This document shows positions 1-64,000 of a stretch of DNA of 64,000 nt, one piece after another. A model generated the notes under the pieces. The model saw nothing but the letters and a program-made list of their open reading frames with translations. It made no database searches and was not told where the DNA came from. The translations under genes were made by a program, and so were the position numbers. This stretch comes from Streptomyces mirabilis (GTDB lineage Bacteria > Actinomycetota > Actinomycetes > Streptomycetales > Streptomycetaceae). Positions within the stretch are counted from its first letter, which is position 1, and each line of letters starts with the position of its first letter. The stretch covers positions 6,262,001 through 6,326,000 of the forward strand of contig NZ_JBCJKP010000001.1 of NCBI RefSeq assembly GCF_039503195.1, given 5' to 3'.

Positions 1-180
1 GGACGACGTGCGGCCGAGTCCGTCACGCCGAGCTGTCCGCGCCACGCCGCGTACGGCACGTACGGCGTCTGACCGTCCCTCCCGCCGTAGCGCTCGCGGT
101 ATCCACTGACCGACTCCGCGGGGCCACGGCCCCGGACGGCCGAAAGCCGTCGGCTGTGTCCGACCGGAACCCCGCGGATG

Positions 181-218
181 GGGAGGGTGGTCCCCATTGG
201 GGTGGGGATCACCCTCCC
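181..218. terminator. Hairpin, probable upstream terminator 1
   Basis: Arms 181-195 (gggagggtggtcccc) and 204-218 (ggggatcaccctccc) pair with one G-T wobble around an 8-base loop. There is no U-tract, as is usual for high-GC actinomycete terminators. It sits beside a second hairpin, so it probably ends transcription of the gene outside the left edge. Confidence 0.55.
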
Positions 219-241
219 TGGGCCCCTCAGGGGCTGTTCGA

Positions 242-279
242 GGGGCCTCACCAGGCAAACCCCAGCCTGGTGAGGCCCC
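242..279. terminator. Hairpin, probable upstream terminator 2
   Basis: Perfect 15-bp inverted repeat: 242-256 (ggggcctcaccaggc) and 265-279 (gcctggtgaggcccc) around loop aaacccca. It is a strong factor-independent-type stem without a U-run. With the adjacent hairpin it isolates sucC from upstream transcription. Confidence 0.65.
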
Positions 280-293
280 GTCCCGGCAAGATC

Positions 294-309
294 TGTGACA
301 GGTATCACC
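294..309. promoter_or_regulatory. CRP-like palindrome upstream of sucC
   Basis: The sequence reads TGTGA-N6-TCACC, close to the classic CRP/FNR family palindrome TGTGA-N6-TCACA, and lies about 180 bp before the sucC start. Streptomyces has a CRP homologue, and a TCA-cycle gene is a plausible target. This is motif matching only; one such site can occur by chance. Confidence 0.3.
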
Positions 310-487
310 GCTCAGGTGTGACCTGCGATTTAGGGACCCACGTCCTGCGGCGATAACCTGCGAGACGGACATGCCGCGCGCTCGGACACCGTGTGCGCCA
401 CCCTTGTGACAGCGGACGTCACGTTGCCCTTCGCGGCACGCCCACGCATCCAACGAACCGCGAGATCACTGATAGGGACGGACGCGC

Positions 488-1666
488 GTGGACCTGTTCG
501 AGTACCAGGCGAGGGACCTCTTCGCCAAGCACGGTGTACCGGTGCTGGCCGGTGAAGTCATTGACACGCCTGAGGCAGCCCGCGAGGCGACCGAGCGTCT
601 TGGCGGCAAGTCCGTCGTCAAGGCCCAGGTGAAGGTCGGTGGCCGCGGCAAGGCCGGCGGCGTCAAGCTCGCCGCCACCCCGGACGAGGCCGTCGCCCGG
701 GCGACGGACATCCTCGGCATGGACATCAAGGGCCACACGGTCCACAAGGTGATGATCGCCGAGACCGCGCCCGAGATCGCCGAGGAGTACTACGTCTCGT
801 ACCTCCTCGACCGCACCAACCGCACCTTCCTCGCCATGGCGTCCGTCCAGGGCGGCGTGGAGATCGAGGTCGTCGCGGAGGAGAACCCCGAGGCCCTCGC
901 GAAGGTCCCGGTCGACGCCAACGAGGGCGTCTCGATCGAGAAGGCCCGCGAGATCGTCGCCCAGGCGAAGTTCCCGGCCGAGGTCGCCGAGCAGGTCGCC
1001 GAGATCCTGGTGACGCTGTGGGACACCTTCATCAAGGAGGACGCCCTCCTCGTCGAGGTCAACCCGCTCGCCAAGGTCGCCGACGGCCGCGTCATCGCGC
1101 TCGACGGCAAGGTGTCGCTGGACGAGAACGCCGAGTTCCGCCAGCCGGAGCACGAGGCGCTGGTCGACCACGCCGCCGCCAACCCGCTCGAGGCGGCGGC
1201 CAAGGCCAAGAACCTCAACTACGTCAAGCTCGACGGCGAGGTCGGCATCATCGGCAACGGCGCGGGTCTCGTCATGAGCACCCTCGACGTCGTCGCGTAC
1301 GCCGGTGAGAACCACGGCGGCGTCAAGCCCGCCAACTTCCTCGACATCGGTGGCGGCGCCTCCGCCGCGGTGATGGCGAACGGTCTGGAGATCATCCTCG
1401 GCGACCCGGACGTCAAGTCCGTCTTCGTCAACGTCTTCGGCGGCATCACCGCCTGTGACGAGGTCGCCAACGGCATCGTCCAGGCGCTCCAGCTGCTCAA
1501 GGACAAGGGCGAGGAAGTCACCAAGCCGCTGGTCGTGCGTCTGGACGGCAACAACGCCGAGCTGGGCCGCAAGATCCTGTCGGACGCCAACCACCCGCTG
1601 GTCCAGCGCGTGGACACCATGGACGGCGCGGCCGACAAGGCCGCCGAGCTCGCGGCTGCGAAGTAA
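488..1666 (+). CDS. sucC: Succinyl-CoA synthetase (ADP-forming) beta subunit
   Basis: The 392-residue beta subunit of succinate-CoA ligase interconverts succinyl-CoA plus ADP and phosphate with succinate, CoA and ATP in the TCA cycle; it acts as an alpha/beta complex in the cytoplasm. The N-terminal ATP-grasp half includes the nucleotide-binding stretch [16 protein letters not shown] (about residues 41-56) and LLVEVNPL (about 190). The C-terminal CoA-ligase half carries [14 protein letters not shown] and [15 protein letters not shown] (about 312 onward), which contacts the alpha subunit. Length matches the family (about 388-395). The GTG start follows a good Shine-Dalgarno and gives the family N-terminus [12 protein letters not shown]. 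sucD follows after 21 bases, so the pair is one operon. Confidence 0.97.
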
Positions 1667-1687
1667 GGGACGAGGGAAACAACCGCC

Positions 1688-2572
1688 ATGGCTATCTTCC
1701 TCAACAAGGACAGCAAGGTCATCGTCCAGGGCATGACCGGTGCCACGGGCATGAAGCACACCAAGCTCATGCTGGCCGACGGCACGAACATCGTCGGTGG
1801 CGTGAACCCGCGCAAGGCGGGCACGTCCGTCGACATCGACGGCACCGAGATCCCGGTCTTCGGCACGGTCGCGGAGGCCATGGAGAAGACGGGCGCCAAC
1901 GTGTCCGTCCTCTTCGTGCCGCCGGCCTTCGCCAAGGCCGCCGTCGTCGAGGCGATCGACGCGGAGATCCCCCTCGCGGTCGTCATCACCGAGGGCATCG
2001 CCGTCCACGACTCCGCCGCCTTCTGGGCGTACGCGAAGTCGAAGGGCAACAAGACCCGCATCATCGGCCCGAACTGCCCCGGTCTCATCACCCCGGGCCA
2101 GTCGAACGCCGGCATCATCCCGGGCGACATCACGAAGCCGGGCCGCATCGGCCTGGTCTCGAAGTCCGGCACGCTGACGTACCAGATGATGTACGAGCTC
2201 CGTGACATCGGCTTCTCGTCCGCCGTCGGCATCGGTGGCGACCCGATCATCGGTACGACGCACATCGACGCGCTCGCCGCCTTCGAGGCCGACCCCGACA
2301 CCGACCTGATCGTCATGATCGGTGAGATCGGCGGCGACGCCGAGGAGCGTGCGGCGGACTTCATCGCCAAGAACGTGACGAAGCCGGTCGTCGGCTACGT
2401 CGCCGGCTTCACCGCGCCCGAGGGCAAGACCATGGGCCACGCCGGCGCCATCGTCTCCGGCTCCTCCGGCACGGCCGCCGCGAAGAAGGAGGCCCTCGAG
2501 GCCGCCGGCGTCAAGGTCGGCAAGACGCCGACCGAGACGGCGAAGCTGGCCCGCGAGATCCTCGCCGGCTGA
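1688..2572 (+). CDS. sucD: Succinyl-CoA synthetase alpha subunit
   Basis: The 294-residue alpha subunit binds CoA and carries the phosphohistidine of succinyl-CoA synthetase. It has an N-terminal CoA-binding Rossmann fold ([13 protein letters not shown], about residues 14-26), the loop [17 protein letters not shown], and the active-site [10 protein letters not shown] with His at residue 251. Length is typical. The ATG is preceded by gagggaa with suitable spacing, and the gene is co-transcribed with sucC. A hairpin 16 bases after the stop closes the operon. Confidence 0.97.
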
Positions 2573-2587
2573 CCTTCTCCAGACTGA

Positions 2588-2621
2588 ACGGGCTCGCATC
2601 CCCACGGGGGTGCGAGCCCGT
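2588..2621. terminator. Terminator after sucCD
   Basis: Stem acgggctcgca-tcccc (2588-2603) pairs with ggggg-tgcgagcccgt (2606-2621) over a 2-base loop, 15 bases after the sucD stop. It lies between sucD and a convergent minus-strand gene, so it may serve both strands. Confidence 0.75.
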
Positions 2622-2634
2622 CGTCGTACCCGGC

Positions 2635-3873
2635 TCAGCCTGCCTCCGGAACCAGCCGCTCCGGCCCGCTGACCGTCTCCCCCTTGAGCTTGGCGCGCAG
2701 GGCAAGCTCCTCCGCGGACAGCGGTCCGGGTGCGACCCGGGGCGGCACCCCGTACACCGTGGCGCCGGGCGCCAGCGGCGGCTCGTAGTGGTCCGGGGCC
2801 GTACGGAGCGTCAGTGTGGTGGCGCCGATGAGGACGACCGTGAAAGCGATGGCGGCGCGGGTCCAGTGCCGGGCGCGCTGCTCTCCGCCCCAGCGGACCG
2901 TGGTGGGCTTCGCGGCGCGCAGCCGCTCGGCGGAGGCGACCTCGGCGAGTCGCCGGTGCAACTCCTTCGGCTCCGCCAGCTCCGGCAGCCGCGTGACCAC
3001 GGCCTCGCGCGCGTGCAGCAGCCGGTTGGCCGCCGCGGGCGTGCTCGCCTCCGTCTCGGCCGCGGTCTCCGGCAGATCGAGCCCGACCCCGTCGTAGAGC
3101 AGCAGGGTCCGCCGGTACACGGGCGGCAGCTGCAGGAGTACGTCGAGCAGCGCGCGGTCCGCGGGGGCGGCGGGCGGCGGCTCCGGGTTGCGGTGCCGGG
3201 GGCGCAGCCTGTGCCAGGGCGAGAGCGCGAACTCGTGCGCCGTCGCCCGCACCCACCCCGCCGGATCGCGGTCCATGGCCACCTCGGGCCAGCGGTGCCA
3301 GGCCAGCTGGAAGGCGCGCTCCACCGACTCGCGCGCCAGTTCGCGCCGCCCGGTGAGCAGGTAGGTCTGCCGTACGAGGGCGGGGGCGCAGAACGCGTAG
3401 AGGGCGTCGAAGGCCTGATCGGGCGTCAGGGAGGGCGAAAGGGGTTCGGCTTCGGGGCTGAGCCCGGAGCCGAGCTCGGGTTCGGGGCCGCGTGCGGGAT
3501 CAGGGTCGAGTTCGGGAGCGGGTCTGGGGGCGAGTTCGGAGGCGGATGAGGTTTCGGAGGGCGGCTCGGGGGCGGGTTCGGCACGGTCGGGGGACGCCTG
3601 TACGGGGCCGGTGGCGGCGCCGACCAGGGCGGGAGCCGGGTTCTCCTGATGGGGGGTCACCTCCTCGGCGCCCGTCAGCAGTCGTGCGTACGCATCCCGT
3701 TTGGTGCCGCGTGGCGTCGTACGGCCTTTCTCCCACGAGCGCACCGTCGCACGAGTGACGCCCAACGCGGCCGCGACGTCGGCCTGGCTCAGCGACTGGG
3801 CCTCGCGCAGGCGGCGGCACTCCTTGGGGGAGGGCAGCGGGGTCTCAGGGGTGCGTGTCATGGCGGACCCCAT
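2635..3873 (-). CDS. XRE-type HTH / sigma70-like / membrane-anchored regulator
   Basis: A 412-residue protein of unusual make-up. Residues about 19-70 form a Cro/CI-type helix-turn-helix (LREAQSLSQADVAAALGV, then VRSWEKGR). A Pro/Glu-rich linker follows. Residues about 148-210 (FDALYAFCAPALVRQTYLLTG ... AFQLAWHRWPEV) resemble ECF sigma region 2, and about 239-300 (LLDVLLQLPPVYRRTLLL ... AAANRLLHAREAV) resemble region 4. A single membrane helix lies near 336-358, then a short outside tail. I chose the ATG at 3873 because aaggggc stands 6 bases upstream; an ATG four codons later is possible. The -10-binding aromatic residues of real sigma factors are not obvious, so it may be a sigma-derived regulator rather than an active sigma factor. 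Function unknown. Confidence 0.8.
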   Translation of the reverse strand: MGSAMTRTPETPLPSPKECRRLREAQSLSQADVAAALGVTRATVRSWEKGRTTPRGTKRDAYARLLTGAEEVTPHQENPAPALVGAATGPVQASPDRAEPAPEPPSETSSASELAPRPAPELDPDPARGPEPELGSGLSPEAEPLSPSLTPDQAFDALYAFCAPALVRQTYLLTGRRELARESVERAFQLAWHRWPEVAMDRDPAGWVRATAHEFALSPWHRLRPRHRNPEPPPAAPADRALLDVLLQLPPVYRRTLLLYDGVGLDLPETAAETEASTPAAANRLLHAREAVVTRLPELAEPKELHRRLAEVASAERLRAAKPTTVRWGGEQRARHWTRAAIAFTVVLIGATTLTLRTAPDHYEPPLAPGATVYGVPPRVAPGPLSAEELALRAKLKGETVSGPERLVPEAG

Positions 3874-3969
3874 AGGGTGCCCCTTAGTACGAAAAAGTAC
3901 ATAGCTGCATATTGAGCGACACATCCAAGGTTCGCCTGTTACGACGAGAAAGCGCGTGTCGTTGGGAAC
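3874..3969. promoter_or_regulatory. Divergent promoter region
   Basis: The 96 bases between two divergent genes are AT-richer than their neighbours (around 3885-3915), as expected for promoters. They contain GTAC-N6-GTAC (3887-3900). No hexamer pair is convincing enough to assign to either gene. Confidence 0.4.
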
Positions 3970-5514
3970 ATGGCGGGCGTGACCCAAATGACCGACCGCA
4001 GGCTGTCGTTGCCGCCCCTGCTCACCCGGATGCGCCACCGTTCGTCCGGACTGGGCGCCAGCCTCCTGGGTGGCGCCCTGGCGGCGGGGCTCGGACTCGG
4101 CTCGTTCGCCGTCCTCGTCATGATGCTGTGGATCAGCTCGCCCTATCCGGACAGCGGGCCGAGCGGATCGCTGCACGTGGCCGCCGCGTTGTGGCTGCTC
4201 GCGCACGGCGTGGAGCTGGTCCGCACCGAGACCCTGTCGGGCCTGCCCATGCCGGTGGGTGTGACACCGCTGCTGCTGGTCGTCCTGCCCGTGTGGCTGC
4301 TGTACCGGGCGGTGCGTGGCGTGGCGGACGCCGGGGCCGAGGCGGAGCCGGGCACGGTGTGGACGGGGGTCGTCGGGGGCTATCTGACGGTCGGACTGGC
4401 GGCGGCGCTGTACTGCTCGGGCGGGGAGTTGCGGCCGTCGTGGCTGTGGACCGCCGGATGCCTGCCGTTGCTCGCCGGGAGTGCGGCGGGGGTGGGTGTG
4501 TGGGCGGCGTACGGACGCGCCGGCTTCCCCGAGCTCGCGCGGGTCCGGCGGTTGCTCGCCGGCGTACGCCGTTGCCCGCCCGAATTCCTCGGGGCCTCCG
4601 CGCGGGCGGCCGGGGCCGGGGCGGCGGTGCTCGTCGGGGGTGGCTCGCTGTTGGTGGCGGCGTCGCTGGTGTGGCACGGCGATGCTGTCCGGGACTCGTT
4701 CCCGCAGCTCACCGAGGTGTGGTCGGGGCGGTTCGCGGTACTTCTGCTCTGTCTGGCGCTGGTGCCGAACGCGGCGGTGTGGGGGGCCGCGTACGGGCTC
4801 GGGCCCGGGGTCGTGCTGGGGGCCGGGCATGTCGCGGGTCCGTTGTCCGCGGCGGGGCCGGGGCCGTTGCTGCCGGCGTTTCCGCTGCTGGCGGCGGTGC
4901 CGGTGCCCGGGGCGGTGTGGAATGAGGTGGGGATGGGGGTGCCGGTGGTGGCGGGGGTGACGGTGGCGTGGTTCCTGGTGACCGCGGGGGCGCCGGGGGA
5001 GGGGCGGGAGGCCTGGTCGGGGGGGCGGGTCGTGCTGGGGGTGGGGGTCGCGGCCGTGGGGTGCGGGCTGGTGATGGCGGTGCTGGCCGGGGTGGCGGGT
5101 GGGCCCTTGGGGGTGGCGGCGTTGGCTCACTTCGGGCCGGTGTGGTGGCAGGTGGGGGGAGCGGCGGTGGTTTGGACGGTGGGGGTGGGGCTTCCTGTGG
5201 GGGTGGGGTTGTGGGCGTGGGGGCTTTGGCGGAGACGGGGGGTGTCTTGGCCTACGTGGCGTTCTCGAACCTCGTGGCGCTCTCGGCTCTCGTGGCCCTC
5301 GTGGGGGGCGTGGCGGTCGTGGTTCTCGTGGAGGGTCTGGGCGGGGCGGTCGCGTGGTGAGGGGGGTCCGGTGGAGCCGGTGCCGAAGGGGGAGCCGACT
5401 CCTGCGGTGGGGGTGGGTTCGACGGTGGGGGCGGGTCCGGCTTCGGGGTCGGTCCCGGCGCGGGATCCGAGCCTGGAGCCGTACGACCTCTTGCCCTCCG
5501 ATGACATGGGGTGA
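3970..5514 (+). CDS. DUF6350 / 'cell division protein PerM' family membrane protein
   Basis: A 514-residue polytopic membrane protein. Helices begin with [27 protein letters not shown] (about residues 29-57) and continue every 30-40 residues to about 420, with [20 protein letters not shown] a recognisable conserved block. The C-terminal 90 residues are Trp/Arg- and then Pro/Gly-rich and probably cytoplasmic. This family sits next to purN in many streptomycetes and is annotated as a DUF6350 or PerM-like protein; its activity is unknown. Start choice is uncertain: the ATG at 3970 has only a close gggaa, and a GTG at 3979 or ATG at 3988 is possible. The 3' third (from about 4900) is extremely G-rich on this strand. 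Confidence 0.75.
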
Positions 5515-5751
5515 GTGAGCGGCCCCCGGCTTCCTCGCCCCGCCGCCCCTACCCCCCAAGCTCTGGGCTTCGCTCGAGCAGGGGGACCCCATCATTCCCG
5601 GGGCTGCGCCCCAGACCCCGCCCGGGGCCGCGCCCCCGGGGGGGCAGGTTGATTTGCTGCGGGTGGGTGGGGGCTGGGCGCGCCGTTCCCCTCGCCCCTG
5701 ACGGGGCGCGTCCTTCAGCGGGCGGGACCACGCCCGCATGTCCCGTTTGCG
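5515..5751. repeat. Convergent intergenic region with a Streptomyces-type intergenic repeat
   Basis: These 237 bases lie between two convergent genes and contain no gene. They are full of G/C palindromes. Bases 5657-5691 are, on the minus strand, a copy of the element that begins ggggaact/cggcgcg and ends cccccaccnncccgcag; three more copies occur at 16.7-17.0 kb. Such elements are abundant in Streptomyces genomes and probably act as bidirectional terminators or fold as hairpins. Confidence 0.6.
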
Positions 5752-6585
<834 letters not shown>

Positions 6586-7051
6586 CAGGTGTGCGTCTTC
6601 CCCTTGGTGGTTCTGGCGGGCGGCGTGTCCACACGGCATCGTGTTCGCGACGCTCACCCCGAGCGTCCTGCCCGGGGCTCGCACCCCGGGCGTTCGTTTT
6701 CAGGATCAGGACCCGGGATTCTCGCCCCGGATACCGCTCCGTGGAGTCCCTGCCCCGGGTTTTCCGTCCGAGACCCGCGCCCCGGACGTTCGCCCCCGGG
6801 GCTCGTACCCCGAACGTTCTACCCGTCCCAGGTCAACGTCCCAAGCGCACAGGGCGTTCCCCCGTGCTGAACGGTGTTCCCGGAGGGATCCACCGCAGAC
6901 GCTACCTTCCGGCCACGCCCCCGTCCCGTGGGGGCCGCCCGGTGTGCCGGTATCGTTGCTGACGGTCGGCCGCTTTGTAGACTTCCCCGTATCCAGGGGC
7001 GCGAAGCATTCGTACGACCGTACAAACGCTCCCCCGAGAAAGGGCCCCGTC
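6586..7051. other. Region between a membrane protein gene and purN
   Basis: These 466 bases contain no convincing gene. From about 6649 to 6840 they hold a hairpin (gacgctc/gagcgtc at 6649-6667) and a chain of degenerate C-rich units built on ccccgg(g/a)cgttcg and ggggctcg(c/t)acccc. The right part carries the purN promoter candidate. Confidence 0.5.
6956..6983 (+). promoter_or_regulatory. Candidate HrdB-type promoter of purNH
   Basis: TTGCTG (6956-6961), a 16-bp spacer and TAGACT (6978-6983) fit the Streptomyces vegetative consensus (TTGACR, TAGRNT). This predicts a transcript start near 6990 and a leader of about 60 bases before purN. No other hexamer pair nearby is better. Confidence 0.5.
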
Positions 7052-7672
7052 GTGGCCAAGACCAAGCGCCTCGTCGTGCTGGTCTCCGGATCAGGCACGA
7101 ATCTGCAGGCACTGCTCGACGGCATCGCCGCGGCCGGGCCGGAGGCCTACGGGGCCGAGATCGTGGCCGTGGGCGCCGACCGCGACGGCATCGAGGGGCT
7201 CGCCCGGGCCGAGCGGGCCGGGATCCCCACCTTCGTCCGCCGCGTCAAGGACTACGACACCCGGGACGAGTGGGACGGCGCGCTCGCCGAGGCCGTCTCC
7301 GACCACGAGCCCGACCTGGTGGTCTCCGCGGGGTTCATGAAGATCGTGGGGAAGGAATTCCTCGCCCGGTTCGGTGGGCGGTTCGTCAACACGCATCCCG
7401 CCCTGCTGCCCAGCTTCCCGGGGGCCCACGGCGTACGCGACGCGCTCGCGTACGGCGCGAAGGTCACCGGCTGCACCGTCCACTTCGTCGACGACGGCGT
7501 CGACACCGGACCGATCATCGCTCAGGGCGTGGTGGAGGTCCGGGACGAGGACGACGAGAGCGCTCTGCACGAGCGCATCAAGGAAGTCGAGCGAAGACTG
7601 CTCGTCGATGTCGTGGGGCGGCTCGCCCGCAACGGCTATCGCATTGAGGGACGAAAGGTAGTTATCCAGTGA
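7052..7672 (+). CDS. purN: Phosphoribosylglycinamide formyltransferase
   Basis: The 206-residue 10-formyl-THF-dependent GAR transformylase performs the third step of purine synthesis. The substrate loop [12 protein letters not shown] lies near the N-terminus. The catalytic triad is visible: Asn113 and His115 in [17 protein letters not shown], and Asp151 in DDGVDTGP. Length fits the family. The GTG at 7052 follows gagaaaggg at proper spacing; longer in-frame extensions upstream run through low-complexity sequence and are rejected. It overlaps purH by 4 bases (GTGA), implying translational coupling. Confidence 0.96.
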
Positions 7673-9258
7673 CCGCCGACAGCACAGTCACGGCCGAGAG
7701 CACCGAGGGCACCAAGCGGGTCATCCGGCGCGCGCTCGTCAGCGTCTACGACAAGACCGGGCTCGAAGAGCTTGCCCGCGGGCTCCACGAGGCCGGTGTC
7801 GAGCTCGTCTCCACCGGCTCCACCGCCGCGAAGATCGCCGCGGCCGGGGTCCCCGTCGTCAAGGTCGAGGACCTGACCGGCTTCCCCGAGTGCCTCGACG
7901 GCCGCGTCAAGACCCTGCACCCCAAGGTCCACGCCGGCATCCTCGCCGACCTGCGTCTGCCCGACCACCAGCGGCAGCTGGAAGAGCTGGGCGTCAAGCC
8001 GTTCGATCTCGTCGTCGTCAACCTCTATCCCTTCCGTGAGACCGTCGCCTCGGGCGCGACGCCCGACGAGTGCGTCGAGCAGATCGACATCGGCGGCCCC
8101 TCGATGGTCCGTGCCGCCGCCAAGAACCATCCGTCCGTGGCCGTCGTCACCAGCCCCGACCGTTACGGCGACGTCCTCTCCGCCGTGAAGACCGGCGGCT
8201 TCGACCTCACCACCCGCAAGCGGCTCGCGGCCGAGGCCTTCCAGCACACGGCCGCGTACGACGTCGCCGTCGCCTCCTGGTTCGCCTCCGAGTACGCCCC
8301 CGTCGACGCCTCCCGGTTCCCCGACTTCCTCGGCGCCACCTGGGAGCGCGCGCACACCCTGCGCTACGGCGAGAACCCGCACCAGCCCGCCGCGCTCTAC
8401 ACCTCGGGCGCCGGCGGTCTCGCGGAGGCCGAGCAGCTGCACGGCAAGGAGATGTCGTACAACAACTACACGGACACGGACGCCGCGCGCCGTGCCGCGT
8501 ACGACCACGAGGACCCCTGCGTCGCGATCATCAAGCACGCCAACCCGTGCGGCATCGCGATCGCCTCGAACGTCGCCGAGGCGCACCGCAAGGCGCACGC
8601 CTGTGACCCGCTGTCCGCGTTCGGCGGTGTGATCGCGGTCAACCGGCCGGTCACGAAGGAGATGGCGGAGCAGGTCGCCGAGATCTTCACCGAGGTCATC
8701 GTGGCGCCCGAGTACGAGGACGGCGCCCTCGAAGCCCTCACCAAGAAGAAGAACATCCGCGTGCTGCGCGCCCACCGCGCGCCCGCGAACCCGACCGAGC
8801 TCAAGCCGATCGACGGCGGCGCGCTGCTCCAGGTCACCGACCGTCTCCAGGCCGACGGTGACAACCCGGCGAGCTGGACCCTGGCGACCGGTGACGCCCT
8901 GAACGAGGGCGAGCTCGACGAGCTGGCCTTCGCCTGGCGGGCCTGCCGCGCGGTGAAGTCCAACGCGATCCTGCTCGCCAAGGACGGCGCCTCGGTCGGC
9001 GTCGGCATGGGCCAGGTCAACCGCGTCGACTCCGCGAAGCTCGCGGTCGAGCGGGCGGGCGCCGAGCGGGCCCGTGGGTCGTACGCGGCCTCGGACGCGT
9101 TCTTCCCGTTCCCCGACGGTCTGGAGATCCTCGCCGAGGCGGGCGTCAGGGCCGTGGTCCAGCCCGGCGGTTCGGTCCGTGACGAGCTGGTGGTCGAGGC
9201 CGCGAAGAAGGCGGGCATCACCATGTACTTCACGGGGACGCGGCACTTCTTCCACTGA
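7669..9258 (+). CDS. purH: Bifunctional AICAR transformylase / IMP cyclohydrolase
   Basis: This 529-residue enzyme catalyses the last two steps of IMP synthesis. The N-terminal MGS-like cyclohydrolase domain spans about residues 24-165 ([34 protein letters not shown]). The C-terminal transformylase carries the catalytic Lys289-His290 of the KHANPCG motif and ends with the conserved GTRHFFH. Its substrate AICAR (ZMP) is the ligand class of the riboswitch found upstream of glyA at 46.7 kb. It starts at a GTG overlapping the purN stop and is followed by a strong hairpin. Confidence 0.97.
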
Positions 9259-9280
9259 TCCGCGGTAGGTCGGTGCGTGC

Positions 9281-9314
9281 GCGGCGGTCCACCGGGGTTC
9301 CGGTGGGCCGCCGC
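9281..9314. terminator. Bidirectional terminator after purH
   Basis: Arms gcggcggtccaccgg (9281-9295) and ccggtgggccgccgc (9300-9314) pair with one mismatch around a 4-base loop. The stem lies between purH and the convergent gene that ends at 9314. Confidence 0.75.
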
Positions 9315-10429
9315 TACCGTGCCGGCGCGGTGGTGGTGGCGCCCTTGACCGCGCGCTCGCAGTTCGGCCAGTCGTGGAAGTCGCGCTTCCTGCTCCAGAG
9401 GCGTTGGGCCGCCCTGATGTTCCACTCGGGGTCCAGCGCCTGACGCGGGGTCCCGCCCAGCTCACGCAGGCGCAGGTCGGAGATCTGGAACAGACCCCAG
9501 TTACGGGTGCCGTTGGTGTTGGGCAGGATGTGCAGCGGGTCGAGGAACGACTGGCAGTCCGCGATGGCGACCGCCGCGTCGGGCGCGTCGGTGAAGACCG
9601 CGCGGATGTGCTGCCGTACCTTCGCCGGCGGCCAGACGGTCATGCGTACGTTCGAGGTGTAGAGCGCCTTCTTGGTGGCGTCCCCGACGACTCCGTTGGG
9701 CTGGAGACCGCTGAACACCTGGAAGGCGGTGACCCGGCGCAGCGTCTGCGGGCCGAAGTCCGAGTCGACGTCGATGTCCGCCCCCTTGGCGTGCAGCAGC
9801 CGTTGTACCTCACCCACGCACGCGTCGTGCTGGCCCATGGCCACCACGGGCTGACAGGCGGCCGAGAAGAGCAGACGGCCGTCCGCCGCGGAGCCGCCGC
9901 CGCTGCTGCCGGACGACGGGTGATCGGTCGTCAGGGCCCAGGCGGAGACACCGAGCGTCAGGACCACGGCGCCGATCACCACGACACGGAACCGGCCCTG
10001 CCGGAACTGGTCACGACCGAACCGGCCCTGACGGACCGGCCGAACGGGCCCGACCTCGACCGCTCCCGGCTCGACCGCTCCCGGCTCCACCGCTCCCGGC
10101 TCCACGGCGCCGTCACTGTCCACGAGATCGACGACCTCGACAACGTCTGCGTCGGCCTCCGTCCCCGTCCCCGGTTCCGTCCGGGCGGCGTCGGCCAGGG
10201 CCCACTGCCGGTGCAGTGTCCGCAGTTCGTCCGGGGTCGCGCCGCAGGCGGTGGCGAACCGGTGCACGCTGCCGTAGTCCTGGGGCACCGAAGTGCCGCG
10301 GCAGTAGCGGTGCAGTGTGGATCCGGCCGTGCCGGTCTTCTTGGCGAGGGCCTCGTAACTCAGACCGGACCGGTTCTTCAGCGAGCGCAACAGCGCGGCG
10401 AACCGTTCGGTTTCCGGGCACGCGGGCAT
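9314..10429 (-). CDS. Membrane-anchored XRE-HTH protein with peptidoglycan-binding and lysozyme-like domains
   Basis: 371 residues. Residues 8-75 are a Cro/CI helix-turn-helix (LSYEALAKKTGTAGSTLHRYCRG). A linker with three VEPGA repeats follows, then one membrane helix (VVVIGAVVLTLGVSAWAL, about 148-166). Outside the cell, about 190-255 resembles PG_binding_1 (CVGEVQRLLHAKGADIDVD, FGPQTLRRVTAFQ, GVVGDATKKAL). The C-terminus (DCQSFLDPLHILP, NWGLFQISD) looks like a transglycosylase/lysozyme fold. This would couple DNA binding inside to a wall-binding or wall-cleaving domain outside. The catalytic Glu is not certain, so the last domain may bind rather than cut. The ATG at 10429 gives the expected HTH N-terminus. 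Confidence 0.8.
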   Translation of the reverse strand: MPACPETERFAALLRSLKNRSGLSYEALAKKTGTAGSTLHRYCRGTSVPQDYGSVHRFATACGATPDELRTLHRQWALADAARTEPGTGTEADADVVEVVDLVDSDGAVEPGAVEPGAVEPGAVEVGPVRPVRQGRFGRDQFRQGRFRVVVIGAVVLTLGVSAWALTTDHPSSGSSGGGSAADGRLLFSAACQPVVAMGQHDACVGEVQRLLHAKGADIDVDSDFGPQTLRRVTAFQVFSGLQPNGVVGDATKKALYTSNVRMTVWPPAKVRQHIRAVFTDAPDAAVAIADCQSFLDPLHILPNTNGTRNWGLFQISDLRLRELGGTPRQALDPEWNIRAAQRLWSRKRDFHDWPNCERAVKGATTTAPAR

Positions 10430-10653
10430 CGCGGTTCCCCCCTGGCACTTACGGCACGCTGGTCAGACGTTCCAGTGGCTGGACACAGTAGCCGTCCCAC
10501 GGCCGTCCCAGGGGTTAGATAACGCGCCAAGTAGCGGGCGTCCGGCCGTCCCGGCGTCCCAGCCCGCCCGGTCTCCTTGCCCGGCCGGGACACGCGTTGC
10601 CACCTTCTGGCTGTCCGACCACCAGCAGCCGCATCGCAAGGAGAAACAGACCC

Positions 10654-11085
10654 ATGAACCTTTCCGTGACACGTCGTCCGCGCCGACTCTCCCCGCTGCT
10701 CGCGACCCTCGCCGTCAGCGCGGCGGCCGCCACCACGCTGGCCCTGCCCGCCTCCGCGTCGGCGGCACCCGCCTCGGCCGCCGCCGTGGACTGCGCGTCG
10801 GGTGACGTCTGCTTCTGGACCGGCTTCAACTTCACCGGCAGCAAGTGCTCGTGGAGCGTCGCCGACCCCGACTGGCAGAGCGGCGCCATCAAGTGTTCCT
10901 GGGCCGCCACGACGAACGTGAAGTCGGTGTGGAACGCCGGCACCGGGTCGTACAGCGGTGTCGCCTTCTACGCGAACACCAACTACAACGGCCGGATCGG
11001 CTGCACCCGGCAGCAGCAGGGCGGCAACCTCGCCGGTACCTACAAGGTGCGGTCCCACCAGTGGATCACCGGTAACTGCGGCTGA
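10654..11085 (+). CDS. Secreted peptidase inhibitor family I36-like protein
   Basis: A 143-residue exported protein. The Sec signal peptide spans about residues 1-45 (RRPRRLSPLLATLAVSAAA, then ALPASASA). The mature part DVCFWTGFNFTGSKCSWSV ... GRIGCTRQQQ ... KVRSHQWITGNCG has the Cys-paired beta/gamma-crystallin-like pattern of I36 inhibitors (SMI type) common in Streptomyces. These bind secreted metalloproteases or are uncharacterised extracellular proteins. The ATG at 10654 is preceded by aaggaga. It is a stand-alone gene closed by a strong hairpin. Confidence 0.8.
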   Translation: MNLSVTRRPRRLSPLLATLAVSAAAATTLALPASASAAPASAAAVDCASGDVCFWTGFNFTGSKCSWSVADPDWQSGAIKCSWAATTNVKSVWNAGTGSYSGVAFYANTNYNGRIGCTRQQQGGNLAGTYKVRSHQWITGNCG

Positions 11086-11111
11086 CCCGGAGGGCGGCTC
11101 GCGCACGGGCG

Positions 11112-11159
11112 CGGCGGTGGTCTCCGGCCCCCTCGGGGGAGGGGCGGAGACCACCGCCG
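11112..11159. terminator. Terminator after the I36-like gene
   Basis: Perfect 15-bp stem cggcggtggtctccg (11112-11126) with cggagaccaccgccg (11145-11159) and an 18-base loop that is itself G/C palindromic. It lies 27 bases after the stop. Confidence 0.8.
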
Positions 11160-11278
11160 TTCCGGCACGCGAACCAGGCCTGTGAGACCCGGTCCGCCCT
11201 GTCTACGTGCCTCCCGCCGACCGATGGAGGCAGCCCGTCGCTTTGGCGGCGGGTGGTTGACGGCACACAGACGCACTG

Positions 11279-11315
11279 GGGCCGTGTCCCCCCTGCGCAG
11301 GGTGAGACACGGCCC
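11279..11315. terminator. Hairpin, probable terminator of the minus-strand gene ending at 11393
   Basis: gggccgtgtc (11279-11288) pairs with gacacggccc (11306-11315). With the previous hairpin it fills the 307-base gap between two convergent genes; I see nothing else in that gap. Confidence 0.6.
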
Positions 11316-11392
11316 TCGGAGCGAATCGAATGGCGGGAAGTCGCCTTCGTGGCCTCGGAGTCGGCCTCGTGGCGGCTGTGCCGCCGGTGGCC

Positions 11393-12001
11393 TCAGACCG
11401 CGTACTTCGGGCGGTCGAACCAGGCGGCGCCGTCCGCCTTGCCGACGAACACCGCGATGAGGATGGCGAGCACGGTGTGCACCAGACCGATGACGATGAA
11501 CGGGTAGATCCCGAGGATCGCGGTGAGGATGCCGAACACCAGCGCGGCGATGCGGACCCCGCTGCCGCCGTTCGCGCACTTGACGCCGAGCCAGATCGCG
11601 AAGACGCCCCACGCCAGGACCGCGACCGTGATGCCCCACAGGACACCGGCCGAGTAGTCCGCGAGCTGCTGGAACTGGACGTCGTTCTTGAGGTCCGCGT
11701 TGTTCTTCGCGGCGGAGACGGCGAGCGCCGAGATCGCGATCAGGACGGCGCCGAGCACCTGGAGACCGCCGATGACGAACAGCATCACGCGCGCGGCCTT
11801 GACCGTGCCGGGCATCTCCATCGCGCCGCCGGGGTAGCCGCCGTACGGCTGCTGGCCGATCGGCGGGGCCTGCGGGTAGCCGTAACCGGGCTGCTGCGGG
11901 GCGCCCTGGGGGTAGCCGTAGCCGGGCTGGCCCTGGGGCGGGTAGCCGGCCGGCTGGCCCTGCGGGGGACCGTAGGGGTTGTTCGGGTCGCCGAAACTCA
12001 T
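11393..12001 (-). CDS. Gly/Pro/Tyr-rich small membrane protein
   Basis: 202 residues. The first 70 are GYPQ/PPQGQP repeats typical of actinobacterial cytoplasmic low-complexity tails. Membrane helices follow at AARVMLFVIGGLQVLGAVLIAISAL, GVLWGITVAVLAWGVFAIWLGV and a hairpin VRIAALVFGILTAILGIYPFIVIGLVHTVLAILIAVF (given in parts). It belongs to a common streptomycete family with no assigned function. ATG 12001 has ggagga at good spacing, which decides against the longer upstream frame. Confidence 0.75.
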   Translation of the reverse strand: MSFGDPNNPYGPPQGQPAGYPPQGQPGYGYPQGAPQQPGYGYPQAPPIGQQPYGGYPGGAMEMPGTVKAARVMLFVIGGLQVLGAVLIAISALAVSAAKNNADLKNDVQFQQLADYSAGVLWGITVAVLAWGVFAIWLGVKCANGGSGVRIAALVFGILTAILGIYPFIVIGLVHTVLAILIAVFVGKADGAAWFDRPKYAV

Positions 12002-12151
12002 GGCGGGTGTTCCTCCGTTGCCTGGTGCGGGGACGCGCGGCAAGGTGCGGAGGAGAGTTCTACAGAGCGGTCCGTCCCCCCGGTACTGTCCGCGGCACTG
12101 TGATGTTCATCGTTCTCAATGCCTTACTTATTTGTCCAGAGCCCTTCCGAT

Positions 12152-12224
12152 GGTGTTGTGCAGGTGTTGTGCAAGTGCAACATCGCTGATCACGGTTGAT
12201 CTCGGCTGATCTCGGCTGGTCACA
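12152..12224. promoter_or_regulatory. Repeat-rich control region upstream of folD
   Basis: Two perfect 11-bp direct repeats ggtgttgtgca (12152-12162, 12163-12173) are followed by four 10-bp tandem units: gctgatcacg, gttgatctcg, gctgatctcg, gctggtcaca (12185-12224). The 10-bp period puts each TGATC on the same DNA face, which looks like a multimeric operator. The stretch lies 58-130 bp before folD. Confidence 0.45.
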
Positions 12225-12281
12225 GGGGGAAAGGGGCGCCCGGATTGGAACCGGGAGCGGGTCATCCGCGAGGATGGGGTC

Positions 12282-13136
12282 ATGACCGCCCAGATTCTCG
12301 ATGGCAAGGCCACCGCAGCCGCGATCAAGTCCGATCTGACCGCCCGCGTGGCGGCTCTCAAGGAGAAGGGCGTCACGCCCGGCCTGGGGACCGTCCTGGT
12401 CGGCGACGACCCCGGCAGCCAGAAGTACGTCGCGGGCAAGCACCGCGACTGCGCCCAGGTCGGTATCGCCTCCATCCAGCGTGAACTGCCCGCGACCGCC
12501 ACGCAGGAGGAGATCGAGGCGGTGGTGCGCGAACTCAACGAAGACCCCACGTGCACCGGTTACATCGTCCAGCTCCCGCTCCCCAAGGGCATCGACGAGA
12601 ACCGCATCCTGGAACTGATGGACCCGGACAAGGACGCCGACGGCCTGCACCCGATGAACCTCGGGCGGCTGGTCCTCAACGAGCCGGCCCCGCTGCCGTG
12701 CACCCCCAACGGCGTCCTCACCCTGCTGCGCCGCTACGGAGTGGAGATCAAGGGCGCCGAGGTCGTGGTCGTCGGCCGCGGGGTGACGATCGGGCGTCCG
12801 ATGCCGCTGCTGCTGACGCGGCGCAGCGAGAACGCGACGGTCACCCAGTGTCACACCGGCACCCGTGATCTCTCCGCGCACCTGAAGCGCGCCGACATCA
12901 TCGTCGCCGCGGCCGGGTCCGCCCACCTCATCCGCGCCGAGGACGTGAAGCCGGGTGCCGCCGTCCTCGACGTCGGTGTCTCGCGCAGCGCCGAGGGCAA
13001 GATCGTCGGAGACGTCCACCCGGACGTCGCCGAGGTCGCCGCGTGGATCTCCCCGAACCCCGGCGGCGTGGGCCCGATGACCCGCGCCCAGCTGCTGGTC
13101 AACGTGGTGGAAGCGGCGGAGCGCAGTGTCGGCTGA
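12282..13136 (+). CDS. folD: Methylene-THF dehydrogenase / methenyl-THF cyclohydrolase
   Basis: This 284-residue bifunctional enzyme interconverts 5,10-methylene-, methenyl- and 10-formyl-THF and so feeds PurN and PurH. The active-site lysine is Lys53 in [12 protein letters not shown]. Other marks are [35 protein letters not shown] and the NADP loop [16 protein letters not shown]. Length fits the family. The ATG at 12282 lies shortly after gaggatgggg. The 3' end overlaps the DUF3017 gene by 11 bases. Confidence 0.96.
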
Positions 13137-13923
13137 CAGCGGCCCCGAGGACGCAGCGGCCCGCGACATCGACGCCGACACCGGCTCCGACGCCGGCTCC
13201 GACGCCGGCTCCGACGCCGACACCGGCTCCGACGCCGAGTCGGCCGTACGGGGAGCCGCGTCCGTGAACGGCGGGTCGGCCGTGCGGAGGGCGGTGAAGG
13301 GTGAGTCCGTCGTGCGGGAGGCGGGGTCCGTGGACGGTGAGGCCGGTCCTCGGAAGGCGGGGTCCGTGGGCGGTGAGTCCGTCGTGCGGAAGACGGGGTC
13401 CGTGAACGGCGTGGCCGGTTCGGGGAAGGCGGGGTCCGTGAACGGCGTGGCGGGTGTGCGGGAGACCGAGGGTGCCGAGGGCGAGCCGGGTGCGCTCGAC
13501 GCCGTGAGCGCGCCCGACGCCGAGGGGAAGCCGCGCCGCACCACAAGGCGCTTTCCCCTGTTCACGAGGGACACCGCGCGGCCCGAGGGCGGCGGCCGGG
13601 CGGCGGGCGGCGACGCCCCGGCCCCGGCCCGCCAGTGGCCGATCCTCGCCGTGCTGTCGGCCGTCGGACTCGGCCTGCTGCTGACCGCCCTCGACGTGTT
13701 CCGGCTCGGCACGATCCTGATCGGCGCCGCGCTGCTGGCCGGTGCCGTGATGCGCTGGATGCTGCCCGACGTGGGCATGCTCGCGGTCCGTTCCCGCTTC
13801 ACGGACATGCTCACGTACGGCGTGCTGGGCGTCGCCATCGTGCTGCTCTCGCTGATGGCACAGCCCAACCCGTGGCTGGTCATCCCGTTCCTGGACGACA
13901 CGCTGCATTTCACGGTCCGCTGA
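13126..13923 (+). CDS. DUF3017 membrane protein with repeat-rich N-terminus
   Basis: 265 residues. The conserved DUF3017 domain is the last ~95 residues ([20 protein letters not shown] ... [19 protein letters not shown] ... LDDTLHF), with three membrane helices. The first 130 residues are low complexity: [12 protein letters not shown] runs, then about six copies of a 12-residue unit AGSV-x-G-xxxx-R-K/E (residues 44-113). DUF3017 regularly follows folD in Streptomyces. The GTG start overlaps folD. Function unknown. Confidence 0.8.
13255..13464 (+). repeat. 36-bp in-frame tandem repeats within the DUF3017 gene
   Basis: Units of 36 bp (one of 30) beginning gcggggtccgtg encode [58 protein letters not shown] and [12 protein letters not shown]. 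Divergence between units shows the array is not recent. Confidence 0.8.
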
Positions 13924-13951
13924 GACCCCCGCGCATGCCCTGAAGCAGGGC

Positions 13952-13986
13952 GCGGCCCGTCCCCTCCCCCAGTAAGGACGGGCCGC
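13952..13986. terminator. Terminator after folD-DUF3017
   Basis: gcggcccgtcc (13952-13962) pairs with ggacgggccgc (13976-13986) 28 bases after the stop. A second G/C hairpin (ccgggcgg/ccgcccgg) follows directly. Confidence 0.75.
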
Positions 13987-14191
13987 GGCCGGGCGGCCGG
14001 ACCGCCCGGGTCAACCCTTCTGTATAGGCACCGCCTGTACAACAGCCGTCAGTTCCCTGTGGCACGGAAGTGACCATTCCGCCACGGTGTCCGCGCCGCG
14101 TGACGGGAACCGTCCACCGCCCGGCGCCGTCAATCGCTCACAGGGAACGACACGGGGCGCCTGGTGAGCGCCGCGGGAGGTGGGTGAAGCG

Positions 14192-14827
14192 ATGAGTGCC
14201 TGGCAGCCGCTGCCGGAGGAGCTTCCGGCGGAGGTACGGCACTTCGTCGAGCAGTTGCGGCTGCTCAAGGACCGCACCGGGATGAGCCTGGTCGCGCTGG
14301 GCACGCGCACCGCGTACAGCAAGTCCTCCTGGCAGCGCTACCTCAACGCGAGCCAGCCGCCGCCGCGGCAGGCGGTCGTCGCCCTGTGCCGGGTCGCGGG
14401 TGTCGCGGGCGAGGAGACCGAACGCTTCGGGGTGCGCTGGGAACTGGCGGTGCGGGCCTGGCCGCGCGAGCCCGTGCCGCCCGTGTCGTCCGGGCCGCCC
14501 GTACGGGTACCGGCGGGCGGTCCCGTCCCCGGCCCCGTCCCCGGCCCCGTCCCCGGCCCCGTCTCTGTCCCCGGCGGCGAATCCGCTCCCGGCGCCGAGG
14601 CCTCCGTCCCGGCCGTGCAGGGCGTTCCCGTCGCGCGCGCCGATTCCGCCGCGCGTGGCCGTGACGGCTACGAGGAGGACCCCACGCTCCCGTGGTGGGA
14701 CCTGCTCGACGAGGAGTCGTCCCGGCGGCCCGCCGGGCCCCGTACGCCCCGCCTCCTCCTCTACGCGGCCCTCCTCGCCGTCGTCATCCTCCTCGCCGCC
14801 GTCGTGGGCGCCGTCACCCTCGGGTGA
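14192..14827 (+). CDS. XRE-type HTH protein with C-terminal membrane anchor
   Basis: 211 residues. The N-terminal HTH region runs about 1-75 (LPEELPAEVRHFVEQLRLLKD, TAYSKSSWQRYLN). A Pro/Gly linker contains three PVPG repeats, and a single C-terminal helix LLLYAALLAVVILLAAVVGAV ends the protein. The HTH is clearly paralogous to the next gene (YSKSSWQRYLN versus YSKTSWERYLN). The ATG at 14192 is chosen with gggagg upstream; a GTG at 14180 is possible. The protein would hold a DNA-binding domain at the inner membrane face. Target unknown. Confidence 0.75.
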   Translation: MSAWQPLPEELPAEVRHFVEQLRLLKDRTGMSLVALGTRTAYSKSSWQRYLNASQPPPRQAVVALCRVAGVAGEETERFGVRWELAVRAWPREPVPPVSSGPPVRVPAGGPVPGPVPGPVPGPVSVPGGESAPGAEASVPAVQGVPVARADSAARGRDGYEEDPTLPWWDLLDEESSRRPAGPRTPRLLLYAALLAVVILLAAVVGAVTLG

Positions 14828-15223
14828 GCTGAGCGTTCTCGTGACGGGTGAGGTCGCACCTGTGTTCCCGTTGTGTCGATGTCTTGACAAGTTCAAGGAT
14901 TTACCCTGATCCATCCCAACAACCCGGATAGCGTGGCCAATCGGGACGGTATCGGACGTCCTGTTGCGGAGGACGAGGGTCCGATTGGCGGGCATGACGT
15001 CGATGGGACAATGGGCCGCAGCCCGTGGGGCGTGCAACGGTGCATGCCCGGGCCCGAATGCTCCCGTGCGCCCCCATCCCGGGAACTGAGATCCTGACCG
15101 ATCGCATCCCTGTGGGTAGCCAGAACGGGGACCGGCGGGGCCGGGGGACTCGGCGGACGGGTGCCGAAACACGCGGGGGAACAGTCAGGCACGTACGGGG
15201 GGAAAGAAGCAGGGGGAGCAGTA
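14828..15223. other. 396-base gap between two HTH-TM genes
   Basis: No gene is visible. A perfect -35 TTGACA stands at 14884-14889, but no good -10 follows at 17-18 bp. A long interrupted inverted repeat, gccaatcgg(g)ac at 14936-14947 with gtccgattggc at 14979-14989 and a smaller inner stem, would fold as an extended hairpin in the leader. The remaining 230 bases are unassigned. Confidence 0.45.
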
Positions 15224-16543
15224 ATGCCTCGTTGGAGGGACTTGCCGGATGAACTCGATCCGCAGGTCAGGGAGTTCGCCAGCCAGTTGCGCCGACTGGT
15301 CGACCGGAGCGGGCTGGGCATCGCCGCGGTGGCCGACCGTACGGGCTACAGCAAGACGTCCTGGGAGCGGTACCTCAACGGTCGGCTCCTCGCGCCCAAG
15401 GGCGCGATCGTCGCCCTGGCCGAGGTGACCGGGACCAATCCCATCCATCTGACGACCATGTGGGAGCTGGCCGAGCGTGCGTGGAGCCGCTCGGAGATGC
15501 GCCACGACATGACCATGGAAGCGATCCGGATCTCCCAGGCGCGCGCCGCGCTAGGGGAGTTCGGGGCGCCCCCGGCGAAGGGGAGCAACGGCAAGCAGGC
15601 CCGCAAGGGGGGCAGCGCGACCGCGACGCCCGGCATCACGCCGGGGATCGCCGGGCCCGCGGGGGTGTCGCCGACGGTGCCGCCGCAGCCGTCCGCCACG
15701 GAGGTGGAGGACTCGTCGTTCGGCTCTTCGTCGTCGCTCGGGGGCGGGGCGCGTGGGGGTGCCGGGTACGGCGGGTCCTCTTCGGGCGGGTCTTCGGGAG
15801 GGCCTTCGTCCGGTGGGGGCTCGCGTGGCGGGGGCTGGGGGGTCGTCGCCACGCCGTCCGATGACGGGGGGCGGTTCGGTCCGTCGACTCCGGCGACGGG
15901 GGCCGTGGGGCCGGGGGGTTCCGCGGGTTCTGTGGGTTCCGCGGGTTCTGGGGGTTCGTCGGGGCCGGGCGGTTCCGTGGGTGCGGCCGGGTCTGTCGGT
16001 GCCGGTGGGCCGGGTGCGCCCGTGGGGGGATCCGGCCCGGACGTGGCGGCGCGGCGTAAGCGGCGGCTGACGATGTTCCTCGCGGGGGTTGTGGGTGCGC
16101 TCGTGGTGATAGCCGCGGCCGTGTACTTCACCGGGGGCGGCGACGGCAAGAAGGCGGCGAGCGCGCCGAAGACGCCCTCGACGTCCGCCGCGGTCAATCC
16201 CGATCTGCCGGCCGGGGTGAAGTGCAGTGGCGCCGACTGCACGGGCAAGGACCCGGAGAACATGGGGTGCGGTGGGCAGCTGGCGACGACCAGCACCAGC
16301 ATCACCGTGGGGACCACTCTCGTCGAGGTGCGCTACAGCAAGACCTGCGCCGCGGCCTGGGCCCGGATCACCCAGGCCGTGATCGGTGACTCGGTGCAGG
16401 TGACGGCCGGTACCGCTGCCAAGCAGACCGGGACCGTCGACAACGCCACCGATGCGTACACCCCGATGATCGCCGTGAAGGATGCCGCCGAGGCGAAGGC
16501 GTGCGTCACGTTGAAATCGGGCCAGAAGGGCTGCACGAAGTGA
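15224..16543 (+). CDS. XRE-type HTH, membrane-anchored DUF2690 protein
   Basis: 439 residues. Cytoplasmic HTH about 1-80 (LPDELDPQVREFASQLRRLV, GYSKTSWERYLNGR). A long Gly/Ser-rich linker runs about 120-285, then one membrane helix (MFLAGVVGALVVIAAAVYF). The extracellular DUF2690 domain starts CSGADCTGKDPENMGCGG with paired cysteines, continues VEVRYSKTCAAAWARI, and ends CVTLKSGQKGC. Single-pass HTH-DUF2690 proteins are common in Streptomyces and of unknown function. The ATG at 15224 follows agggggag; an in-frame GTG or ATG further upstream lacks this site. Confidence 0.8.
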   Translation: MPRWRDLPDELDPQVREFASQLRRLVDRSGLGIAAVADRTGYSKTSWERYLNGRLLAPKGAIVALAEVTGTNPIHLTTMWELAERAWSRSEMRHDMTMEAIRISQARAALGEFGAPPAKGSNGKQARKGGSATATPGITPGIAGPAGVSPTVPPQPSATEVEDSSFGSSSSLGGGARGGAGYGGSSSGGSSGGPSSGGGSRGGGWGVVATPSDDGGRFGPSTPATGAVGPGGSAGSVGSAGSGGSSGPGGSVGAAGSVGAGGPGAPVGGSGPDVAARRKRRLTMFLAGVVGALVVIAAAVYFTGGGDGKKAASAPKTPSTSAAVNPDLPAGVKCSGADCTGKDPENMGCGGQLATTSTSITVGTTLVEVRYSKTCAAAWARITQAVIGDSVQVTAGTAAKQTGTVDNATDAYTPMIAVKDAAEAKACVTLKSGQKGCTK

Positions 16544-16727
16544 AGTAGCGGGGGGATCGGCTGGGGTGGGTGGGCACGCACAACACGGTCCCTCGCCCCC
16601 GCCGCCCTTACCCGTCCCCTCCCCCAGGGGCTCCGCCCCTTCGACCCCGCCAGGGGCGCTGCGCCCCCTGGACCCCCCGCGTCGGCCTCCGGCCCCGTCC
16701 TCGAACGCCGGTCGAGCCGAGGCTTTC

Positions 16728-17007
16728 AGGGGCGCGGGGAACTGCGTGCCCCGCCCCCACCGTTCCGCGGACGTGGCAGCATCCCGCAGGGAACTGGCGC
16801 TCAGCCCCCACCGTCCCGCAGTCGAGGAAACCCCCGAGGGGCCGCGCGAGCAAGAGCCCCCCACCAACCGTCGGCCGACAAGAGCCCCACCCACCAACCG
16901 TCGGCCAAAAGGCAAAAGGCAACAGGCGGCCGGAATTTCGGGGTGCAGCGCCGTCCCCCGGGGTGCGGGGAACTGCGGGAGCAACCCCCGCTCACCCGCA
17001 GTCGAAG
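16728..17007 (+). repeat. Three copies of a Streptomyces intergenic repeat element
   Basis: Copies at 16728-16770, 16786-16827 and 16960-17007 share the pattern (gg)ggcgcggggaactg-cg, 6-9 variable bases, cccccacc-n3-cccgcag(tcga). A fourth copy lies on the minus strand at 5657-5691. The two halves are partly complementary (gcgggga / cccccac), so each can fold. Confidence 0.65.
16851..16906 (+). repeat. Tandem duplication of about 28 bp
   Basis: caagagccccccaccaaccg followed by tcggcc (16851-16876) is repeated at 16879-16906 with a 2-base insertion. The copies are nearly identical, so the duplication is recent. Confidence 0.75.
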
Positions 17008-17212
17008 AAACCCACCCTCGAAAGCCGATGCCCAGGAATGTTCCGGCGCCGTTGGGGCAGGCGCAACGTACCCCCACGGGATCCGGCCCCCGGCCGGTCA
17101 CCCCGACGGCGGTCGTCGCGTCACCCTCTCCCGGACCGACGGCCGCCCCGCCGGGGGGTTGTGGGGTGGGCCACACGGGACCCGGCCGTCCGGGATCCTG
17201 GATGCGCGATAG

Positions 17213-18337
<1,125 letters not shown>

Positions 18338-18370
18338 CGTACCCGGCTCACCTGAGTCACTCGCAACTCA

Positions 18371-18406
18371 TCGGCCCCGCCCGGGAAGTGCTCCGGGCGG
18401 GGCCGA
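18371..18406. terminator. Terminator after mdh
   Basis: tcggccccgcccgg (18371-18384) pairs perfectly with ccgggcggggccga (18393-18406) around an 8-base loop, 34 bases after the mdh stop. Confidence 0.8.
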
Positions 18407-18574
18407 CGCATGCGTACAGAAAGTACGCATCGAACGTACGTGCTTTCTCGCTGTATGCGGGGGTGCACGGGGAGTAACTCTCGCTATCGTCGTGACGTAC
18501 GGTCCGGTAGGGAAGCGCAGGGCTGCTCAAGAGAGCTGGGGCGCGACCGGGGGAGACACACGGGGGTGGTCCCA

Positions 18575-20278
18575 GTGACGGAATCGGAGAGACGGTACGC
18601 ACACAGCGAGGCGACACGGCTGTTGTGTGCCGGAGTACATCTGGACACCGTGTTCCGGGCACGGGTCATCGACGAACTCATAGGGCACGAGGAGCGGCCC
18701 GCGGCACCGTCCCTCGGTGTCGACGTCGTCGCCGTGCTCGCGCACGCGCTGCGCGCGCGCCGCAGGGAGGCGCTGACCGGGCTCGGGCTGCTGGCCATCT
18801 GGGTCGTGTTCTTCCTGGTGGAGATGGTCCGGGCGGCCACCGGCGTCGCAGACGCGGGACCCCAGGGTTTCGCGGAGGCGTTCGGCGCCCTCGCGGTCTT
18901 CTTCTACGCCGCCGTCTGCTTTCTGCTGTGGTCCGCGCGGGTCGCGTCCGGGTGGGGCATGAGCATGTACGCCGCGAGCCGGGACGAGTCCGCCCGGCTG
19001 CGGCTGCCGCGCAGGGCGACCGCCTGGGGGCTCACCTTCATGGCGCGGGCCGCGGAGCTCGCCTACTGGGTGTACGCGTTCACCCAGTTGCTCCACGACC
19101 CCTTTCTGGTGATCTTCCCGCTCCTGCTCACCTTCGTGATCGGTGCCCACCGCTCCCAGGTGGCCGCGGTCATGAGCGTCGAACTGTCCCGGGACGCCTT
19201 CGCCCGTACGACCGTGGCGCTGCCCATGGGCAGCGAGCGTCAGCTCCGGGTCGCGCGGGCCGTCACCTGGGAGCAGCACGCGTCCGTGGCGCTCTACGAC
19301 GCCCACCGGCCGTTCGTCGGCGCGGGAAAGCCGTACGAGCCCTGGTCGTTCGCGATGGAGATCACCCCCGCCAAGAAGCCGTTCGACGGCCTGAACGGCA
19401 AGCTGCCCGAGCAGACCGGCGACGGTTCGGCGAACGGACGCCGCCCGCCGGTGCAGTTGACCAACCGGCAGATCCTCGACCTGGTCGTACCGAAGCTGGA
19501 GGCGCTGCGGGAGTCCGCCGCGCGCACCAGCCGGGACCGGCTCAAGGACCTGGAGGTCGAGGAGTTCGTCTACCTGCCGTACGGCGTGGGCCGCAATCAG
19601 GGTGTGTACGAGCCGTCGTCGGCCCGGCTGCACCTGGACGGGGCGGTGGACGAGGGCGGCGAGGCGCGCCGTCACTTCCTGCGGGTCAGGGTCGGCGCCT
19701 GGGACGAGCAGGTGGTGGTCTCGGTGCTGGTCCGCGTCCACACGCAGGGCGGGATGCTGGTCCTGGAAGTCGTGCCGCACGTGCTGGGGCCGATCTTCGA
19801 GGAGTACCGGCGCGTCGACTTCATCGCGGCCTCCGGGGAGGGCGCGACGGGGCGTGAGGTGTTGCGGACGGTGCTGTCCGCCCCGGCGACGGGCGTGGTG
19901 GCCGGGTTCTCCATGCTGCGCACCCTCGTCCAGTGCCTGCGCACCTGGCTGGCCCGGCCCGAACAGGCCCCGCCGGACGCCCCGTTGGTGTCCGTGCGGG
20001 AGATGGGCAGCACCGACCGGCTGTCGCTGTTCCAGGAGATGGACGTCAGCCGTTACATCAAGACCGTCGAGGACCGGATCGCGAGCGGCGTGCGCGAGGC
20101 GCTGCGGCGCAGCGGCTGTGAGACGGGCAGCTTCGAGCAGAACATCTTCAACGTGGCCGCGGGCGGCCAGTTCATCGGGCAGATGAGCGGCGGCACCGCG
20201 GTGGGCCGGATCAGCAAGAGCGCCGTCTCCATGGGCAGTGGGGGCGCGTCGTACAACGAGGGGAACAGGGATGACTGA
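18575..20278 (+). CDS. Uncharacterised polytopic membrane protein with motif-bearing C-terminal tail
   Basis: 567 residues; no family recognised. Residues 1-60 are cytoplasmic (SEATRLLCAGVHLDTVFRARVIDELIG). Helices lie at about 68-88 (GLGLLAIWVVFFLVEMV), 105-126, and 152-192 (FMARAAELAYWVYAFTQL, FLVIFPLLLTFVIGA). A large soluble region of about 350 residues follows (EEFVYLPYGVGRNQGVYEPS, HFLRVRVGAWDEQVVVSVLV). The last 25 residues form a Gly/Ser-rich tail, R545-E562 RISKSAVSMGSGGASYNE, that is repeated in the N-terminus of the next protein. The GTG at 18575 is my choice (ggggg 8 bases upstream); a GTG at 18566 is possible. It overlaps the next gene by 8 bases. Confidence 0.7.
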   Translation: MTESERRYAHSEATRLLCAGVHLDTVFRARVIDELIGHEERPAAPSLGVDVVAVLAHALRARRREALTGLGLLAIWVVFFLVEMVRAATGVADAGPQGFAEAFGALAVFFYAAVCFLLWSARVASGWGMSMYAASRDESARLRLPRRATAWGLTFMARAAELAYWVYAFTQLLHDPFLVIFPLLLTFVIGAHRSQVAAVMSVELSRDAFARTTVALPMGSERQLRVARAVTWEQHASVALYDAHRPFVGAGKPYEPWSFAMEITPAKKPFDGLNGKLPEQTGDGSANGRRPPVQLTNRQILDLVVPKLEALRESAARTSRDRLKDLEVEEFVYLPYGVGRNQGVYEPSSARLHLDGAVDEGGEARRHFLRVRVGAWDEQVVVSVLVRVHTQGGMLVLEVVPHVLGPIFEEYRRVDFIAASGEGATGREVLRTVLSAPATGVVAGFSMLRTLVQCLRTWLARPEQAPPDAPLVSVREMGSTDRLSLFQEMDVSRYIKTVEDRIASGVREALRRSGCETGSFEQNIFNVAAGGQFIGQMSGGTAVGRISKSAVSMGSGGASYNEGNRDD

Positions 20279-20633
20279 GGGCTCGGGCGGGCGGGTCGAC
20301 CGGATCACGCGCAGTGCGGTGAACTTCGGCGACCACGGCACCGCGAACTATCACGAGGCGCCGCCCGCGGCCGGCGCCGACGAGACGACCGTGGCGCTCC
20401 TGGAGGCCGTCCGCACGTTGCGCGATCATCTGCGGCTGCTCACGGAGACCGACGACACGACCGGCCTCGACGGCGAACTGGCCGTGGTGCAGGGAGAGAT
20501 CGAGAGAACGGGCCAGGCGGACCCGGCGCGGCTCGGCCGGCTGCGGATGCGCCTGGAGACCGCCGCCGCGGCCGTGGCGGGGCTGGCGTCGACGGCGGCC
20601 GTGGTGCAGGTGATCGCGCAGCTGGCTGGATAG
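20271..20633 (+). CDS. Small protein sharing a motif with the upstream membrane protein
   Basis: 120 residues, unrecognised. Residues 11-29, RITRSAVNFGDHGTANYHE, align with the tail of the upstream protein (R-I-S/T-K/R-S-A-V-x-x-G-x-x-G ... Y-x-E). The rest is predicted helical: ALLEAVRTLRDHLRLLTE, GELAVVQGEIERTGQAD and a hydrophobic end AAAVAGLASTAAVVQVIAQLA. The ATG at 20271 lies inside the previous gene's 3' end after gagggga, so the two are coupled. It may be an adaptor that associates with the membrane protein through the shared motif; this is inference. Confidence 0.7.
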   Translation: MTEGSGGRVDRITRSAVNFGDHGTANYHEAPPAAGADETTVALLEAVRTLRDHLRLLTETDDTTGLDGELAVVQGEIERTGQADPARLGRLRMRLETAAAAVAGLASTAAVVQVIAQLAG

Positions 20634-20674
20634 CGGTCGGCGCGGGTCGGGTCTAGTGGGAACGGGGTGACGAG

Positions 20675-21607
20675 GTGGCGCAACGGTGGGACGAGGACCG
20701 CCAGCGGTGGGTCGACGACGACGGCGCGGGCGGGCAGGGCAGGGGCGGGGCCGGTGGTGGCGGGGTGCCGCCGGACGCGGAGCAGCAGTGGTGGGCGTCG
20801 GCGACGACCCAGGCGGGGCCACCGCGCCCGCCCGAGACGCCCCTGCCACCACCGTCGTGGTCCGGGCCCGGCGGGAGTTCCGGCGGCGGCCGGGGTCCGG
20901 CCCCCACGGACTCGCGCCGGCTGCTGGTGGTGATCGTGGCCGTCGCCGTCCTCGCGGGCGGTGTCGGAGGTGCGGTGTGGGCGCTGACCAGGGGCGACTC
21001 GTCCGGGCACACCGGCGCCGACCCGTCGCGCCCGGCGGTGACCGTCACCGCGACCCAGAGCGTTCCTTCCCCGGACACCGGGTACACCTCCGGGAGTCCG
21101 GACATCTACGCCGGTTCGGGCGGGTCCAGCGACCCGGCGACGCAGCCCACGACCCCGGAGCCGTTGCCCGGCTACAGCAGGTCGGTGGATTCGGTGGGCT
21201 ACACGGTGGACGTGCCCGACGGCTGGGTACGCGAGGAGGTCCAGGGCAAGCTGGCGCCGGTCGTCACCTACACGGCCCCCGGCGGCAGCAGCAGGCTCAT
21301 GCTGTTCGAGGTCAAGGAGAGCTCCCTGGCGGAGTCGTCGTCCCAGGCCGAGGCGATCTCGCAGAAGCTCCCGGGGTACCGGCTCATCGAGCGGCAGAAC
21401 GGCACCGACTGGACGGAGGTCACCTACCGCTACGACAGCCCGCAGAAGGGCGCCACGCACGTGGTCGACCACCGCTTCCGGGCCGCCGACGGCACGCTCT
21501 ACGCGATCAACGCGAGCGGCCCCGAGGGCGTGGACATGACGGGCCCACTCACCACGGCCCTGAACTCCTTCTGCCCCGCCGACACGAACTGCGCGAGCAG
21601 TACCTAG
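20675..21607 (+). CDS. Single-pass membrane protein with extracellular domain, unknown function
   Basis: 310 residues. A cytoplasmic Gly/Pro/Trp-rich segment (about 1-80, starting VAQRWDEDRQRWVDD) is followed by one membrane helix (LLVVIVAVAVLAGGVGGAVWAL, about 83-104). A Thr/Ser/Pro linker leads to a globular domain from about 170 (YSRSVDSVGYTVDVPDGWVR ... SRLMLFEVKES ... VDHRFRAADGTLYAINA) with two cysteines near the end (FCPADTNCASS). The Gly-Trp pattern resembles serine/threonine-kinase-linked or lipoprotein-like sensor domains, but I cannot name a family. Start GTG 20675 follows acggggtg. It is 41 bases after the small motif gene, probably in the same operon, and nearly touches the convergent next gene. 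Confidence 0.7.
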   Translation: MAQRWDEDRQRWVDDDGAGGQGRGGAGGGGVPPDAEQQWWASATTQAGPPRPPETPLPPPSWSGPGGSSGGGRGPAPTDSRRLLVVIVAVAVLAGGVGGAVWALTRGDSSGHTGADPSRPAVTVTATQSVPSPDTGYTSGSPDIYAGSGGSSDPATQPTTPEPLPGYSRSVDSVGYTVDVPDGWVREEVQGKLAPVVTYTAPGGSSRLMLFEVKESSLAESSSQAEAISQKLPGYRLIERQNGTDWTEVTYRYDSPQKGATHVVDHRFRAADGTLYAINASGPEGVDMTGPLTTALNSFCPADTNCASST

Positions 21608-21614
21608 TCCTCCG

Positions 21615-22538
21615 TCAGTTCTGCGCCGATCCTCCGCGGGTCCTCCGACGGGTTGGCAGCCGCTTCTCGAACCAGTGGGCGGCGTAGACGTTGTCGTCGT
21701 AGCGCGGGATCTCGGTGTAGCCGCACGCCCGGTACATCGCCTGCGCCTCGGTGAGCACCGCGTGGGTGTCGAGGCGCACGACGCCGTACCCGCGCGCGAC
21801 GGCCGCCCGCTCCAGTCCGTCGAGGATCCGGCGGGCGAGGCCGAGCCGCCGGGCCTCGGGCCGCACCCACACATGCCGGATCTCGCCGGTGTCCGGTGCG
21901 AGCCTGCGCAGCGCCCCGCACCCCATGGGACGCCCTTCCTCGTACGCGACCAGGAAGGCGCCCGAGACCCCCGACACCTCGTCGGGCCGTACGAGGGCGG
22001 CGGGGTCGAAGCCCTCCGGGAACCGTGCGTCGATGTCGGCGGCGTACCCGGCGAGGCACTCGCGCGCGTCGCGCGACGCACCGTCGACGGACTCGACGGT
22101 GATCGCGGCCAGCCGCAGCAGCCGCTCGGCGGCGGTGATGGCGGCGGTGAGCTCGCCGCGCCGGCGCTCGTCGAGGGAGCCGAGCAGCCCCTCGGCCAGC
22201 GCGTCGGCCCGCCGGTTCTGCTCCTCGACCTCGACCCGCCCGGCCGGCGTGAGCTCCGCGACCCGCAGCCGGCTGTCCTCGGCCGGGACGCTCACCCGCA
22301 CGAGCCCCTGAGCCTGCAGCGCCCGGACCATCCGGCTCAGGTACCCGGCGTCCAGGCCGAGCCGGCCGCGCAGCTCCCGCAGCGAGGCCCCGTCCCCGAT
22401 CTCGAACAGCAGCCGCGCCTCGCCGAGCGGCCGGTCCTGTCCGAGGTAGTGGTCGTCGAGCGCTCCGATGCGCCGGGTGAAGTACCGGTTGAAGCGCCGC
22501 AGCGCCCGTACGTCCTCCGCTGACACCGACCGAGTCAT
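21615..22538 (-). CDS. MarR regulator fused to GNAT acetyltransferase
   Basis: 307 residues. Residues 1-145 are a MarR winged helix (LGEARLLFEIGDGASLRELRG, YLSRMVRALQAQGLVRV, EDSRLRVAELTPAG). Residues about 155-307 form a GNAT domain with the acetyl-CoA site VWVRPEARRLGLARRIL and the C-terminal ACGYTEIPRYDDNVYAAHWFEK. This fusion is widespread in actinobacteria, but its acetylation substrate is generally unknown. A perfect palindrome covers the ribosome site just before the start codon, so it probably represses itself. Confidence 0.88.
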   Translation of the reverse strand: MTRSVSAEDVRALRRFNRYFTRRIGALDDHYLGQDRPLGEARLLFEIGDGASLRELRGRLGLDAGYLSRMVRALQAQGLVRVSVPAEDSRLRVAELTPAGRVEVEEQNRRADALAEGLLGSLDERRRGELTAAITAAERLLRLAAITVESVDGASRDARECLAGYAADIDARFPEGFDPAALVRPDEVSGVSGAFLVAYEEGRPMGCGALRRLAPDTGEIRHVWVRPEARRLGLARRILDGLERAAVARGYGVVRLDTHAVLTEAQAMYRACGYTEIPRYDDNVYAAHWFEKRLPTRRRTRGGSAQN

Positions 22539-22539
22539 C

Positions 22540-22557
22540 CTTTGACTTTAGTCAAAG
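22540..22557. promoter_or_regulatory. MarR-type operator at the start codon of the MarR-GNAT gene
   Basis: ctttgact-tt-agtcaaag: 8-bp perfect arms around two bases, ending 1 base before the ATG (22536-22538, minus strand). It covers the weak Shine-Dalgarno (aaagg), so a bound repressor would block both transcription and initiation. MarR proteins bind palindromes of this length and AT content. Confidence 0.65.
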
Positions 22558-22752
22558 AAAGCCCGGACCGCTTCGGAACTTCTGCAGTTCGCTTCCCGGC
22601 TGCGAGATGGCGACCGAGTCGGCCGGTGTGCGTTTTGCGGTTTTTGGTCGTATTTCTGCTCTTTTTTCAGTGACGCCGGGCACTTTCGGTCACTGGTTGT
22701 GCATGCATTCCGGGTCGAGGGGCAGGCGCTCCCGGTCCCCGAGAGCGACACG

Positions 22753-22765
22753 CGTGTGACACACG
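22753..22765. promoter_or_regulatory. Palindrome upstream of the betaine operon
   Basis: cgtgtg-a-cacacg is a perfect 13-bp palindrome 44 bp before betB. The preceding 100 bases (about 22640-22690) are unusually T-rich and probably contain the promoter. No betI-like repressor is adjacent. Confidence 0.35.
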
Positions 22766-22808
22766 GGCACGCAGGGGCACGGAACAGGAACGGAAGGCAA
22801 CACCGACC

Positions 22809-24347
22809 ATGGCCGGACACCAAGCGCACCAGGCTCAGCAGGCACAACAGACCCTTCACGTGGGTGGAGAGTGGCGGGAGGCCGTCTCCCGTGCCACCCG
22901 CGAGATCCTCGATCCCGCGGATGCCAAGCCGTTCGCCGTGGTCGCGGAGGGCGACGAGCGGGACGCGGACGCAGCCGTCGCCGCCGCCCGCCACGCCTTC
23001 GACACGGGGGAGTGGCCCCGCACCCCCGTCGCCGAGCGCGCCGCGCTGCTGCGCCGCGTCGCCGACCTCCTCGTCCGCGACCGCGAGGAGCTGGGACTCC
23101 TGGAGAGCCGCGACGCGGGGAAGACCCTGGAAGAGGGGCGGGTCGACATCGACTGTGTCGCGGACGCCTTCCGGTACTTCGCCGACCTCGTCGTGGGGGA
23201 GGGTGGCGGACGGGTCGTCGACGCCGGGTCAGCCGACGTCCACAGCGTCGTCGTGCACGAGCCCGTCGGTGTCTGCGCGCTGATCACCCCCTGGAACTAC
23301 CCGCTCCTGCAGGCCAGTTGGAAGATCGCGCCCGCCCTCGCCGCCGGGAACACCTTCGTGGTCAAGCCGAGCGAGATCACCCCGCTGACGACGGTCGCGC
23401 TGATACGGCTGCTCGCCGAGGCCGGCCTGCCCGCCGGGGTCGCGGGCCTCGTGACCGGCCCGGGGCACACGGTGGGCGCACGCCTCGCCGAGCACCCCGA
23501 CGTCGACCTCGTCTCCTTCACCGGCGGCCTGGTCAGCGGCACGAAGGTGGCGCGGGCCGCCGCGGAGAGCGTCAAGAAGGTCGCCCTGGAACTCGGCGGC
23601 AAGAACCCCAACGTCGTCTTCGCCGACGCCTGCGCCACGGACGAGGACTTCGACACCGCCGTCGACCAGGCACTCAACGCCGCCTTCATCCACAGCGGCC
23701 AGGTCTGCTCGGCCGGATCCCGGCTCATCGTCGAGGAGTCCGTCCGCGAGCGCTTCGTCGCCGAACTCGCCCGCAGGGCCGGCCGGATCAGGCTCGGCCG
23801 CGGCACCGAGGACGGCGTCGAGTGCGGCCCCCTCGTGTCGGAGGGACAGCGCGAGAAGACCGAGGCGTACGTCGCCTCCGCGCTCGCGGAGGGCGCGGTG
23901 CTGCGGGCGGGCGGCCGCCGCCCCGAGCCGTCCGCCGAACGGCCCGCCACCGGGTACTTCTACGAGCCGACCGTCCTCGACCAGTGCCACCGGGAGATGA
24001 AGGTGGTCCGCGAGGAGGTCTTCGGGCCCGTCCTGACCGTGGAGACCTTCCGCACCGAGGACGAGGCCGTCGCGCTCGCCAACGACACCGAGTACGGGCT
24101 CGCGGGCGCCGTCTGGACCACCGACGCGGGCCGCGCCCGCCGCGTCGCGGGACGGCTGCGGCACGGCACCGTCTGGATCAACGACTTCCACCCCTACCTC
24201 CCGCAGGCGGAGTGGGGCGGCTTCGGGAAGAGCGGTGTGGGGCGCGAACTGGGCCCGGCGGGCCTCGCCGAGTACCGCGAGACCAAGCACGTCTACCAGA
24301 ACCTGGCGCCGAAGCCGGTCCGCTGGTTCGCGGGCCTACCCCAGTGA
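22809..24347 (+). CDS. betB: Betaine aldehyde dehydrogenase-type aldehyde dehydrogenase
   Basis: 512 residues of the NAD(P)-dependent aldehyde dehydrogenase superfamily. Cofactor and catalytic marks are ITPWNYPLLQASWKIAPALA, Glu261 in ALELGGKNPNVVF and the nucleophile Cys300 in HSGQVCSAGSRL, with VFGPVLTV near the C-terminus. With the choline dehydrogenase-like enzyme and the glycine betaine transporter downstream, the natural reaction is betaine aldehyde to glycine betaine, for osmoprotection. A His/Gln-rich N-terminus (GHQAHQAQQAQQ) is an oddity before the domain begins at about residue 16. It is first gene of a five-gene operon. Confidence 0.88.
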   Translation: MAGHQAHQAQQAQQTLHVGGEWREAVSRATREILDPADAKPFAVVAEGDERDADAAVAAARHAFDTGEWPRTPVAERAALLRRVADLLVRDREELGLLESRDAGKTLEEGRVDIDCVADAFRYFADLVVGEGGGRVVDAGSADVHSVVVHEPVGVCALITPWNYPLLQASWKIAPALAAGNTFVVKPSEITPLTTVALIRLLAEAGLPAGVAGLVTGPGHTVGARLAEHPDVDLVSFTGGLVSGTKVARAAAESVKKVALELGGKNPNVVFADACATDEDFDTAVDQALNAAFIHSGQVCSAGSRLIVEESVRERFVAELARRAGRIRLGRGTEDGVECGPLVSEGQREKTEAYVASALAEGAVLRAGGRRPEPSAERPATGYFYEPTVLDQCHREMKVVREEVFGPVLTVETFRTEDEAVALANDTEYGLAGAVWTTDAGRARRVAGRLRHGTVWINDFHPYLPQAEWGGFGKSGVGRELGPAGLAEYRETKHVYQNLAPKPVRWFAGLPQ

Positions 24348-24398
24348 CGTAGCCCCCCACCCCACACAGCACTTGCCCTTGCACCCTGGAGCACCCCC

Positions 24399-25946
24399 AT
24401 GCACGAAAGCACTCACGAGAACGCGTCCGAGAACACGTACGACTACGTCGTCATCGGCGGCGGCACGGCAGGCTCCGTCATCGCCTCCCGTCTCACCGAG
24501 AACGCCGACGTGACGGTCGCCGTCATCGAGGGCGGTCCCAGCGACGTCGGCCGTGAGGACGTCCTCACCCTGCGCCGCTGGATGGGCCTGCTCGGCGGCG
24601 AGCTGGACTACGACTACCCGACCACCGTGCAGCCGCGCGGCAACTCGCACATCCGGCACAGCCGGGCCCGCGTCCTCGGCGGCTGTTCGTCCCACAACAC
24701 GCTGATCGCCTTCAAGCCGCTGCCGTCCGACTGGGACGAGTGGGAGGCGGCGGGCGCCAAGGGCTGGGGCGCGGTGCCCATGGAGGCATACTTCGCGCGG
24801 CTCCTCAACAACATCGTCCCGGTCGACGAGAAGGACCGCAACGCCATCGCCCGCGACTTCGTCGAAGCCGCCCAGGGCGCGCTGGGCGTGCCCCGCGTCG
24901 AGGGCTTCAACAAGAAGCCGTTCACCGAGGGCACCGGCTTCTTCGACCTCGCCTACCACCCCGAGAACAACAAGCGTTCCAGCGCGTCGGTCGCGTATCT
25001 CCACCCGGTGATGGACGAACGGCCCAACCTCACGCTGCTGCTGGAGACCTGGGCGTACCGGCTGGAGCTGGAGGGGACGCGCGCCACGGGCGTGCACGTG
25101 CGCGCCAAGGACGGCACGGAGAGCCTCGTACGGGCCCGGCGCGAGGTCCTGCTGTGCGCGGGCGCGGTCGACTCGCCGCGACTGCTGCTGCACTCCGGGA
25201 TCGGGCCCGCCCACGACCTGGCGGAGCTCGGCGTACCCGTCGCCCACGACCTGCCCGGCGTCGGCGAGAACCTGCTCGACCACCCCGAGTCGGTCATCGT
25301 CTGGGAGACCGACGGGCCGATCCCGGAGAACTCGGCGATGGACTCCGACGCGGGCCTGTTCGTGCGCCGAGACCCCGAACAGGCGGGCCCCGACCTGATG
25401 TTCCACTTCTACCAGATCCCCTTCACGGACAACCCGGAGCGGCTGGGCTACGAACGCCCGGCGCACGGCGTCTCCATGACCCCCAACATCCCCAAACCGC
25501 GCAGCCGCGGCCGCCTCTATCTGACCAGCGCCGATCCATCGGTCAAGCCCGCCCTCGACTTCCGCTACTTCACGGACGAGGACGACTACGACGGCCGCAC
25601 CCTCGTCGAGGGCATCCGCATCGCCCGCCGGATCGCCCGCACCGAGCCGCTCGCCGGCTGGCTCAAGCGCGAGGTGTGCCCCGGGCCCGAGGTCACCGAC
25701 GACGAGGAGCTGAGCGCGTACGCCCGTCAGGTCGCGCACACCGTCTACCATCCCGCGGGCACCTGCCGGATGGGCGCCACGGACGACCCACTGGCCGTGG
25801 TCGACCCCGAGTTGAGGGTGCGCGGTCTCGACGGTCTGCGGATCGCCGACGCGTCCGTCTTCCCGACGATGCCCGCCGTGAACCCGATGATCGGAGTGCT
25901 CATGGTCGGGGAGAAATGCGCCGAGCTGATCGGGGGCGGTGCGTGA
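24399..25946 (+). CDS. betA: GMC-family choline dehydrogenase-like oxidoreductase
   Basis: 515 residues. FAD-binding [16 protein letters not shown] lies at the N-terminus (about 19-34), [10 protein letters not shown] is the second GMC signature, and the C-terminal pair is His451 ([10 protein letters not shown]) and Asn495 ([11 protein letters not shown]). The family oxidises alcohols with FAD; the neighbouring betB and betaine transporter point to choline, giving betaine aldehyde. It is somewhat shorter than E. coli BetA (about 556) and could act on a related alcohol. It follows betB by 51 bases and touches the ABC ATPase gene. Confidence 0.8.
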
Positions 25947-27067
25947 TGAGTACGACCACCGGCACCCCTGCCCGTCCGCCCGCCAGTGCACCCGGTTCCG
26001 CCGACGCCGTCTTCTCCGTCGACGGCCTGTGGAAGGTGTTCGGGCCGAAGGCCGAGCGCGTCCCCGCCGACCCCGGGCTCGCCGCCCTCGACCCCGCCGA
26101 ACTCCGCTCCCGCACCGGCTGCACGGCCGCCGTCCGGGACGTCGGCTTCGACGTCCGCAAGGGCGAGGTCTTCGTCGTCATGGGGCTGTCCGGCTCCGGC
26201 AAGTCCACGCTGGTCCGCTGCCTCACCCGGCTGATCGAGCCGACCGCGGGCGCGATCGTCATCGACGGCGAGGACGTACGCGCCATGGACAAGAACCGGC
26301 TGCGGGAACTGCGCCGCCACCGCGCCGCGATGGTCTTCCAGCACTTCGGCCTGCTCCCGCACCGCTCGGTGCTCGACAACGTGGCGTACGGCCTGGAGAT
26401 CCAGGGCATCGGCAAGGCCGAGCGCCGGAAGCGGGCCGCCGAGGTCGTTGCCAAGGTCGGCCTCGAGGGCATGGAACAGCGCAGGCCCGCCCAGCTCTCC
26501 GGCGGTCAGCAGCAGCGCGTCGGACTCGCCCGCGCGCTCGCCGTCGACCCCCAGGTCCTGCTCTTCGACGAGCCGTTCAGCGCGCTCGACCCGCTGATCC
26601 GGCGCGACATGCAGGAAGAGGTCATCCGGCTGCACCAGGACGAGGGCCGCACGATGGTCTTCATCACCCACGACCTCAACGAGGCGCTGCGCCTCGGCGA
26701 CCGCATCGCGCTCATGCGCGACGGCCGTGTCGTCCAGCTCGGCACCCCCGAGGAGATCGTCGGCTCACCCGCCGACGACTACGTCCGCGAGTTCGTCCGG
26801 GACGTACCGCGCGAACAGGTCATGACCGTCCGTACGGCCATGCGGGCCGCGTCCGCCGCGGAGGCCGCCCGGGGCCCGGCGCTCGCACCCGACGCGACCG
26901 TCTCCCAGGCCATCGAGGCGGTGGCCCGCTCGGGCGACCCCGCCCGCGTGATGGACCACGGACGCTGCCTCGGCGTCGTGGACTCGGCGGCGCTGCTCGG
27001 CGTCGTGGCCGGCGCGGACACGCCCGCCACCGGGGCGCCGGACGGCCCCCGTGGGGAGGCAGCCTGA
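25946..27067 (+). CDS. Glycine betaine/proline ABC transporter ATP-binding protein
   Basis: 373 residues of the ProV/OpuAA type. Walker A is GLSGSGKST (about 79-87), followed by Q-loop [20 protein letters not shown], signature [15 protein letters not shown] (about 184) and Walker [14 protein letters not shown]. After about residue 300 a reduced CBS-like region ([38 protein letters not shown]) takes the place where OpuA senses ionic strength. A family-typical insertion separates beta strands near the N-terminus ([18 protein letters not shown]). The ATG overlaps the previous stop by one base; a GTG one codon upstream is possible. Confidence 0.9.
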
Positions 27068-29025
27068 TGGCCACCGTCACCGCGACCGTCGGTCACTCCG
27101 GCGTCTCCGCGCTGCTCAAGAACCTCCGCGGACACCGGGCCGTCGGCAAGCTGCTGCTGCTCGCCGTCGCGGCGGCCGTGATCGTCCCGGTCCTCGACTC
27201 CCACTGGGCGAGCGGCACCTGGCCGGGCGCCCTCACCGTCGATCTTTCCGCGCCCCTCGGCAGAGCCAGCGAGTGGATCATCGACAACCGGGACAGCCAC
27301 CCCCTGTTCCTGTACTTCTTCGGGTACGTCAGCAGCGCCGTCGTCCTCTCCGTGCGCGCCGTCTACGTTGTGCTGCTCGCGGCGGGCTGGGCCGGTGTGA
27401 CAGCCGTCGCGGCACTCGTCGCCTGGCGCACGGCGGGCGTACGGCTCGCGCTCGGCACGGCCGCCGCGTTCCTCGCCTGCGGACTGCTCGGCATGTGGGT
27501 GCCGACCATGCAGACCCTCGCGCTCATGGTGGTCGCCGTCCTCGCGTCCGTCCTGCTGGGCGCGCTGCTCGGCCTCGCCGCCGGTCTCTCCGACCGCACC
27601 TACCGCGCGCTGCGCCCCGTCCTCGACACCATGCAGGTGCTCCCGGCGTTCGCGTACCTCCTCCCCGTCGTCCTCGTCTTCGGCATCGGAGTGCCCGCCG
27701 CCGTCCTCGCCACCGTCGTGTACGCCGCCCCGCCCATGGCCCGCCTCACCGCGCTCGGCCTGCGTGACGCCGACGCCGGGGTGATGGAGGCCGTCACCTC
27801 GCTCGGCGCCACCGTCCGCCAGCGCCTGCTGACCGCCCGCCTCCCGCTGGCCCGCAAGGAACTCCTCCTCGGTCTCAACCAGACGATCATGATGGCCCTG
27901 TCCATGGCGGTCATCGCCTCCGTGATCGGCGCGGGCGGCCTCGGCGACCGCGTCTACCAGGCGCTGGCCTCCGTCGACGTGGGCGCCGCGCTCGCCGCCG
28001 GCATCCCGATCGTGCTGCTCGCGGTCGTCCTGGACCGGGTGACGGGAGCGGCGGGGGAGCGGCTCGGCTCGGACTCCGGGGCGACGGCACTGCGCTGGGC
28101 GTACGCCGCCGCCGCGGCCCTCGCCGTGGCGCTGGCCGGACATCTCACCGGCCGGCTCGACTGGCCCGCCTCCTGGACCCTCTCCATCGCCGAGCCCGTG
28201 AACCGGGTCGTCGACTGGATGACCAATCACCTCTACTCCGGCGTCCCCTACATCGGCGGCACCGCCGACTGGGCGGGCCACTTCACCACCTGGGTCCTGG
28301 ACCCCGTCCGGGACGGCCTCCAGTGGCTGCCCTGGTGGTCGGTCCTGCTGATCGTCGCCGCCCTCGCCTGGCTGATCGGCACCTGGCGCACCGCCCTCAC
28401 CGCGGTCCTCGCGATGGCCGCGATCGGGGTGCTCGGCGTGTGGAAGCCGTCCCTGGACACGCTGTCGCAGGTCCTCGCCGCGGTCGCCGTGACCCTCGTG
28501 CTCGGCTTCGCGACCGGTATCGCGGCGGCACGCAGCGAGCGCGTCGAGCGGCTGCTGCGGCCGGTCCTGGACGTCTTCCAGACGATGCCGCAGTTCGTCT
28601 ACCTGATCCCGGTGGTGGCGCTGTTCGGCGTCGGCCGCGCGCCCGCCGTGGCCGCCGCGGTCGTCTACGCGCTGCCCGCCGTCGTCCGCATCACCACCCA
28701 GGGCCTGCGCGCCGTCGACCCGGCCGCGCTGGAGTCGGCCCGCTCGCTCGGCGCCACCGGCGCCCAGCAGCTGCGCCAGGTCCAGCTGCCGCTGGCCCGC
28801 CAGTCGCTGCTGCTCGCCGTCAACCAGGGCGTCGTGCTCGTCCTCGCCGTCGTCATCATCGGCGGTCTGGTCGGCGGTGGCGCACTCGGCTACGACGTCG
28901 TGTTCGGCCTCGCGCAGGGTGACCTGGCGACCGGCCTCGTGGCCGGCGCGGCGATCGTCTGCCTCGGCCTGATGCTCGACCGGGTGACCCAGCCGACCGC
29001 GCGGACCACGAAGAAGGGAGCGTGA
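27067..29025 (+). CDS. Glycine betaine ABC transporter permease, tandem duplicated
   Basis: 652 residues holding two complete ProW-like permease units in one chain. Each has a gated sequence and an EAA loop for the ATPase: EAVTSLGATVRQRLLTARLP (about 241) and ESARSLGATGAQQLRQVQLP (about 555). Other paired features are VLDTMQVLPAFAYLLPVVLVFGIG and VLDVFQTMPQFVYLIPVVALFGVG (described, not continuous). A single chain can therefore supply both membrane halves. A doubled permease of this kind is known for actinobacterial glycine betaine systems. It starts at the ATG overlapping the ATPase stop (TGATG). Confidence 0.9.
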   Translation: MATVTATVGHSGVSALLKNLRGHRAVGKLLLLAVAAAVIVPVLDSHWASGTWPGALTVDLSAPLGRASEWIIDNRDSHPLFLYFFGYVSSAVVLSVRAVYVVLLAAGWAGVTAVAALVAWRTAGVRLALGTAAAFLACGLLGMWVPTMQTLALMVVAVLASVLLGALLGLAAGLSDRTYRALRPVLDTMQVLPAFAYLLPVVLVFGIGVPAAVLATVVYAAPPMARLTALGLRDADAGVMEAVTSLGATVRQRLLTARLPLARKELLLGLNQTIMMALSMAVIASVIGAGGLGDRVYQALASVDVGAALAAGIPIVLLAVVLDRVTGAAGERLGSDSGATALRWAYAAAAALAVALAGHLTGRLDWPASWTLSIAEPVNRVVDWMTNHLYSGVPYIGGTADWAGHFTTWVLDPVRDGLQWLPWWSVLLIVAALAWLIGTWRTALTAVLAMAAIGVLGVWKPSLDTLSQVLAAVAVTLVLGFATGIAAARSERVERLLRPVLDVFQTMPQFVYLIPVVALFGVGRAPAVAAAVVYALPAVVRITTQGLRAVDPAALESARSLGATGAQQLRQVQLPLARQSLLLAVNQGVVLVLAVVIIGGLVGGGALGYDVVFGLAQGDLATGLVAGAAIVCLGLMLDRVTQPTARTTKKGA

Positions 29026-29026
29026 C

Positions 29027-29983
29027 ATGCGCCTACGTACGACTTCGGTGATGGCCGGTGCGGCCGCGCTGCTGACGCTGACCGGTTGCGGCGCCGTCGA
29101 CATGACCAAGCAGGCCTCGCCCTTCGCGAACGCGCGGGGCTCGAAGAGCCTGACCCTCTCCGTCCAGTCCTGGGTCGGCGCGCAGGCCAACGTGGCCGTC
29201 GCGCAGTACCTGCTGGAGCACGAGCTCGGCTACCGCGTCGACACCGTCCAGGTCGACGAGGTCCCCGCGTGGGACGCGCTCAGCCAGGGCCGGGTCGACG
29301 CCATCCTGGAGGACTGGGGTCACCCCGACCAGGAGAAGCGGTACGTCGAGGACAAGAAGACCATCGCCCCCGGCGGGGACCTGGGCGTCACCGGGCACAT
29401 CGGCTGGTACGTCCCGACGTACTTCGCCAAGCAGCACCCCGACGTGACCGACTGGAAGAACCTCAACAAGTACGCCGGCCACATGCGGACCGCGGAGAGC
29501 GGCGGCAAGGGCCAGCTCATGGACGGCTCGCCCTCCTACGTCACCAACGACAAGGCCCTGGTGGCCAACCTGAAGCTGAACTACCAGGTGGTGTTCGCCG
29601 GTTCGGAGGCCGCGCAGATCACCCAGATGAAGCAGTTCGCCAAGGAGAAGAAGCCCTTCCTCACCTACTGGTACTCGCCCCAGTGGCTCTTCAAGAAGGT
29701 CCCGATGACGGAGGTGAAGCTGCCGCCGTACAAGGAGGGCTGCGACGCCGACGCGGCCAAGGTCGCCTGCGCCTACCCGCACACACCGCTCCAGAAGTAC
29801 CTGAACGCCGACTTCGCGAAGAGCGGCGGCAAGGCGGCCGCCTTCCTGAAGAAGTTCAAGTGGACCACCGAGGACCAGAACGAGGTCTCCCTGATGATCG
29901 CGAACGACAAGCTGTCGGCGCAGGACGCGGCGAAGAAGTGGGTCGACAGCCACGCGTCGACGTGGCGCGCGTGGCTGTCGTGA
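29027..29983 (+). CDS. Glycine betaine-binding lipoprotein (OpuAC type)
   Basis: 318 residues. The signal peptide ends in lipobox LTLTGC with the lipid-bearing Cys21. The mature part is an OpuAC-fold binding protein (SWVGAQANVAVAQYLLEHELGY, DALSQGRVDAILEDWGHP, TYWYSPQWLFKKVP) rich in Trp/Tyr suited to a cation-pi cage for quaternary ammonium. Two cysteines (GCDADAAKVAC) may form a disulfide. It follows the permease by 1 base with [12 protein letters not shown] ribosome site, and ends the operon before a terminator. Confidence 0.9.
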   Translation: MRLRTTSVMAGAAALLTLTGCGAVDMTKQASPFANARGSKSLTLSVQSWVGAQANVAVAQYLLEHELGYRVDTVQVDEVPAWDALSQGRVDAILEDWGHPDQEKRYVEDKKTIAPGGDLGVTGHIGWYVPTYFAKQHPDVTDWKNLNKYAGHMRTAESGGKGQLMDGSPSYVTNDKALVANLKLNYQVVFAGSEAAQITQMKQFAKEKKPFLTYWYSPQWLFKKVPMTEVKLPPYKEGCDADAAKVACAYPHTPLQKYLNADFAKSGGKAAAFLKKFKWTTEDQNEVSLMIANDKLSAQDAAKKWVDSHASTWRAWLS

Positions 29984-30054
29984 CCCCGGCCACCGCGCGA
30001 CCCCGTTGACCGGGCCCGGGATCCCCGCCCGCGGCAGTGGCAGCACGTCGACGG

Positions 30055-30085
30055 GGGCGCCGACCGATCCCCGCGGTCGGCGCCC
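30055..30085. terminator. Bidirectional terminator between betaine operon and CMD genes
   Basis: gggcgccgaccg (30055-30066) pairs perfectly with cggtcggcgccc (30074-30085), loop atccccg. It sits between two convergent operons. Confidence 0.8.
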
Positions 30086-30116
30086 GCCGGGACGTCCTGC
30101 GCGGCCTCGACCACGC

Positions 30117-30584
30117 TCACGGCGCGTATCCCCCCGGTGGGATCCGACGGCTCACCATCACCCGGTTCCAGCCGTTGATCGCGGTGACCAGGGCGATGAG
30201 ATGCGCGAGCCGGACGTCGTCGAAGTGCTCGGCCGCCCGCGCGTACACCTCGTCCGGCACGAAGCCCTCCGTCAGGACGGTCACCGCCTCCGTCAGCGCC
30301 AGCGCCGCCCGCTCGCGCCCGCTGTAGAGGTCCTCCGCTTCCTCCCAGGCGTCGAGGAGCTGGAGGCGGTCCTCGGACTCGCCGTTCTTGCGGGCCAGAT
30401 CGAGGTGCATGTCGAGGCAGAAGGCGCAGTGGTTGAGCTGGGAGGCGCGGATCATGACGAGTTCGGCGAGCGCGGGCTCGCCGAGCCCCTTCTTCGCGGC
30501 GGCGCTCAGCGCGGACAGGGCCCGCCCGACCGCCGGGTCGAGCAGCTTCGTACGCTCCCTCGTGGCATCGCCGCGCTCCGTCAC
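30117..30584 (-). CDS. Carboxymuconolactone decarboxylase/AhpD-family protein (copy 2)
   Basis: 155 residues. The AhpD-like core MIRASQLNHCAFCLDMHLDLAR holds the redox CxxC and the following His. It is followed by LDAWEEAEDLYSGRERAALALTEAVT and the C-terminal NGWNRVMVSRR. These alkylhydroperoxidase-like proteins use the CxxC pair for peroxide or thiol chemistry. The GTG at 30584 overlaps the upstream paralogue's stop (GTGA), so the two are co-translated. I cannot assign a substrate. Confidence 0.85.
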   Translation of the reverse strand: MTERGDATRERTKLLDPAVGRALSALSAAAKKGLGEPALAELVMIRASQLNHCAFCLDMHLDLARKNGESEDRLQLLDAWEEAEDLYSGRERAALALTEAVTVLTEGFVPDEVYARAAEHFDDVRLAHLIALVTAINGWNRVMVSRRIPPGGYAP

Positions 30585-31111
30585 TGGTGCCGGCCCGCCT
30601 CGTAGTGCCCCGGGACCATCCGCGTGCTCACGCCGAACCGGTTCCACGCGTTGATCACCGTGATCGCGGCGATCAGCTGCGCCAGCTCGGCCTCCTCGAA
30701 GTGCTGGGCCGCCTTCTCGTACACCTCGTCCGGCACGAATCCGTCGGTGAGGACGGTGACGGCCTCGGTCAGCTCGATCGCCGCGAGTTCCTTCGCCGTG
30801 TAGAAGTGCTTCGACTCCTCCCACGCGCTGAGCTGGACGATCCGCTGCACGCTCTCCCCGGCGGCCAGCGCGTCCTTGGTGTGCATGTCGAGGCAGAACG
30901 CGCAGTGGTTGAGCTGCGAGGCACGGATCTTCACCAGCTCGCGCAGCTTCGGCTCCAGCCCCTGCTGCGCGGCCGTCTCCAGCCGGAGCATGGCCTTGTA
31001 GACCTCGGGGGCGTGCTTGGCCCAGTGCAGGCGAGGGCTGTGCTCGGGGGCGTACCCGGCGGTGGTGTCGGTCGTGGCGGTCGTCTCGATGGTGGTGTCG
31101 TTCGTCGTCAT
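30581..31111 (-). CDS. Carboxymuconolactone decarboxylase/AhpD-family protein (copy 1)
   Basis: 176 residues, paralogue of the two other CMD proteins here. A Thr-rich N-terminus (TTNDTTIETTATTDTTAG) precedes the domain. The core is VKIRASQLNHCAFCLDMHTKD, with ITVINAWNRFGVSTRMVPG at the end. It is divergent from the MocR regulator gene, with only 47 bases between the starts, so the regulator very likely controls it. Confidence 0.87.
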   Translation of the reverse strand: MTTNDTTIETTATTDTTAGYAPEHSPRLHWAKHAPEVYKAMLRLETAAQQGLEPKLRELVKIRASQLNHCAFCLDMHTKDALAAGESVQRIVQLSAWEESKHFYTAKELAAIELTEAVTVLTDGFVPDEVYEKAAQHFEEAELAQLIAAITVINAWNRFGVSTRMVPGHYEAGRHQ

Positions 31112-31146
31112 GTTCTCGACCCTACGAGCGAAGCAGCCCAGGAGTA

Positions 31147-31181
31147 TGGTCCATTTACATGGCGAAATCTTGGGCCACTTT
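31147..31181. promoter_or_regulatory. Paired MocR/PdxR-like half-sites
   Basis: Read on the minus strand, AAAGTGGCCCA (31181-31171) and TAAATGGACCA (31157-31147) are direct repeats 24 bp apart. They resemble the AAAGTGGWCTA boxes described for PdxR-type MocR regulators. The pair straddles the regulator's own start codon (31159) and the promoter of the divergent CMD operon. Confidence 0.5.
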
Positions 31182-32682
31182 CGGGGTCGACCTCCACGTC
31201 GAGCCGACCGGACCCGGTGTCCGCAGGGGTCTGACGGAAGCCCTCCGCGAGGCGGTCCGCAGTGGCCGCCTCGCGCCCGGCACCCGGCTGCCCTCCTCCC
31301 GCTCCCTCGCCGCGGACCTGGGCGTCGCCCGCAACACGGTCGCGGAGGCGTACGCGGACCTGGTGGCGGAGGGCTGGCTCACCGCCCGCCAGGGCTCGGG
31401 CACGAGCGTCGCCCGCCGCCCGGTGCCCGCCCCCTCCGCCACCTCCGCACCCGGCCGCCCGACCCACGCCCGCCCGGCGTACGACCTGGTCCCCGGCTCC
31501 CCCGACCTGTCCTCCTTCCCCCGCGCGGCCTGGCTGAAGGCCGCGCGCCGCGCCCTGACCGTCGCCCCGCACGAGGCCCTCGACTACGGCGACCCGCGCG
31601 GCCGGGTGGAACTGCGCACCGCCCTGGCCGGCTATCTGGCCCGCGCCCGGGGCGTCCGCACGGACCCGGAGCACATCGTCATCTGTTCCGGCTTCGCGCA
31701 CGGCCTGATGCTGCTCGGCCAGGTGCTGCGCGGGCGGGGACTGAACTCGCTGGCCGTGGAGTCCTACGGGCTCGACGTCCACTGGCGGCTGCTGGAGCGG
31801 GCCGGGCTGCGGACGGTGCCGCTCGGGTTCGACGAACTCGGCACGCGCACGGAGGAGTTGGCGGCCGGCTCGCAGGGCGGCGACGCGCTGGGAGGCGTAC
31901 GGGCGGTGCTGATGACGCCCGCCCACCAGTTCCCGATGGGCGTACCGCTGCACCCCGACCGGCGGGCGCAGGTGGTGGACTGGGCGCGGCGCGGGGACGG
32001 TCTGATCCTGGAGGACGACTACGACGGGGAGTTCCGCTACGACCGTCAGCCGGTCGGCGCCCTTCAGGGTCTCGATCCCGACCACGTGGTCCATGTGGGC
32101 ACGGCCAGCAAGTCGCTGGCCCCGGGTCTGCGGCTGGGCTGGCTGGTGTTGCCGCCGTCGCTCGCCCCGGAGGTGGTCGCGGCGAAGGGCGGGGTGGACT
32201 GGTCGTGCGGGGTGCTGGACCAGCTCACCCTGGCGGAGTTCCTCACGTCGGGCGCCTACGACCGCCACGTCCGCGCGTCCCGGCTGCGCTACCGGCGCCG
32301 CCGGGACGCCCTGGTGGCGCGGCTCGCCGAACAGGCTCCCGGGGTCCGGGCCACGGGCATCGCGGCGGGCCTGCACGTGGTGCTGCGCCTGCCGCCCGGC
32401 ACCGAGCAGGAGACGCTGCGGGCGGCGGCCTGGCAGGGGCTCGCGGTGCACGGGCTCGACCGCTACCGCCACCCGGAGTCGCCCGCCGAGCGGACCGACG
32501 CACTGGTGGTGGGGTACGGGACACCGCCGGACCACGGGTGGTCCGGGGCGCTGGACGCCTTGTGCGCGGCACTGCCTTTCAACGGCACTTTCAATGGAAC
32601 CTTCCCCAGCACTTTCAACGGCACTTTCCGCAACGAGGGAGACGACGGTCTTTTTCGTGGAATAGAGTCGCCTCATGAGTAA
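31159..32682 (+). CDS. MocR-type (GntR-HTH plus aminotransferase) transcriptional regulator
   Basis: 507 residues. GntR winged helix lies at about 20-88 (LREAVRSGRLAPGTRLPSSR, LGVARNTVAEAYADLVAEGW). The fold-type I aminotransferase domain carries the PLP lysine Lys318 in VGTASKSLAPGLRLGW. MocR proteins bind PLP or its aldimines and switch nearby genes. The last 40 residues are unusual, FNGTFNGTFPSTFNGTF, encoded by 12-bp tandem repeats just before the next gene. No Shine-Dalgarno precedes the ATG, so it may be translated from a leaderless transcript. It overlaps the downstream CMD gene by 8 bases and is flanked by CMD genes on both sides, its likely regulon. Confidence 0.9.
   Translation: MAKSWATFGVDLHVEPTGPGVRRGLTEALREAVRSGRLAPGTRLPSSRSLAADLGVARNTVAEAYADLVAEGWLTARQGSGTSVARRPVPAPSATSAPGRPTHARPAYDLVPGSPDLSSFPRAAWLKAARRALTVAPHEALDYGDPRGRVELRTALAGYLARARGVRTDPEHIVICSGFAHGLMLLGQVLRGRGLNSLAVESYGLDVHWRLLERAGLRTVPLGFDELGTRTEELAAGSQGGDALGGVRAVLMTPAHQFPMGVPLHPDRRAQVVDWARRGDGLILEDDYDGEFRYDRQPVGALQGLDPDHVVHVGTASKSLAPGLRLGWLVLPPSLAPEVVAAKGGVDWSCGVLDQLTLAEFLTSGAYDRHVRASRLRYRRRRDALVARLAEQAPGVRATGIAAGLHVVLRLPPGTEQETLRAAAWQGLAVHGLDRYRHPESPAERTDALVVGYGTPPDHGWSGALDALCAALPFNGTFNGTFPSTFNGTFRNEGDDGLFRGIESPHE
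32577..32634 (+). repeat. 12-bp iterons in the 3' end of the MocR gene
   Basis: Units tttcaacggcac, tttcaatggaac, cttccccagcac, tttcaacggcac and a partial tttccgcaac follow each other without spacers. On the opposite strand they read GTGCCGTTGAAA, giving repeated AAAGTGCC at unit junctions, similar to the AAAGTGG boxes at the MocR start. They end about 28 bp upstream of the -10 box of the next gene. Confidence 0.75.
32663..32668 (+). promoter_or_regulatory. Probable -10 box for a leaderless CMD transcript
   Basis: TAGAGT, an excellent Streptomyces -10 sequence, ends 6 bases before the ATG at 32675. The transcript would then start at or next to the start codon. No good -35 exists, which fits an activated promoter with the upstream iterons as activator sites. 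Confidence 0.5.
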
Positions 32683-33166
32683 TAGTGAAGCCCTGTCCCG
32701 CGTGGCTCTGAAGAAGATTACCCCCGAGGTTTCCGGTGCCATGGGCGCCTTGCACGGTGCCGCCGTTTTTGCGGCGCAGGACGCCAAGGTCGAACCGGAA
32801 CTCCTGGAGCTGATCAGGATTCGCGCCTCGCAGCTCAACGGCTGTGCGTTCTGCCTCGACATGCACACCAAGGACGCCCGCGCCGGGGGCGAGACCGAGC
32901 AGCGGATCTACGCCCTGAACGCCTGGCGGGAGACCCCGTTCTTCACCGAACGGGAGCGTGCCGCACTGGCGTTGACCGAGGCCGTGACGCTGGTCCACGA
33001 CGGACACGTGCCGGACGCGGTCTACGCCGCGGCGGCGGAGGTCTTCGACGAGGCCCAGATCGCGGCGCTGATCTGGGCGGCCACCGTCATCAACGCGTAC
33101 AACCGGATCGCGATCGCGACCCGTATGGTGCCGGGTGCCCATCAGCCGGCCCAGAAGAAAAGCTGA
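32675..33166 (+). CDS. Carboxymuconolactone decarboxylase/AhpD-family protein (copy 3)
   Basis: 163 residues with the same core as its two paralogues: IRIRASQLNGCAFCLDMHTKDA, then LNAWRETPFFTERERAALALTE and INAYNRIAIATRMVPG. It lacks a Shine-Dalgarno and overlaps the MocR stop, so it is probably read from its own leaderless promoter. The first 40 codons are less GC-rich than the neighbours, hinting at a separate origin. CMD proteins use CxxC/His chemistry; the substrate is unknown. Confidence 0.87.
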   Translation: MSNSEALSRVALKKITPEVSGAMGALHGAAVFAAQDAKVEPELLELIRIRASQLNGCAFCLDMHTKDARAGGETEQRIYALNAWRETPFFTERERAALALTEAVTLVHDGHVPDAVYAAAAEVFDEAQIAALIWAATVINAYNRIAIATRMVPGAHQPAQKKS

Positions 33167-33191
33167 ATTCGGGAACGAGGGCACGAGAGGG

Positions 33192-33224
33192 AGCGCCGGG
33201 ACGAATCGAATTCGTCCCGGCGCT
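33192..33224. terminator. Terminator between CMD copy 3 and the aminobenzoate cluster
   Basis: agcgccgggacgaa (33192-33205) pairs perfectly with ttcgtcccggcgct (33211-33224), loop tcgaa, followed by gctttt. It is the best intrinsic terminator in the window, between convergent operons. Confidence 0.88.
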
Positions 33225-33267
33225 GCTTTTCGGTCGTCGGTCCTTCTTCGGTTTTTGTGCCCGGAAT

Positions 33268-34074
33268 TCAGTCGGCCGGCAGCGGTTCCATGACGTCGTC
33301 CAGCCACTGCCGCCATTCCGGGGCGCGCACGGCCGGCGCCGGGCTCATCGGCCGCGCCGTCCAGGCGGTCACCGGCCGAATTCCGTGCAGCGCGTTCACG
33401 AGCCACACCTCACGGCCGTCGAGCTCGGCCACGGTCCGTTCGCGGTGGGCGACACGGATCCCGGACCGGTGGGCCCGCTCCTGGATGAGGCCGGCCGTCA
33501 CTCCGGCCAGGACGGGCAGCTGCGGCGAGGGCAGGCACAGGGTGTCGTCCTCCCACCACAGCACGCTGGCCGTGGCCGCCTCAAGCACCACACCGGAGGA
33601 CGCGATCAGCACCGCCTCTTCCGCGCCCTCCCCGGAGGCCCGCCGCCTCACCCGGGCCAGGGTGTCCAGGTCGGGCCCCTTGCGGCGGGGGACGGTCCGT
33701 GGATCGCTCTGCCCCGCCGCCCAGACCCGTACACCCGTGCCGAGCGGCGGCGCGTGCCGCAGCAGCAGCCGCAACTCCATGGAACCCGAGGCCAGTTCGA
33801 CCCGGGGGAACCACTCCCCGGTGCGCGGCAGCGCGGCCGTCATGTCCCGCCAGAACGCGACGAGCCGGTCCAGCGGTGGGCCGCCGCAGTCGCCGCAGGC
33901 CCGCAGGAAGCGTTCCCGGTGCCGGTCGAAGCCGCGCATCCGGCCGTCGCGCAGCAGCCACGAGTCCGCGACGAGCAGCCGGCCGCCCGGCAACGTACCG
34001 GGGGCCGGACCGGAGGTCAGCCCACGGCCTGGCGCCCACGCCAACAACTCCTCCGCGATGGCCGGTTGTGTCAC
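33268..34074 (-). CDS. Class IV aminotransferase / 4-amino-4-deoxychorismate lyase-like protein
   Basis: 268 residues of the PLP fold-type IV family. The PLP-lysine region is probably RRKGPDLDTLARVRRRA. The conserved core EEAVLIASSGVVLEAATASVLWW and LPVLAGVTAGLIQE follows. Companion of the fused PabAB in the same operon, it most likely cleaves aminodeoxychorismate to 4-aminobenzoate plus pyruvate (PabC role). Sequence alone does not exclude a D-amino acid or branched-chain aminotransferase. GTG 34074 has gaggggt 6 bases upstream. It is last in a six-gene minus-strand operon. Confidence 0.75.
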   Translation of the reverse strand: MTQPAIAEELLAWAPGRGLTSGPAPGTLPGGRLLVADSWLLRDGRMRGFDRHRERFLRACGDCGGPPLDRLVAFWRDMTAALPRTGEWFPRVELASGSMELRLLLRHAPPLGTGVRVWAAGQSDPRTVPRRKGPDLDTLARVRRRASGEGAEEAVLIASSGVVLEAATASVLWWEDDTLCLPSPQLPVLAGVTAGLIQERAHRSGIRVAHRERTVAELDGREVWLVNALHGIRPVTAWTARPMSPAPAVRAPEWRQWLDDVMEPLPAD

Positions 34075-34092
34075 TGCGTACCCCTCTCGGTC

Positions 34093-35295
34093 TCAGTACT
34101 TGCGACCCGCGGCAGCGGGCGAACCGTTCCGTGGCCCGTACGGCGCGTGCTCCAGCCAGGAACCGCACCACGGCAGCACGGGCGCGAGCGCCGCAGCCGC
34201 CCGCTGCTTGACGCGGACGATCCGGCGGTGCGGTCGCAGATGGTCCAGCGCGCTGCCGGCAGCCGCGCTGTTGAACACGGCCGCAGCCCGCCGGACCTCG
34301 GCGAACCCGGCGACGGCCTCGGCCGTCCCGTCGGTGATCGCCCGCGCGGCGGCCGCCGCGTCCGCGATCCCGCTGTTCATCCCGCGCGCGCCGAACGGCG
34401 GGAACAGATGGGCGGCCTCGCCGACCAGCAGCACCCGCCGGTGCGGGTCGCTGAACGAGACGGCGACCTTGCGCAGGAAACGGTACGTCGACACCCACAG
34501 GATCCGCTCGGCGTACCCGTCGCCCACCACCGCGGGCAGCCATTCCCGTACGGCCTCCTCGGTCCCGTACGTCTCCTGCGCGTCGTCGTCCCGGCACTGC
34601 AGGTCGACCTGGAAGCCCCCGGTGAACGGCACCCGCATCACACTGCGGCCGCCCACCCCCGGGTGCTCGTAGTGGAAGACCCGCTCCAACGGCAGCTCGG
34701 CGCCGGGCAGGTCGGCGACGTCCACGACGACATGGAAGCCGTCCGCGCGCGTCCCCTCCATCGGGATGCCCAGCTCGCCCCGGACCGCCGAGCGCGCCCC
34801 GTCCGCGGCGACGGCGTGCGTGCCGGTCCAGACGCGGCCGTCCTCGCCGGTGAGCACGACCTCCGCCGGTGCGACGCGCACCCCCGTCACCCGCACCCCC
34901 CACGCGAACTCCACTCCGGCCCCCTCGCACGCGGTGCGCAGGAAACGCTCGGTGTCCACCTGACGCAGGCTGGTGAAGGGCGGGAGGCCGGGCGTGGACG
35001 GCGGCGGGAAGGTGCGGGCGTACACCTCGCGGCCCCGGTACAGGGTCCGTCTGGTGTGCCAGGTGCGCCCGTACGCCGTGATCTCGGCGGCCAGCCCCGG
35101 GCACATCCCGTCGAGCAGCCGCAGGGTCTCCCGGTGGACGAACAGGGCGCGGCTGCCCGCGCGTTCGCGCTCCTCGGGGTCCGCCTCCAGGAGCACGACC
35201 GGCAGCCCGTGCGCGCGCAGCGCGAGCGCCGCCGAAAGCCCGACGGGCCCGGCACCCACCACGAGGACCGGTCGGCCGGGGGCGTCGCCGCTCAC
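34093..35295 (-). CDS. FAD-dependent aromatic monooxygenase (class A flavoprotein)
   Basis: 400 residues. The Rossmann fingerprint VLVVGAGPVGLSAALALRAHG is at the N-terminus, the DG motif is in AVAADGARSAVRGELG, and the second FAD motif is VLLVGEAAHLFPPFGARGMN (GE instead of the usual GD). This is the PHBH/MhpA-like family that hydroxylates aromatic rings with NAD(P)H and O2. In this operon the substrate is probably an aminobenzoate or its CoA ester, which is inference. It starts at a GTG that overlaps the ligase stop (GTGA). Confidence 0.85.
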   Translation of the reverse strand: MSGDAPGRPVLVVGAGPVGLSAALALRAHGLPVVLLEADPEERERAGSRALFVHRETLRLLDGMCPGLAAEITAYGRTWHTRRTLYRGREVYARTFPPPSTPGLPPFTSLRQVDTERFLRTACEGAGVEFAWGVRVTGVRVAPAEVVLTGEDGRVWTGTHAVAADGARSAVRGELGIPMEGTRADGFHVVVDVADLPGAELPLERVFHYEHPGVGGRSVMRVPFTGGFQVDLQCRDDDAQETYGTEEAVREWLPAVVGDGYAERILWVSTYRFLRKVAVSFSDPHRRVLLVGEAAHLFPPFGARGMNSGIADAAAAARAITDGTAEAVAGFAEVRRAAAVFNSAAAGSALDHLRPHRRIVRVKQRAAAALAPVLPWCGSWLEHAPYGPRNGSPAAAGRKY

Positions 35296-36863
35296 GTGCG
35301 CGCGCCCTCGGCCAGCATGCGGGTGATCTCCACCCGCTTCACCTTCCAGGTCGCGGTCATCGGCAGTGCCTCGAAGCGCCACTGCCGGGGCTCGGCCAGG
35401 GGCGGCAGATCGGCCGTGGCCTCCCGCCAGCGCGCCGGGTCCAGCGGCTGTTCGCCGCGCACGCACACCACCGGCACCGGTTCGCGGTCCGCGCCGGGCA
35501 CGATGACCACCTCACGCAGTTCCTCCAGCCGGTCCATCAGCGCGTCCTCGACCTCCAGATTGCTGTGCACCGAGTCGATCCGATCGATCTCACGGTCGAT
35601 CAGATACAGCCCGCCCAGCCGGCCCTGGTACCCCATGTCGCCCATCTGCCACCAGCCGCCGCCGTCCAGTTGGCGCAGGTACTGCTCCCGGGCGCCGAGA
35701 TAGGTGAGGATCCGCCCTCTGGTGCGGGCCTCGATGCGGCCGGGCGTGCCGGGCCTGGCCCGCCCGCCGGAGTCGTCCGTGACCCGGACCCGGGTGAAGC
35801 CGGGGATCCCTATCCCGACCCGGCGCCCGTCGGCGCGGGCGGCGCTGCGCCGGGTGAACCACTGGAAGGCCACCGGACCCGTCTCGCTCTGCCCGTACAG
35901 CTGGATCAGCCAGGGCGTGCGTCGCTTCGAGGCGTCCAGCAGCCGCCGTACGGTCCGCGGATGGATCGCGTCGAACGTGGAGCCGTACGAGCGGACCCGG
36001 GACAGCGGCGCTCCGGGCGCGTCGGCCAGCTCCTCCCACAGCACGAAGGTGTTGGGGTGGGTCTCGACGATGCCGGGTCGGTGCCGGGTCAGCAGCGGTC
36101 CCACCGTGGCGGGGTCCGGGTCGGTGATGAGCACGAGCGGGCTGCCGAAGTGCAGCAGGACGCCGAGCAGGTGGTAGAAGCGCGAGTGCACGAACGACAT
36201 GTGCAGCGCGGCGGTCTCGCCGCGGGTGGGCCAGCCCATCGCCTTCTGCGGGACCAGCCGGTTCCACATGGTGTTCGCGCAGTGCACCGCGAGCTTGGGC
36301 AGGCCGGTGGTGCCCGAGCTGTGGGTGATCAGGGCGGGCTCGCGCGGATGCAGCCGGACGGGCGAGGGGGTTTCCGCCCCGGCGTACTTCTCCAGGGGTT
36401 CGACCCCGGGCGCGTCGTCCACGGAGAGCGTCCGTCGTACGAGGGTGGAGAGGCCGACGTCCGCCAGCGGGCCTTCCAGCTTGGCTCTGTCGGTGATCAG
36501 CCAGGGTTGGTGGAGCCGTTCGAGGAGCCGGCCCACCACCGGGCCTGCGAGCGCGGGGGACAGGAGGACGGGAACGGCCCCGATACGGGAGACGGCGCAG
36601 GTCAGCAGGACGATGTCGACGTTGTCCGTCTTGTGGACGACCACCTCCTCCGAGGGCCGGACCCCGGCCTCCCACAGCCGTCCGGAGAGCTCCTCGACCA
36701 CCTCGGCCAGTACCGGATAGCTGAGGTCGACCCCGAGGCCGGGACGGACGTCGAGCGGCCGGTCCAGGGTGACGAACACGGCTCCGTGGCGGTCCGCCGC
36801 GTGGCGGAACATCGGGCCCAGGTAGAAACCGCGGTCGGCGAGCAGGGGCTGCTGCTGTCGCAT
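35292..36863 (-). CDS. AMP-dependent acyl/aryl ligase, divergent class
   Basis: 523 residues of the ANL superfamily. The P-loop ITHSSGTTGLPKLAVHC, the A5 motif IQLYGQSETGPVAFQW, the hinge region LIDREIDRIDSVHSNLEVED and the C-terminal lysine in TATWKVKRVEI are present. The hinge is unlike standard fatty acyl-CoA ligases, suggesting a secondary-metabolism substrate or a carrier protein as acceptor. Start ATG 36863 has agaaggga 8 bases away. The short gap to the previous gene contains unusual tandem repeats. Confidence 0.82.
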   Translation of the reverse strand: MRQQQPLLADRGFYLGPMFRHAADRHGAVFVTLDRPLDVRPGLGVDLSYPVLAEVVEELSGRLWEAGVRPSEEVVVHKTDNVDIVLLTCAVSRIGAVPVLLSPALAGPVVGRLLERLHQPWLITDRAKLEGPLADVGLSTLVRRTLSVDDAPGVEPLEKYAGAETPSPVRLHPREPALITHSSGTTGLPKLAVHCANTMWNRLVPQKAMGWPTRGETAALHMSFVHSRFYHLLGVLLHFGSPLVLITDPDPATVGPLLTRHRPGIVETHPNTFVLWEELADAPGAPLSRVRSYGSTFDAIHPRTVRRLLDASKRRTPWLIQLYGQSETGPVAFQWFTRRSAARADGRRVGIGIPGFTRVRVTDDSGGRARPGTPGRIEARTRGRILTYLGAREQYLRQLDGGGWWQMGDMGYQGRLGGLYLIDREIDRIDSVHSNLEVEDALMDRLEELREVVIVPGADREPVPVVCVRGEQPLDPARWREATADLPPLAEPRQWRFEALPMTATWKVKRVEITRMLAEGART

Positions 36864-36876
36864 GGGCCCGTTCCCT

Positions 36877-36941
36877 TCTGTCCTGTCTGTCCTGTGGCTG
36901 TGGCTGTGGTCCGGGTCTGTGGTCGTGGTCTGTGGTCGTGG
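36877..36941. repeat. Three consecutive short tandem duplications between the two ligase genes
   Basis: tctgtcctg x2 (36877-36894), tggctg x2 (36895-36906) and tctgtggtcgtgg x2 (36916-36941) fill the intergenic gap. The plus strand is T/G-rich, the transcribed minus strand C/A-rich. They look like slippage products. Confidence 0.8.
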
Positions 36942-36952
36942 TGCCGCGGGGG

Positions 36953-38524
36953 TCACCAGGCGCCCTGGCGGACGAGGTGGCGGCGGAGTTTTCCGGTCGA
37001 GGTGCGGGGCAGGGACGGGACGAAGCTGATGGCTCTGGGGACCTTGAACGCGGCGAGGTGCTCGCGTGCCAGGCTCACGAGTTCTGTCTCGAGACCTGAC
37101 GGCCCGGACAGTCCGGAGAGGCCGTGCGGCAGGGGTGAGACGGGGACGACGAAGGCCCGCAGCCGGCTGAAGCCGCGCCAGTCGGTCATGGCCGCGACCG
37201 CGACCTCCTTCACCGCAGGATGGGTCCGCAGTACGGCCTCGACCTCCAGTGGGGAGATGGTGATCCCGCCGACCATCTCCAGGTCGTCGGTGCGTCCCAG
37301 GTGCCGGTAGCTGCCGTCCGGCTCCCGGCGCGCCCGGTCGTGGGTGGCCAGCCAGCCGCCGACCAGGGTGCGTTCCGTCTCCTCGGGCCGGTTCAGATAG
37401 CCGGGCGTCAGCGTCGGGCCGCGCACCCAGAGTTCGCCCTCCGCGCCGTCCTCCACCGGCACACCGGCGCCGTCGCGCAGTTCCACCTCGAAACCGGGGA
37501 CCGGGCGGCCGACCGTGCCCGGGTGGTGGTGCTCGAAGCTGTTGGCGCAGAACGCGTGACCGGCCTCGGTGGAGCCGATCTGCTCCAGGACCGGCGCGCC
37601 CAGTAGATCGGCGACCTGCTTCTCGAGCCCCTCGGGCAGGCACTCCCCGGCCGACACGGCGGCGCGTACGGAGGCGAAGCAGGTCGCGTGGCCGCTGCCC
37701 CGGTCGGCGACGAGGGCGGCGTACGCGGAGGGCACGGAGTAAAGCAGGGTGACCCGGTGCCGGGCGACCAGTTCGTCCACGGCGGCGGGGTTCGGACGCC
37801 GGTCCACCAGGACGGCGGAGGAGCCGGAGAAGAGCGGGAAGACGAAGGCGTTGCCGAAGCCGTACGCGAAGTACAGCTTCGACACCGACAGGGTGACGTC
37901 GTCCGGGGTGATCCGCAGCAGCCGTCGGCCGATGAGGTCGTGGTACGTCTTCGGGTCGCCGTGACAGTGCACGACACCCTTGGGCCGGCCGGTGGTGCCG
38001 GAGGTGTACTGGACGTAGAGCGGGGTGTGCGCGTCGACGGGGTGCGCGGTGGCCGGTTCGGCGTCGGCGGTGAGCGCCATCAGCTGATCGGCGCCGAGGC
38101 GCACACGGTCGGTGAAGCGGTCCTCCAGGCCCGGTCCGGTCACGCAGAGCACGGCCTTGGCGTCCTCGGCCATGAACGCGTGCTCGGGCGGGGGCAGTTC
38201 GGGGTTGACCAGGACCGCGACGGCGCCCAGCCGGGCGGTGGCGAGGAACGCCGCCACCCAGGCGATGCCGTCGGGCAGCGCGAGCAGTACCCGGTCGCCC
38301 GCGCCCACGCCGTGCCCGCGGAGCACACCGGCCGCGCGGCCCGCGAGTTCGTGCACCTCGCCGTGCGTCCAGGCCCGGTGGCCCTGGTGGAAGGCGATCC
38401 GGTCGCCCCAGCCGCGCCGCTCGGCGAGCGCGGCGAGATGGGTGGCGAGGTTGCCGGGGGCGTCGGAGTCCGTGTGGGTGCCGGTCGGCGACTGCGGAGT
38501 GGGCGTGGACGTGGGGATCGTCAC
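36953..38524 (-). CDS. Benzoate/aminobenzoate-CoA ligase-like enzyme
   Basis: 523 residues of the ANL superfamily with benzoate-CoA ligase signatures: YVQYTSGTTGRPKGVVHCHG, VSKLYFAYGFGNAFVFPLFS, EQIGSTEAGHAFCAN, LGRTDDLEMVGGITISPLEVE and the catalytic lysine in PRTSTGKLRRHLV. Benzoate, 4-hydroxybenzoate and aminobenzoate ligases share the SKL-FAYG block. Lying directly after PabAB (4-base GTGA overlap), it probably activates 4-aminobenzoate to the CoA thioester. Downstream use is unknown because no polyketide or peptide synthase lies in the window. Confidence 0.85.
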   Translation of the reverse strand: MTIPTSTPTPQSPTGTHTDSDAPGNLATHLAALAERRGWGDRIAFHQGHRAWTHGEVHELAGRAAGVLRGHGVGAGDRVLLALPDGIAWVAAFLATARLGAVAVLVNPELPPPEHAFMAEDAKAVLCVTGPGLEDRFTDRVRLGADQLMALTADAEPATAHPVDAHTPLYVQYTSGTTGRPKGVVHCHGDPKTYHDLIGRRLLRITPDDVTLSVSKLYFAYGFGNAFVFPLFSGSSAVLVDRRPNPAAVDELVARHRVTLLYSVPSAYAALVADRGSGHATCFASVRAAVSAGECLPEGLEKQVADLLGAPVLEQIGSTEAGHAFCANSFEHHHPGTVGRPVPGFEVELRDGAGVPVEDGAEGELWVRGPTLTPGYLNRPEETERTLVGGWLATHDRARREPDGSYRHLGRTDDLEMVGGITISPLEVEAVLRTHPAVKEVAVAAMTDWRGFSRLRAFVVPVSPLPHGLSGLSGPSGLETELVSLAREHLAAFKVPRAISFVPSLPRTSTGKLRRHLVRQGAW

Positions 38525-40719
38525 CGGGCGGGCTCCTCTACGGCGGCTCGGCGGGGGGTGTCCGCCCGACGGGCGCTCACCCCTGCCGGGGTGGCTTCCT
38601 GGTGCTCCCGCAGGGCCCGCATCTGTGCCGCCGTCTTCAGCAGCATCTCGTCGTACTCCGCGGCCGGATCGGAGTCGAGGACGATCGCGCCGCCCGCGCC
38701 CAGGTGCGTCAGCCCGTCCGCGAGTACGGCGGTACGGATGACGATGCTGAGGTCGGCGCCGCCGCTGCACCCCAGGTAGCCGAGGGCGCCGGAGTACACC
38801 CCGCGCGCCTCGGTCTCCAGCGTGTCGATGATCTCCATGGTGCGCAGCTTCGGCGCGCCGGTCATCGAGCCGCCGGGGAAGCAGGCGCGGACGCAGTCCA
38901 CCGCGTCCGTCTCCGGGCGCAGCCGGCCCTCGACGGTGGAGACGAGCTGGTGCACGGTGGCGTAGGTCTCGGTGGCCATGAGCCGGGAGACGCGTACCGT
39001 CCCGGTCCGGCAGACCCGGCCCAGGTCGTTGCGGAGCAGGTCGACGATCATCAGGTTCTCGGCGCGGGTCTTGGCGTCGGCGGCCAGCGCGTCCCGCAGA
39101 CGTGTGTCCTCCTCCGGGGTGCCGCCCCGGGGCGCGGTGCCCTTGATGGGCCGGGCCTCGGCGACGCCGCCGCGGGCGATCCGCAGGAAGCGCTCGGGGG
39201 AGGCGCCCGCCACGTCGAGGTCGCCGAACCGGAGGAAGGCCGCGTACGGCGCCGGGTCGACGCGGCGCAGCACCCGGTAGAAGTCGTAGGCGTCGGTCGG
39301 CGCGGGCAGGCGGGCGGCGTTGGTCAGACAGATCTCGTAGCTGGTGCCCGCGCGGAGTTCGCGCGCGCAGGCCTCGATGTCCGCGAGGTAGGCGGACCGG
39401 TCGCGGACGAGCCACGGTTCGGCGGCGTCGAGGTCCGGCTCGGCCGACACGGGAGCGGGCGGTAACGGCTGCGGGTCGGGGCCGACGAAGGTGAGCTGGG
39501 CGAGTGCGCCGTCGAGCCAGTCGGTGGCCTCCCGGGTGGCCTGGGGGGTGTCCTCGGCCACACAGACGGCGTAGGTGAAGCCCTCCTGGTGGTCCACCGC
39601 GATCAGCCGGTCGGCGAACAGCCAGCAGGCGTCGGGGGTTTCGGCCCGGTGGCGGTTCGGGGAGCCGCAGTCGGCCTTGGTCTCGTAACCGAAGTAGCCG
39701 ACGTATCCACCGGTGAAGTCGAAGGGCAGCCCGGTGGCGTCCACGCGGCGGTTCGCCAACTGCCGCTTGAGGTAGTCGAAGACGCTCGCCCGGACCTTGC
39801 GCGCGGGCCGGCCGGCCCGCTCGATCTCGCAGCGGCCGCTCGTGACGTCGTACCGGACGAACTCCGAGAGCGGCCCGGAGCCGTCACCGAAGAACGAGAA
39901 CCGTGACCGCCCCTCCTCGACCCGCGCGCTGTCCAGCCAGAACGCCCGCGGGGAGGCGGCGTACATGCGGGTGAAGGCGGCCTCCGCGTCGACGGGGGTG
40001 GCGATGCGGCGGGTGTGCAGCCGGTGGGCGGGGCGGACGGTCCGCGCGGGGCGGGAGGGCGTGGCGGGGGCGGGGACGGCCGCCGCGGACGGGGGGACCG
40101 CGGTGTTCTTCGTACGGGTCTTGCGGGCGCGTTGCGCCGTGAGGTTGCGGAAGTTCACGAGCATCCGGTGGCCGTACTCGGTGAGGACGGACTCCGGGTG
40201 GAACTGCACCCCCCACAGCGGCCGGGTTCGGTGCCGCAGCCCCATCAGGACGCCGTCCTCGGACCAGGCCGTGGCCTCCAGTGTCTCGGGCAGCGGCTCG
40301 CGCACGGACAGCGAGTGGTAGCGGACCGCGGTGAAGTGCTGCGGCAGCCCCTGGAACAGGTCCCGCTCGTCGTGCCGGATTCTCGACAGATGCCCGTGCC
40401 GGGGCTCCGGGGCGGGCAGCACCCGGCCCCGCTCCCCGAGTGCGATGCCCTGGTGGCCCAGGCAGACACCGAGCACCGGGATCGTGGACTCCGCGAGCAC
40501 TCCGGCGCTGATCCCGAAGTCACGGGATTCGGCCGGGTGCCCCGGTCCCGGCGACACCACCACATTGTCGAATTCCGAGAGATCCGGAGTTCTTCCTTCT
40601 GTTCCGTCGGGGGTGGCGTCGTTGAGGATCACCACCGGCTCCTCGCCGTTGACCTCGGCGATCAGCTGGAACAGGTTGTACGTGTACGAGTCGTAATTGT
40701 CGATGAGCAGGGTCTTCAC
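38521..40719 (-). CDS. pabAB: Fused aminodeoxychorismate synthase, PabA-PabB
   Basis: 732 residues. The glutamine amidotransferase comes first (LLIDNYDSYTYNLFQLI, nucleophile Cys86 in LGVCLGHQG, His174 and Glu176 in FHPESVLTEYG). After a Pro/Ala linker the chorismate-binding half has PIKGTAPRGGTPEEDTRL (Lys of the PabB type), NLMIVDLLRNDLGRVC, FPGGSMTGAPK and YSGALGYLG. It makes 4-amino-4-deoxychorismate from chorismate and glutamine. The PabA-first order separates it from TrpEG or PhzE-type fusions. Such fusions occur in folate and antibiotic pathways; the cluster favours the latter. The GTG start has a very strong ribosome site, aagggaggtg. Confidence 0.93.
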   Translation of the reverse strand: MKTLLIDNYDSYTYNLFQLIAEVNGEEPVVILNDATPDGTEGRTPDLSEFDNVVVSPGPGHPAESRDFGISAGVLAESTIPVLGVCLGHQGIALGERGRVLPAPEPRHGHLSRIRHDERDLFQGLPQHFTAVRYHSLSVREPLPETLEATAWSEDGVLMGLRHRTRPLWGVQFHPESVLTEYGHRMLVNFRNLTAQRARKTRTKNTAVPPSAAAVPAPATPSRPARTVRPAHRLHTRRIATPVDAEAAFTRMYAASPRAFWLDSARVEEGRSRFSFFGDGSGPLSEFVRYDVTSGRCEIERAGRPARKVRASVFDYLKRQLANRRVDATGLPFDFTGGYVGYFGYETKADCGSPNRHRAETPDACWLFADRLIAVDHQEGFTYAVCVAEDTPQATREATDWLDGALAQLTFVGPDPQPLPPAPVSAEPDLDAAEPWLVRDRSAYLADIEACARELRAGTSYEICLTNAARLPAPTDAYDFYRVLRRVDPAPYAAFLRFGDLDVAGASPERFLRIARGGVAEARPIKGTAPRGGTPEEDTRLRDALAADAKTRAENLMIVDLLRNDLGRVCRTGTVRVSRLMATETYATVHQLVSTVEGRLRPETDAVDCVRACFPGGSMTGAPKLRTMEIIDTLETEARGVYSGALGYLGCSGGADLSIVIRTAVLADGLTHLGAGGAIVLDSDPAAEYDEMLLKTAAQMRALREHQEATPAGVSARRADTPRRAAVEEPAR

Positions 40720-40749
40720 CCGCCCACCTCCCTTTGATCGTTCTCGGGC

Positions 40750-41337
40750 CTACGCGGTCCGTCTTTTGTGGCGTCCGCGGAGCGCCTGGAGCGGTGGGTA
40801 CAGCCATTTCTTGAAGAACCGCTGAAGGCGCGGCATGAGAATCCAGGTGACGAGGGCCGTCACACACAGACACAACAGCAGTGTTCGGATGAGCGGATTG
40901 AGACCACCGAGATACGGAATCACTAGCAGATTGAATAGCAGCACCGGTGGGAAAACCGCGCTCATATTCACGAACCAAAGCTTCCATTTCGCGGGCGAGG
41001 GCGGTGCGGCCGGCGGTTTCGGCGGGCCGGTCTGGGCATCGAACCAGCTCTTGGAGCCCCGCACGCTCCGCCGGCCCGTCTCCCGGGCGAACGGGTCCGC
41101 CCGGGTGGCCCACTGCGCCCGGATGGTCGAGTCTTCCCAGGCCAGGGCCGACCCTTCGCTGTCGAAGCGGTAGACCACATGCCACTCCGCCCCTCCGTCG
41201 GCAAGTACACCACCCCCCAGGAAGCCCGGTTCGCGCGAGCTCGCCCGCAGTACGGCCCACCCCCAGGAGTGGAAGTCGGTCTCGCGGCCCGGGATCACGT
41301 GATACGCCACGGTGACGGTTACGGGATTCCTGGTCAC
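40750..41337 (-). CDS. Antibiotic biosynthesis monooxygenase (ABM)-domain membrane protein
   Basis: 195 residues. The N-terminal ABM-like ferredoxin fold is VTVTVAYHVIPGRETDFHSW ... SREPGFLGGGVL ... EWHVVYRFDSEGSALAWEDS. The C-terminal half has two membrane helices (FPPVLLFNLLVIPYLG, IRTLLLCLCVTALVTWILMP) and a basic end, as in the COG3224 family. Start GTG 41337 is chosen because the ABM domain begins there and upstream sequence is AT-rich and promoter-like. A Shine-Dalgarno is missing, so the message may be leaderless. First gene of the operon leading into pabAB 30 bases on. True enzymatic activity is unproven for this family. Confidence 0.75.
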   Translation of the reverse strand: MTRNPVTVTVAYHVIPGRETDFHSWGWAVLRASSREPGFLGGGVLADGGAEWHVVYRFDSEGSALAWEDSTIRAQWATRADPFARETGRRSVRGSKSWFDAQTGPPKPPAAPPSPAKWKLWFVNMSAVFPPVLLFNLLVIPYLGGLNPLIRTLLLCLCVTALVTWILMPRLQRFFKKWLYPPLQALRGRHKRRTA

Positions 41338-41344
41338 GCCATCG

Positions 41345-41373
41345 AGTACGGAAAGCGCGTACAGCGCGTTCAA
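41345..41373 (-). promoter_or_regulatory. Candidate promoter of the aminobenzoate operon
   Basis: On the minus strand TTGAAC (41373-41368), a 17-bp spacer and CGTACT (41350-41345) lie 7 bases before the GTG at 41337, consistent with a leaderless transcript. The -10 match is imperfect. The 233-base divergent gap is the least GC-rich stretch of the region. Confidence 0.35.
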
Positions 41374-41570
41374 ATCTTCAACGAAGTTTCCCGAGCGTCC
41401 GGATCGTGACCTTTTGTTTACCTTTCGGTTGTCTTGGCATCTTCTGCAGATCGATACTCCTGGTAACTCTCCCGTAATTTCAGAAAGTGCTTGCGAGGCC
41501 CGCAGATAAAGCTGCACGATCGCCATCCGTCGCCGCTGCGGCCCCTCTCTTGCACCAAGAAGGAGATCCC

Positions 41571-42350
41571 ATGTCCAGGTACGACTGGAATATGAACCAC
41601 GAGGAAATCGAGCGGGCGCGTTCCGTGATCGAACCCGCTCGCAAGGAGGTCACCACCCACCCGATTTACCAGCGGATGAACAGCCGGGAGGACATGGCGA
41701 CGTTCATGGCGCACCATGTGTTCGCGGTATGGGACTTCATGTCGCTCCTGAAGTCCCTCCAACGGGAACTGACCTGCGTCGACGTCCCCTGGGTGCCGCG
41801 TGGCACGGAGGCGAGCCGACGCCTGATCAACGACATCGTCCTGGTCGAGGAGAGCGACGAACTGAACGGCGGCTTCACCAGCCACTTCGAGCTGTACCGC
41901 GCGGGCATGACCGAGGCGGACGCCGACGGGACCAGGATCGACACCTTCCTCGCCCTGATCGCCGAGGGCCACGACGTGCCCTCCGCGCTCCGCGTCGCCC
42001 AAGTCCCCGCGCCCGCAGCCGGGTTCGTCCGCACCACCTTCGAGATCATCTCGGACCGGCCGCTGCACTGCCGGGCGGCCGCGTTCGCCTTCTCCCGGGA
42101 GGACCTCATCCCCGACATGTTCGATCAGGTCATCAAGAAGGAGGGCACCGACCGCTTCCCGCTCTTCTGCGACTACCTGGCCCGACATATCGAGGTCGAC
42201 GGCGAGGAACACACCCCCATGGCCCTGCAGATGGTGGCCGACCTCTGCGGCACGGACGACACGCGCTGGCAGGAGGCGGTCGAAACAGCGACGCTGGCCC
42301 TGGAGGCGAGGGTCCGGTTGTGGGACGGGATCGTGGAGGCGATGACCTGA
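41571..42350 (+). CDS. DUF3050 protein, heme-oxygenase-like fold
   Basis: 259 residues. Matches the DUF3050 family pattern: [73 protein letters not shown] and [16 protein letters not shown]. The family belongs to the heme-oxygenase/TenA-like superfamily. Possible metal ligands are the EExDE-N7-H segment and HIEVDGEEH (H-x3-D-x3-H), close to heme-oxygenase-like diiron oxidases (H-x3-D-x2-H). No member has an activity known to me. ATG 41571 has aagaaggaga 4 bases upstream. It is transcribed divergently from the aminobenzoate operon and shares its control region. Confidence 0.82.
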
Positions 42351-42711
42351 GGACCGGAGGGGCGCGCCGCCGCGGACGGCCCCCTGCGGCGGGGCTGCGC
42401 CGTGCTTCTCCCTCCAGGGATCCGCGGCGGCCCGGACGCGAACGGGGGCCGCCCACTCGCGCCCGCGTGGAGCCGCTCGAACGCGGGGTCCTGGTACGCC
42501 GACCACGATCGCCGGCCGGGGCGAGACGCACCCGCGGCCGCGGAGCACTCGGGGATCTTGCGCGTGCTGTCAGGGCTGCGGTGCTGCAGCTCGTCGGTAC
42601 GCTCCAGCGCTCCTTGTCCTGCTCGGGCCTCTCCGGTGGTGTTCGTTCCGTACGTGTTCGAGCTCGTCGACGGCAAGATCAAGCGGTTCGACTGCTACGC
42701 CGAGGGCTCCG
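42351..42711. other. Gap between DUF3050 gene and convergent transporter
   Basis: This 361-base gap holds no intact gene. Its right end contains a remnant that reads like the end of an NTF2/SnoaL-like protein (see next entry). The left part is G/C-rich with palindromes such as cgccgccgcggacgg but no clear terminator. Confidence 0.45.
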
Positions 42712-42713
42712 TC
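42633..42713 (+). pseudogene. Remnant of an NTF2/SnoaL-like gene
   Basis: The plus-strand frame reads PVVFVPYVFELVDGKIKRF followed by DCYAEGSV, which resembles the last strands of SnoaL/NTF2-like proteins (VFEL-DGKI-RFDCY). Upstream, the frame dissolves into non-homologous sequence with no start or ribosome site. The fragment runs into the opposite gene's 3' end, so it looks like a decayed leftover. Confidence 0.35.
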
Positions 42714-43575
42714 ACCCCTCCTGCACGGGCTCCTTCGCCGGTTCTTCCACCGGCGCCTCCCCGAACCGTGCCAGCGCCAACGCGCCCGCCACCGCCACCG
42801 CGAACCCCAGTACCGCCAGCCAGGCCAGGCCCTCGCGGGTGCGGTCGCCCAGCCAGATCACGCCCACCAGGGCCGGTCCGATGGTCTCGCCGATGACCAG
42901 ACCGGCCGTGGCCGTCGTCACCGAGCCGCGCTGCAGCGCCGAGGTCAGCAGGATGAACGCGGCGCCTCCGCCGATGAGCAGCGCGTACGTCGCCGGGTTG
43001 GTCAGCAGCGTGGCGGGCGCGAGGTCGTCGATCAGTCGTACCGAGACCTCTACGACCCCGAACCCGAACCCGGCCCCGAGCCCGAGGACCAACGCCCGGC
43101 CCCGCCCGGACAACCGCCCGCCCACCAGACCGAGCAGCAGTACCACCACCGCGGTCCCCAGCATCCAGTACTTCAGCGTCATGGACCCGGCCTCGCTGCC
43201 CTCCGTCCCGGACGCCAGCCCGAGCATCGCCAGCCCCGCGCACACCACTCCCACCGCGGCCCACTCCACCCCGCTCAACCGCACGTGCAGCAGCCGCGCG
43301 GCGACCACCGCCGTCACCGCGAGGCTCGCCGCCAGCGCCGCCCCGACCGCGTAGATGGGGATGGAGCGAAGCGCCGCGATCTGCAACAGGAAGCCAAGCC
43401 CGTCCAGCGCGAGGCCCGCCACATACCGCCACTGCCGCAGCGCCCGCAGCAGCAGAGCCGCGTCCCCGCCCGAGCCGCCGCTGTCGGCCGCCGCCCGCGC
43501 GGCGATCGCCTGCAACACCGTCGCCGTACCGAAGCAGACCGCCGCGCCGAGCGCGCACACCATTCCAAAGAGCAC
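42712..43575 (-). CDS. DMT/EamA-type membrane transporter
   Basis: 287 residues with about nine or ten hydrophobic helices: VLFGMVCALGAAVCFGTATV, YVAGLALDGLGFLLQIAAL, IYAVGAALAASLAVTAVVAA, and a second half GSVTTATAGLVIGETIGPALVG. Two EamA-like repeats suggest a drug/metabolite transporter, substrate unknown. The C-terminus is acidic (EAPVEEPAKEPVQEG). The start is uncertain: GTG 43575 or ATG 43563, neither with a good ribosome site. It faces the divergent lipoprotein gene. Confidence 0.75.
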   Translation of the reverse strand: MLFGMVCALGAAVCFGTATVLQAIAARAAADSGGSGGDAALLLRALRQWRYVAGLALDGLGFLLQIAALRSIPIYAVGAALAASLAVTAVVAARLLHVRLSGVEWAAVGVVCAGLAMLGLASGTEGSEAGSMTLKYWMLGTAVVVLLLGLVGGRLSGRGRALVLGLGAGFGFGVVEVSVRLIDDLAPATLLTNPATYALLIGGGAAFILLTSALQRGSVTTATAGLVIGETIGPALVGVIWLGDRTREGLAWLAVLGFAVAVAGALALARFGEAPVEEPAKEPVQEG

Positions 43576-43698
43576 GAAGTGACTGTAGGCGACGCCGAAT
43601 CGAAGGGGTCCCTCGCCCGCCTTGCGCAAAGGACCTCTAATCTGATCGCCTGCGTCAAGCAAAGCGCGCGCACGCTCATGACAAACGGGGGATCGAAG

Positions 43699-44082
43699 AT
43701 GGCGGACACACGACGGCAACTGCGCTCGGGCACGGTCGTACTCGGCGGCATGGGACTCCTCGCGGCGGCCCTCACCGCCTGCTCCTCGGAGCCGGACAAG
43801 CGCTGCGTCGACCGCGACAGCTACACCTCGCTCAAGGGCTACAAGGTCATCGCCGACAAGAACTGCAAGACCACCAAGTCCGTCAAGACCACCAAGACCA
43901 GGACCACGAAGACCTCGGTCAGCAGCGGCTGGTACTACGGCGGCAAGAAGAAGGGCGGCTGGGTCGACGGCGGCTCCTTCACCAAGGCGAGCAAGGGATC
44001 CGGCAGCAGCACCAGCGGCGGCAGCCACCACTCCGTCGACCGCGGCGGCTTCGGCAGCGGCAAGGGCAGCTCCGGCGGCTGA
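43699..44082 (+). CDS. YgiB/DUF1190-like lipoprotein
   Basis: 127 residues. A basic N-terminus, hydrophobic core and lipobox LTAC give lipidated Cys28. The mature part has KRCVDRDSYTSLKGYKVIAD, a Lys/Thr-rich stretch and a Gly/Ser-rich tail ending RGGFGSGKGSSGG. The RGGFG ending and pairing with a glutathionylspermidine-synthase-like gene recall the enterobacterial YgiB-YgiC pair. The DUF1190 assignment is my judgement from pattern. ATG 43699 has ggggga 7 bases upstream. Confidence 0.7.
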   Translation: MADTRRQLRSGTVVLGGMGLLAAALTACSSEPDKRCVDRDSYTSLKGYKVIADKNCKTTKSVKTTKTRTTKTSVSSGWYYGGKKKGGWVDGGSFTKASKGSGSSTSGGSHHSVDRGGFGSGKGSSGG

Positions 44083-44153
44083 GCGACGCGACACCACGTC
44101 ACCGCACCCGTAGCCGTGGGCCGCGCGCCCAGCACCGATCGGACCCGTACGCC

Positions 44154-45341
44154 ATGGAGCGCCGCACCATCGAGCCCCGAGCCGGCTGGCAGCAGACCGT
44201 CGAGCGACAGGGTCTCATCTACCCCCTGACCCGCTACCCGGACGACTCCCTGCGCCCCTACTGGGACGAGAGCGCGTACTACGCCTTCTCACTCCCGGAG
44301 GTGGAGGCGCTGGAGGAGGTCGTCGAGGAACTGCACCGCATGTGCCTGGCGGCGGCCGAGCACATCGTCACGGAGAACCGTTTCGCCGACCTCGGCATCA
44401 CCGACCCGCGCGTGGTGCGGGCGGTCGCCGAGGCCTGGCAGCGCCGCGGCGAACTCCCCTCCGTCTACGGCCGTTTCGACCTGCGTCACGACGGCACGGG
44501 CCCCGCCAAGATGCTGGAGTACAACGCGGACACCCCGACGTCCCTCGTCGAGGCGGCGAGCCCGCAGTGGTTCTGGATGGAGGACCGCTTCCCCGGCGCC
44601 GACCAGTGGAACTCCCTGCACGAACGCCTCGTCGCCGCCTGGAAGAAGCAGGCCGTCCTCCTCCCGCCGGGCAGCCCCCTCTACTTCGCGCACTCCGCCG
44701 CCGACGAACTCGGCGAGGACCTGATGACCGTCGCGTACCTGAAGGAGACGGCGCAGCAGGCGGGCCTCGACACCGACTGGATCTCGGTGGAGGAGATCGG
44801 CTGGGACCCCCTCTCCGGCCGCTTCGTCGACAACCAGCTCCGTTTCATCCGCAGTTGCTTCAAGCTCTACCCCTGGGAGTGGCTCACCACCGACCGCTTC
44901 GCCGACCACGTCCTGGACACCCTCGACAACGGCGGCGGTACGGGCACGACCCTGTGGATCGAGCCCGCCTGGAAGATGCTCCTCAGCAACAAGGCCCTCC
45001 TCGCCGTGCTCTGGGAGCTGTACCCGGGCCACCCCAACCTCCTCCCCGCCTACCTCGACGGACCCCGGGAGCTGGCCACCACCCAGGGGTACGTCGCCAA
45101 GCCGCTCCTCGGCCGCGAGGGCGCCGGGGTGACGGTGCACGCGCCGGGCGCCGCCCCCGTCGTACGCGAGGACGAGCCCTGTTGCTACCAGGAACTGGCC
45201 CCCCTTCCCTCCTTCGACGGCAACCATGTCGTCCTCGGTGCCTGGGTCGTGGACGGCGAGTCGGCGGGGCTCGGCATCCGTGAGTCGTCCGGGCTGGTCA
45301 CGGACGAGTACGCCCGCTTCCTGCCCCACGTGATCCTCTAG
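44154..45341 (+). CDS. Glutathionylspermidine synthase-like ATP-grasp protein (YgiC type)
   Basis: 395 residues. Family marks are YWDESAYYAFSLPEVEALEE, YGRFDLRHDGTGPAKMLEYN with ADTPTSL, RFIRSCFKLYPWEWL, WKMLLSNKALLAVLWELYPG, and the ATP-grasp end VAKPLLGREGAGVTV. The fold ligates a carboxylate to an amine with ATP. Actinomycetes lack glutathione, so the substrate is not glutathionylspermidine; YgiC/YjfC homologues are of unknown specificity. It lies 71 bases after the lipoprotein gene and is likely co-transcribed. The 3' end nearly touches convergent rocD. Confidence 0.85.
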   Translation: MERRTIEPRAGWQQTVERQGLIYPLTRYPDDSLRPYWDESAYYAFSLPEVEALEEVVEELHRMCLAAAEHIVTENRFADLGITDPRVVRAVAEAWQRRGELPSVYGRFDLRHDGTGPAKMLEYNADTPTSLVEAASPQWFWMEDRFPGADQWNSLHERLVAAWKKQAVLLPPGSPLYFAHSAADELGEDLMTVAYLKETAQQAGLDTDWISVEEIGWDPLSGRFVDNQLRFIRSCFKLYPWEWLTTDRFADHVLDTLDNGGGTGTTLWIEPAWKMLLSNKALLAVLWELYPGHPNLLPAYLDGPRELATTQGYVAKPLLGREGAGVTVHAPGAAPVVREDEPCCYQELAPLPSFDGNHVVLGAWVVDGESAGLGIRESSGLVTDEYARFLPHVIL

Positions 45342-45356
45342 GCGCCCGGTCGGCGC

Positions 45357-46565
45357 TCAGCCGACACCCAGCACCGCACGCAGCTGAGCCAGCCCCCAGT
45401 CCAGGTCCTCCTTGCTGATGACCAGCGGCGGGGCGATCCGGACCGTGACCCCGTGGGTGTCCTTGACCAGGACACCCCGGTCCATCAGCCGCTCGGAGAT
45501 CTCGCGTCCCGTGCCGTACTCGGGGGCGACGTCGACGCCCGCCCACAGCCCCCGCCCGCGCACCGCCGTGACATGCCCCGTGCCCGCCAGCAGCCCCAGC
45601 TCCCGGTGCAGGTGGTCACCCAGTTCCGCGGCGCGCCGCTGGTACTCGCCCGACCGCAGCATCGCGATCACCTCGAGCGCCACCGCGCAGGCCAGCGGGT
45701 TCCCGCCGAACGTCGACCCGTGCTCACCGGGCCGGAACACCCCGAGCACCTCCCTGCTCGAGACCACCGCCGACACCGGTACGACCCCGCCCCCGAGCGC
45801 CTTGCCCAGTACGTACATGTCCGGCACCACGCCCTCGTGCTCGCACGCGAAGGTGCGGCCCGTGCGCCCAAGACCGGACTGGATCTCGTCCGCGACGAAG
45901 AGGACGTTCCGCTCGCGCGTCAGCTCCCGCACCCCGGCGAGGTAGCCGGGCGGCGGCACCAGCACGCCCGCCTCGCCCTGGATCGGCTCCAGCAGCACCG
46001 CGACCGTCTCCTCGGTGACCACCGCCCGCAGCGCGGCCAGGTCCCCGTACGGCACGATGTCGAAGCCCGGCGTGAACGGCCCGAAGTCCGTCCGCGCCTC
46101 CGCGTCCGTGGAGAAGCTGATGAGTGTCGTCGTACGGCCGTGGAAGTTGTCGCTCGCCACGACGATCCTCGCCCGGCCGTCGGGGACGCCCTTGACGCGG
46201 TACCCCCACTTCCTGGCCGTCTTCACGGCGGTCTCCACCGCCTCCGCACCCGTGTTCATCGGCAGCACCATCTCCATGCCGCACAACTGTGCGAGCTGCG
46301 CGCAGAAGTCGGCGAACCGGTCGTGGTGGAAGGCCCGCGAGGTCAGCGTCACCCGCTCCAGCTGCGCCTTCGCCGCGTCGAGCAGCCGCCGGTTGCCGTG
46401 GCCGAAGTTCAGCGCCGAGTAGCCGGCCAGCAGGTCGAGGAAGCGGCGGCCCTCGACGTCCGTCATCCAGGCCCCGTCCGCCGTCGCCACGACGACCGGC
46501 AGCGGGTGGTAGTTGTGCGCGCCGTGCGCGTCGGCCGAGGCGATGAGTCGTTCGGTGGTGGTCAC
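45357..46565 (-). CDS. rocD: Ornithine-oxo-acid transaminase
   Basis: 402 residues, PLP class III aminotransferase that converts ornithine and 2-oxoglutarate to glutamate semialdehyde. Marks: HNYHPLPVVVATADGAWMTD, LLAGYSALNFGHGN, MNTGAEAVETAVKTARKWGY, DEIQSGLGRTGR and PLP-lysine Lys255 in YVLGKALGGGVVPVS, with STFGGNPLACAVA. GTG 46565 has ggaga 6 bases upstream. It is divergent from glyA; the gap holds the glyA riboswitch. In other streptomycetes rocD follows an arginine-degradation gene, which is not seen here. Confidence 0.93.
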   Translation of the reverse strand: MTTTERLIASADAHGAHNYHPLPVVVATADGAWMTDVEGRRFLDLLAGYSALNFGHGNRRLLDAAKAQLERVTLTSRAFHHDRFADFCAQLAQLCGMEMVLPMNTGAEAVETAVKTARKWGYRVKGVPDGRARIVVASDNFHGRTTTLISFSTDAEARTDFGPFTPGFDIVPYGDLAALRAVVTEETVAVLLEPIQGEAGVLVPPPGYLAGVRELTRERNVLFVADEIQSGLGRTGRTFACEHEGVVPDMYVLGKALGGGVVPVSAVVSSREVLGVFRPGEHGSTFGGNPLACAVALEVIAMLRSGEYQRRAAELGDHLHRELGLLAGTGHVTAVRGRGLWAGVDVAPEYGTGREISERLMDRGVLVKDTHGVTVRIAPPLVISKEDLDWGLAQLRAVLGVG

Positions 46566-46679
46566 GGGATCTCCGTTTCCTGCAGCGCGGGGACCACTGC
46601 ACGGGGGGCGGGCTCGTGGCTCCCTTCCTATCGTCGCTCGCATGGTGGACGGGCGAACCCGGTGATCCGGCGCGCCCGG

Positions 46680-46685
46680 TAGGCT
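46680..46685 (+). promoter_or_regulatory. Probable -10 box of glyA
   Basis: TAGGCT fits the Streptomyces -10 and would start the transcript at about 46692, exactly at the 5' edge of the riboswitch. No clear -35 is seen. Confidence 0.45.
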
Positions 46686-46689
46686 GGCG

Positions 46690-46770
46690 GGCGGGGCCGT
46701 GACTGGCGCGCTGGGATGGGACCGACCATCGGGGAGCGGCCCATGAACCGTGTGCCGTGCGCCTGGGCCG
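46690..46770 (+). promoter_or_regulatory. ZTP (ZMP/ZTP, pfl-motif) riboswitch upstream of glyA
   Basis: The conserved blocks of the pfl RNA are present in order: ggccgtgactggcg (46695-46708), gggatgggaccgaccatcgg (46713-46732) with ggggagcggccc after it, and the 3' block gccgtgcgcctgggc (46754-46767). These match CGUGACUGGCG, the GGGA...ACC core and CCG-CGCCUGGGC of known ZTP riboswitches. The element ends about 40 bases before the glyA start, leaving room for ribosome-site control. Accumulated ZMP/ZTP signals low 10-formyl-THF and should raise glyA expression. Confidence 0.88.
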
Positions 46771-46807
46771 ACCCGTGAACGCTGAACGCCACGTCCGGAG
46801 GCCGTCA

Positions 46808-48253
46808 ATGCCCGAGCCCCTTTCCACCGAGTCCACCGCCTTCCGCAGCGCCCTCGACGTGATCCGGGCCGTGGAGCCCCGCGTCGCCGACGCGATCGGC
46901 CAGGAGATCGCGGACCAGCGCGACATGCTCAAGCTGATCGCGTCGGAGAACTACGCCTCCCCGGCCACCCTGCTGGCCATGGGCAACTGGTTCAGCGACA
47001 AGTACGCCGAGGGCACCGTCGGCCGCCGCTTCTACGCCGGCTGCCGCAACGTCGACACCGTCGAGGCCCTCGCAGCCGAACACGCCCGCGAGCTCTTCGG
47101 CGCCGAGCACGCCTACGCCCAGCCGCACTCCGGCATCGACGCCAACCTGGTCGCCTTCTGGGCCGTGCTCGCCGCCCGCGTCGAGGCCCCGGCCCTCGCG
47201 AAGGCCGGCGTCCGCAACGTCAACGACCTCTCCGAGGCCGACTGGGCCGAGCTGCGCCAGGCCTTCGGCAACCAGCGCATGCTCGGCATGTCCCTGGACG
47301 CCGGCGGCCACCTCACCCACGGCTTCCGCCCGAACATCTCAGGAAAGATGTTCGACCAGCGTTCCTACGGCACCGATCCCGCCACCGGCCTCATCGACTA
47401 CGAGGCGCTGCGGACGTCGGCCCGTGAGTTCAAGCCGCTGATCATCGTCGCCGGCTACTCCGCCTACCCCCGCCTGGTGAACTTCCGGATCATGCGGGAG
47501 ATCGCCGACGAGGTCGGTGCGACCCTGATGGTCGACATGGCGCACTTCGCCGGTCTGGTCGCGGGCAAGGTCCTCACCGGCGACTTCGACCCCGTCCCGC
47601 ACGCCCAGATCGTCACCACCACCACGCACAAGTCGCTGCGCGGCCCGCGCGGCGGCATGGTCCTGTGCGACGAGAGCCTCGCCGAGCAGGTCGATCGCGG
47701 CTGCCCGATGGTCCTCGGCGGCCCCCTCCCGCACGTCATGGCCGCCAAGGCCGTCGCGCTCGCCGAGGCCCGCCGCCCCGAGTTCCGCGACTACGCCCAG
47801 GCCGTCGTCGACAACGCCCGCGCCCTCGCCGAGGGCCTGATGCGGCGCGGCGCCACCCTGGTCACCGGCGGCACGGACAACCACCTCAACCTGATCGACG
47901 TCGCCTCCTCCTACGGCCTCACCGGCCGCCAGGCCGAGTCCGCGCTGCTCGACTCGGGCATCGTCACCAACCGCAACGCCATCCCCGCCGACCCGAACGG
48001 CGCCTGGTACACCTCCGGCATCCGTATCGGCACGCCCGCGCTGACCACCCGTGGCCTGGGCACCACCGAGATGGACGAGATCGCCGGTCTCATCGACCGC
48101 GTCCTCACCGCCGCAGAGCCCGGCACCACCGCCAAGGGCGCCCCGTCCAAGGCCCAGCACGTCCTGGACCGGAAGATCTCCGACGAGATCTCCCACCGCG
48201 CCACCGACCTGCTGGCCCCGTTCCCGCTCTACCCGGAGATCGACCTCGGCTGA
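46808..48253 (+). CDS. glyA: Serine hydroxymethyltransferase
   Basis: 481 residues, PLP enzyme making glycine and 5,10-methylene-THF from serine and THF. The PLP lysine is Lys275 in [14 protein letters not shown]. Other marks are [47 protein letters not shown] and [13 protein letters not shown]. It is longer than E. coli GlyA (417) because of an actinobacterial insertion after the substrate loop. ATG 46808 has ggagg 6 bases upstream, behind a ZTP riboswitch. Confidence 0.96.
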
Positions 48254-48266
48254 CCCACCTCCGGGT

Positions 48267-50118
<1,852 letters not shown>

Positions 50119-50144
50119 GGCGTACGACCGCACACACGTACCAC

Positions 50145-50184
50145 TGGGCAGAGCGCTGCACATCACTACGGCTGCGCCTGCCCA
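50145..50184. terminator. Possible terminator after trpS
   Basis: tgggcag-a-gcgc (50145-50156) pairs with gcgcctgccca (50174-50184), one bulged A, 17-base loop. Moderate stem 26 bases after the trpS stop. Confidence 0.4.
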
Positions 50185-50316
50185 CCACACAGCCGTGGCC
50201 TTACAGTCGATAGCCGGACGGCTGAGTACGAACCAGACAACGCGCCCGGCGACGCGAAGGACAACGCAACCGGTGACGCGACCGACGACGCACCGGACAC
50301 GACGACAGGAGACGAC

Positions 50317-50901
50317 GTGGGGACCGTAACGATCGGCGTGTCGATCGCGGTCCCGGAGCCTTACGGCAGCCTGCTCCAGGAGCGGCGCGCGGGCTTCGGC
50401 GACCCCGCGGCTTGTGGCATCCCCACGCACGTCACCCTGCTGCCGCCGACGGAGGTCCACGCCGCCGACCTGCCGGCCGTCGAGGCACACCTGACCGAGG
50501 TCGCCGTGGCCGGCCGGCCCTTCCCGATGCGGCTGTCGGGCACCGGCACCTTCCGGCCCCTGTCGCCGGTGGTGTTCGTGAAGGTCGTCCAGGGCGCCGA
50601 GGCCTGCACCTGGCTCCAGCAGCGGGTCCGCGACGCCTCCGGACCCGTGGCGCGCGAACTGCAGTTCCCGTACCACCCGCACGTCACGGTGGCGCACGGC
50701 ATCGACGACGCGGCGATGGACCGCGCGTTCCAGGAACTCGCCGACTACGACGCCGAGTGGCCCTGCACGGGGTTCGCGCTCTACGAACAGGGCTCCGACA
50801 GTGTGTGGCGCAAGCTCCGGGAGTTCGCCTTCGGTGGATCCGTGGTGCCACCGCAGGCGGGCCACGCGGACGTGGAGCGCGGGACCATCGCCAGCCGCTA
50901 G
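50317..50901 (+). CDS. 2'-5' RNA ligase family (2H phosphoesterase) protein
   Basis: 194 residues. Two HxT motifs define the 2H fold: His38/Thr40 in GIPTHVTLLPP and His122/Thr124 in YHPHVTVAH. Related enzymes act on 2',5' or 2',3'-cyclic phosphate ends of RNA or small nucleotides; the bacterial substrate is unknown. GTG 50317 has aggaga 5 bases upstream. It follows trpS by 198 bases. Confidence 0.88.
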   Translation: MGTVTIGVSIAVPEPYGSLLQERRAGFGDPAACGIPTHVTLLPPTEVHAADLPAVEAHLTEVAVAGRPFPMRLSGTGTFRPLSPVVFVKVVQGAEACTWLQQRVRDASGPVARELQFPYHPHVTVAHGIDDAAMDRAFQELADYDAEWPCTGFALYEQGSDSVWRKLREFAFGGSVVPPQAGHADVERGTIASR

Positions 50902-50971
50902 CCGCGGTCGAGCCGAACAGCCGCGGTCGAGCCGAACAGCCGTGGTCGAGTCGGGCAGCCGCGGTCGGGCT
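50900..50971. repeat. 19-bp tandem repeat between convergent genes
   Basis: Two identical units agccgcggtcgagccgaac (50900-50918, 50919-50937), a diverged third (50938-50956) and a partial fourth (50957-50971). The array overlaps the last bases of both flanking genes, so it arose by duplication of the junction. Confidence 0.85.
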
Positions 50972-51725
50972 AGATCGGCAGGCGGCGGAACACCGCTCGC
51001 GGTACGTGCCGCAGCGCCGCCATCACCAGCCGCAGCGCCCCTGGCACCCACACCGTCTCCGAGCGCCGTCGCAGCCCCACCTCGACGGCCGTCGCGACCG
51101 CCTCCGGTGTGGTGGCCATGGGTCCCTCCGCGCGCCCCGCGGTCATCTTCGTACGGACGAACCCCGGGCGTACGACCATCACGTGGACGCCGGTGCCGTG
51201 CAGCGCGTCGCCCAGACCCTGGGCGAAGGCGTCCAGCCCCGCCTTGCTCGACCCGTAGATGAAGTTGGAGCGGCGGGCGCGCTCGCCCGCGACCGAGGAG
51301 AGCACCACCAGGGAGCCGTGCCCCTGGGTCTGGAGGGCCCGCGCGCACACCAGCAGGGCCGACACCGCGCCCGTGTAGTTGGTCTGCGCGATCCGGGCGG
51401 CGGCCACCGGCTCCCGCTCGTCCCGGGCCTGGTCGCCGAGGACCCCGAAGGCGAGCAGCACCATGTCGAGGTCGCCCTCGGCGAAGACCTTGCCGAGGAC
51501 CGTCTCGTGGGACTCGGGGTCGAGCGCGTCGAAGGCGAGGGTACGGACGTCCGCGCCCAGTGCGCGCAGGTGCTCGGCGTCCCGCTCCAGGGCCGGCGAG
51601 GGCCGTCCGGCGAGCCACACCGTGCGGGTGCGCCGGGCGATCAGACGGCGCGCCGTGGCCAGCGCGATCTCGGACGTGCCGCCGAGGATCAGCAGGGACT
51701 GGGGGGCTCCGAAGGCGTCCTTCAT
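50970..51725 (-). CDS. dprE2: Decaprenylphospho-beta-D-erythro-pentofuranosid-2-ulose 2-reductase (DprE2-like SDR)
   Basis: 251 residues, short-chain dehydrogenase. The NAD site is SLLILGGTSEIALATARRL, the serine block SLVVLSSVAGERARRSN, and the catalytic Tyr157-Lys161 IYGSSKAGLD. The C-terminal PRAVFRRLPI is DprE2-like. DprE1 and DprE2 together epimerise polyprenyl-phospho-ribose to polyprenyl-phospho-arabinose. It lies after the dprE1-like gene in the same orientation. ATG 51725 has aggag 5 bases upstream. Confidence 0.85.
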   Translation of the reverse strand: MKDAFGAPQSLLILGGTSEIALATARRLIARRTRTVWLAGRPSPALERDAEHLRALGADVRTLAFDALDPESHETVLGKVFAEGDLDMVLLAFGVLGDQARDEREPVAAARIAQTNYTGAVSALLVCARALQTQGHGSLVVLSSVAGERARRSNFIYGSSKAGLDAFAQGLGDALHGTGVHVMVVRPGFVRTKMTAGRAEGPMATTPEAVATAVEVGLRRRSETVWVPGALRLVMAALRHVPRAVFRRLPI

Positions 51726-51748
51726 GACAACTCCTAGAGGGGTGAGGA

Positions 51749-51809
51749 GGCGGGAGGGTCGACCGGTTCTGGAGGCCGGGGCGGCGGGAGGGTCGACCGG
51801 TTCTAGAGG
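51749..51809. repeat. 34-bp tandem duplication at the dprE1 3' end
   Basis: ggcgggagggtcgaccggtt plus ctggagg (51749-51775) recurs at 51783-51809 with one difference (ctagagg). The right copy contains the dprE1 stop, so the left copy is a duplicated gene tail. Confidence 0.8.
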
Positions 51810-53172
51810 TCGAGGCGGCGGGACAGGTCGGAGGTGAACACCCCGCGCGGGTCCAACTCGGACCGCAGTTGCCGGAATTCGGTCAGTCGTGGATACATGT
51901 CGGCCAGCAGTTCCGGCCGCAGTCGCGCGTCCTTCGCCAGGTAGACGCGTCCGCCCGCCCCGGCCACCTCCTCGTCCAGCTCGTCGAGGAAGGCGCCGAG
52001 GCCCGGCAGGCTCGCGGGGATGTCCAGGGCGAGGGTCCAGCCCGGCATCGGGAAGGAGAGCCAGCCCGGATCGCCCTCGCCGAAACGCTTCAGGACGGCG
52101 AGGAAGGACGGGCACCGGTGTTCGGCGACGCGCCGCACGATGCGCCGCAGGGCCTCCTCGCGCCCGTGTCCGACGACGAACTGGTACTGCACGAAGCCGC
52201 CGCGCCCGTAGATCCGGTTCCAGTGCGGCACCCCGTCGAGCGGGTGGAAGAAGGCCGGGATCCGCTGTAGTTCACCGGCACGCGCGCGGGGTGCCTTCCG
52301 GTACCAGAGCTCGTTGAAGAGGGCCACCGTCCCGCGGCCGAGCAGTCCCTCCGGTACGAAGGGGGGCGCGGACGGGAACCGCGGTGGTCGGAACGCCAGC
52401 GGGCGTCGGCGCGCGCGTGGGGGAGCGCGCCCAGGGGGGCGTGTTCCGCGCGGGTGAGCACCGAGCGTCCCGTCGAGCGGCCGCGCGCGAGCAGGTCGAT
52501 CCAGGCGACCGAGTACCGGTAGCGGTGGTCCGTGGCGGTGAGACGGGCCATCAGGTCGTCCAGGTCCGCCGCGCGTTCGGTGTCGACGGACATCAGCGAG
52601 GTCTCGACGGGCTGGAGCCGGACGGTCGCCGTGAGGATCACCCCGGTCAGGCCCATGCCGCCCGCGGTGGCGTCGAAGAGGGGGGTGCCCCGGCCCACCG
52701 TGCGGATCGCGCCGTCCGCGGTCAGCAGCTCGAAGGAGAGGACGTGGCGGGCGAACGAGCCGGACACGTGGTGGTTCTTGCCGTGGATGTCCGCGCCGAT
52801 CGCGCCGCCGACGGTCACCTGGCGGGTCCCGGGCGTGACCGGCACGAACCAGCCGAGCGGGAGCAGGACTTCCATCAGCCGGTGCAGGCTCACGCCCGCG
52901 TCGCAGAGCACGGTCCCGCCGTCGACGTCGATCGTGTGGACGCGGTCGAGGCCGGTCATGTCGAGCACGGCCCCGCCCGCGTTCTGCGCCGCGTCCCCGT
53001 ACGCCCGCCCGAGGCCCCGGGCGATGCCTCCGCGGACCCCGCAGGCGCGGACGGCGGCCGCCGCTTCCTCGTAGGTGCGCGGGCGGACCACACGGGCGGT
53101 GGTCGGGGCGGTGCGGCCCCAGCCCGTGACGGAGACGGGTTCGGCCGGGGCGGAGGCGGTGTCGGCAGGCAT
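51803..53172 (-). pseudogene. dprE1: DprE1-like FAD-dependent oxidase, frameshifted
   Basis: Decaprenylphosphoryl-ribose 2'-oxidase homologue split over two frames. The N-terminal part (from ATG 53172) reads VSVTGWGRTAPTTARVVRPR, GIARGLGRAYGDAAQNAGGA, the FAD-binding IGADIHGKNHHVSGSFARHV and GGMGLTGVI to about EHAPLGALPHARADA. Homology then continues in another frame as PLAFRPPRFPSAPPF, FNELWYRKAPRARAGELQRI, FFHPLDGVPHWNRIYGRGGF and QYQFVV to the stop at 51803. The switch lies at about 52395-52415, consistent with loss of one base. Both halves are well conserved, so it is either a very recent mutation or a sequencing error. Confidence 0.85.
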
Positions 53173-53314
53173 GACCGTGACCGTATCGGCGAAAAAGGTG
53201 CATAAAGCCCTCACCTCTCCCGTCTTCCCGGCTCCTCACCGAAATGGGTGATTAATGGGATGTCGTACAAGATTTCCGTAATTCTGCGGCCACTCCCTAG
53301 AAGAGTGAGATCAC

Positions 53315-53845
53315 ATGGACGACCTTGACGACATGGACCGCCGACGGTGGGACGGCATGGACCGTCGGCTGCTGTCGGCCCTCCACGAGCGCGGCACGGA
53401 TCCACGCGTGGCGGCCGTCGCACGCGCCCTGTCCTGGAGCGGGGAGCACGGCGTGCTGTGGCTCGCTGCCGGGCTCACGGGCGCGGTGGTCGACCGCGGG
53501 CGGCGCGGCGCGTGGCTGCGCGGCACGGCGCTCACCGCCACCGCGCACCTCGCCAGCATGGGCGTGAAGCAGATCGTGCGCCGTCCACGCCCCGCGCACA
53601 TCGTCCCGCTGGTGCGCACGGCCGGACGTCACTCGTTCCCCAGTTCCCACGCGGCCTCCGCGACGGCCGCGGCGGTCGCCTTCGGCGCGCTCGGAGTCCG
53701 CCCGCTGCCGCCGCTCGCCGCCGCGATGTGCCTCTCCCGGCTGGTGGCCGGCGTCCACTACCCCTCGGACGTGCTCGCGGGCGCCGCCCTGGGCGCCCTG
53801 ACGGCCCGTCTGGGCGCCCACTGGATCGAGGCCGGCCATGGCTGA
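53315..53845 (+). CDS. PAP2-type membrane phosphatase
   Basis: 176 residues. Phosphatase motifs are KQIVRRPRP, PSSHAASATA and SRLVAGVHYPSDV, with four or five membrane helices. In the mycobacterial locus the equivalent enzyme dephosphorylates decaprenyl-phospho-5-phosphoribose. ATG 53315 is divergent from the dprE1-like gene. Overlaps the UbiA gene by 8 bases, so the two are coupled. Confidence 0.85.
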   Translation: MDDLDDMDRRRWDGMDRRLLSALHERGTDPRVAAVARALSWSGEHGVLWLAAGLTGAVVDRGRRGAWLRGTALTATAHLASMGVKQIVRRPRPAHIVPLVRTAGRHSFPSSHAASATAAAVAFGALGVRPLPPLAAAMCLSRLVAGVHYPSDVLAGAALGALTARLGAHWIEAGHG

Positions 53846-54782
53846 ACGCACGGTGCTCCTGGACCCCACGCCGACCGCCCCGGTTCCCGTGCGGACCCTC
53901 ACCAGCCTCGCCCGGGGTCTCCTCAGGACCACCCGCCCCCGCCAGTGGGTGAAGAACCTGCTGGTCGTGGCGGCCCCGGCGGCGGCGGGCCAGCTCTTCT
54001 CCCGGCACGCGGTGATCCAACTCGCGCTCGTCTTCGTCCTGTTCACGGCCTGCGCCGCCGCCGTCTACCTGATCAACGACGCCCGGGACGCCGAAGCCGA
54101 CCGCGCCCACCCGGTCAAGCGCCACCGCCCGGTCGCCACGGGCCAGGTCCCCGTCCCCCTCGCCTACGCCACGGGAGGCGTGCTCGCCGTCCTCGCCCCG
54201 ACCGCCGCCGCCCTGCTGTCCTCCCCGGTCACCGCGGCACTGCTGACCGCCTACCTCGGCATGCAACTGGCGTACTGCGTGAGCCTCAAGCACGTCCTGG
54301 TCGTCGACCTCGCCGTCGTGACGACCGGGTTCCTGATGCGGGCGATGATCGGCGGGCTCGCCCTCGGCATCCCGCTCTCCCGCTGGTTCCTGATCACCAC
54401 GGGCTTCGGCGCGCTCTTCATGGTGGCGGCGAAACGGTACTCCGAGGCCGTCCAACTGGGCGGGAACGCCGGTGCCACCCGCGCGCTGCTCACCGAGTAC
54501 ACCACCGGCTATCTGCGCTTCGTCTGGCAACTGGCCGCCGGGGTCGCCGTGCTCGCCTACTGCCTGTGGGCCCTGGAGGAGGGCGGCGCGCCCAGCGCCG
54601 GGGTGCTGCCCTGGCGTCAGCTGTCCATGGTCGCCTTCATCCTGGCCGTCCTGCGGTACGCCGTCTTCGCCGACCGGGGCGCGGCGGGCGAGCCCGAGGA
54701 CGTCGTCCTGCGCGACCGCGCGCTCGCCCTGATCGGACTGGTGTGGCTCGCGATGTACGGGCTCGCGGTCGTGAACTGGTGA
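53838..54782 (+). CDS. UbiA-type decaprenyl-phosphate phosphoribosyltransferase
   Basis: 314 residues. The first aspartate motif is LINDARDAEADRAHPVKRHR (N-D-x2-D-x3-D), and the second region is YCVSLKHVLVVDLAVVTTGF with nine helices. The N-terminal TTRPRQWVKNLLV block is typical of DPPR synthases (Rv3806c family) that transfer PRPP's phosphoribose to a polyprenyl phosphate. Overlaps PAP2 at its start and GtrA at its end (GTGA). Confidence 0.87.
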   Translation: MAERTVLLDPTPTAPVPVRTLTSLARGLLRTTRPRQWVKNLLVVAAPAAAGQLFSRHAVIQLALVFVLFTACAAAVYLINDARDAEADRAHPVKRHRPVATGQVPVPLAYATGGVLAVLAPTAAALLSSPVTAALLTAYLGMQLAYCVSLKHVLVVDLAVVTTGFLMRAMIGGLALGIPLSRWFLITTGFGALFMVAAKRYSEAVQLGGNAGATRALLTEYTTGYLRFVWQLAAGVAVLAYCLWALEEGGAPSAGVLPWRQLSMVAFILAVLRYAVFADRGAAGEPEDVVLRDRALALIGLVWLAMYGLAVVNW

Positions 54783-55225
54783 GCCTCGCCCGGCGGCCCC
54801 TGACCCAGGAGCTCCTGGGCTTCGCCACCGTCGGCGTCCTCGCCTACGCCGCCGACCTCGGCCTCTTCCTCTGGCTGCGCGGCCCGGTGGGCCTCGACCC
54901 GCTCACCGCCAAGGCGCTGTCGTTCGTGGCGGGCTGCTCGGTCGCGTACACCGGCAACGCGCTCGGCACGTACCGGCACCACCCCGTGCGGGGGCCCCGG
55001 CGGTACGCCGACTTCTTCGCGTTCCTCGCCGTGAACCTCGCGGGCGCCCTCGTCCAGCTCCTGTGCGTCGCCGTCAGCCACTATGGCCTCGGGCTCACCT
55101 CGCGACGCGCCGACACGGTCTCCGGTGCGGGGATCGGTATGGCACTCGCCACGGTCCTGCGTTTTTGGGGTACCCGGACATGGGTTTTCCGAGGTGAGGG
55201 CAGAGTCGGATCATGGACTGGCTGA
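54779..55225 (+). CDS. GtrA-family small membrane protein
   Basis: 148 residues with four helices: LLGFATVGVLAYAADLGLFL, ALSFVAGCSVAYTGNALGTY, FFAFLAVNLAGALVQLLCVA, and GIGMALATVLRFWGTRTWVF. GtrA proteins are linked to flipping or handling of polyprenyl-phospho-sugars; the mycobacterial Rv3789 lies next to dprE1. GTG 54779 overlaps the UbiA stop; the end overlaps the YihY gene by 13 bases. Confidence 0.82.
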   Translation: MSLARRPLTQELLGFATVGVLAYAADLGLFLWLRGPVGLDPLTAKALSFVAGCSVAYTGNALGTYRHHPVRGPRRYADFFAFLAVNLAGALVQLLCVAVSHYGLGLTSRRADTVSGAGIGMALATVLRFWGTRTWVFRGEGRVGSWTG

Positions 55226-56172
55226 AAAAGCTCCCCGGCGTGGGGCCGTTGGTCACCCGCCTGATGGCCACCCACGGGTGGCGGTCGTACGAGCGTCTGG
55301 ACCGGGTGAAGTGGACGCGGCTCGCCGCCGCGATGACCTTCATCAGCTTCGTGGCGCTCTTCCCGCTGCTGACCGTCGGCGCCGCGATCGCCGCCGCCAC
55401 CCTCACCAGCCAGCGGCAGAAGGAGCTTCAGGACAAGATCGCCGAGCAGGTGCCGGGCATCTCCGACCAACTCGACATCAACGCACTGGTCCAGAACGCC
55501 GGCACCATCGGGCTCATCGCGGGCGCCGTCCTGCTGTTCACCGGCATCGGCTGGGTCGGCTCGATGCGGGACTGTCTGCGCGCGGTCTGGGAGCTGCCCG
55601 ACAGGGAGGAGAACCCCCTCCTGCGCAAGCTCCTGGACGCCGGGATCCTCGTCGGACTCGGTGGTGCCGTACTCGTCACCATCGCCGTCTCCACCGTCGC
55701 GTCCTCACTGGTCGGCTGGTCGGCCCGGCAGCTCGGCCTCGGCGAACACGGCTGGGGGAGCGTGCTGCTGCAGTCCGCCGCGTTCGCCGTCGCCGTACTC
55801 ACCGACTTCCTGGTGCTCCTGTACGTCCTGACCCTGTTGCCGGGCGTCGAGCCGCCGCGCCACCGGCTCGTCGTCGCCGCGCTGATGGGCGCCGTCGGCT
55901 TCGAACTGCTCAAGCTGCTGCTCAGCAGCTATATGCGGGGCGTGGCGTCGAAGAGCATGTACGGCGCCTTCGGTGTGCCCGTCGCGCTGCTGCTGTGGAT
56001 CAACTTCACCTCGAAACTCGTCCTGTTCTGCGCCGCCTGGACGGCCACGGGACATGCCGACTCCGGCCCGAAGCAACGCGCCGACGACCCCGACAGGCCC
56101 GCGGAGCCCGAGGACCTCGAGGAGGTCAGCGGCGGCGGCGCATCAGGTCGGGGAGGGGCCAGCGGCGGTTGA
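55213..56172 (+). CDS. YihY/virulence factor BrkB family membrane protein
   Basis: 319 residues. Six helices in the BrkB pattern: TRLAAAMTFISFVALFPLL, LIAGAVLLFTGIGWVGSMRD, RLVVAALMGAVGFELLKLL, YGAFGVPVALLLWINFTSKL. Role in bacteria unclear. ATG 55213 lies inside the GtrA 3' end. The last 47 bases overlap, convergently, the carboxypeptidase gene. Confidence 0.88.
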   Translation: MDWLKKLPGVGPLVTRLMATHGWRSYERLDRVKWTRLAAAMTFISFVALFPLLTVGAAIAAATLTSQRQKELQDKIAEQVPGISDQLDINALVQNAGTIGLIAGAVLLFTGIGWVGSMRDCLRAVWELPDREENPLLRKLLDAGILVGLGGAVLVTIAVSTVASSLVGWSARQLGLGEHGWGSVLLQSAAFAVAVLTDFLVLLYVLTLLPGVEPPRHRLVVAALMGAVGFELLKLLLSSYMRGVASKSMYGAFGVPVALLLWINFTSKLVLFCAAWTATGHADSGPKQRADDPDRPAEPEDLEEVSGGGASGRGGASGG

Positions 56173-57436
56173 CGAGGAAGACGGCGCCGGCGACCAGGGC
56201 GAGCAGACCGCCCGTGATGGCCAGGGCGGTGCCGATCCCGCTGGAACCGCCCTTCGCCGCCGCGGAGGCGGCCACCGGCGACGACGAGGCCTTGGCCCCC
56301 TGGTCTCCGGACGACACCGGCGTGTTGGACCCGGCGGACGCGGTCGCACCCGCCTGCACGCCGGTGTCGACGCCCTTCGGCGGCACCAGCTCACCCACCG
56401 GTGTGACCTTGCCGGCCGCGCTGAAGCCCCAGTCGAGCAGCCGCGCGGCCTCCTTGTAGACCTCGTTGTGCTCGTCCTTCTCCGGGTTCATCACGGTGAC
56501 AAGGAGCACCTTGCCGTTCCGCTCGGCGACACCGGTGAAGGTGGCGCCCGCGTTGGTGGTGTTGCCGTTCTTCACCCCCGCGATGCCCTGGTACGTGGAG
56601 ACGTCGGTGTCACCGGTCAGCAGCCGGTTGGTGTTCTGGATCTCGAAGGACTCGCGGGTCGTCTTCCCCTTGTCGTCCTTCTTCGTCTCGCCCGGGAACT
56701 TCGCCCGCACCGTCGAGCAGTACTCCCGGAAGTCCTTCTTCTGCAGCCCGGAGCGGGCGAACAGCGTCAGGTCGTACGCCGACGACACCTGGCCCGGCTG
56801 GTCGTAGCCGTCGGGGCTGACCACGTGCGTGTCGAGGGCCTGCAGGTCCTCGGCGTGCGCCTGCATGTCCTTGACCGTCTGCTCCACGCCGCCGTTCATC
56901 GCCGACAGCACGTGCACGGCGTCGTTGCCGGAGCGCAGGAAGACGCCGAGCCACAGATCGTGCACGCTGTACGTCTCCTCCTCCTTTATCCCCACCATGC
57001 TGGAGCCCGCGCCGATGCCCGAGAGGTCGGTGACGGCGACCTTGTGCTGCTCGGTGCTGGGGAACTTCGGCAGCACGGTGTCGGCGAAGAGCATCTTCAG
57101 CGTGCTCGCCGGGGGCAGCCGCCAGTGCGCGTTGTGGGCGGCCAGCACGTCGCCCGACTCGGCGTCGGTGACGATCCAGGAGCGTGCGGTCACATCCTTG
57201 GGCAGCACCGGGGCGCCCATGCCGAGGTCCACCTGCGTCCCGGCCTCCCCCAGCCGCGCTCCGCCCACCGTCGACATGTGCGCCGGGGGAGTCGCGCTCG
57301 GGCTCGCCGTCGGTGACGGTGACGACGACGGCTTGTCGGCCGCGAAGACGGGGACCGTCGTCGTCAGCGAAAGGGTCAACAGGGTGGCGGAAGTGACCAG
57401 CATCGATCGCCGGATGGTCTTCTTGGTGGCGGGCAC
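56126..57436 (-). CDS. D-alanyl-D-alanine carboxypeptidase (PBP5/DacA-like), C-terminally anchored
   Basis: 436 residues. Signal peptide RRSMLVTSATLLTLSLTTTV ends near PVFAA. Active-site SxxK is Ser111-Lys114 (PPASTLKML), SxN is SGN (FLRSGNDAVH) and the third motif is KNG in GIAGVKNGNTTNAG where KTG is usual. A Ser/Ala/Pro linker leads to a C-terminal helix TALAITGGLLALVAGAVFLV and basic end. It trims the D-Ala from peptidoglycan stem peptides. GTG 57436 is the likely start though a ribosome site is weak. Confidence 0.9.
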   Translation of the reverse strand: MPATKKTIRRSMLVTSATLLTLSLTTTVPVFAADKPSSSPSPTASPSATPPAHMSTVGGARLGEAGTQVDLGMGAPVLPKDVTARSWIVTDAESGDVLAAHNAHWRLPPASTLKMLFADTVLPKFPSTEQHKVAVTDLSGIGAGSSMVGIKEEETYSVHDLWLGVFLRSGNDAVHVLSAMNGGVEQTVKDMQAHAEDLQALDTHVVSPDGYDQPGQVSSAYDLTLFARSGLQKKDFREYCSTVRAKFPGETKKDDKGKTTRESFEIQNTNRLLTGDTDVSTYQGIAGVKNGNTTNAGATFTGVAERNGKVLLVTVMNPEKDEHNEVYKEAARLLDWGFSAAGKVTPVGELVPPKGVDTGVQAGATASAGSNTPVSSGDQGAKASSSPVAASAAAKGGSSGIGTALAITGGLLALVAGAVFLVNRRWPLPDLMRRRR

Positions 57437-57548
57437 GGTCGAGAAATTACAGGGCGTGGGCCGGGAAGTCCCCTCACCCGATGCTGGAGTCCCCTGGTCC
57501 CGGCCACCCCGGCGCCGGGTCCCGGCCGGCGACGGCGATACTGGACCC

Positions 57549-57791
57549 ATGAAGCTCAGCCGCCCCGTCTCCTGGTTCCTGCTCGTCTTCGGAGTATGGA
57601 GCTGGATCATCTGGGTCACTTTCGTCAAGAATTTGTGGAAGGACGGCAGCGGGCTCGCGTTCAACGACGCGGGGAATCCGACGGCGTACTTCTGGGTGCA
57701 CCTGACGCTCGCCGTCGTCTCCTTTGTCTTGGGGACGGTCGTCGGCGGCATCGGGTTCCGCGGACTGCGCGCATTGCGCCAGACGTCATAG
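57549..57791 (+). CDS. SCO4848-family small membrane protein
   Basis: 80 residues with two helices: SWFLLVFGVWSWIIWVTFVK and VHLTLAVVSFVLGTVVGGIG. Widely conserved in Streptomyces beside the D,D-carboxypeptidase gene, unknown role. GATACT (57537-57542) ends 6 bases before the ATG, suggesting a leaderless message. Confidence 0.82.
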   Translation: MKLSRPVSWFLLVFGVWSWIIWVTFVKNLWKDGSGLAFNDAGNPTAYFWVHLTLAVVSFVLGTVVGGIGFRGLRALRQTS

Positions 57792-57851
57792 CAACAGGGG
57801 ACAAACGGGGGACAACAGAACACAACGGCGGGCAACGGGGGATACGGCGTC

Positions 57852-59171
57852 TTGGTGATCGTCTTCGTACTGGTGGGACTGCTCGCCCTCGCCGCGGTCG
57901 CGGGGCTGTACTGGTACGTGTGGCGCCGTCTGGTGCGTGACACCACGTCCGGTCCGGGGCTCGCCCGGCGCGCGGGCACGGTGGTCTTCGTCGCCGGGCC
58001 GGTGTTGATGATCGCCGCGGTCACCGCGGAGCGCGCCGGTGCGCCCTTCCGGCTCCAGCAGGCGCTGGCCTGGCCGGGGTTCCTGTGGATGGCGCTGTCG
58101 ATCTACCTGCTGCTGGGGGTGGTGGCGGGAGAGGTCGTACGACCGCTGCTGCGCCGGGTCATGGAGCGGCGCGCGGCCCCCTCTGCGGCCGTATGGCACC
58201 CGGCACCCGTACGGCACCCGGCACCCGTACCGCACCCGGCACCCGTACCGCACCCGGAGCCGGTACCGCACCCGGAGCCGGTGCCGACGGGAGCGGCGGC
58301 CCCCCAGGAGCCCTCGCCCGCCGAACCGCCACGGCCCGTCACCACCCCCTCGCGGCGGCTCTTCGTCTCGCGTGCCGTCGGCGGGGCCGCCGCGGCCGTC
58401 GCCCTGGGGACCGTGGGACACGGGACGTACGGGGTGCTGCGCGGGCCTCGGGTGAAGCGGGTCACCGTGCCGCTGGCCAAACTGCCCCGGTCCGCGCACG
58501 GCTACCGGATCGCCGTCGTCAGTGACATCCACCTCGGCCCCACCCTCGGGCGGGACTTCTGCCGGCGGGTCGTCGACACGATCAACTCGACGCAGCCCGA
58601 CCTGATCGCGGTGGTCGGGGACCTCGTCGACGGGAGTGTGAAGGACCTCGGCCCCGCCGCGGCGCCTCTCGCGCGGCTGCGGGCACGGCACGGCTCGTAC
58701 TTCGTCACGGGCAACCACGAGTACTACTCCGGTGCCGCGCAATGGGTCAGGGAAGTACGGGAACTGGGTCTGCACCCGCTCGAGAACGCCCGGACGGAAA
58801 TGGCCGGATTCGATCTCGCGGGCGTCAATGACGTCGCGGGGGAGAGCGAGGGGCACGGGCCCGACTTCGGGAGGGCGCTGGGGGACCGGGACACCGCGCG
58901 GGCCGTGGTGCTGCTCGCCCACCAGCCGGTCCAGATCCACGACGCCGTCAAGCACGGTGTCGACCTCCAGCTCTCCGGGCACACCCACGGCGGCCAGCTC
59001 TGGCCGGGCAACTACATCGCGGAACTGGCCAATCCCACGGTCGCGGGCCTGGAGCGGTACGGCGACACGCAGTTGTACGTCTCCCGGGGCGCGGGCGCCT
59101 GGGGGCCGCCGACGCGGGTGGGCGCGCCGTCGGACATCACCGTCGTGGAACTGGCGTCCCCGCAAGCCTGA
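57852..59171 (+). CDS. Metallophosphoesterase with membrane N-terminus
   Basis: 439 residues. Three or four helices in the first 110 residues are followed by a Pro/His-rich linker with five HPAPV-type hexapeptides (encoded by 18-bp repeats at about 58194-58288) and a possible Tat-like or membrane segment. The calcineurin-like domain has SDIHLG (Asp225, His227), GDLVDG, GNHEYY (Asn288-His289) and GHTHGGQLW (His377, His379). YkuE-type homologues hydrolyse lipid or nucleotide phosphoesters. The start is TTG 57852 or the next codon GTG. Confidence 0.87.
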   Translation: MVIVFVLVGLLALAAVAGLYWYVWRRLVRDTTSGPGLARRAGTVVFVAGPVLMIAAVTAERAGAPFRLQQALAWPGFLWMALSIYLLLGVVAGEVVRPLLRRVMERRAAPSAAVWHPAPVRHPAPVPHPAPVPHPEPVPHPEPVPTGAAAPQEPSPAEPPRPVTTPSRRLFVSRAVGGAAAAVALGTVGHGTYGVLRGPRVKRVTVPLAKLPRSAHGYRIAVVSDIHLGPTLGRDFCRRVVDTINSTQPDLIAVVGDLVDGSVKDLGPAAAPLARLRARHGSYFVTGNHEYYSGAAQWVREVRELGLHPLENARTEMAGFDLAGVNDVAGESEGHGPDFGRALGDRDTARAVVLLAHQPVQIHDAVKHGVDLQLSGHTHGGQLWPGNYIAELANPTVAGLERYGDTQLYVSRGAGAWGPPTRVGAPSDITVVELASPQA

Positions 59172-59318
59172 GAACCGGCTGTGAAACAGGGGCGAAACGG
59201 TCTTTCCCAATACCCCGTCTGATTCTTCGGACACCTCTTCCCACAGACGAAACACCTGTGGTTGGGTGATCCGCGTCACTGGGGAGTGACACGGGGCGTG
59301 GCCTGGGGAGGGGCGCCG

Positions 59319-60875
59319 ATGCGATCGGTTCGCATACGGATTCTCGCGGTGCTGGTGGTACTGGCGGCCGTGGGTGTGGGCGGCTGGCAGTTACTGCCGT
59401 CGAAGGAGAACGGCAACAGGACCATCACGGTCGGGACGACGGACGCCGTCACGTCACTCGACCCGGCAGGCGCCTACGACGCCGGCTCCTGGGCCCTGTT
59501 CAGCAACGTGTTCCAGTCACTGCTGACGTTCGATCCCAGCGGCGCCGCCCCCGTGCCGGACGCGGCGAAGAGCTGCGGGTTCGTGGGCGCGGGACTGCGG
59601 ACCTACGCCTGTACCCTGCGCGACGACCTGACGTTCCCGAGCGGGAGCAAGGTGACCGCCGAGGACGTGAAGTTCTCCTTCGACCGCGTCAAGGCCATCA
59701 ACTCCGAGGTGGGGCCCGCGTCCCTGCTCTCCACCCTCGGCTCGGTGGACGCCCGGGGCCTCAAGGTCACCTTCCACCTGTCCTCGCCGGACGCCACCTT
59801 CCCCTTCAAGGTGGCCACCGGAGCCGGGTCGATCGTCGACCACACCCGCTACCCGAAGCACGCCCTGCGCAAGGACGCGGGCGCCGACGGCACCGGAGTG
59901 TACGTACTGAAGTCGTATACGAAGGACAAGCGGGCCGTCCTCGTGCCCAACAAGCACTACAAGGGCTCCGTCGAGGGGAGCGGCACGCCCACCGTGCTGC
60001 GCTACTACGCGACCCCCAAGGCGCTGGAGAGCGCCTGGAAGGCGAAGCAGGTCGACGTCGCGACGCGTCAGCTGCCGCCCGCGACGCTCGCCACCCTCTC
60101 GCCGAGCGACCCGAACCAGCACGTCACCGAGTCCGACAGCGCCGAGACCCGCAACCTCGTCCTCAACGTCCGCGCGAACTCGCCGCTGCACAACCGCCTC
60201 GTACGGCAGGCCGTCGCCGTACTGATCAACCGCGAGCAACTGGTCAGCCAGACCTACAAGGGGACGACCGATCCGCTGTACGGGCTGATCCCGGCGGGCA
60301 TCACGGGGCACTCGACGTCGTTCTTCGACGCCTACCCCAAGCCCGACGCGAAGAAGGCGAAGGCCCTGCTGGCCGAGGCCGGGGTGTCGACGCCGGTGCG
60401 CTTCACCTACGGGTACGCCGAGGGACGGGGCGCCGCCGGCGAGGAGGCCACCGAGCTCAAGCGTCAGCTGGAGGCGAGCGGCCTGTTCAAGGTGGACATC
60501 AAGGGCTACGAGTGGACCGACTTCCAGAAGCGGTACGCCGAGGGCCAGTTGGACGCCTGGGCGGTCGGCTGGGTCGCCGACTTCCCCGACCCGGACACCT
60601 TCAGCGCCCCGCTCGTCGGCACCGGCAACAGCATGAAGAACGGGTACAGCGACAAGGACGTGGACCGGCTGATTCAGGACAGTCAGCAGTACGAGGACCG
60701 CAGCCGCACGTCCGACGACTTCCAGACACTGCAGGAAATCGTGGCCCGCGATGTTCCCCTGATTCCCCTGTGGCAGCGCAAGGAGTATGTACTCAGCAGT
60801 GAGGACGTCGGAGGCGGCCAGTACCTGTCGGACGGGACCGGCGTCTTCCGCCTCTGGCGGCTGAGCTGGATATGA
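59319..60875 (+). CDS. ABC-type peptide-binding protein (SBP_bac_5)
   Basis: 518 residues. An N-terminal hydrophobic segment (RIRILAVLVVLAAVGVGGWQ) anchors or exports it; no lipobox cysteine is present, unlike most members. Family marks are TLRDDLTFPSGSKVTAEDVKFSFDR, RQAVAVLINREQLV, AVGWVADFPDPDTFSAPLVG and ARDVPLIPLW. It binds an oligopeptide or similar ligand. No permease lies beside it, so it is an orphan or partners elsewhere. ATG 59319 follows ggggagggg. Confidence 0.88.
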   Translation: MRSVRIRILAVLVVLAAVGVGGWQLLPSKENGNRTITVGTTDAVTSLDPAGAYDAGSWALFSNVFQSLLTFDPSGAAPVPDAAKSCGFVGAGLRTYACTLRDDLTFPSGSKVTAEDVKFSFDRVKAINSEVGPASLLSTLGSVDARGLKVTFHLSSPDATFPFKVATGAGSIVDHTRYPKHALRKDAGADGTGVYVLKSYTKDKRAVLVPNKHYKGSVEGSGTPTVLRYYATPKALESAWKAKQVDVATRQLPPATLATLSPSDPNQHVTESDSAETRNLVLNVRANSPLHNRLVRQAVAVLINREQLVSQTYKGTTDPLYGLIPAGITGHSTSFFDAYPKPDAKKAKALLAEAGVSTPVRFTYGYAEGRGAAGEEATELKRQLEASGLFKVDIKGYEWTDFQKRYAEGQLDAWAVGWVADFPDPDTFSAPLVGTGNSMKNGYSDKDVDRLIQDSQQYEDRSRTSDDFQTLQEIVARDVPLIPLWQRKEYVLSSEDVGGGQYLSDGTGVFRLWRLSWI

Positions 60876-60892
60876 CACGTGACGTGATCCCG

Positions 60893-60912
60893 CGGGGTGG
60901 CCCCCCACCCCG
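60893..60912. terminator. Short hairpin after the peptide-binding gene
   Basis: cggggtgg (60893-60900) pairs with ccaccccg (60905-60912), loop cccc, 18 bases after the stop. Confidence 0.5.
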
Positions 60913-60989
60913 GTGACATCGGGCTCTCGCCCAACGCGGCACCATGCGCGCACTATGTGCCGGAGGTGTGCGCACGGTGAGGGGCTGAG

Positions 60990-61403
60990 GTGTTGAGACG
61001 CAACGCGTTCCGGCTGCCCCGGCACCCGGCCTCCGTCGGACTCGCCCGGCGCCGGGTACGCGACCATCTGCGGGACTGGGGCCACGGCACCGACGACCCG
61101 GCCCTCACGGACGTCGTCCTGATCGTCTCCGAGCTCGCGACCGACGCCGTACGCCACGGACCTCTTCACGAAGGTCACGAAGGGGAGTTCGAGGTCGCGG
61201 TGACCGCCCTCGCCGACGGTTCCTGCTTCGTCGAGGTCTCCGACGAGGGCCTCGCCGTACCACGGCCGCGGCCGGTCTCCGTGGGGGAGGAGACCGGCCG
61301 CGGCCTGCACCTCGTGGAGGGCGTCGCCGTGGCGTGGGGGGTGTGGAGCCGGGGCCGCCACGGCAAGACCGTGTGGGCGCTCGTGGCGTCCCCGGCCCCG
61401 TGA
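60990..61403 (+). CDS. RsbW-like ATP-binding protein
   Basis: 137 residues of the HATPase_c_2 family: LIVSELATDAVRHGPLH (N-box region), FVEVSDEGLAVPRP (G1-like) and GRGLHLVEGVAVAWGV (G2-like). The conserved N-box Asn is replaced (ATDAVRHG instead of ATNAVRHG). Streptomyces has dozens of such anti-sigma/kinase-like proteins. It may inhibit a sigma factor or bind a partner, but none is nearby. GTG 60990 follows gaggggctgag. Only 1 base separates it from the convergent next gene. Confidence 0.83.
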   Translation: MLRRNAFRLPRHPASVGLARRRVRDHLRDWGHGTDDPALTDVVLIVSELATDAVRHGPLHEGHEGEFEVAVTALADGSCFVEVSDEGLAVPRPRPVSVGEETGRGLHLVEGVAVAWGVWSRGRHGKTVWALVASPAP

Positions 61404-61404
61404 A

Positions 61405-63471
61405 TCACGGCGCCGGGGTCGAGCCGTACGCCGTCAGGAAGCGGTCGCGGAAGGAGTTCATCTTCCAGACCGGGGTGTCCTGCTTCGGCTGCAGGCCGTC
61501 CGCCCAGTTCCAGGCGGCGATCTTGTCCAGGACCTTCGGGTCCTTGGCGACGATCGAGACCGGCACGTCACGGCTGGCGTGGTTGCCGCTGACCCGGGCG
61601 ATGGGCTGGTGGTCGCCGAGGAAGATCAGCACGGTGTTCTTGTTGCCGTACTTCACCAGGTAGTTGATGAGGCTCGACACCGAGTACTGGATGGACTTGC
61701 CGTACTCCTGCTTCGACTTGGTGGAGTCGGTGATGATGTCCGCGGGCTTCTTGCCGGCTTTCTCGATCGCGTTGTAGATCGAGCCGTCGCCGACCTGGTC
61801 CTGCGGGACCAGCTCGGGGATCGGCGCCCAGGGCTGGTGGCTGGAGGTCAGGATGATCGTCGACATCAGCGGCTTGTCGTGCTTCTTGCTGTGCACCAGG
61901 CGCTCGAACGCGGTCAGCGCGTACTGGTCGGGCATGGTCGACCAGCTGAACTTCGGGCCCTTGTAGCCGAGTTTGTGGGAGTCGTAGAGCTTGTCGATGC
62001 CGTAGAAATTCTGCTCGGGCCACGCCTTCTGGACGCCCGGCATCACGCCGACCGTGTCCCAGGCGCCCGTCTTCTTGAACGCGCCGGGGAGGGTCAGGCG
62101 CTCGCCCGCGGTGACGGTGCGGTAGCGCTGCTGGTTGCTGATCCACAGGCCCGACATGAAGGTGGAGTGACCCAGCCAGCTGCTTCCGCCGTACGTCGCC
62201 GAGGTCAGCCAGCCGCTCTTCGCCGCGAACCCGGCGTCGGTCAGCTTCTTGTTCTCGGCGGTGAGCGTCGCGTCGACGCCCGGCGCCATGACCGGGTCCT
62301 CGATCGCGCTGCGGCCGTAGCTCTCGATGAAGGTGATCATCATGTCCTTGCCGCGCAGCCCGGTGAGCAGCTGGTCGGGCGGCGTGTTGGCGAAGTCGTC
62401 CTTCTTCGCGATCTTGGCGAACTCGGCTTCGTCCCGCAGTGTCCGCCGCACCTGCTCCGCCTTGAACTGGAGGGCCTGCATGGTGTGCTCCGAAGCGATG
62501 GGTATCCCCGCGGCGTACTGCACGCCCAGCGCCGCGCAGGTGACCCAGGCGATGGCCAGCACCAGCGTCGTGCGGGTCGCCGTCTCGGTGTTCCGGGCCG
62601 CCAGGTTGCCCAGTCGGATCACCGACATCGTCGTGAGGGCGAGTACGGCGATCACGAGCGTCACGGCCAGGGCCGCGATGCCGAGCGCGCCACCCTTGCC
62701 GAACGTGTCCTGGAGGTATCCCAGCGCATCACTGAAGAGCGACCAGTCGAGGACGACGTTGAAGCCTCGCCCGAGGTATTCGTTGAAACCGATGTCGAGG
62801 AAGTTCACGACGGTCAGGGCGCCCAGGCCGAGCCCGGCGAACGCCGCCACGGCGATCCGCGGCTTGCGGGGCAGGACGATCAGCAGGGCGGCGCCGAAGA
62901 TCGCCTCCACCGGGAGACGCACGAAAGCGGCCAGCCGGACCTTGTCCGCCTGGGTCGGCATGAGCAGCGCGACGACCACGACAGCGAGGGCCACGGCGGT
63001 GGTGGTCCACGCGAGAACGCGGGCCGCTACCGGGTACTTCTCCCGCCACCCACCCCAGACGCGCCGCCACCCGCGTGGGCGGGGGGCGGTGGGGGTGTCG
63101 GCGTCGGACACGGCGGGGTCGGGTGCGGCGGCGGCCTGCTCCGGGGCGTCGACCTCGCCCTCCGGAACGTCGGCGTCCGGGGCTTCCGTCTCGGGGCTTT
63201 CCGTCTCAGTGATCTCGGTCTCGGATGTCTCGGTCGCAGACGTCTCCGCCTCGGGAGTCTCCGTCTCCGGGGCTTCCGTCTCCGGAGATTCCGTCTCCGG
63301 GGCTTCCGGGGCCTTCGCCTCCGGAGCGCTCACCTCGGGGGTCTCCGCCTCGGAGGTCTGGACGGTGTCCCTCGGGGCGGGGGCCTCCAGGGGTGTGACC
63401 TCCTGCGAGGGCTGGTCCTCCGGCGCCTCGTCCGTTTTCGACAGCTGTCGAGAGCTCGTGTTGAACGACAA
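61405..63471 (-). CDS. LTA-synthase-like sulfatase-family membrane protein
   Basis: 688 residues. A 140-residue acidic N-terminus with ETPE/ETESPETEAPE repeats precedes five helices (ARVLAWTTTAVALAVVVVAL, GAALLIVLP, IAVAAFAGLGLGALTVVNFLDIG and others) and an extracellular phosphotransferase domain: DMMITFIESYGRSAIEDP, TYGGSSWLGHSTFMSGLW, FLGDHQP (metal site). This is the sulfatase/LtaS-type family that transfers glycerol-phosphate to wall or lipid acceptors or cleaves sulfate esters. The TTG start has ggaagga 8 bases upstream. Upstream is a set of repeats like PHO boxes. Confidence 0.85.
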   Translation of the reverse strand: MSFNTSSRQLSKTDEAPEDQPSQEVTPLEAPAPRDTVQTSEAETPEVSAPEAKAPEAPETESPETEAPETETPEAETSATETSETEITETESPETEAPDADVPEGEVDAPEQAAAAPDPAVSDADTPTAPRPRGWRRVWGGWREKYPVAARVLAWTTTAVALAVVVVALLMPTQADKVRLAAFVRLPVEAIFGAALLIVLPRKPRIAVAAFAGLGLGALTVVNFLDIGFNEYLGRGFNVVLDWSLFSDALGYLQDTFGKGGALGIAALAVTLVIAVLALTTMSVIRLGNLAARNTETATRTTLVLAIAWVTCAALGVQYAAGIPIASEHTMQALQFKAEQVRRTLRDEAEFAKIAKKDDFANTPPDQLLTGLRGKDMMITFIESYGRSAIEDPVMAPGVDATLTAENKKLTDAGFAAKSGWLTSATYGGSSWLGHSTFMSGLWISNQQRYRTVTAGERLTLPGAFKKTGAWDTVGVMPGVQKAWPEQNFYGIDKLYDSHKLGYKGPKFSWSTMPDQYALTAFERLVHSKKHDKPLMSTIILTSSHQPWAPIPELVPQDQVGDGSIYNAIEKAGKKPADIITDSTKSKQEYGKSIQYSVSSLINYLVKYGNKNTVLIFLGDHQPIARVSGNHASRDVPVSIVAKDPKVLDKIAAWNWADGLQPKQDTPVWKMNSFRDRFLTAYGSTPAP

Positions 63472-63569
63472 CCCGGCGGTCCTTCCGTGCGAAGCCCGGT
63501 GGTGGCGCGGCGGACCAGGCTGAGGTCGAGGCCGCCTTCATCTGTTGGGTACGAGGTCGTACCGGCCGG

Positions 63570-63657
63570 TGTTCAATCATCCGGGTTTGCTTATGTTCAA
63601 GCGAGTCACCGAGCTTGTTCAAGCACCTCACTGTGCTTGTTAAAGCAGCTCACCGCG
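63570..63657. promoter_or_regulatory. PHO-box-like direct repeats upstream of the LTA-synthase-like gene
   Basis: Three 22-bp units tatgttcaagcgagtcaccg(ag), cttgttcaagcacctcactg(tg), cttgttaaagcagctcaccg(cg) cover 63592-63657, with an earlier TGTTCAA at 63570. Each unit splits into 11-bp halves gttcaannnnn and tcacnnnnnnn. Streptomyces PhoP binds 11-bp direct repeat units of the GTTCACC type, so this looks like a PhoP operator. It lies about 100-190 bases before the TTG start of the LTA-synthase-like gene. Confidence 0.5.
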
Positions 63658-64000
63658 TCGGAAGCGTCACCGTGACCTCGAGCCCCGCTCCCGGCGCCGT
63701 CCGTACCGCCACGTCACCCCCGTGCGCGGCCACCACTCCCTGCACGATCGCCATTCCCAGCCCGCTGCCCGCGCCACCGCCCGCCCGGAAGAACCGGTCG
63801 AAGATGCGCGCCGCGTCCTCCTCCGCCAGCCCGGGCCCCTGGTCCGCGACACACAGCCGTACGGTCCCGTCCTCCCGTTCGAGACCGAGCCGCACCGGCA
63901 CGTCGGCGGGCGTGTGGGTGCGTACGTTGGCCACCAGGTTGCCCAGCACCTGCCGCAGCCCCGACTCGTCGGCGTGCACCAGCAGTGTCCCGTCGGCGCC
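63650..64000 (-). CDS. Sensor histidine kinase, C-terminal part (gene cut by window edge)
   Basis: The visible 116 residues are the HATPase_c end: DESGLRQVLGNLVANVRTHT (N-box), LCVADQGPGLAEEDAARIFDRFF (G1 and F boxes) and GSGLGMAIVQGVVAAHGG (G2). The N-box asparagine is present, so it should bind ATP. The dimerisation and sensor domains lie beyond base 64000. The stop overlaps the repeat array shared with the LTA-synthase-like gene's control region. Confidence 0.9.
   Translation of the reverse strand, partial: GADGTLLVHADESGLRQVLGNLVANVRTHTPADVPVRLGLEREDGTVRLCVADQGPGLAEEDAARIFDRFFRAGGGAGSGLGMAIVQGVVAAHGGDVAVRTAPGAGLEVTVTLPTR

Follow-up and report, generated by a model that had tools for sequence, protein, structure and literature searches.

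The window, the whole 64,000-nucleotide stretch of DNA that was analysed, carries on its forward strand, among other genes, the three that we refer to as A, B and C:

18575–20278, + strand: gene A, a 567-aa membrane protein with a GTG start, the proposed sensor/transducer
18725–19180, + strand: A residues 51–202, four long hydrophobic helices, the predicted membrane part (AlphaFold2 and hydropathy)
19307–20122, + strand: A residues 245–516, predicted cytosolic alpha/beta domain with a helix-grip/KA1-like arrangement
20162–20260, + strand: A residues 530–562, extended C-terminal paired motif (pLDDT <50 for residues 523–567)
20207–20260, + strand: core A motif RISKSAVSMGSGGASYNE, residues 545–562
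20271–20278, + strand: overlap of genes A and B, 8 nt
20276–20278, + strand: stop codon of gene A
20271–20633, + strand: gene B, the 120-aa partner
20301–20357, + strand: N-terminal paired motif of B, RITRSAVNFGDHGTANYHE, residues 11–29 (pLDDT about 40)
20382–20627, + strand: B residues 38–119, helical bundle whose last helix is hydrophobic, remotely DUF5955-like (predicted structure and Pfam)
20675–21607, + strand: gene C, 310 aa, with an N-terminal WDEDRQRW motif, one predicted transmembrane segment and an exported domain

Architecture of the locus

Of 7993 candidates scored against gene A, 1157 are relatives at E ≤ 1e-3; no Pfam family matched it above cut-off, and its profile had no match among PDB sequences. 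The AlphaFold2 model places the hydrophobic helices at residues 51–90, 96–124, 144–170 and 177–202, and hydropathy peaks begin at residues 67, about 100 and 172. Fold matches to the predicted structure of A were middling, and the cytosolic domain is possibly helix-grip-like (StARkin/KA1-like). In B, model confidence is 81–90 pLDDT per ten-residue block from residue 41; Foldseek and VIA-align returned only generic helical bundles, and the match to DUF5955 (PF19380) reached 14.7 bits, below the curated cut-off of 27.1, so that B of the window carries no known effector domain. The same genome has DUF5955 at another, separate locus, where the motif was not seen by eye. Gene C matched TIGR03931 below cut-off (3.3e-7) and gave nothing useful against PDB sequences. 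In PADLOC-DB v2, A and B of the window were without a match at E ≤ 0.01, and gene C had one short match, PD-T4-6 (6.7e-5). By eye, no defence gene was recognized beside the locus. Downstream, the window has genes that resemble betaine-aldehyde and choline dehydrogenases, again as judged by eye.

The tail of A matches the head of B

The C-terminal tail of A and the N-terminus of B align with a local score of 49 across 26 columns. Shuffled A tails averaged 22.5 (sd 4.1); only one of 20,000 attained 49, the highest scoring 50, and the remaining 60-residue windows of A, taken at each fifth position, scored ≤29 against the B N-terminus. Among 23 adjacent same-strand gene pairs in the window, called with a simple script, the A/B pair ranked best, followed by a pair scoring 45 in Pro/Glu/Gly/Ser-rich sequence. 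The sequence-only reading had proposed both this common motif and the 8-base gene overlap, and both proved real; the match begins slightly upstream of the start that it reported, at SGG. The tails are depleted in Leu (from 11.1 to 0.9%) and enriched in Gly, Asn and Ser, and both motif regions are of low confidence, that is disordered, in monomer models. A profile of 36 motif copies searched against the window's own genome recovered the A and B sites at 2.4e-8 and 3.1e-4, with the next match at 0.26; the idea of a widespread own-genome module was thus dropped, convincing E-values being confined to those two sites. Shuffles and motif-less paralogues ruled out a chance or low-complexity origin, which is also untenable because the motif pairing is conserved in relatives.

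Motifs co-vary within pairs across the genus

We analyzed the conservation of the A locus in 150 sampled same-genus genomes, 68 of which contain it; the genus is read as Streptomyces, the name borne by near-identical proteins. The 78 match rows correspond to 71 loci, and 69 were analyzed, leaving aside G052 and a remnant in G040 that keeps B and C and has A shortened to 148 aa. Scoring the best among several ORFs per locus, we found the A-tail motif in a following ORF at 62 of the 69 loci. Co-occurrence at operon-paired termini had been set as the check beforehand, and partners lacking the motif had been named as evidence to the contrary; the latter occur as exceptions, at 7 of 69 loci, one of which lies where its contig ends. 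Four loci (L014, L060, L069 and L074) keep the A motif without a motif-bearing B next door. In the same scan, one shuffled ORF reached 12.8 bits and the other 7319 stayed at ≤4.5; the B of the window itself is the weakest accepted match, at 8.5 bits, below that single best shuffle. A motif profile run on 61 genus genomes (G000 included) hit, among the matches listed, A or B sites with two exceptions: G021 has a clear match in another membrane protein, and G043 has a short one (E 0.0018). Six of seven further named Streptomyces loci showed the motif together with a TIR-like pattern; in that scan the wrong ORF was taken for L235 of Actinacidiphila yanglinensis, a TIR pair; L235 and L161 denote one and the same piece of contig.

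Co-variation was measured at 59 of the 69 loci, a set without seven loci with an unclear B motif (L014, L016, L060, L069, L074, L078 and L080), the window's own locus (L006) and L011, both set aside for an insertion, and L007, then ambiguous, whose B has two motif copies. Motif identity was 0.54 in own pairs versus 0.33 in crossed pairs, and the maximum of 20,000 permutations was 0.395. Where A bodies were <50% identical, the own partner, not the other A, was the nearer match to the A motif in 97.7% of comparisons; where they were >80% identical, the A tails were, as expected, nearer to each other, with own B higher in only 10%. The partial Mantel r was 0.51 (p 0.0002). At shared residues, the same codon was used at a fraction of 0.677 in own pairs and 0.678 in crossed pairs (49 loci), which indicates selection on the protein and rules out gene conversion as the source of the match. 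In terms of sequence evolution, these results establish within-pair motif matching as pairing specificity.

The genomic neighbourhood is also partly conserved: of the first 30 same-genus loci, 20 have mdh as their upstream neighbour. Such a site agrees with stable vertical inheritance, and a housekeeping function would be compatible with it as well. Of 65 same-genus loci, at least 48 have gene C by a strict N-terminal pattern, which undercounts because it overlooks the gene C of the window itself, and we regard C as an accessory third gene in many of these loci.

Distant relatives pair matched motifs with different effector domains

Among distant A relatives, the motifs diverge widely and the match within pairs is kept. 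The pair match was above all shuffles at 67 of 79 distant loci (35/39 and 32/40), these loci being a selection from the match lists, some of them second copies in same-genus genomes, with partner gene starts assigned heuristically. Eight rows of the 40-locus set failed, including one paralogue and one contig end. For each locus the best-scoring ORF was chosen and shuffling was done against that ORF only, a choice that favours a match; how little is shown by a motif-less paralogue, for which 1 of 11 loci was above all shuffles. At 38 of the 40 loci (L134, re-read as L201, and L136 were out), own pairs had a mean score of 78 versus 35 when permuted (maximum 45.7 of 10,000), and in 11 of the 38 a partner from a foreign locus scored equal to or above the own partner.

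Pfam was run on 34 distant partners, chosen from the 79 loci with long ones first. It assigned PNP_UDP_1 to 11, CAP12-PCTIR_TIR to seven, EAD1 to four (L130, L138, L206 and L210) and DUF5955 over cut-off to four (L123, L144, L146 and L147), with none of these in eight. TIR partners retain EWE and GRD in 5/5 checked, and PNP partners retain RGISD in 7/7 and DME in 5/7. The PNP partners require two places on the A tree, in which long branches are flagged. In PADLOC, the two TIR partners scanned matched PDC-S35, and the two PNP partners scanned matched PDC-M60C and 'Effector PN-superfamily'. An NB-ARC or NACHT ATPase was absent by Pfam from A, B and C of the window, six distant A proteins and the 34 distant partners; one small partner (L145) had a sub-threshold match to a NACHT N-terminal helical domain (E 0.06). 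Pfam likewise found no EAD on A or B of the window or on the six distant A proteins.

The sequence-only reading had suggested a signalling or defence module with the third gene as its sensor. Its first part is likely, because in distant partners a matched N-terminal motif is followed by a PNP_UDP, Cap12-type TIR or EAD1 domain. The role given to gene C is not supported: judged by eye from gene heads, C does not regularly accompany the TIR and PNP versions. A better candidate for the sensor is A itself, which is a membrane protein and has a domain that may bind a ligand.

Discussion

We consider it likely that A and B form a homotypic-motif signalling module in which a four-helix transmembrane transducer acts on a swappable cytosolic effector, probably through amyloid-type templating. 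The homotypic assembly motif of the sequence-only reading thus stands as a conserved pairing motif that co-varies within pairs without gene conversion, while we infer its amyloid state, as well as the trigger and the defence role of the module. In the proposed architecture, A would combine four predicted transmembrane helices with a cytosolic domain, the last helix of which runs straight into the disordered Gly/Asn/Ser-rich C-terminal motif; the partner would be cytosolic, with the matching motif first and an effector or adaptor domain last, a predicted helical bundle in the window and a putative PNP_UDP phosphorylase, Cap12-type TIR or EAD1 in other lineages. A may sense a membrane, ligand or phage-related cue, upon which its tails would cluster and fold into a beta-arch or amyloid-like template. 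Partner N-termini could then be added by in-register, like-to-like templating, a step whose specificity is read from evolution and whose physical state is presumed. Effector domains would thereby concentrate and become active and, judging from their domain families, might deplete NAD+ or nucleotides or damage the membrane.

The same motifs could instead be homotypic docking strands in a stable, non-amyloid complex. In such a beta-zipper, or beta-solenoid cap built from two proteins, the partner would be tethered permanently to the membrane protein without polymerization or templating. Co-variation is equally expected for any matched beta-beta interface, overlapping genes suit 1:1 complexes, and the mdh-side site in 20 of 30 loci suits a constitutive role. 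However, hetero-docking elements usually evolve to be complementary, and here near-identity is kept across many motif flavours; the low confidence of both motif regions in monomer models and the presence of two motif copies in one B (seen by eye), which suits repeated stacking, also speak against docking, and we hold it to be unlikely. The frequency of gene C in the genus (at least 48 of 65 loci) raises the further idea that C or another common third component binds both termini at the same site. Yet motif flavours shift radically between loci, and at TIR/PNP loci the three genes called next, their heads inspected by eye, gave no recurring third gene, so such a binder would need to change every time, which makes it very improbable. 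That the motifs are functionless duplication relics or gene-conversion products seems hardly credible: the two copies do lie within about 100 bp in the window, but codons at shared residues agree no more within a locus (0.677) than between loci (0.678), and the pairs stay matched whether the partner is of the PNP, TIR or EAD1 kind, which differ in origin.

Pairing and signalling might both be right and the role be membrane or osmotic stress or development instead of immunity, which we see as a minority possibility. The conserved site beside mdh, the downstream genes resembling betaine-aldehyde and choline dehydrogenases by eye, and a helix-grip-like domain that could bind a lipid or metabolite are in its favour. 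Against it stand the partner enzymes of the sister systems, which come from immune-effector families and match PDC-S35, PDC-M60C and 'Effector PN-superfamily' in PADLOC.

Extending the signalling-module reading to the whole family, we lean towards a large family of signalling amyloids in actinobacteria that work without an NLR. In it, the C-terminus of a membrane receptor would serve as a prion-like address that diversifies fast, and through which the receptor would recruit and activate its own swappable cytosolic effector (TIR, PNP_UDP, EAD1 or a helical executioner). The address–partner code may have been rewritten repeatedly, which would leave many insulated pairs of self-matching motifs. 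This bears on the published question of whether NLR-independent signalling amyloids exist in bacteria, for which the A/B family offers a candidate that can be tested directly and whose receptor is a membrane protein. Its many diverged matched motif pairs would be natural experiments on templating specificity, and the model would place a receptor upstream of the TIR and PNP effectors in such operons. Among the papers listed by literature searches (at most 20 for each), titles and abstract openings revealed neither the A gene family nor such a membrane-protein/effector pair.

Several known systems resemble the module in part. The TIR domain of seven distant partners is that of the Cap12-type effectors of CBASS/Pycsar (PF10137); unlike there, activation here would come from motif templating, not a cyclic nucleotide, and no cyclase was recognized by eye among the gene heads inspected at TIR/PNP loci. 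The membrane-associated EAD-coupling/EACC1 two-gene conflict systems (PMC7159879) share homotypic gene coupling, a membrane component with a variable effector, and EAD1, found here on four partners. EADs are folded domains on both sides, whereas here a short disordered motif is common to both; EAD1 occurs here on partners only, as judged from A of the window and six distant A proteins. In fungal PUASM/PNP_UDP systems (PMC9815663), the effector is likewise a PNP_UDP (PF01048) protein, and the motif at its terminus is common with the receptor; the fungal receptor is an NLR and the effector motif C-terminal, whereas here the receptor is a bacterial membrane protein and the effector motif N-terminal.

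The A/B module is likened to the NLR/Bell and NLR/HET-S amyloid signalosomes, with a receptor that is not an NLR and with swapped termini. Bacterial NLR/Bell signalosomes with BASS1–10 motifs (Dyrka et al. 2020, as described in PMC7889193, PMC8086366, PMC9815663 and PMC12261475) also have a 20–40-residue motif at the termini of two proteins encoded by adjacent or overlapping genes, in sequence-diverse families and in filamentous actinobacteria, and BASS motifs are reported with bacterial TIR domains too. Relative to those accounts, the proteins scanned here have no NLR domain, the receptor-like partner is a membrane protein, and the partners carry PNP_UDP, Cap12-TIR, EAD1 or DUF5955-like domains; the motif lies at the receptor C-terminus and the effector N-terminus, the reverse of the NLR (N)/Bell (C) arrangement.

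Motif-matched termini of A and B

The sequence-only reading had claimed a motif shared by the tail of a membrane protein (A) and the head of its downstream partner (B), with genes overlapping by 8 nt, and both motif and overlap are present in the window:

18575–20278, + strand: gene A, from the GTG start codon through the stop codon, 567 aa; C-terminal motif RISKSAVSMGSGGASYNE at residues 545–562
20271–20633, + strand: gene B, 120 aa; N-terminal motif RITRSAVNFGDHGTANYHE at residues 11–29

The local alignment score of A tail and B head, 49, was reached by one of 20,000 A-tail shuffles, and the remaining 60-residue windows of A that we tried scored ≤29 against the B head. Of 23 neighbouring gene pairs predicted across the window, this one scored highest; the runner-up (score 45) involved Pro/Glu/Gly/Ser-rich sequence. 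Searching the strain's own 11.1-Mb genome with a profile of 36 motif copies recovered the A and B sites at 2.4e-8 and 3.1e-4 and no further match below 0.25.

Relatives of A numbered at least 1157 at E ≤ 1e-3, and A was present in 68/150 same-genus genomes (E ≤ 1e-20); 69 of the 71 loci behind these matches were used. Most same-genus A proteins end in a motif that recurs at the start of the next gene's product, typically G-[VI]-x-[IV]-G-x-x-x-[GNS]-[GSA]-[AF]-x-x-G-x-[HN]-x-x-[AV] in A, as in the pairs GAVHIGRADNSSFAFGDHARAET / PNVSIGRADNSAFAFGANARAET (locus L025) and GGVFIQSVNSSAFSVGGSNNTNT / PSVRIGDVTGSAFSIGGSNNTNS (L028). We based a profile solely on 65 A tails, leaving out the window's insertion-bearing tail; it scored a following ORF at ≥8 bits in 62/69 loci, of which the window's B was the lowest (8.5 bits); among 7320 shuffled ORFs, one reached 12.8 bits and the rest ≤4.5. 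The proposed co-occurrence at operon-paired termini was borne out in relatives. Partners without the motif, which the same reading had held to speak against it, occurred as exceptions only: a motif-bearing following ORF was absent from seven of the 69 loci, one at a contig end (L016) and four with the motif on A alone (L014, L060, L069 and L074).

Some loci depart from this layout. By eye, B carries two motif copies with a linker in L007, L008, L009, L010, L012, L013, L015 and L117–L120. In L192 (G021:C6:356500-365500, 3836–4873), whose genome gave no A match at E ≤ 1e-20, another membrane protein has this type of motif at its C-terminal end (PGVHINRVDSSALSIGDHGSATHH), and a 527-aa gene ~300 bp downstream has a Mrr-type-nuclease-like C-terminus (by eye). 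In L194 (G040:C1:6477000-6484500, 2180–2623), A is cut to 148 aa, its N-terminus joined straight to its last residues in a natural loss of the middle; since this genome retains B and C, B alone is tolerated.

Searches with A alignments extended into other genera and families, matching 58/121 genomes in the family, 35/296 and, in a further search, 68/394 in the class (many of the latter via a motif-less paralogue), and 10/198 in the phylum, eight of them same-genus. In distant loci, the motif varies by lineage and the A tail still agrees with the head of the next protein, for example ITGGTFNGPVAAGTGAHATQ / ITGGTFNGPMAAGAGAHAVQ, GDNNNNSGTGNTMNTRTGGNRTSGANSPI / GDDNNNSGSGNTMNTRTGGNRTSGANSPI and TYNISGDITGPANIGNNGQI / TYNFHGDISGPSNFGDHGKI. 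When the A tail was compared with the best following ORF, 35/39 loci of a first set exceeded all 200 shuffles (L128, L136, L143 and L148 failed), as did 32/40 of a second set with 100 shuffles; the failures there were L195 (a motif-less paralogue), L198, L206, L212 (a contig end), L218, L219, L222 and L233. The paralogue, judged to lack the motif by the extent of its matches and by 11 sampled copies, was matched in many same-genus genomes; L195 (G000:C1:2335431-2336822) and L243–L252 are such copies without a matched partner. By the same method one of 11 copies exceeded its shuffles, and no motif was seen by eye in the 11. It is possibly an ancestral, non-signalling form of A.

Selection on the matched pair

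A past duplication or local gene conversion could also make the motifs alike. In 59 same-genus loci with both motifs aligned, identity averaged 0.54 for own A–B pairs vs 0.33 for crossed pairs, and none of 20,000 permutations exceeded 0.395. Where A bodies were <50% identical (528 locus pairs), an A motif was nearer to its own B motif than to the other A's in 97.7%; this share drops to 84, 83, 46 and 10% with rising A-body likeness, the course that relatedness alone would give in close kin. With A-body distance removed, A and B motif distances still co-varied (partial Mantel r 0.51, p 0.0002). Gene conversion was rejected: at same-residue positions, the codon was identical in 397/586 cases (0.677) for own pairs vs 11,834/17,446 (0.678) for crossed pairs, which argues, at the level of codons, that selection on the protein maintains the likeness. 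Across 38 distant loci (median pairwise A-body identity 24%), own pairs scored a mean of 78 vs 35 when permuted (maximum 45.7 of 10,000); the own partner was the unique best scorer in 27, and in 11 some other locus's partner scored no lower. The terminal motif pair is selected at the protein level to fit its own partner.

Partner types

The window's B contains no recognised effector domain. For distant A proteins, 34 of the partners were searched for Pfam domains, with long proteins given priority.

Table. Pfam domains in scanned distant partners
PNP_UDP_1 phosphorylase (PF01048): 11/34; L124, L126, L129, L131, L135, L137, L139, L196, L199, L201, L204
Cap12/Pycsar-type TIR (PF10137): 7/34; L156, L157, L159, L160, L161, L231, L232
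EAD1 (PF19955): 4/34; L130, L138, L206 (motif match within its shuffles), L210
DUF5955: 4/34, above cut-off; L123, L144, L146, L147
None of these four above cut-off: 8/34

EWE and GRD, which we take to be TIR signatures, were retained in 5/5 TIR partners checked; of the presumed PNP signatures, RGISD was retained in 7/7 partners checked and DME in five of those seven. PADLOC candidate defence effector models matched both TIR and both PNP partners scanned, and neither the window's A nor its B. Among seven further named Streptomyces loci, six (L236–L241) had a TIR-like pattern after a matched motif, and L242 (a 24% relative) did not. A tree built from 49 A bodies, read with a long-branch warning, requires six changes of partner type and puts PNP partners at two separate places. 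The motif pair sits on a membrane protein and on its partners, some of the latter being effector-type enzymes. PMC10197012 and PMC12881547 cite PNP_UDP as a bacterial immune ATP nucleosidase.

Gene C and the chromosomal site

Gene C (20675–21607, + strand, 310 aa), which the sequence-only reading had put forward as a possible sensor, has a Trp motif in its N-terminal part, a single predicted TM segment and an exported domain that matches TIGR03931 weakly. A strict pattern, which misses the window's variant, found it in 48/65 same-genus loci. By eye, gene C does not regularly accompany the TIR and PNP forms of the pair and is therefore accessory at best; a sensor role for it is not supported. 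Near L123, L128 and L140, genes encoding an N-terminal zinc-ribbon-like segment, a Pro-rich linker and a TM segment (by eye; on the opposite strand in L123 and L128) are perhaps its counterpart.

Of the first 30 same-genus loci, 20 have mdh directly upstream; over all 66 searched, some with short flanks, the number is 28. Given this recurrence, the locus looks like a stable chromosomal site, not a mobile island. In the same neighbourhood, at 15161–16543 in the window, lies a 460-aa ORF whose HTH-like N-terminus is followed, by eye, by a long Gly/Ser/Pro-rich linker, then a TM-like segment and lastly a C-terminal part.

Proposed mechanism and comparison with known systems

That the A and B motifs serve in pairing is very probable. 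The matched motifs would bring A and its partner into co-assembly, with A sensing and the partner acting; such receptor-to-effector signalling is likely. By analogy, the assembly may well be of the beta-arch or amyloid kind, as for the bacterial amyloid signalling motifs of NLR/Bell pairs (BASS), HET-s and RHIM-like motifs. The outcome might be cell death or dormancy in defence, and we lean towards a putative immunity role for the module.

Homotypic amyloid-type receptor/effector motif pairs are already known for NLRs. Pfam found no NLR domain in the window's A, B and C, six distant A proteins or 34 distant partners. In literature searches that covered few subscription papers, we recognised no account of the A family or of NLR-free pairs of such build; one review raises the question of whether bacteria have signalling amyloids that are independent of NLRs. 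PMC7889193, PMC7885112 and PMC9815663 describe the HET-s monomer as natively unfolded, a likeness to the present motifs, and BASS, HET-s and RHIM-like motifs as short, terminal, encoded by adjacent genes and very diverse in sequence, all of which the A/partner motifs share.
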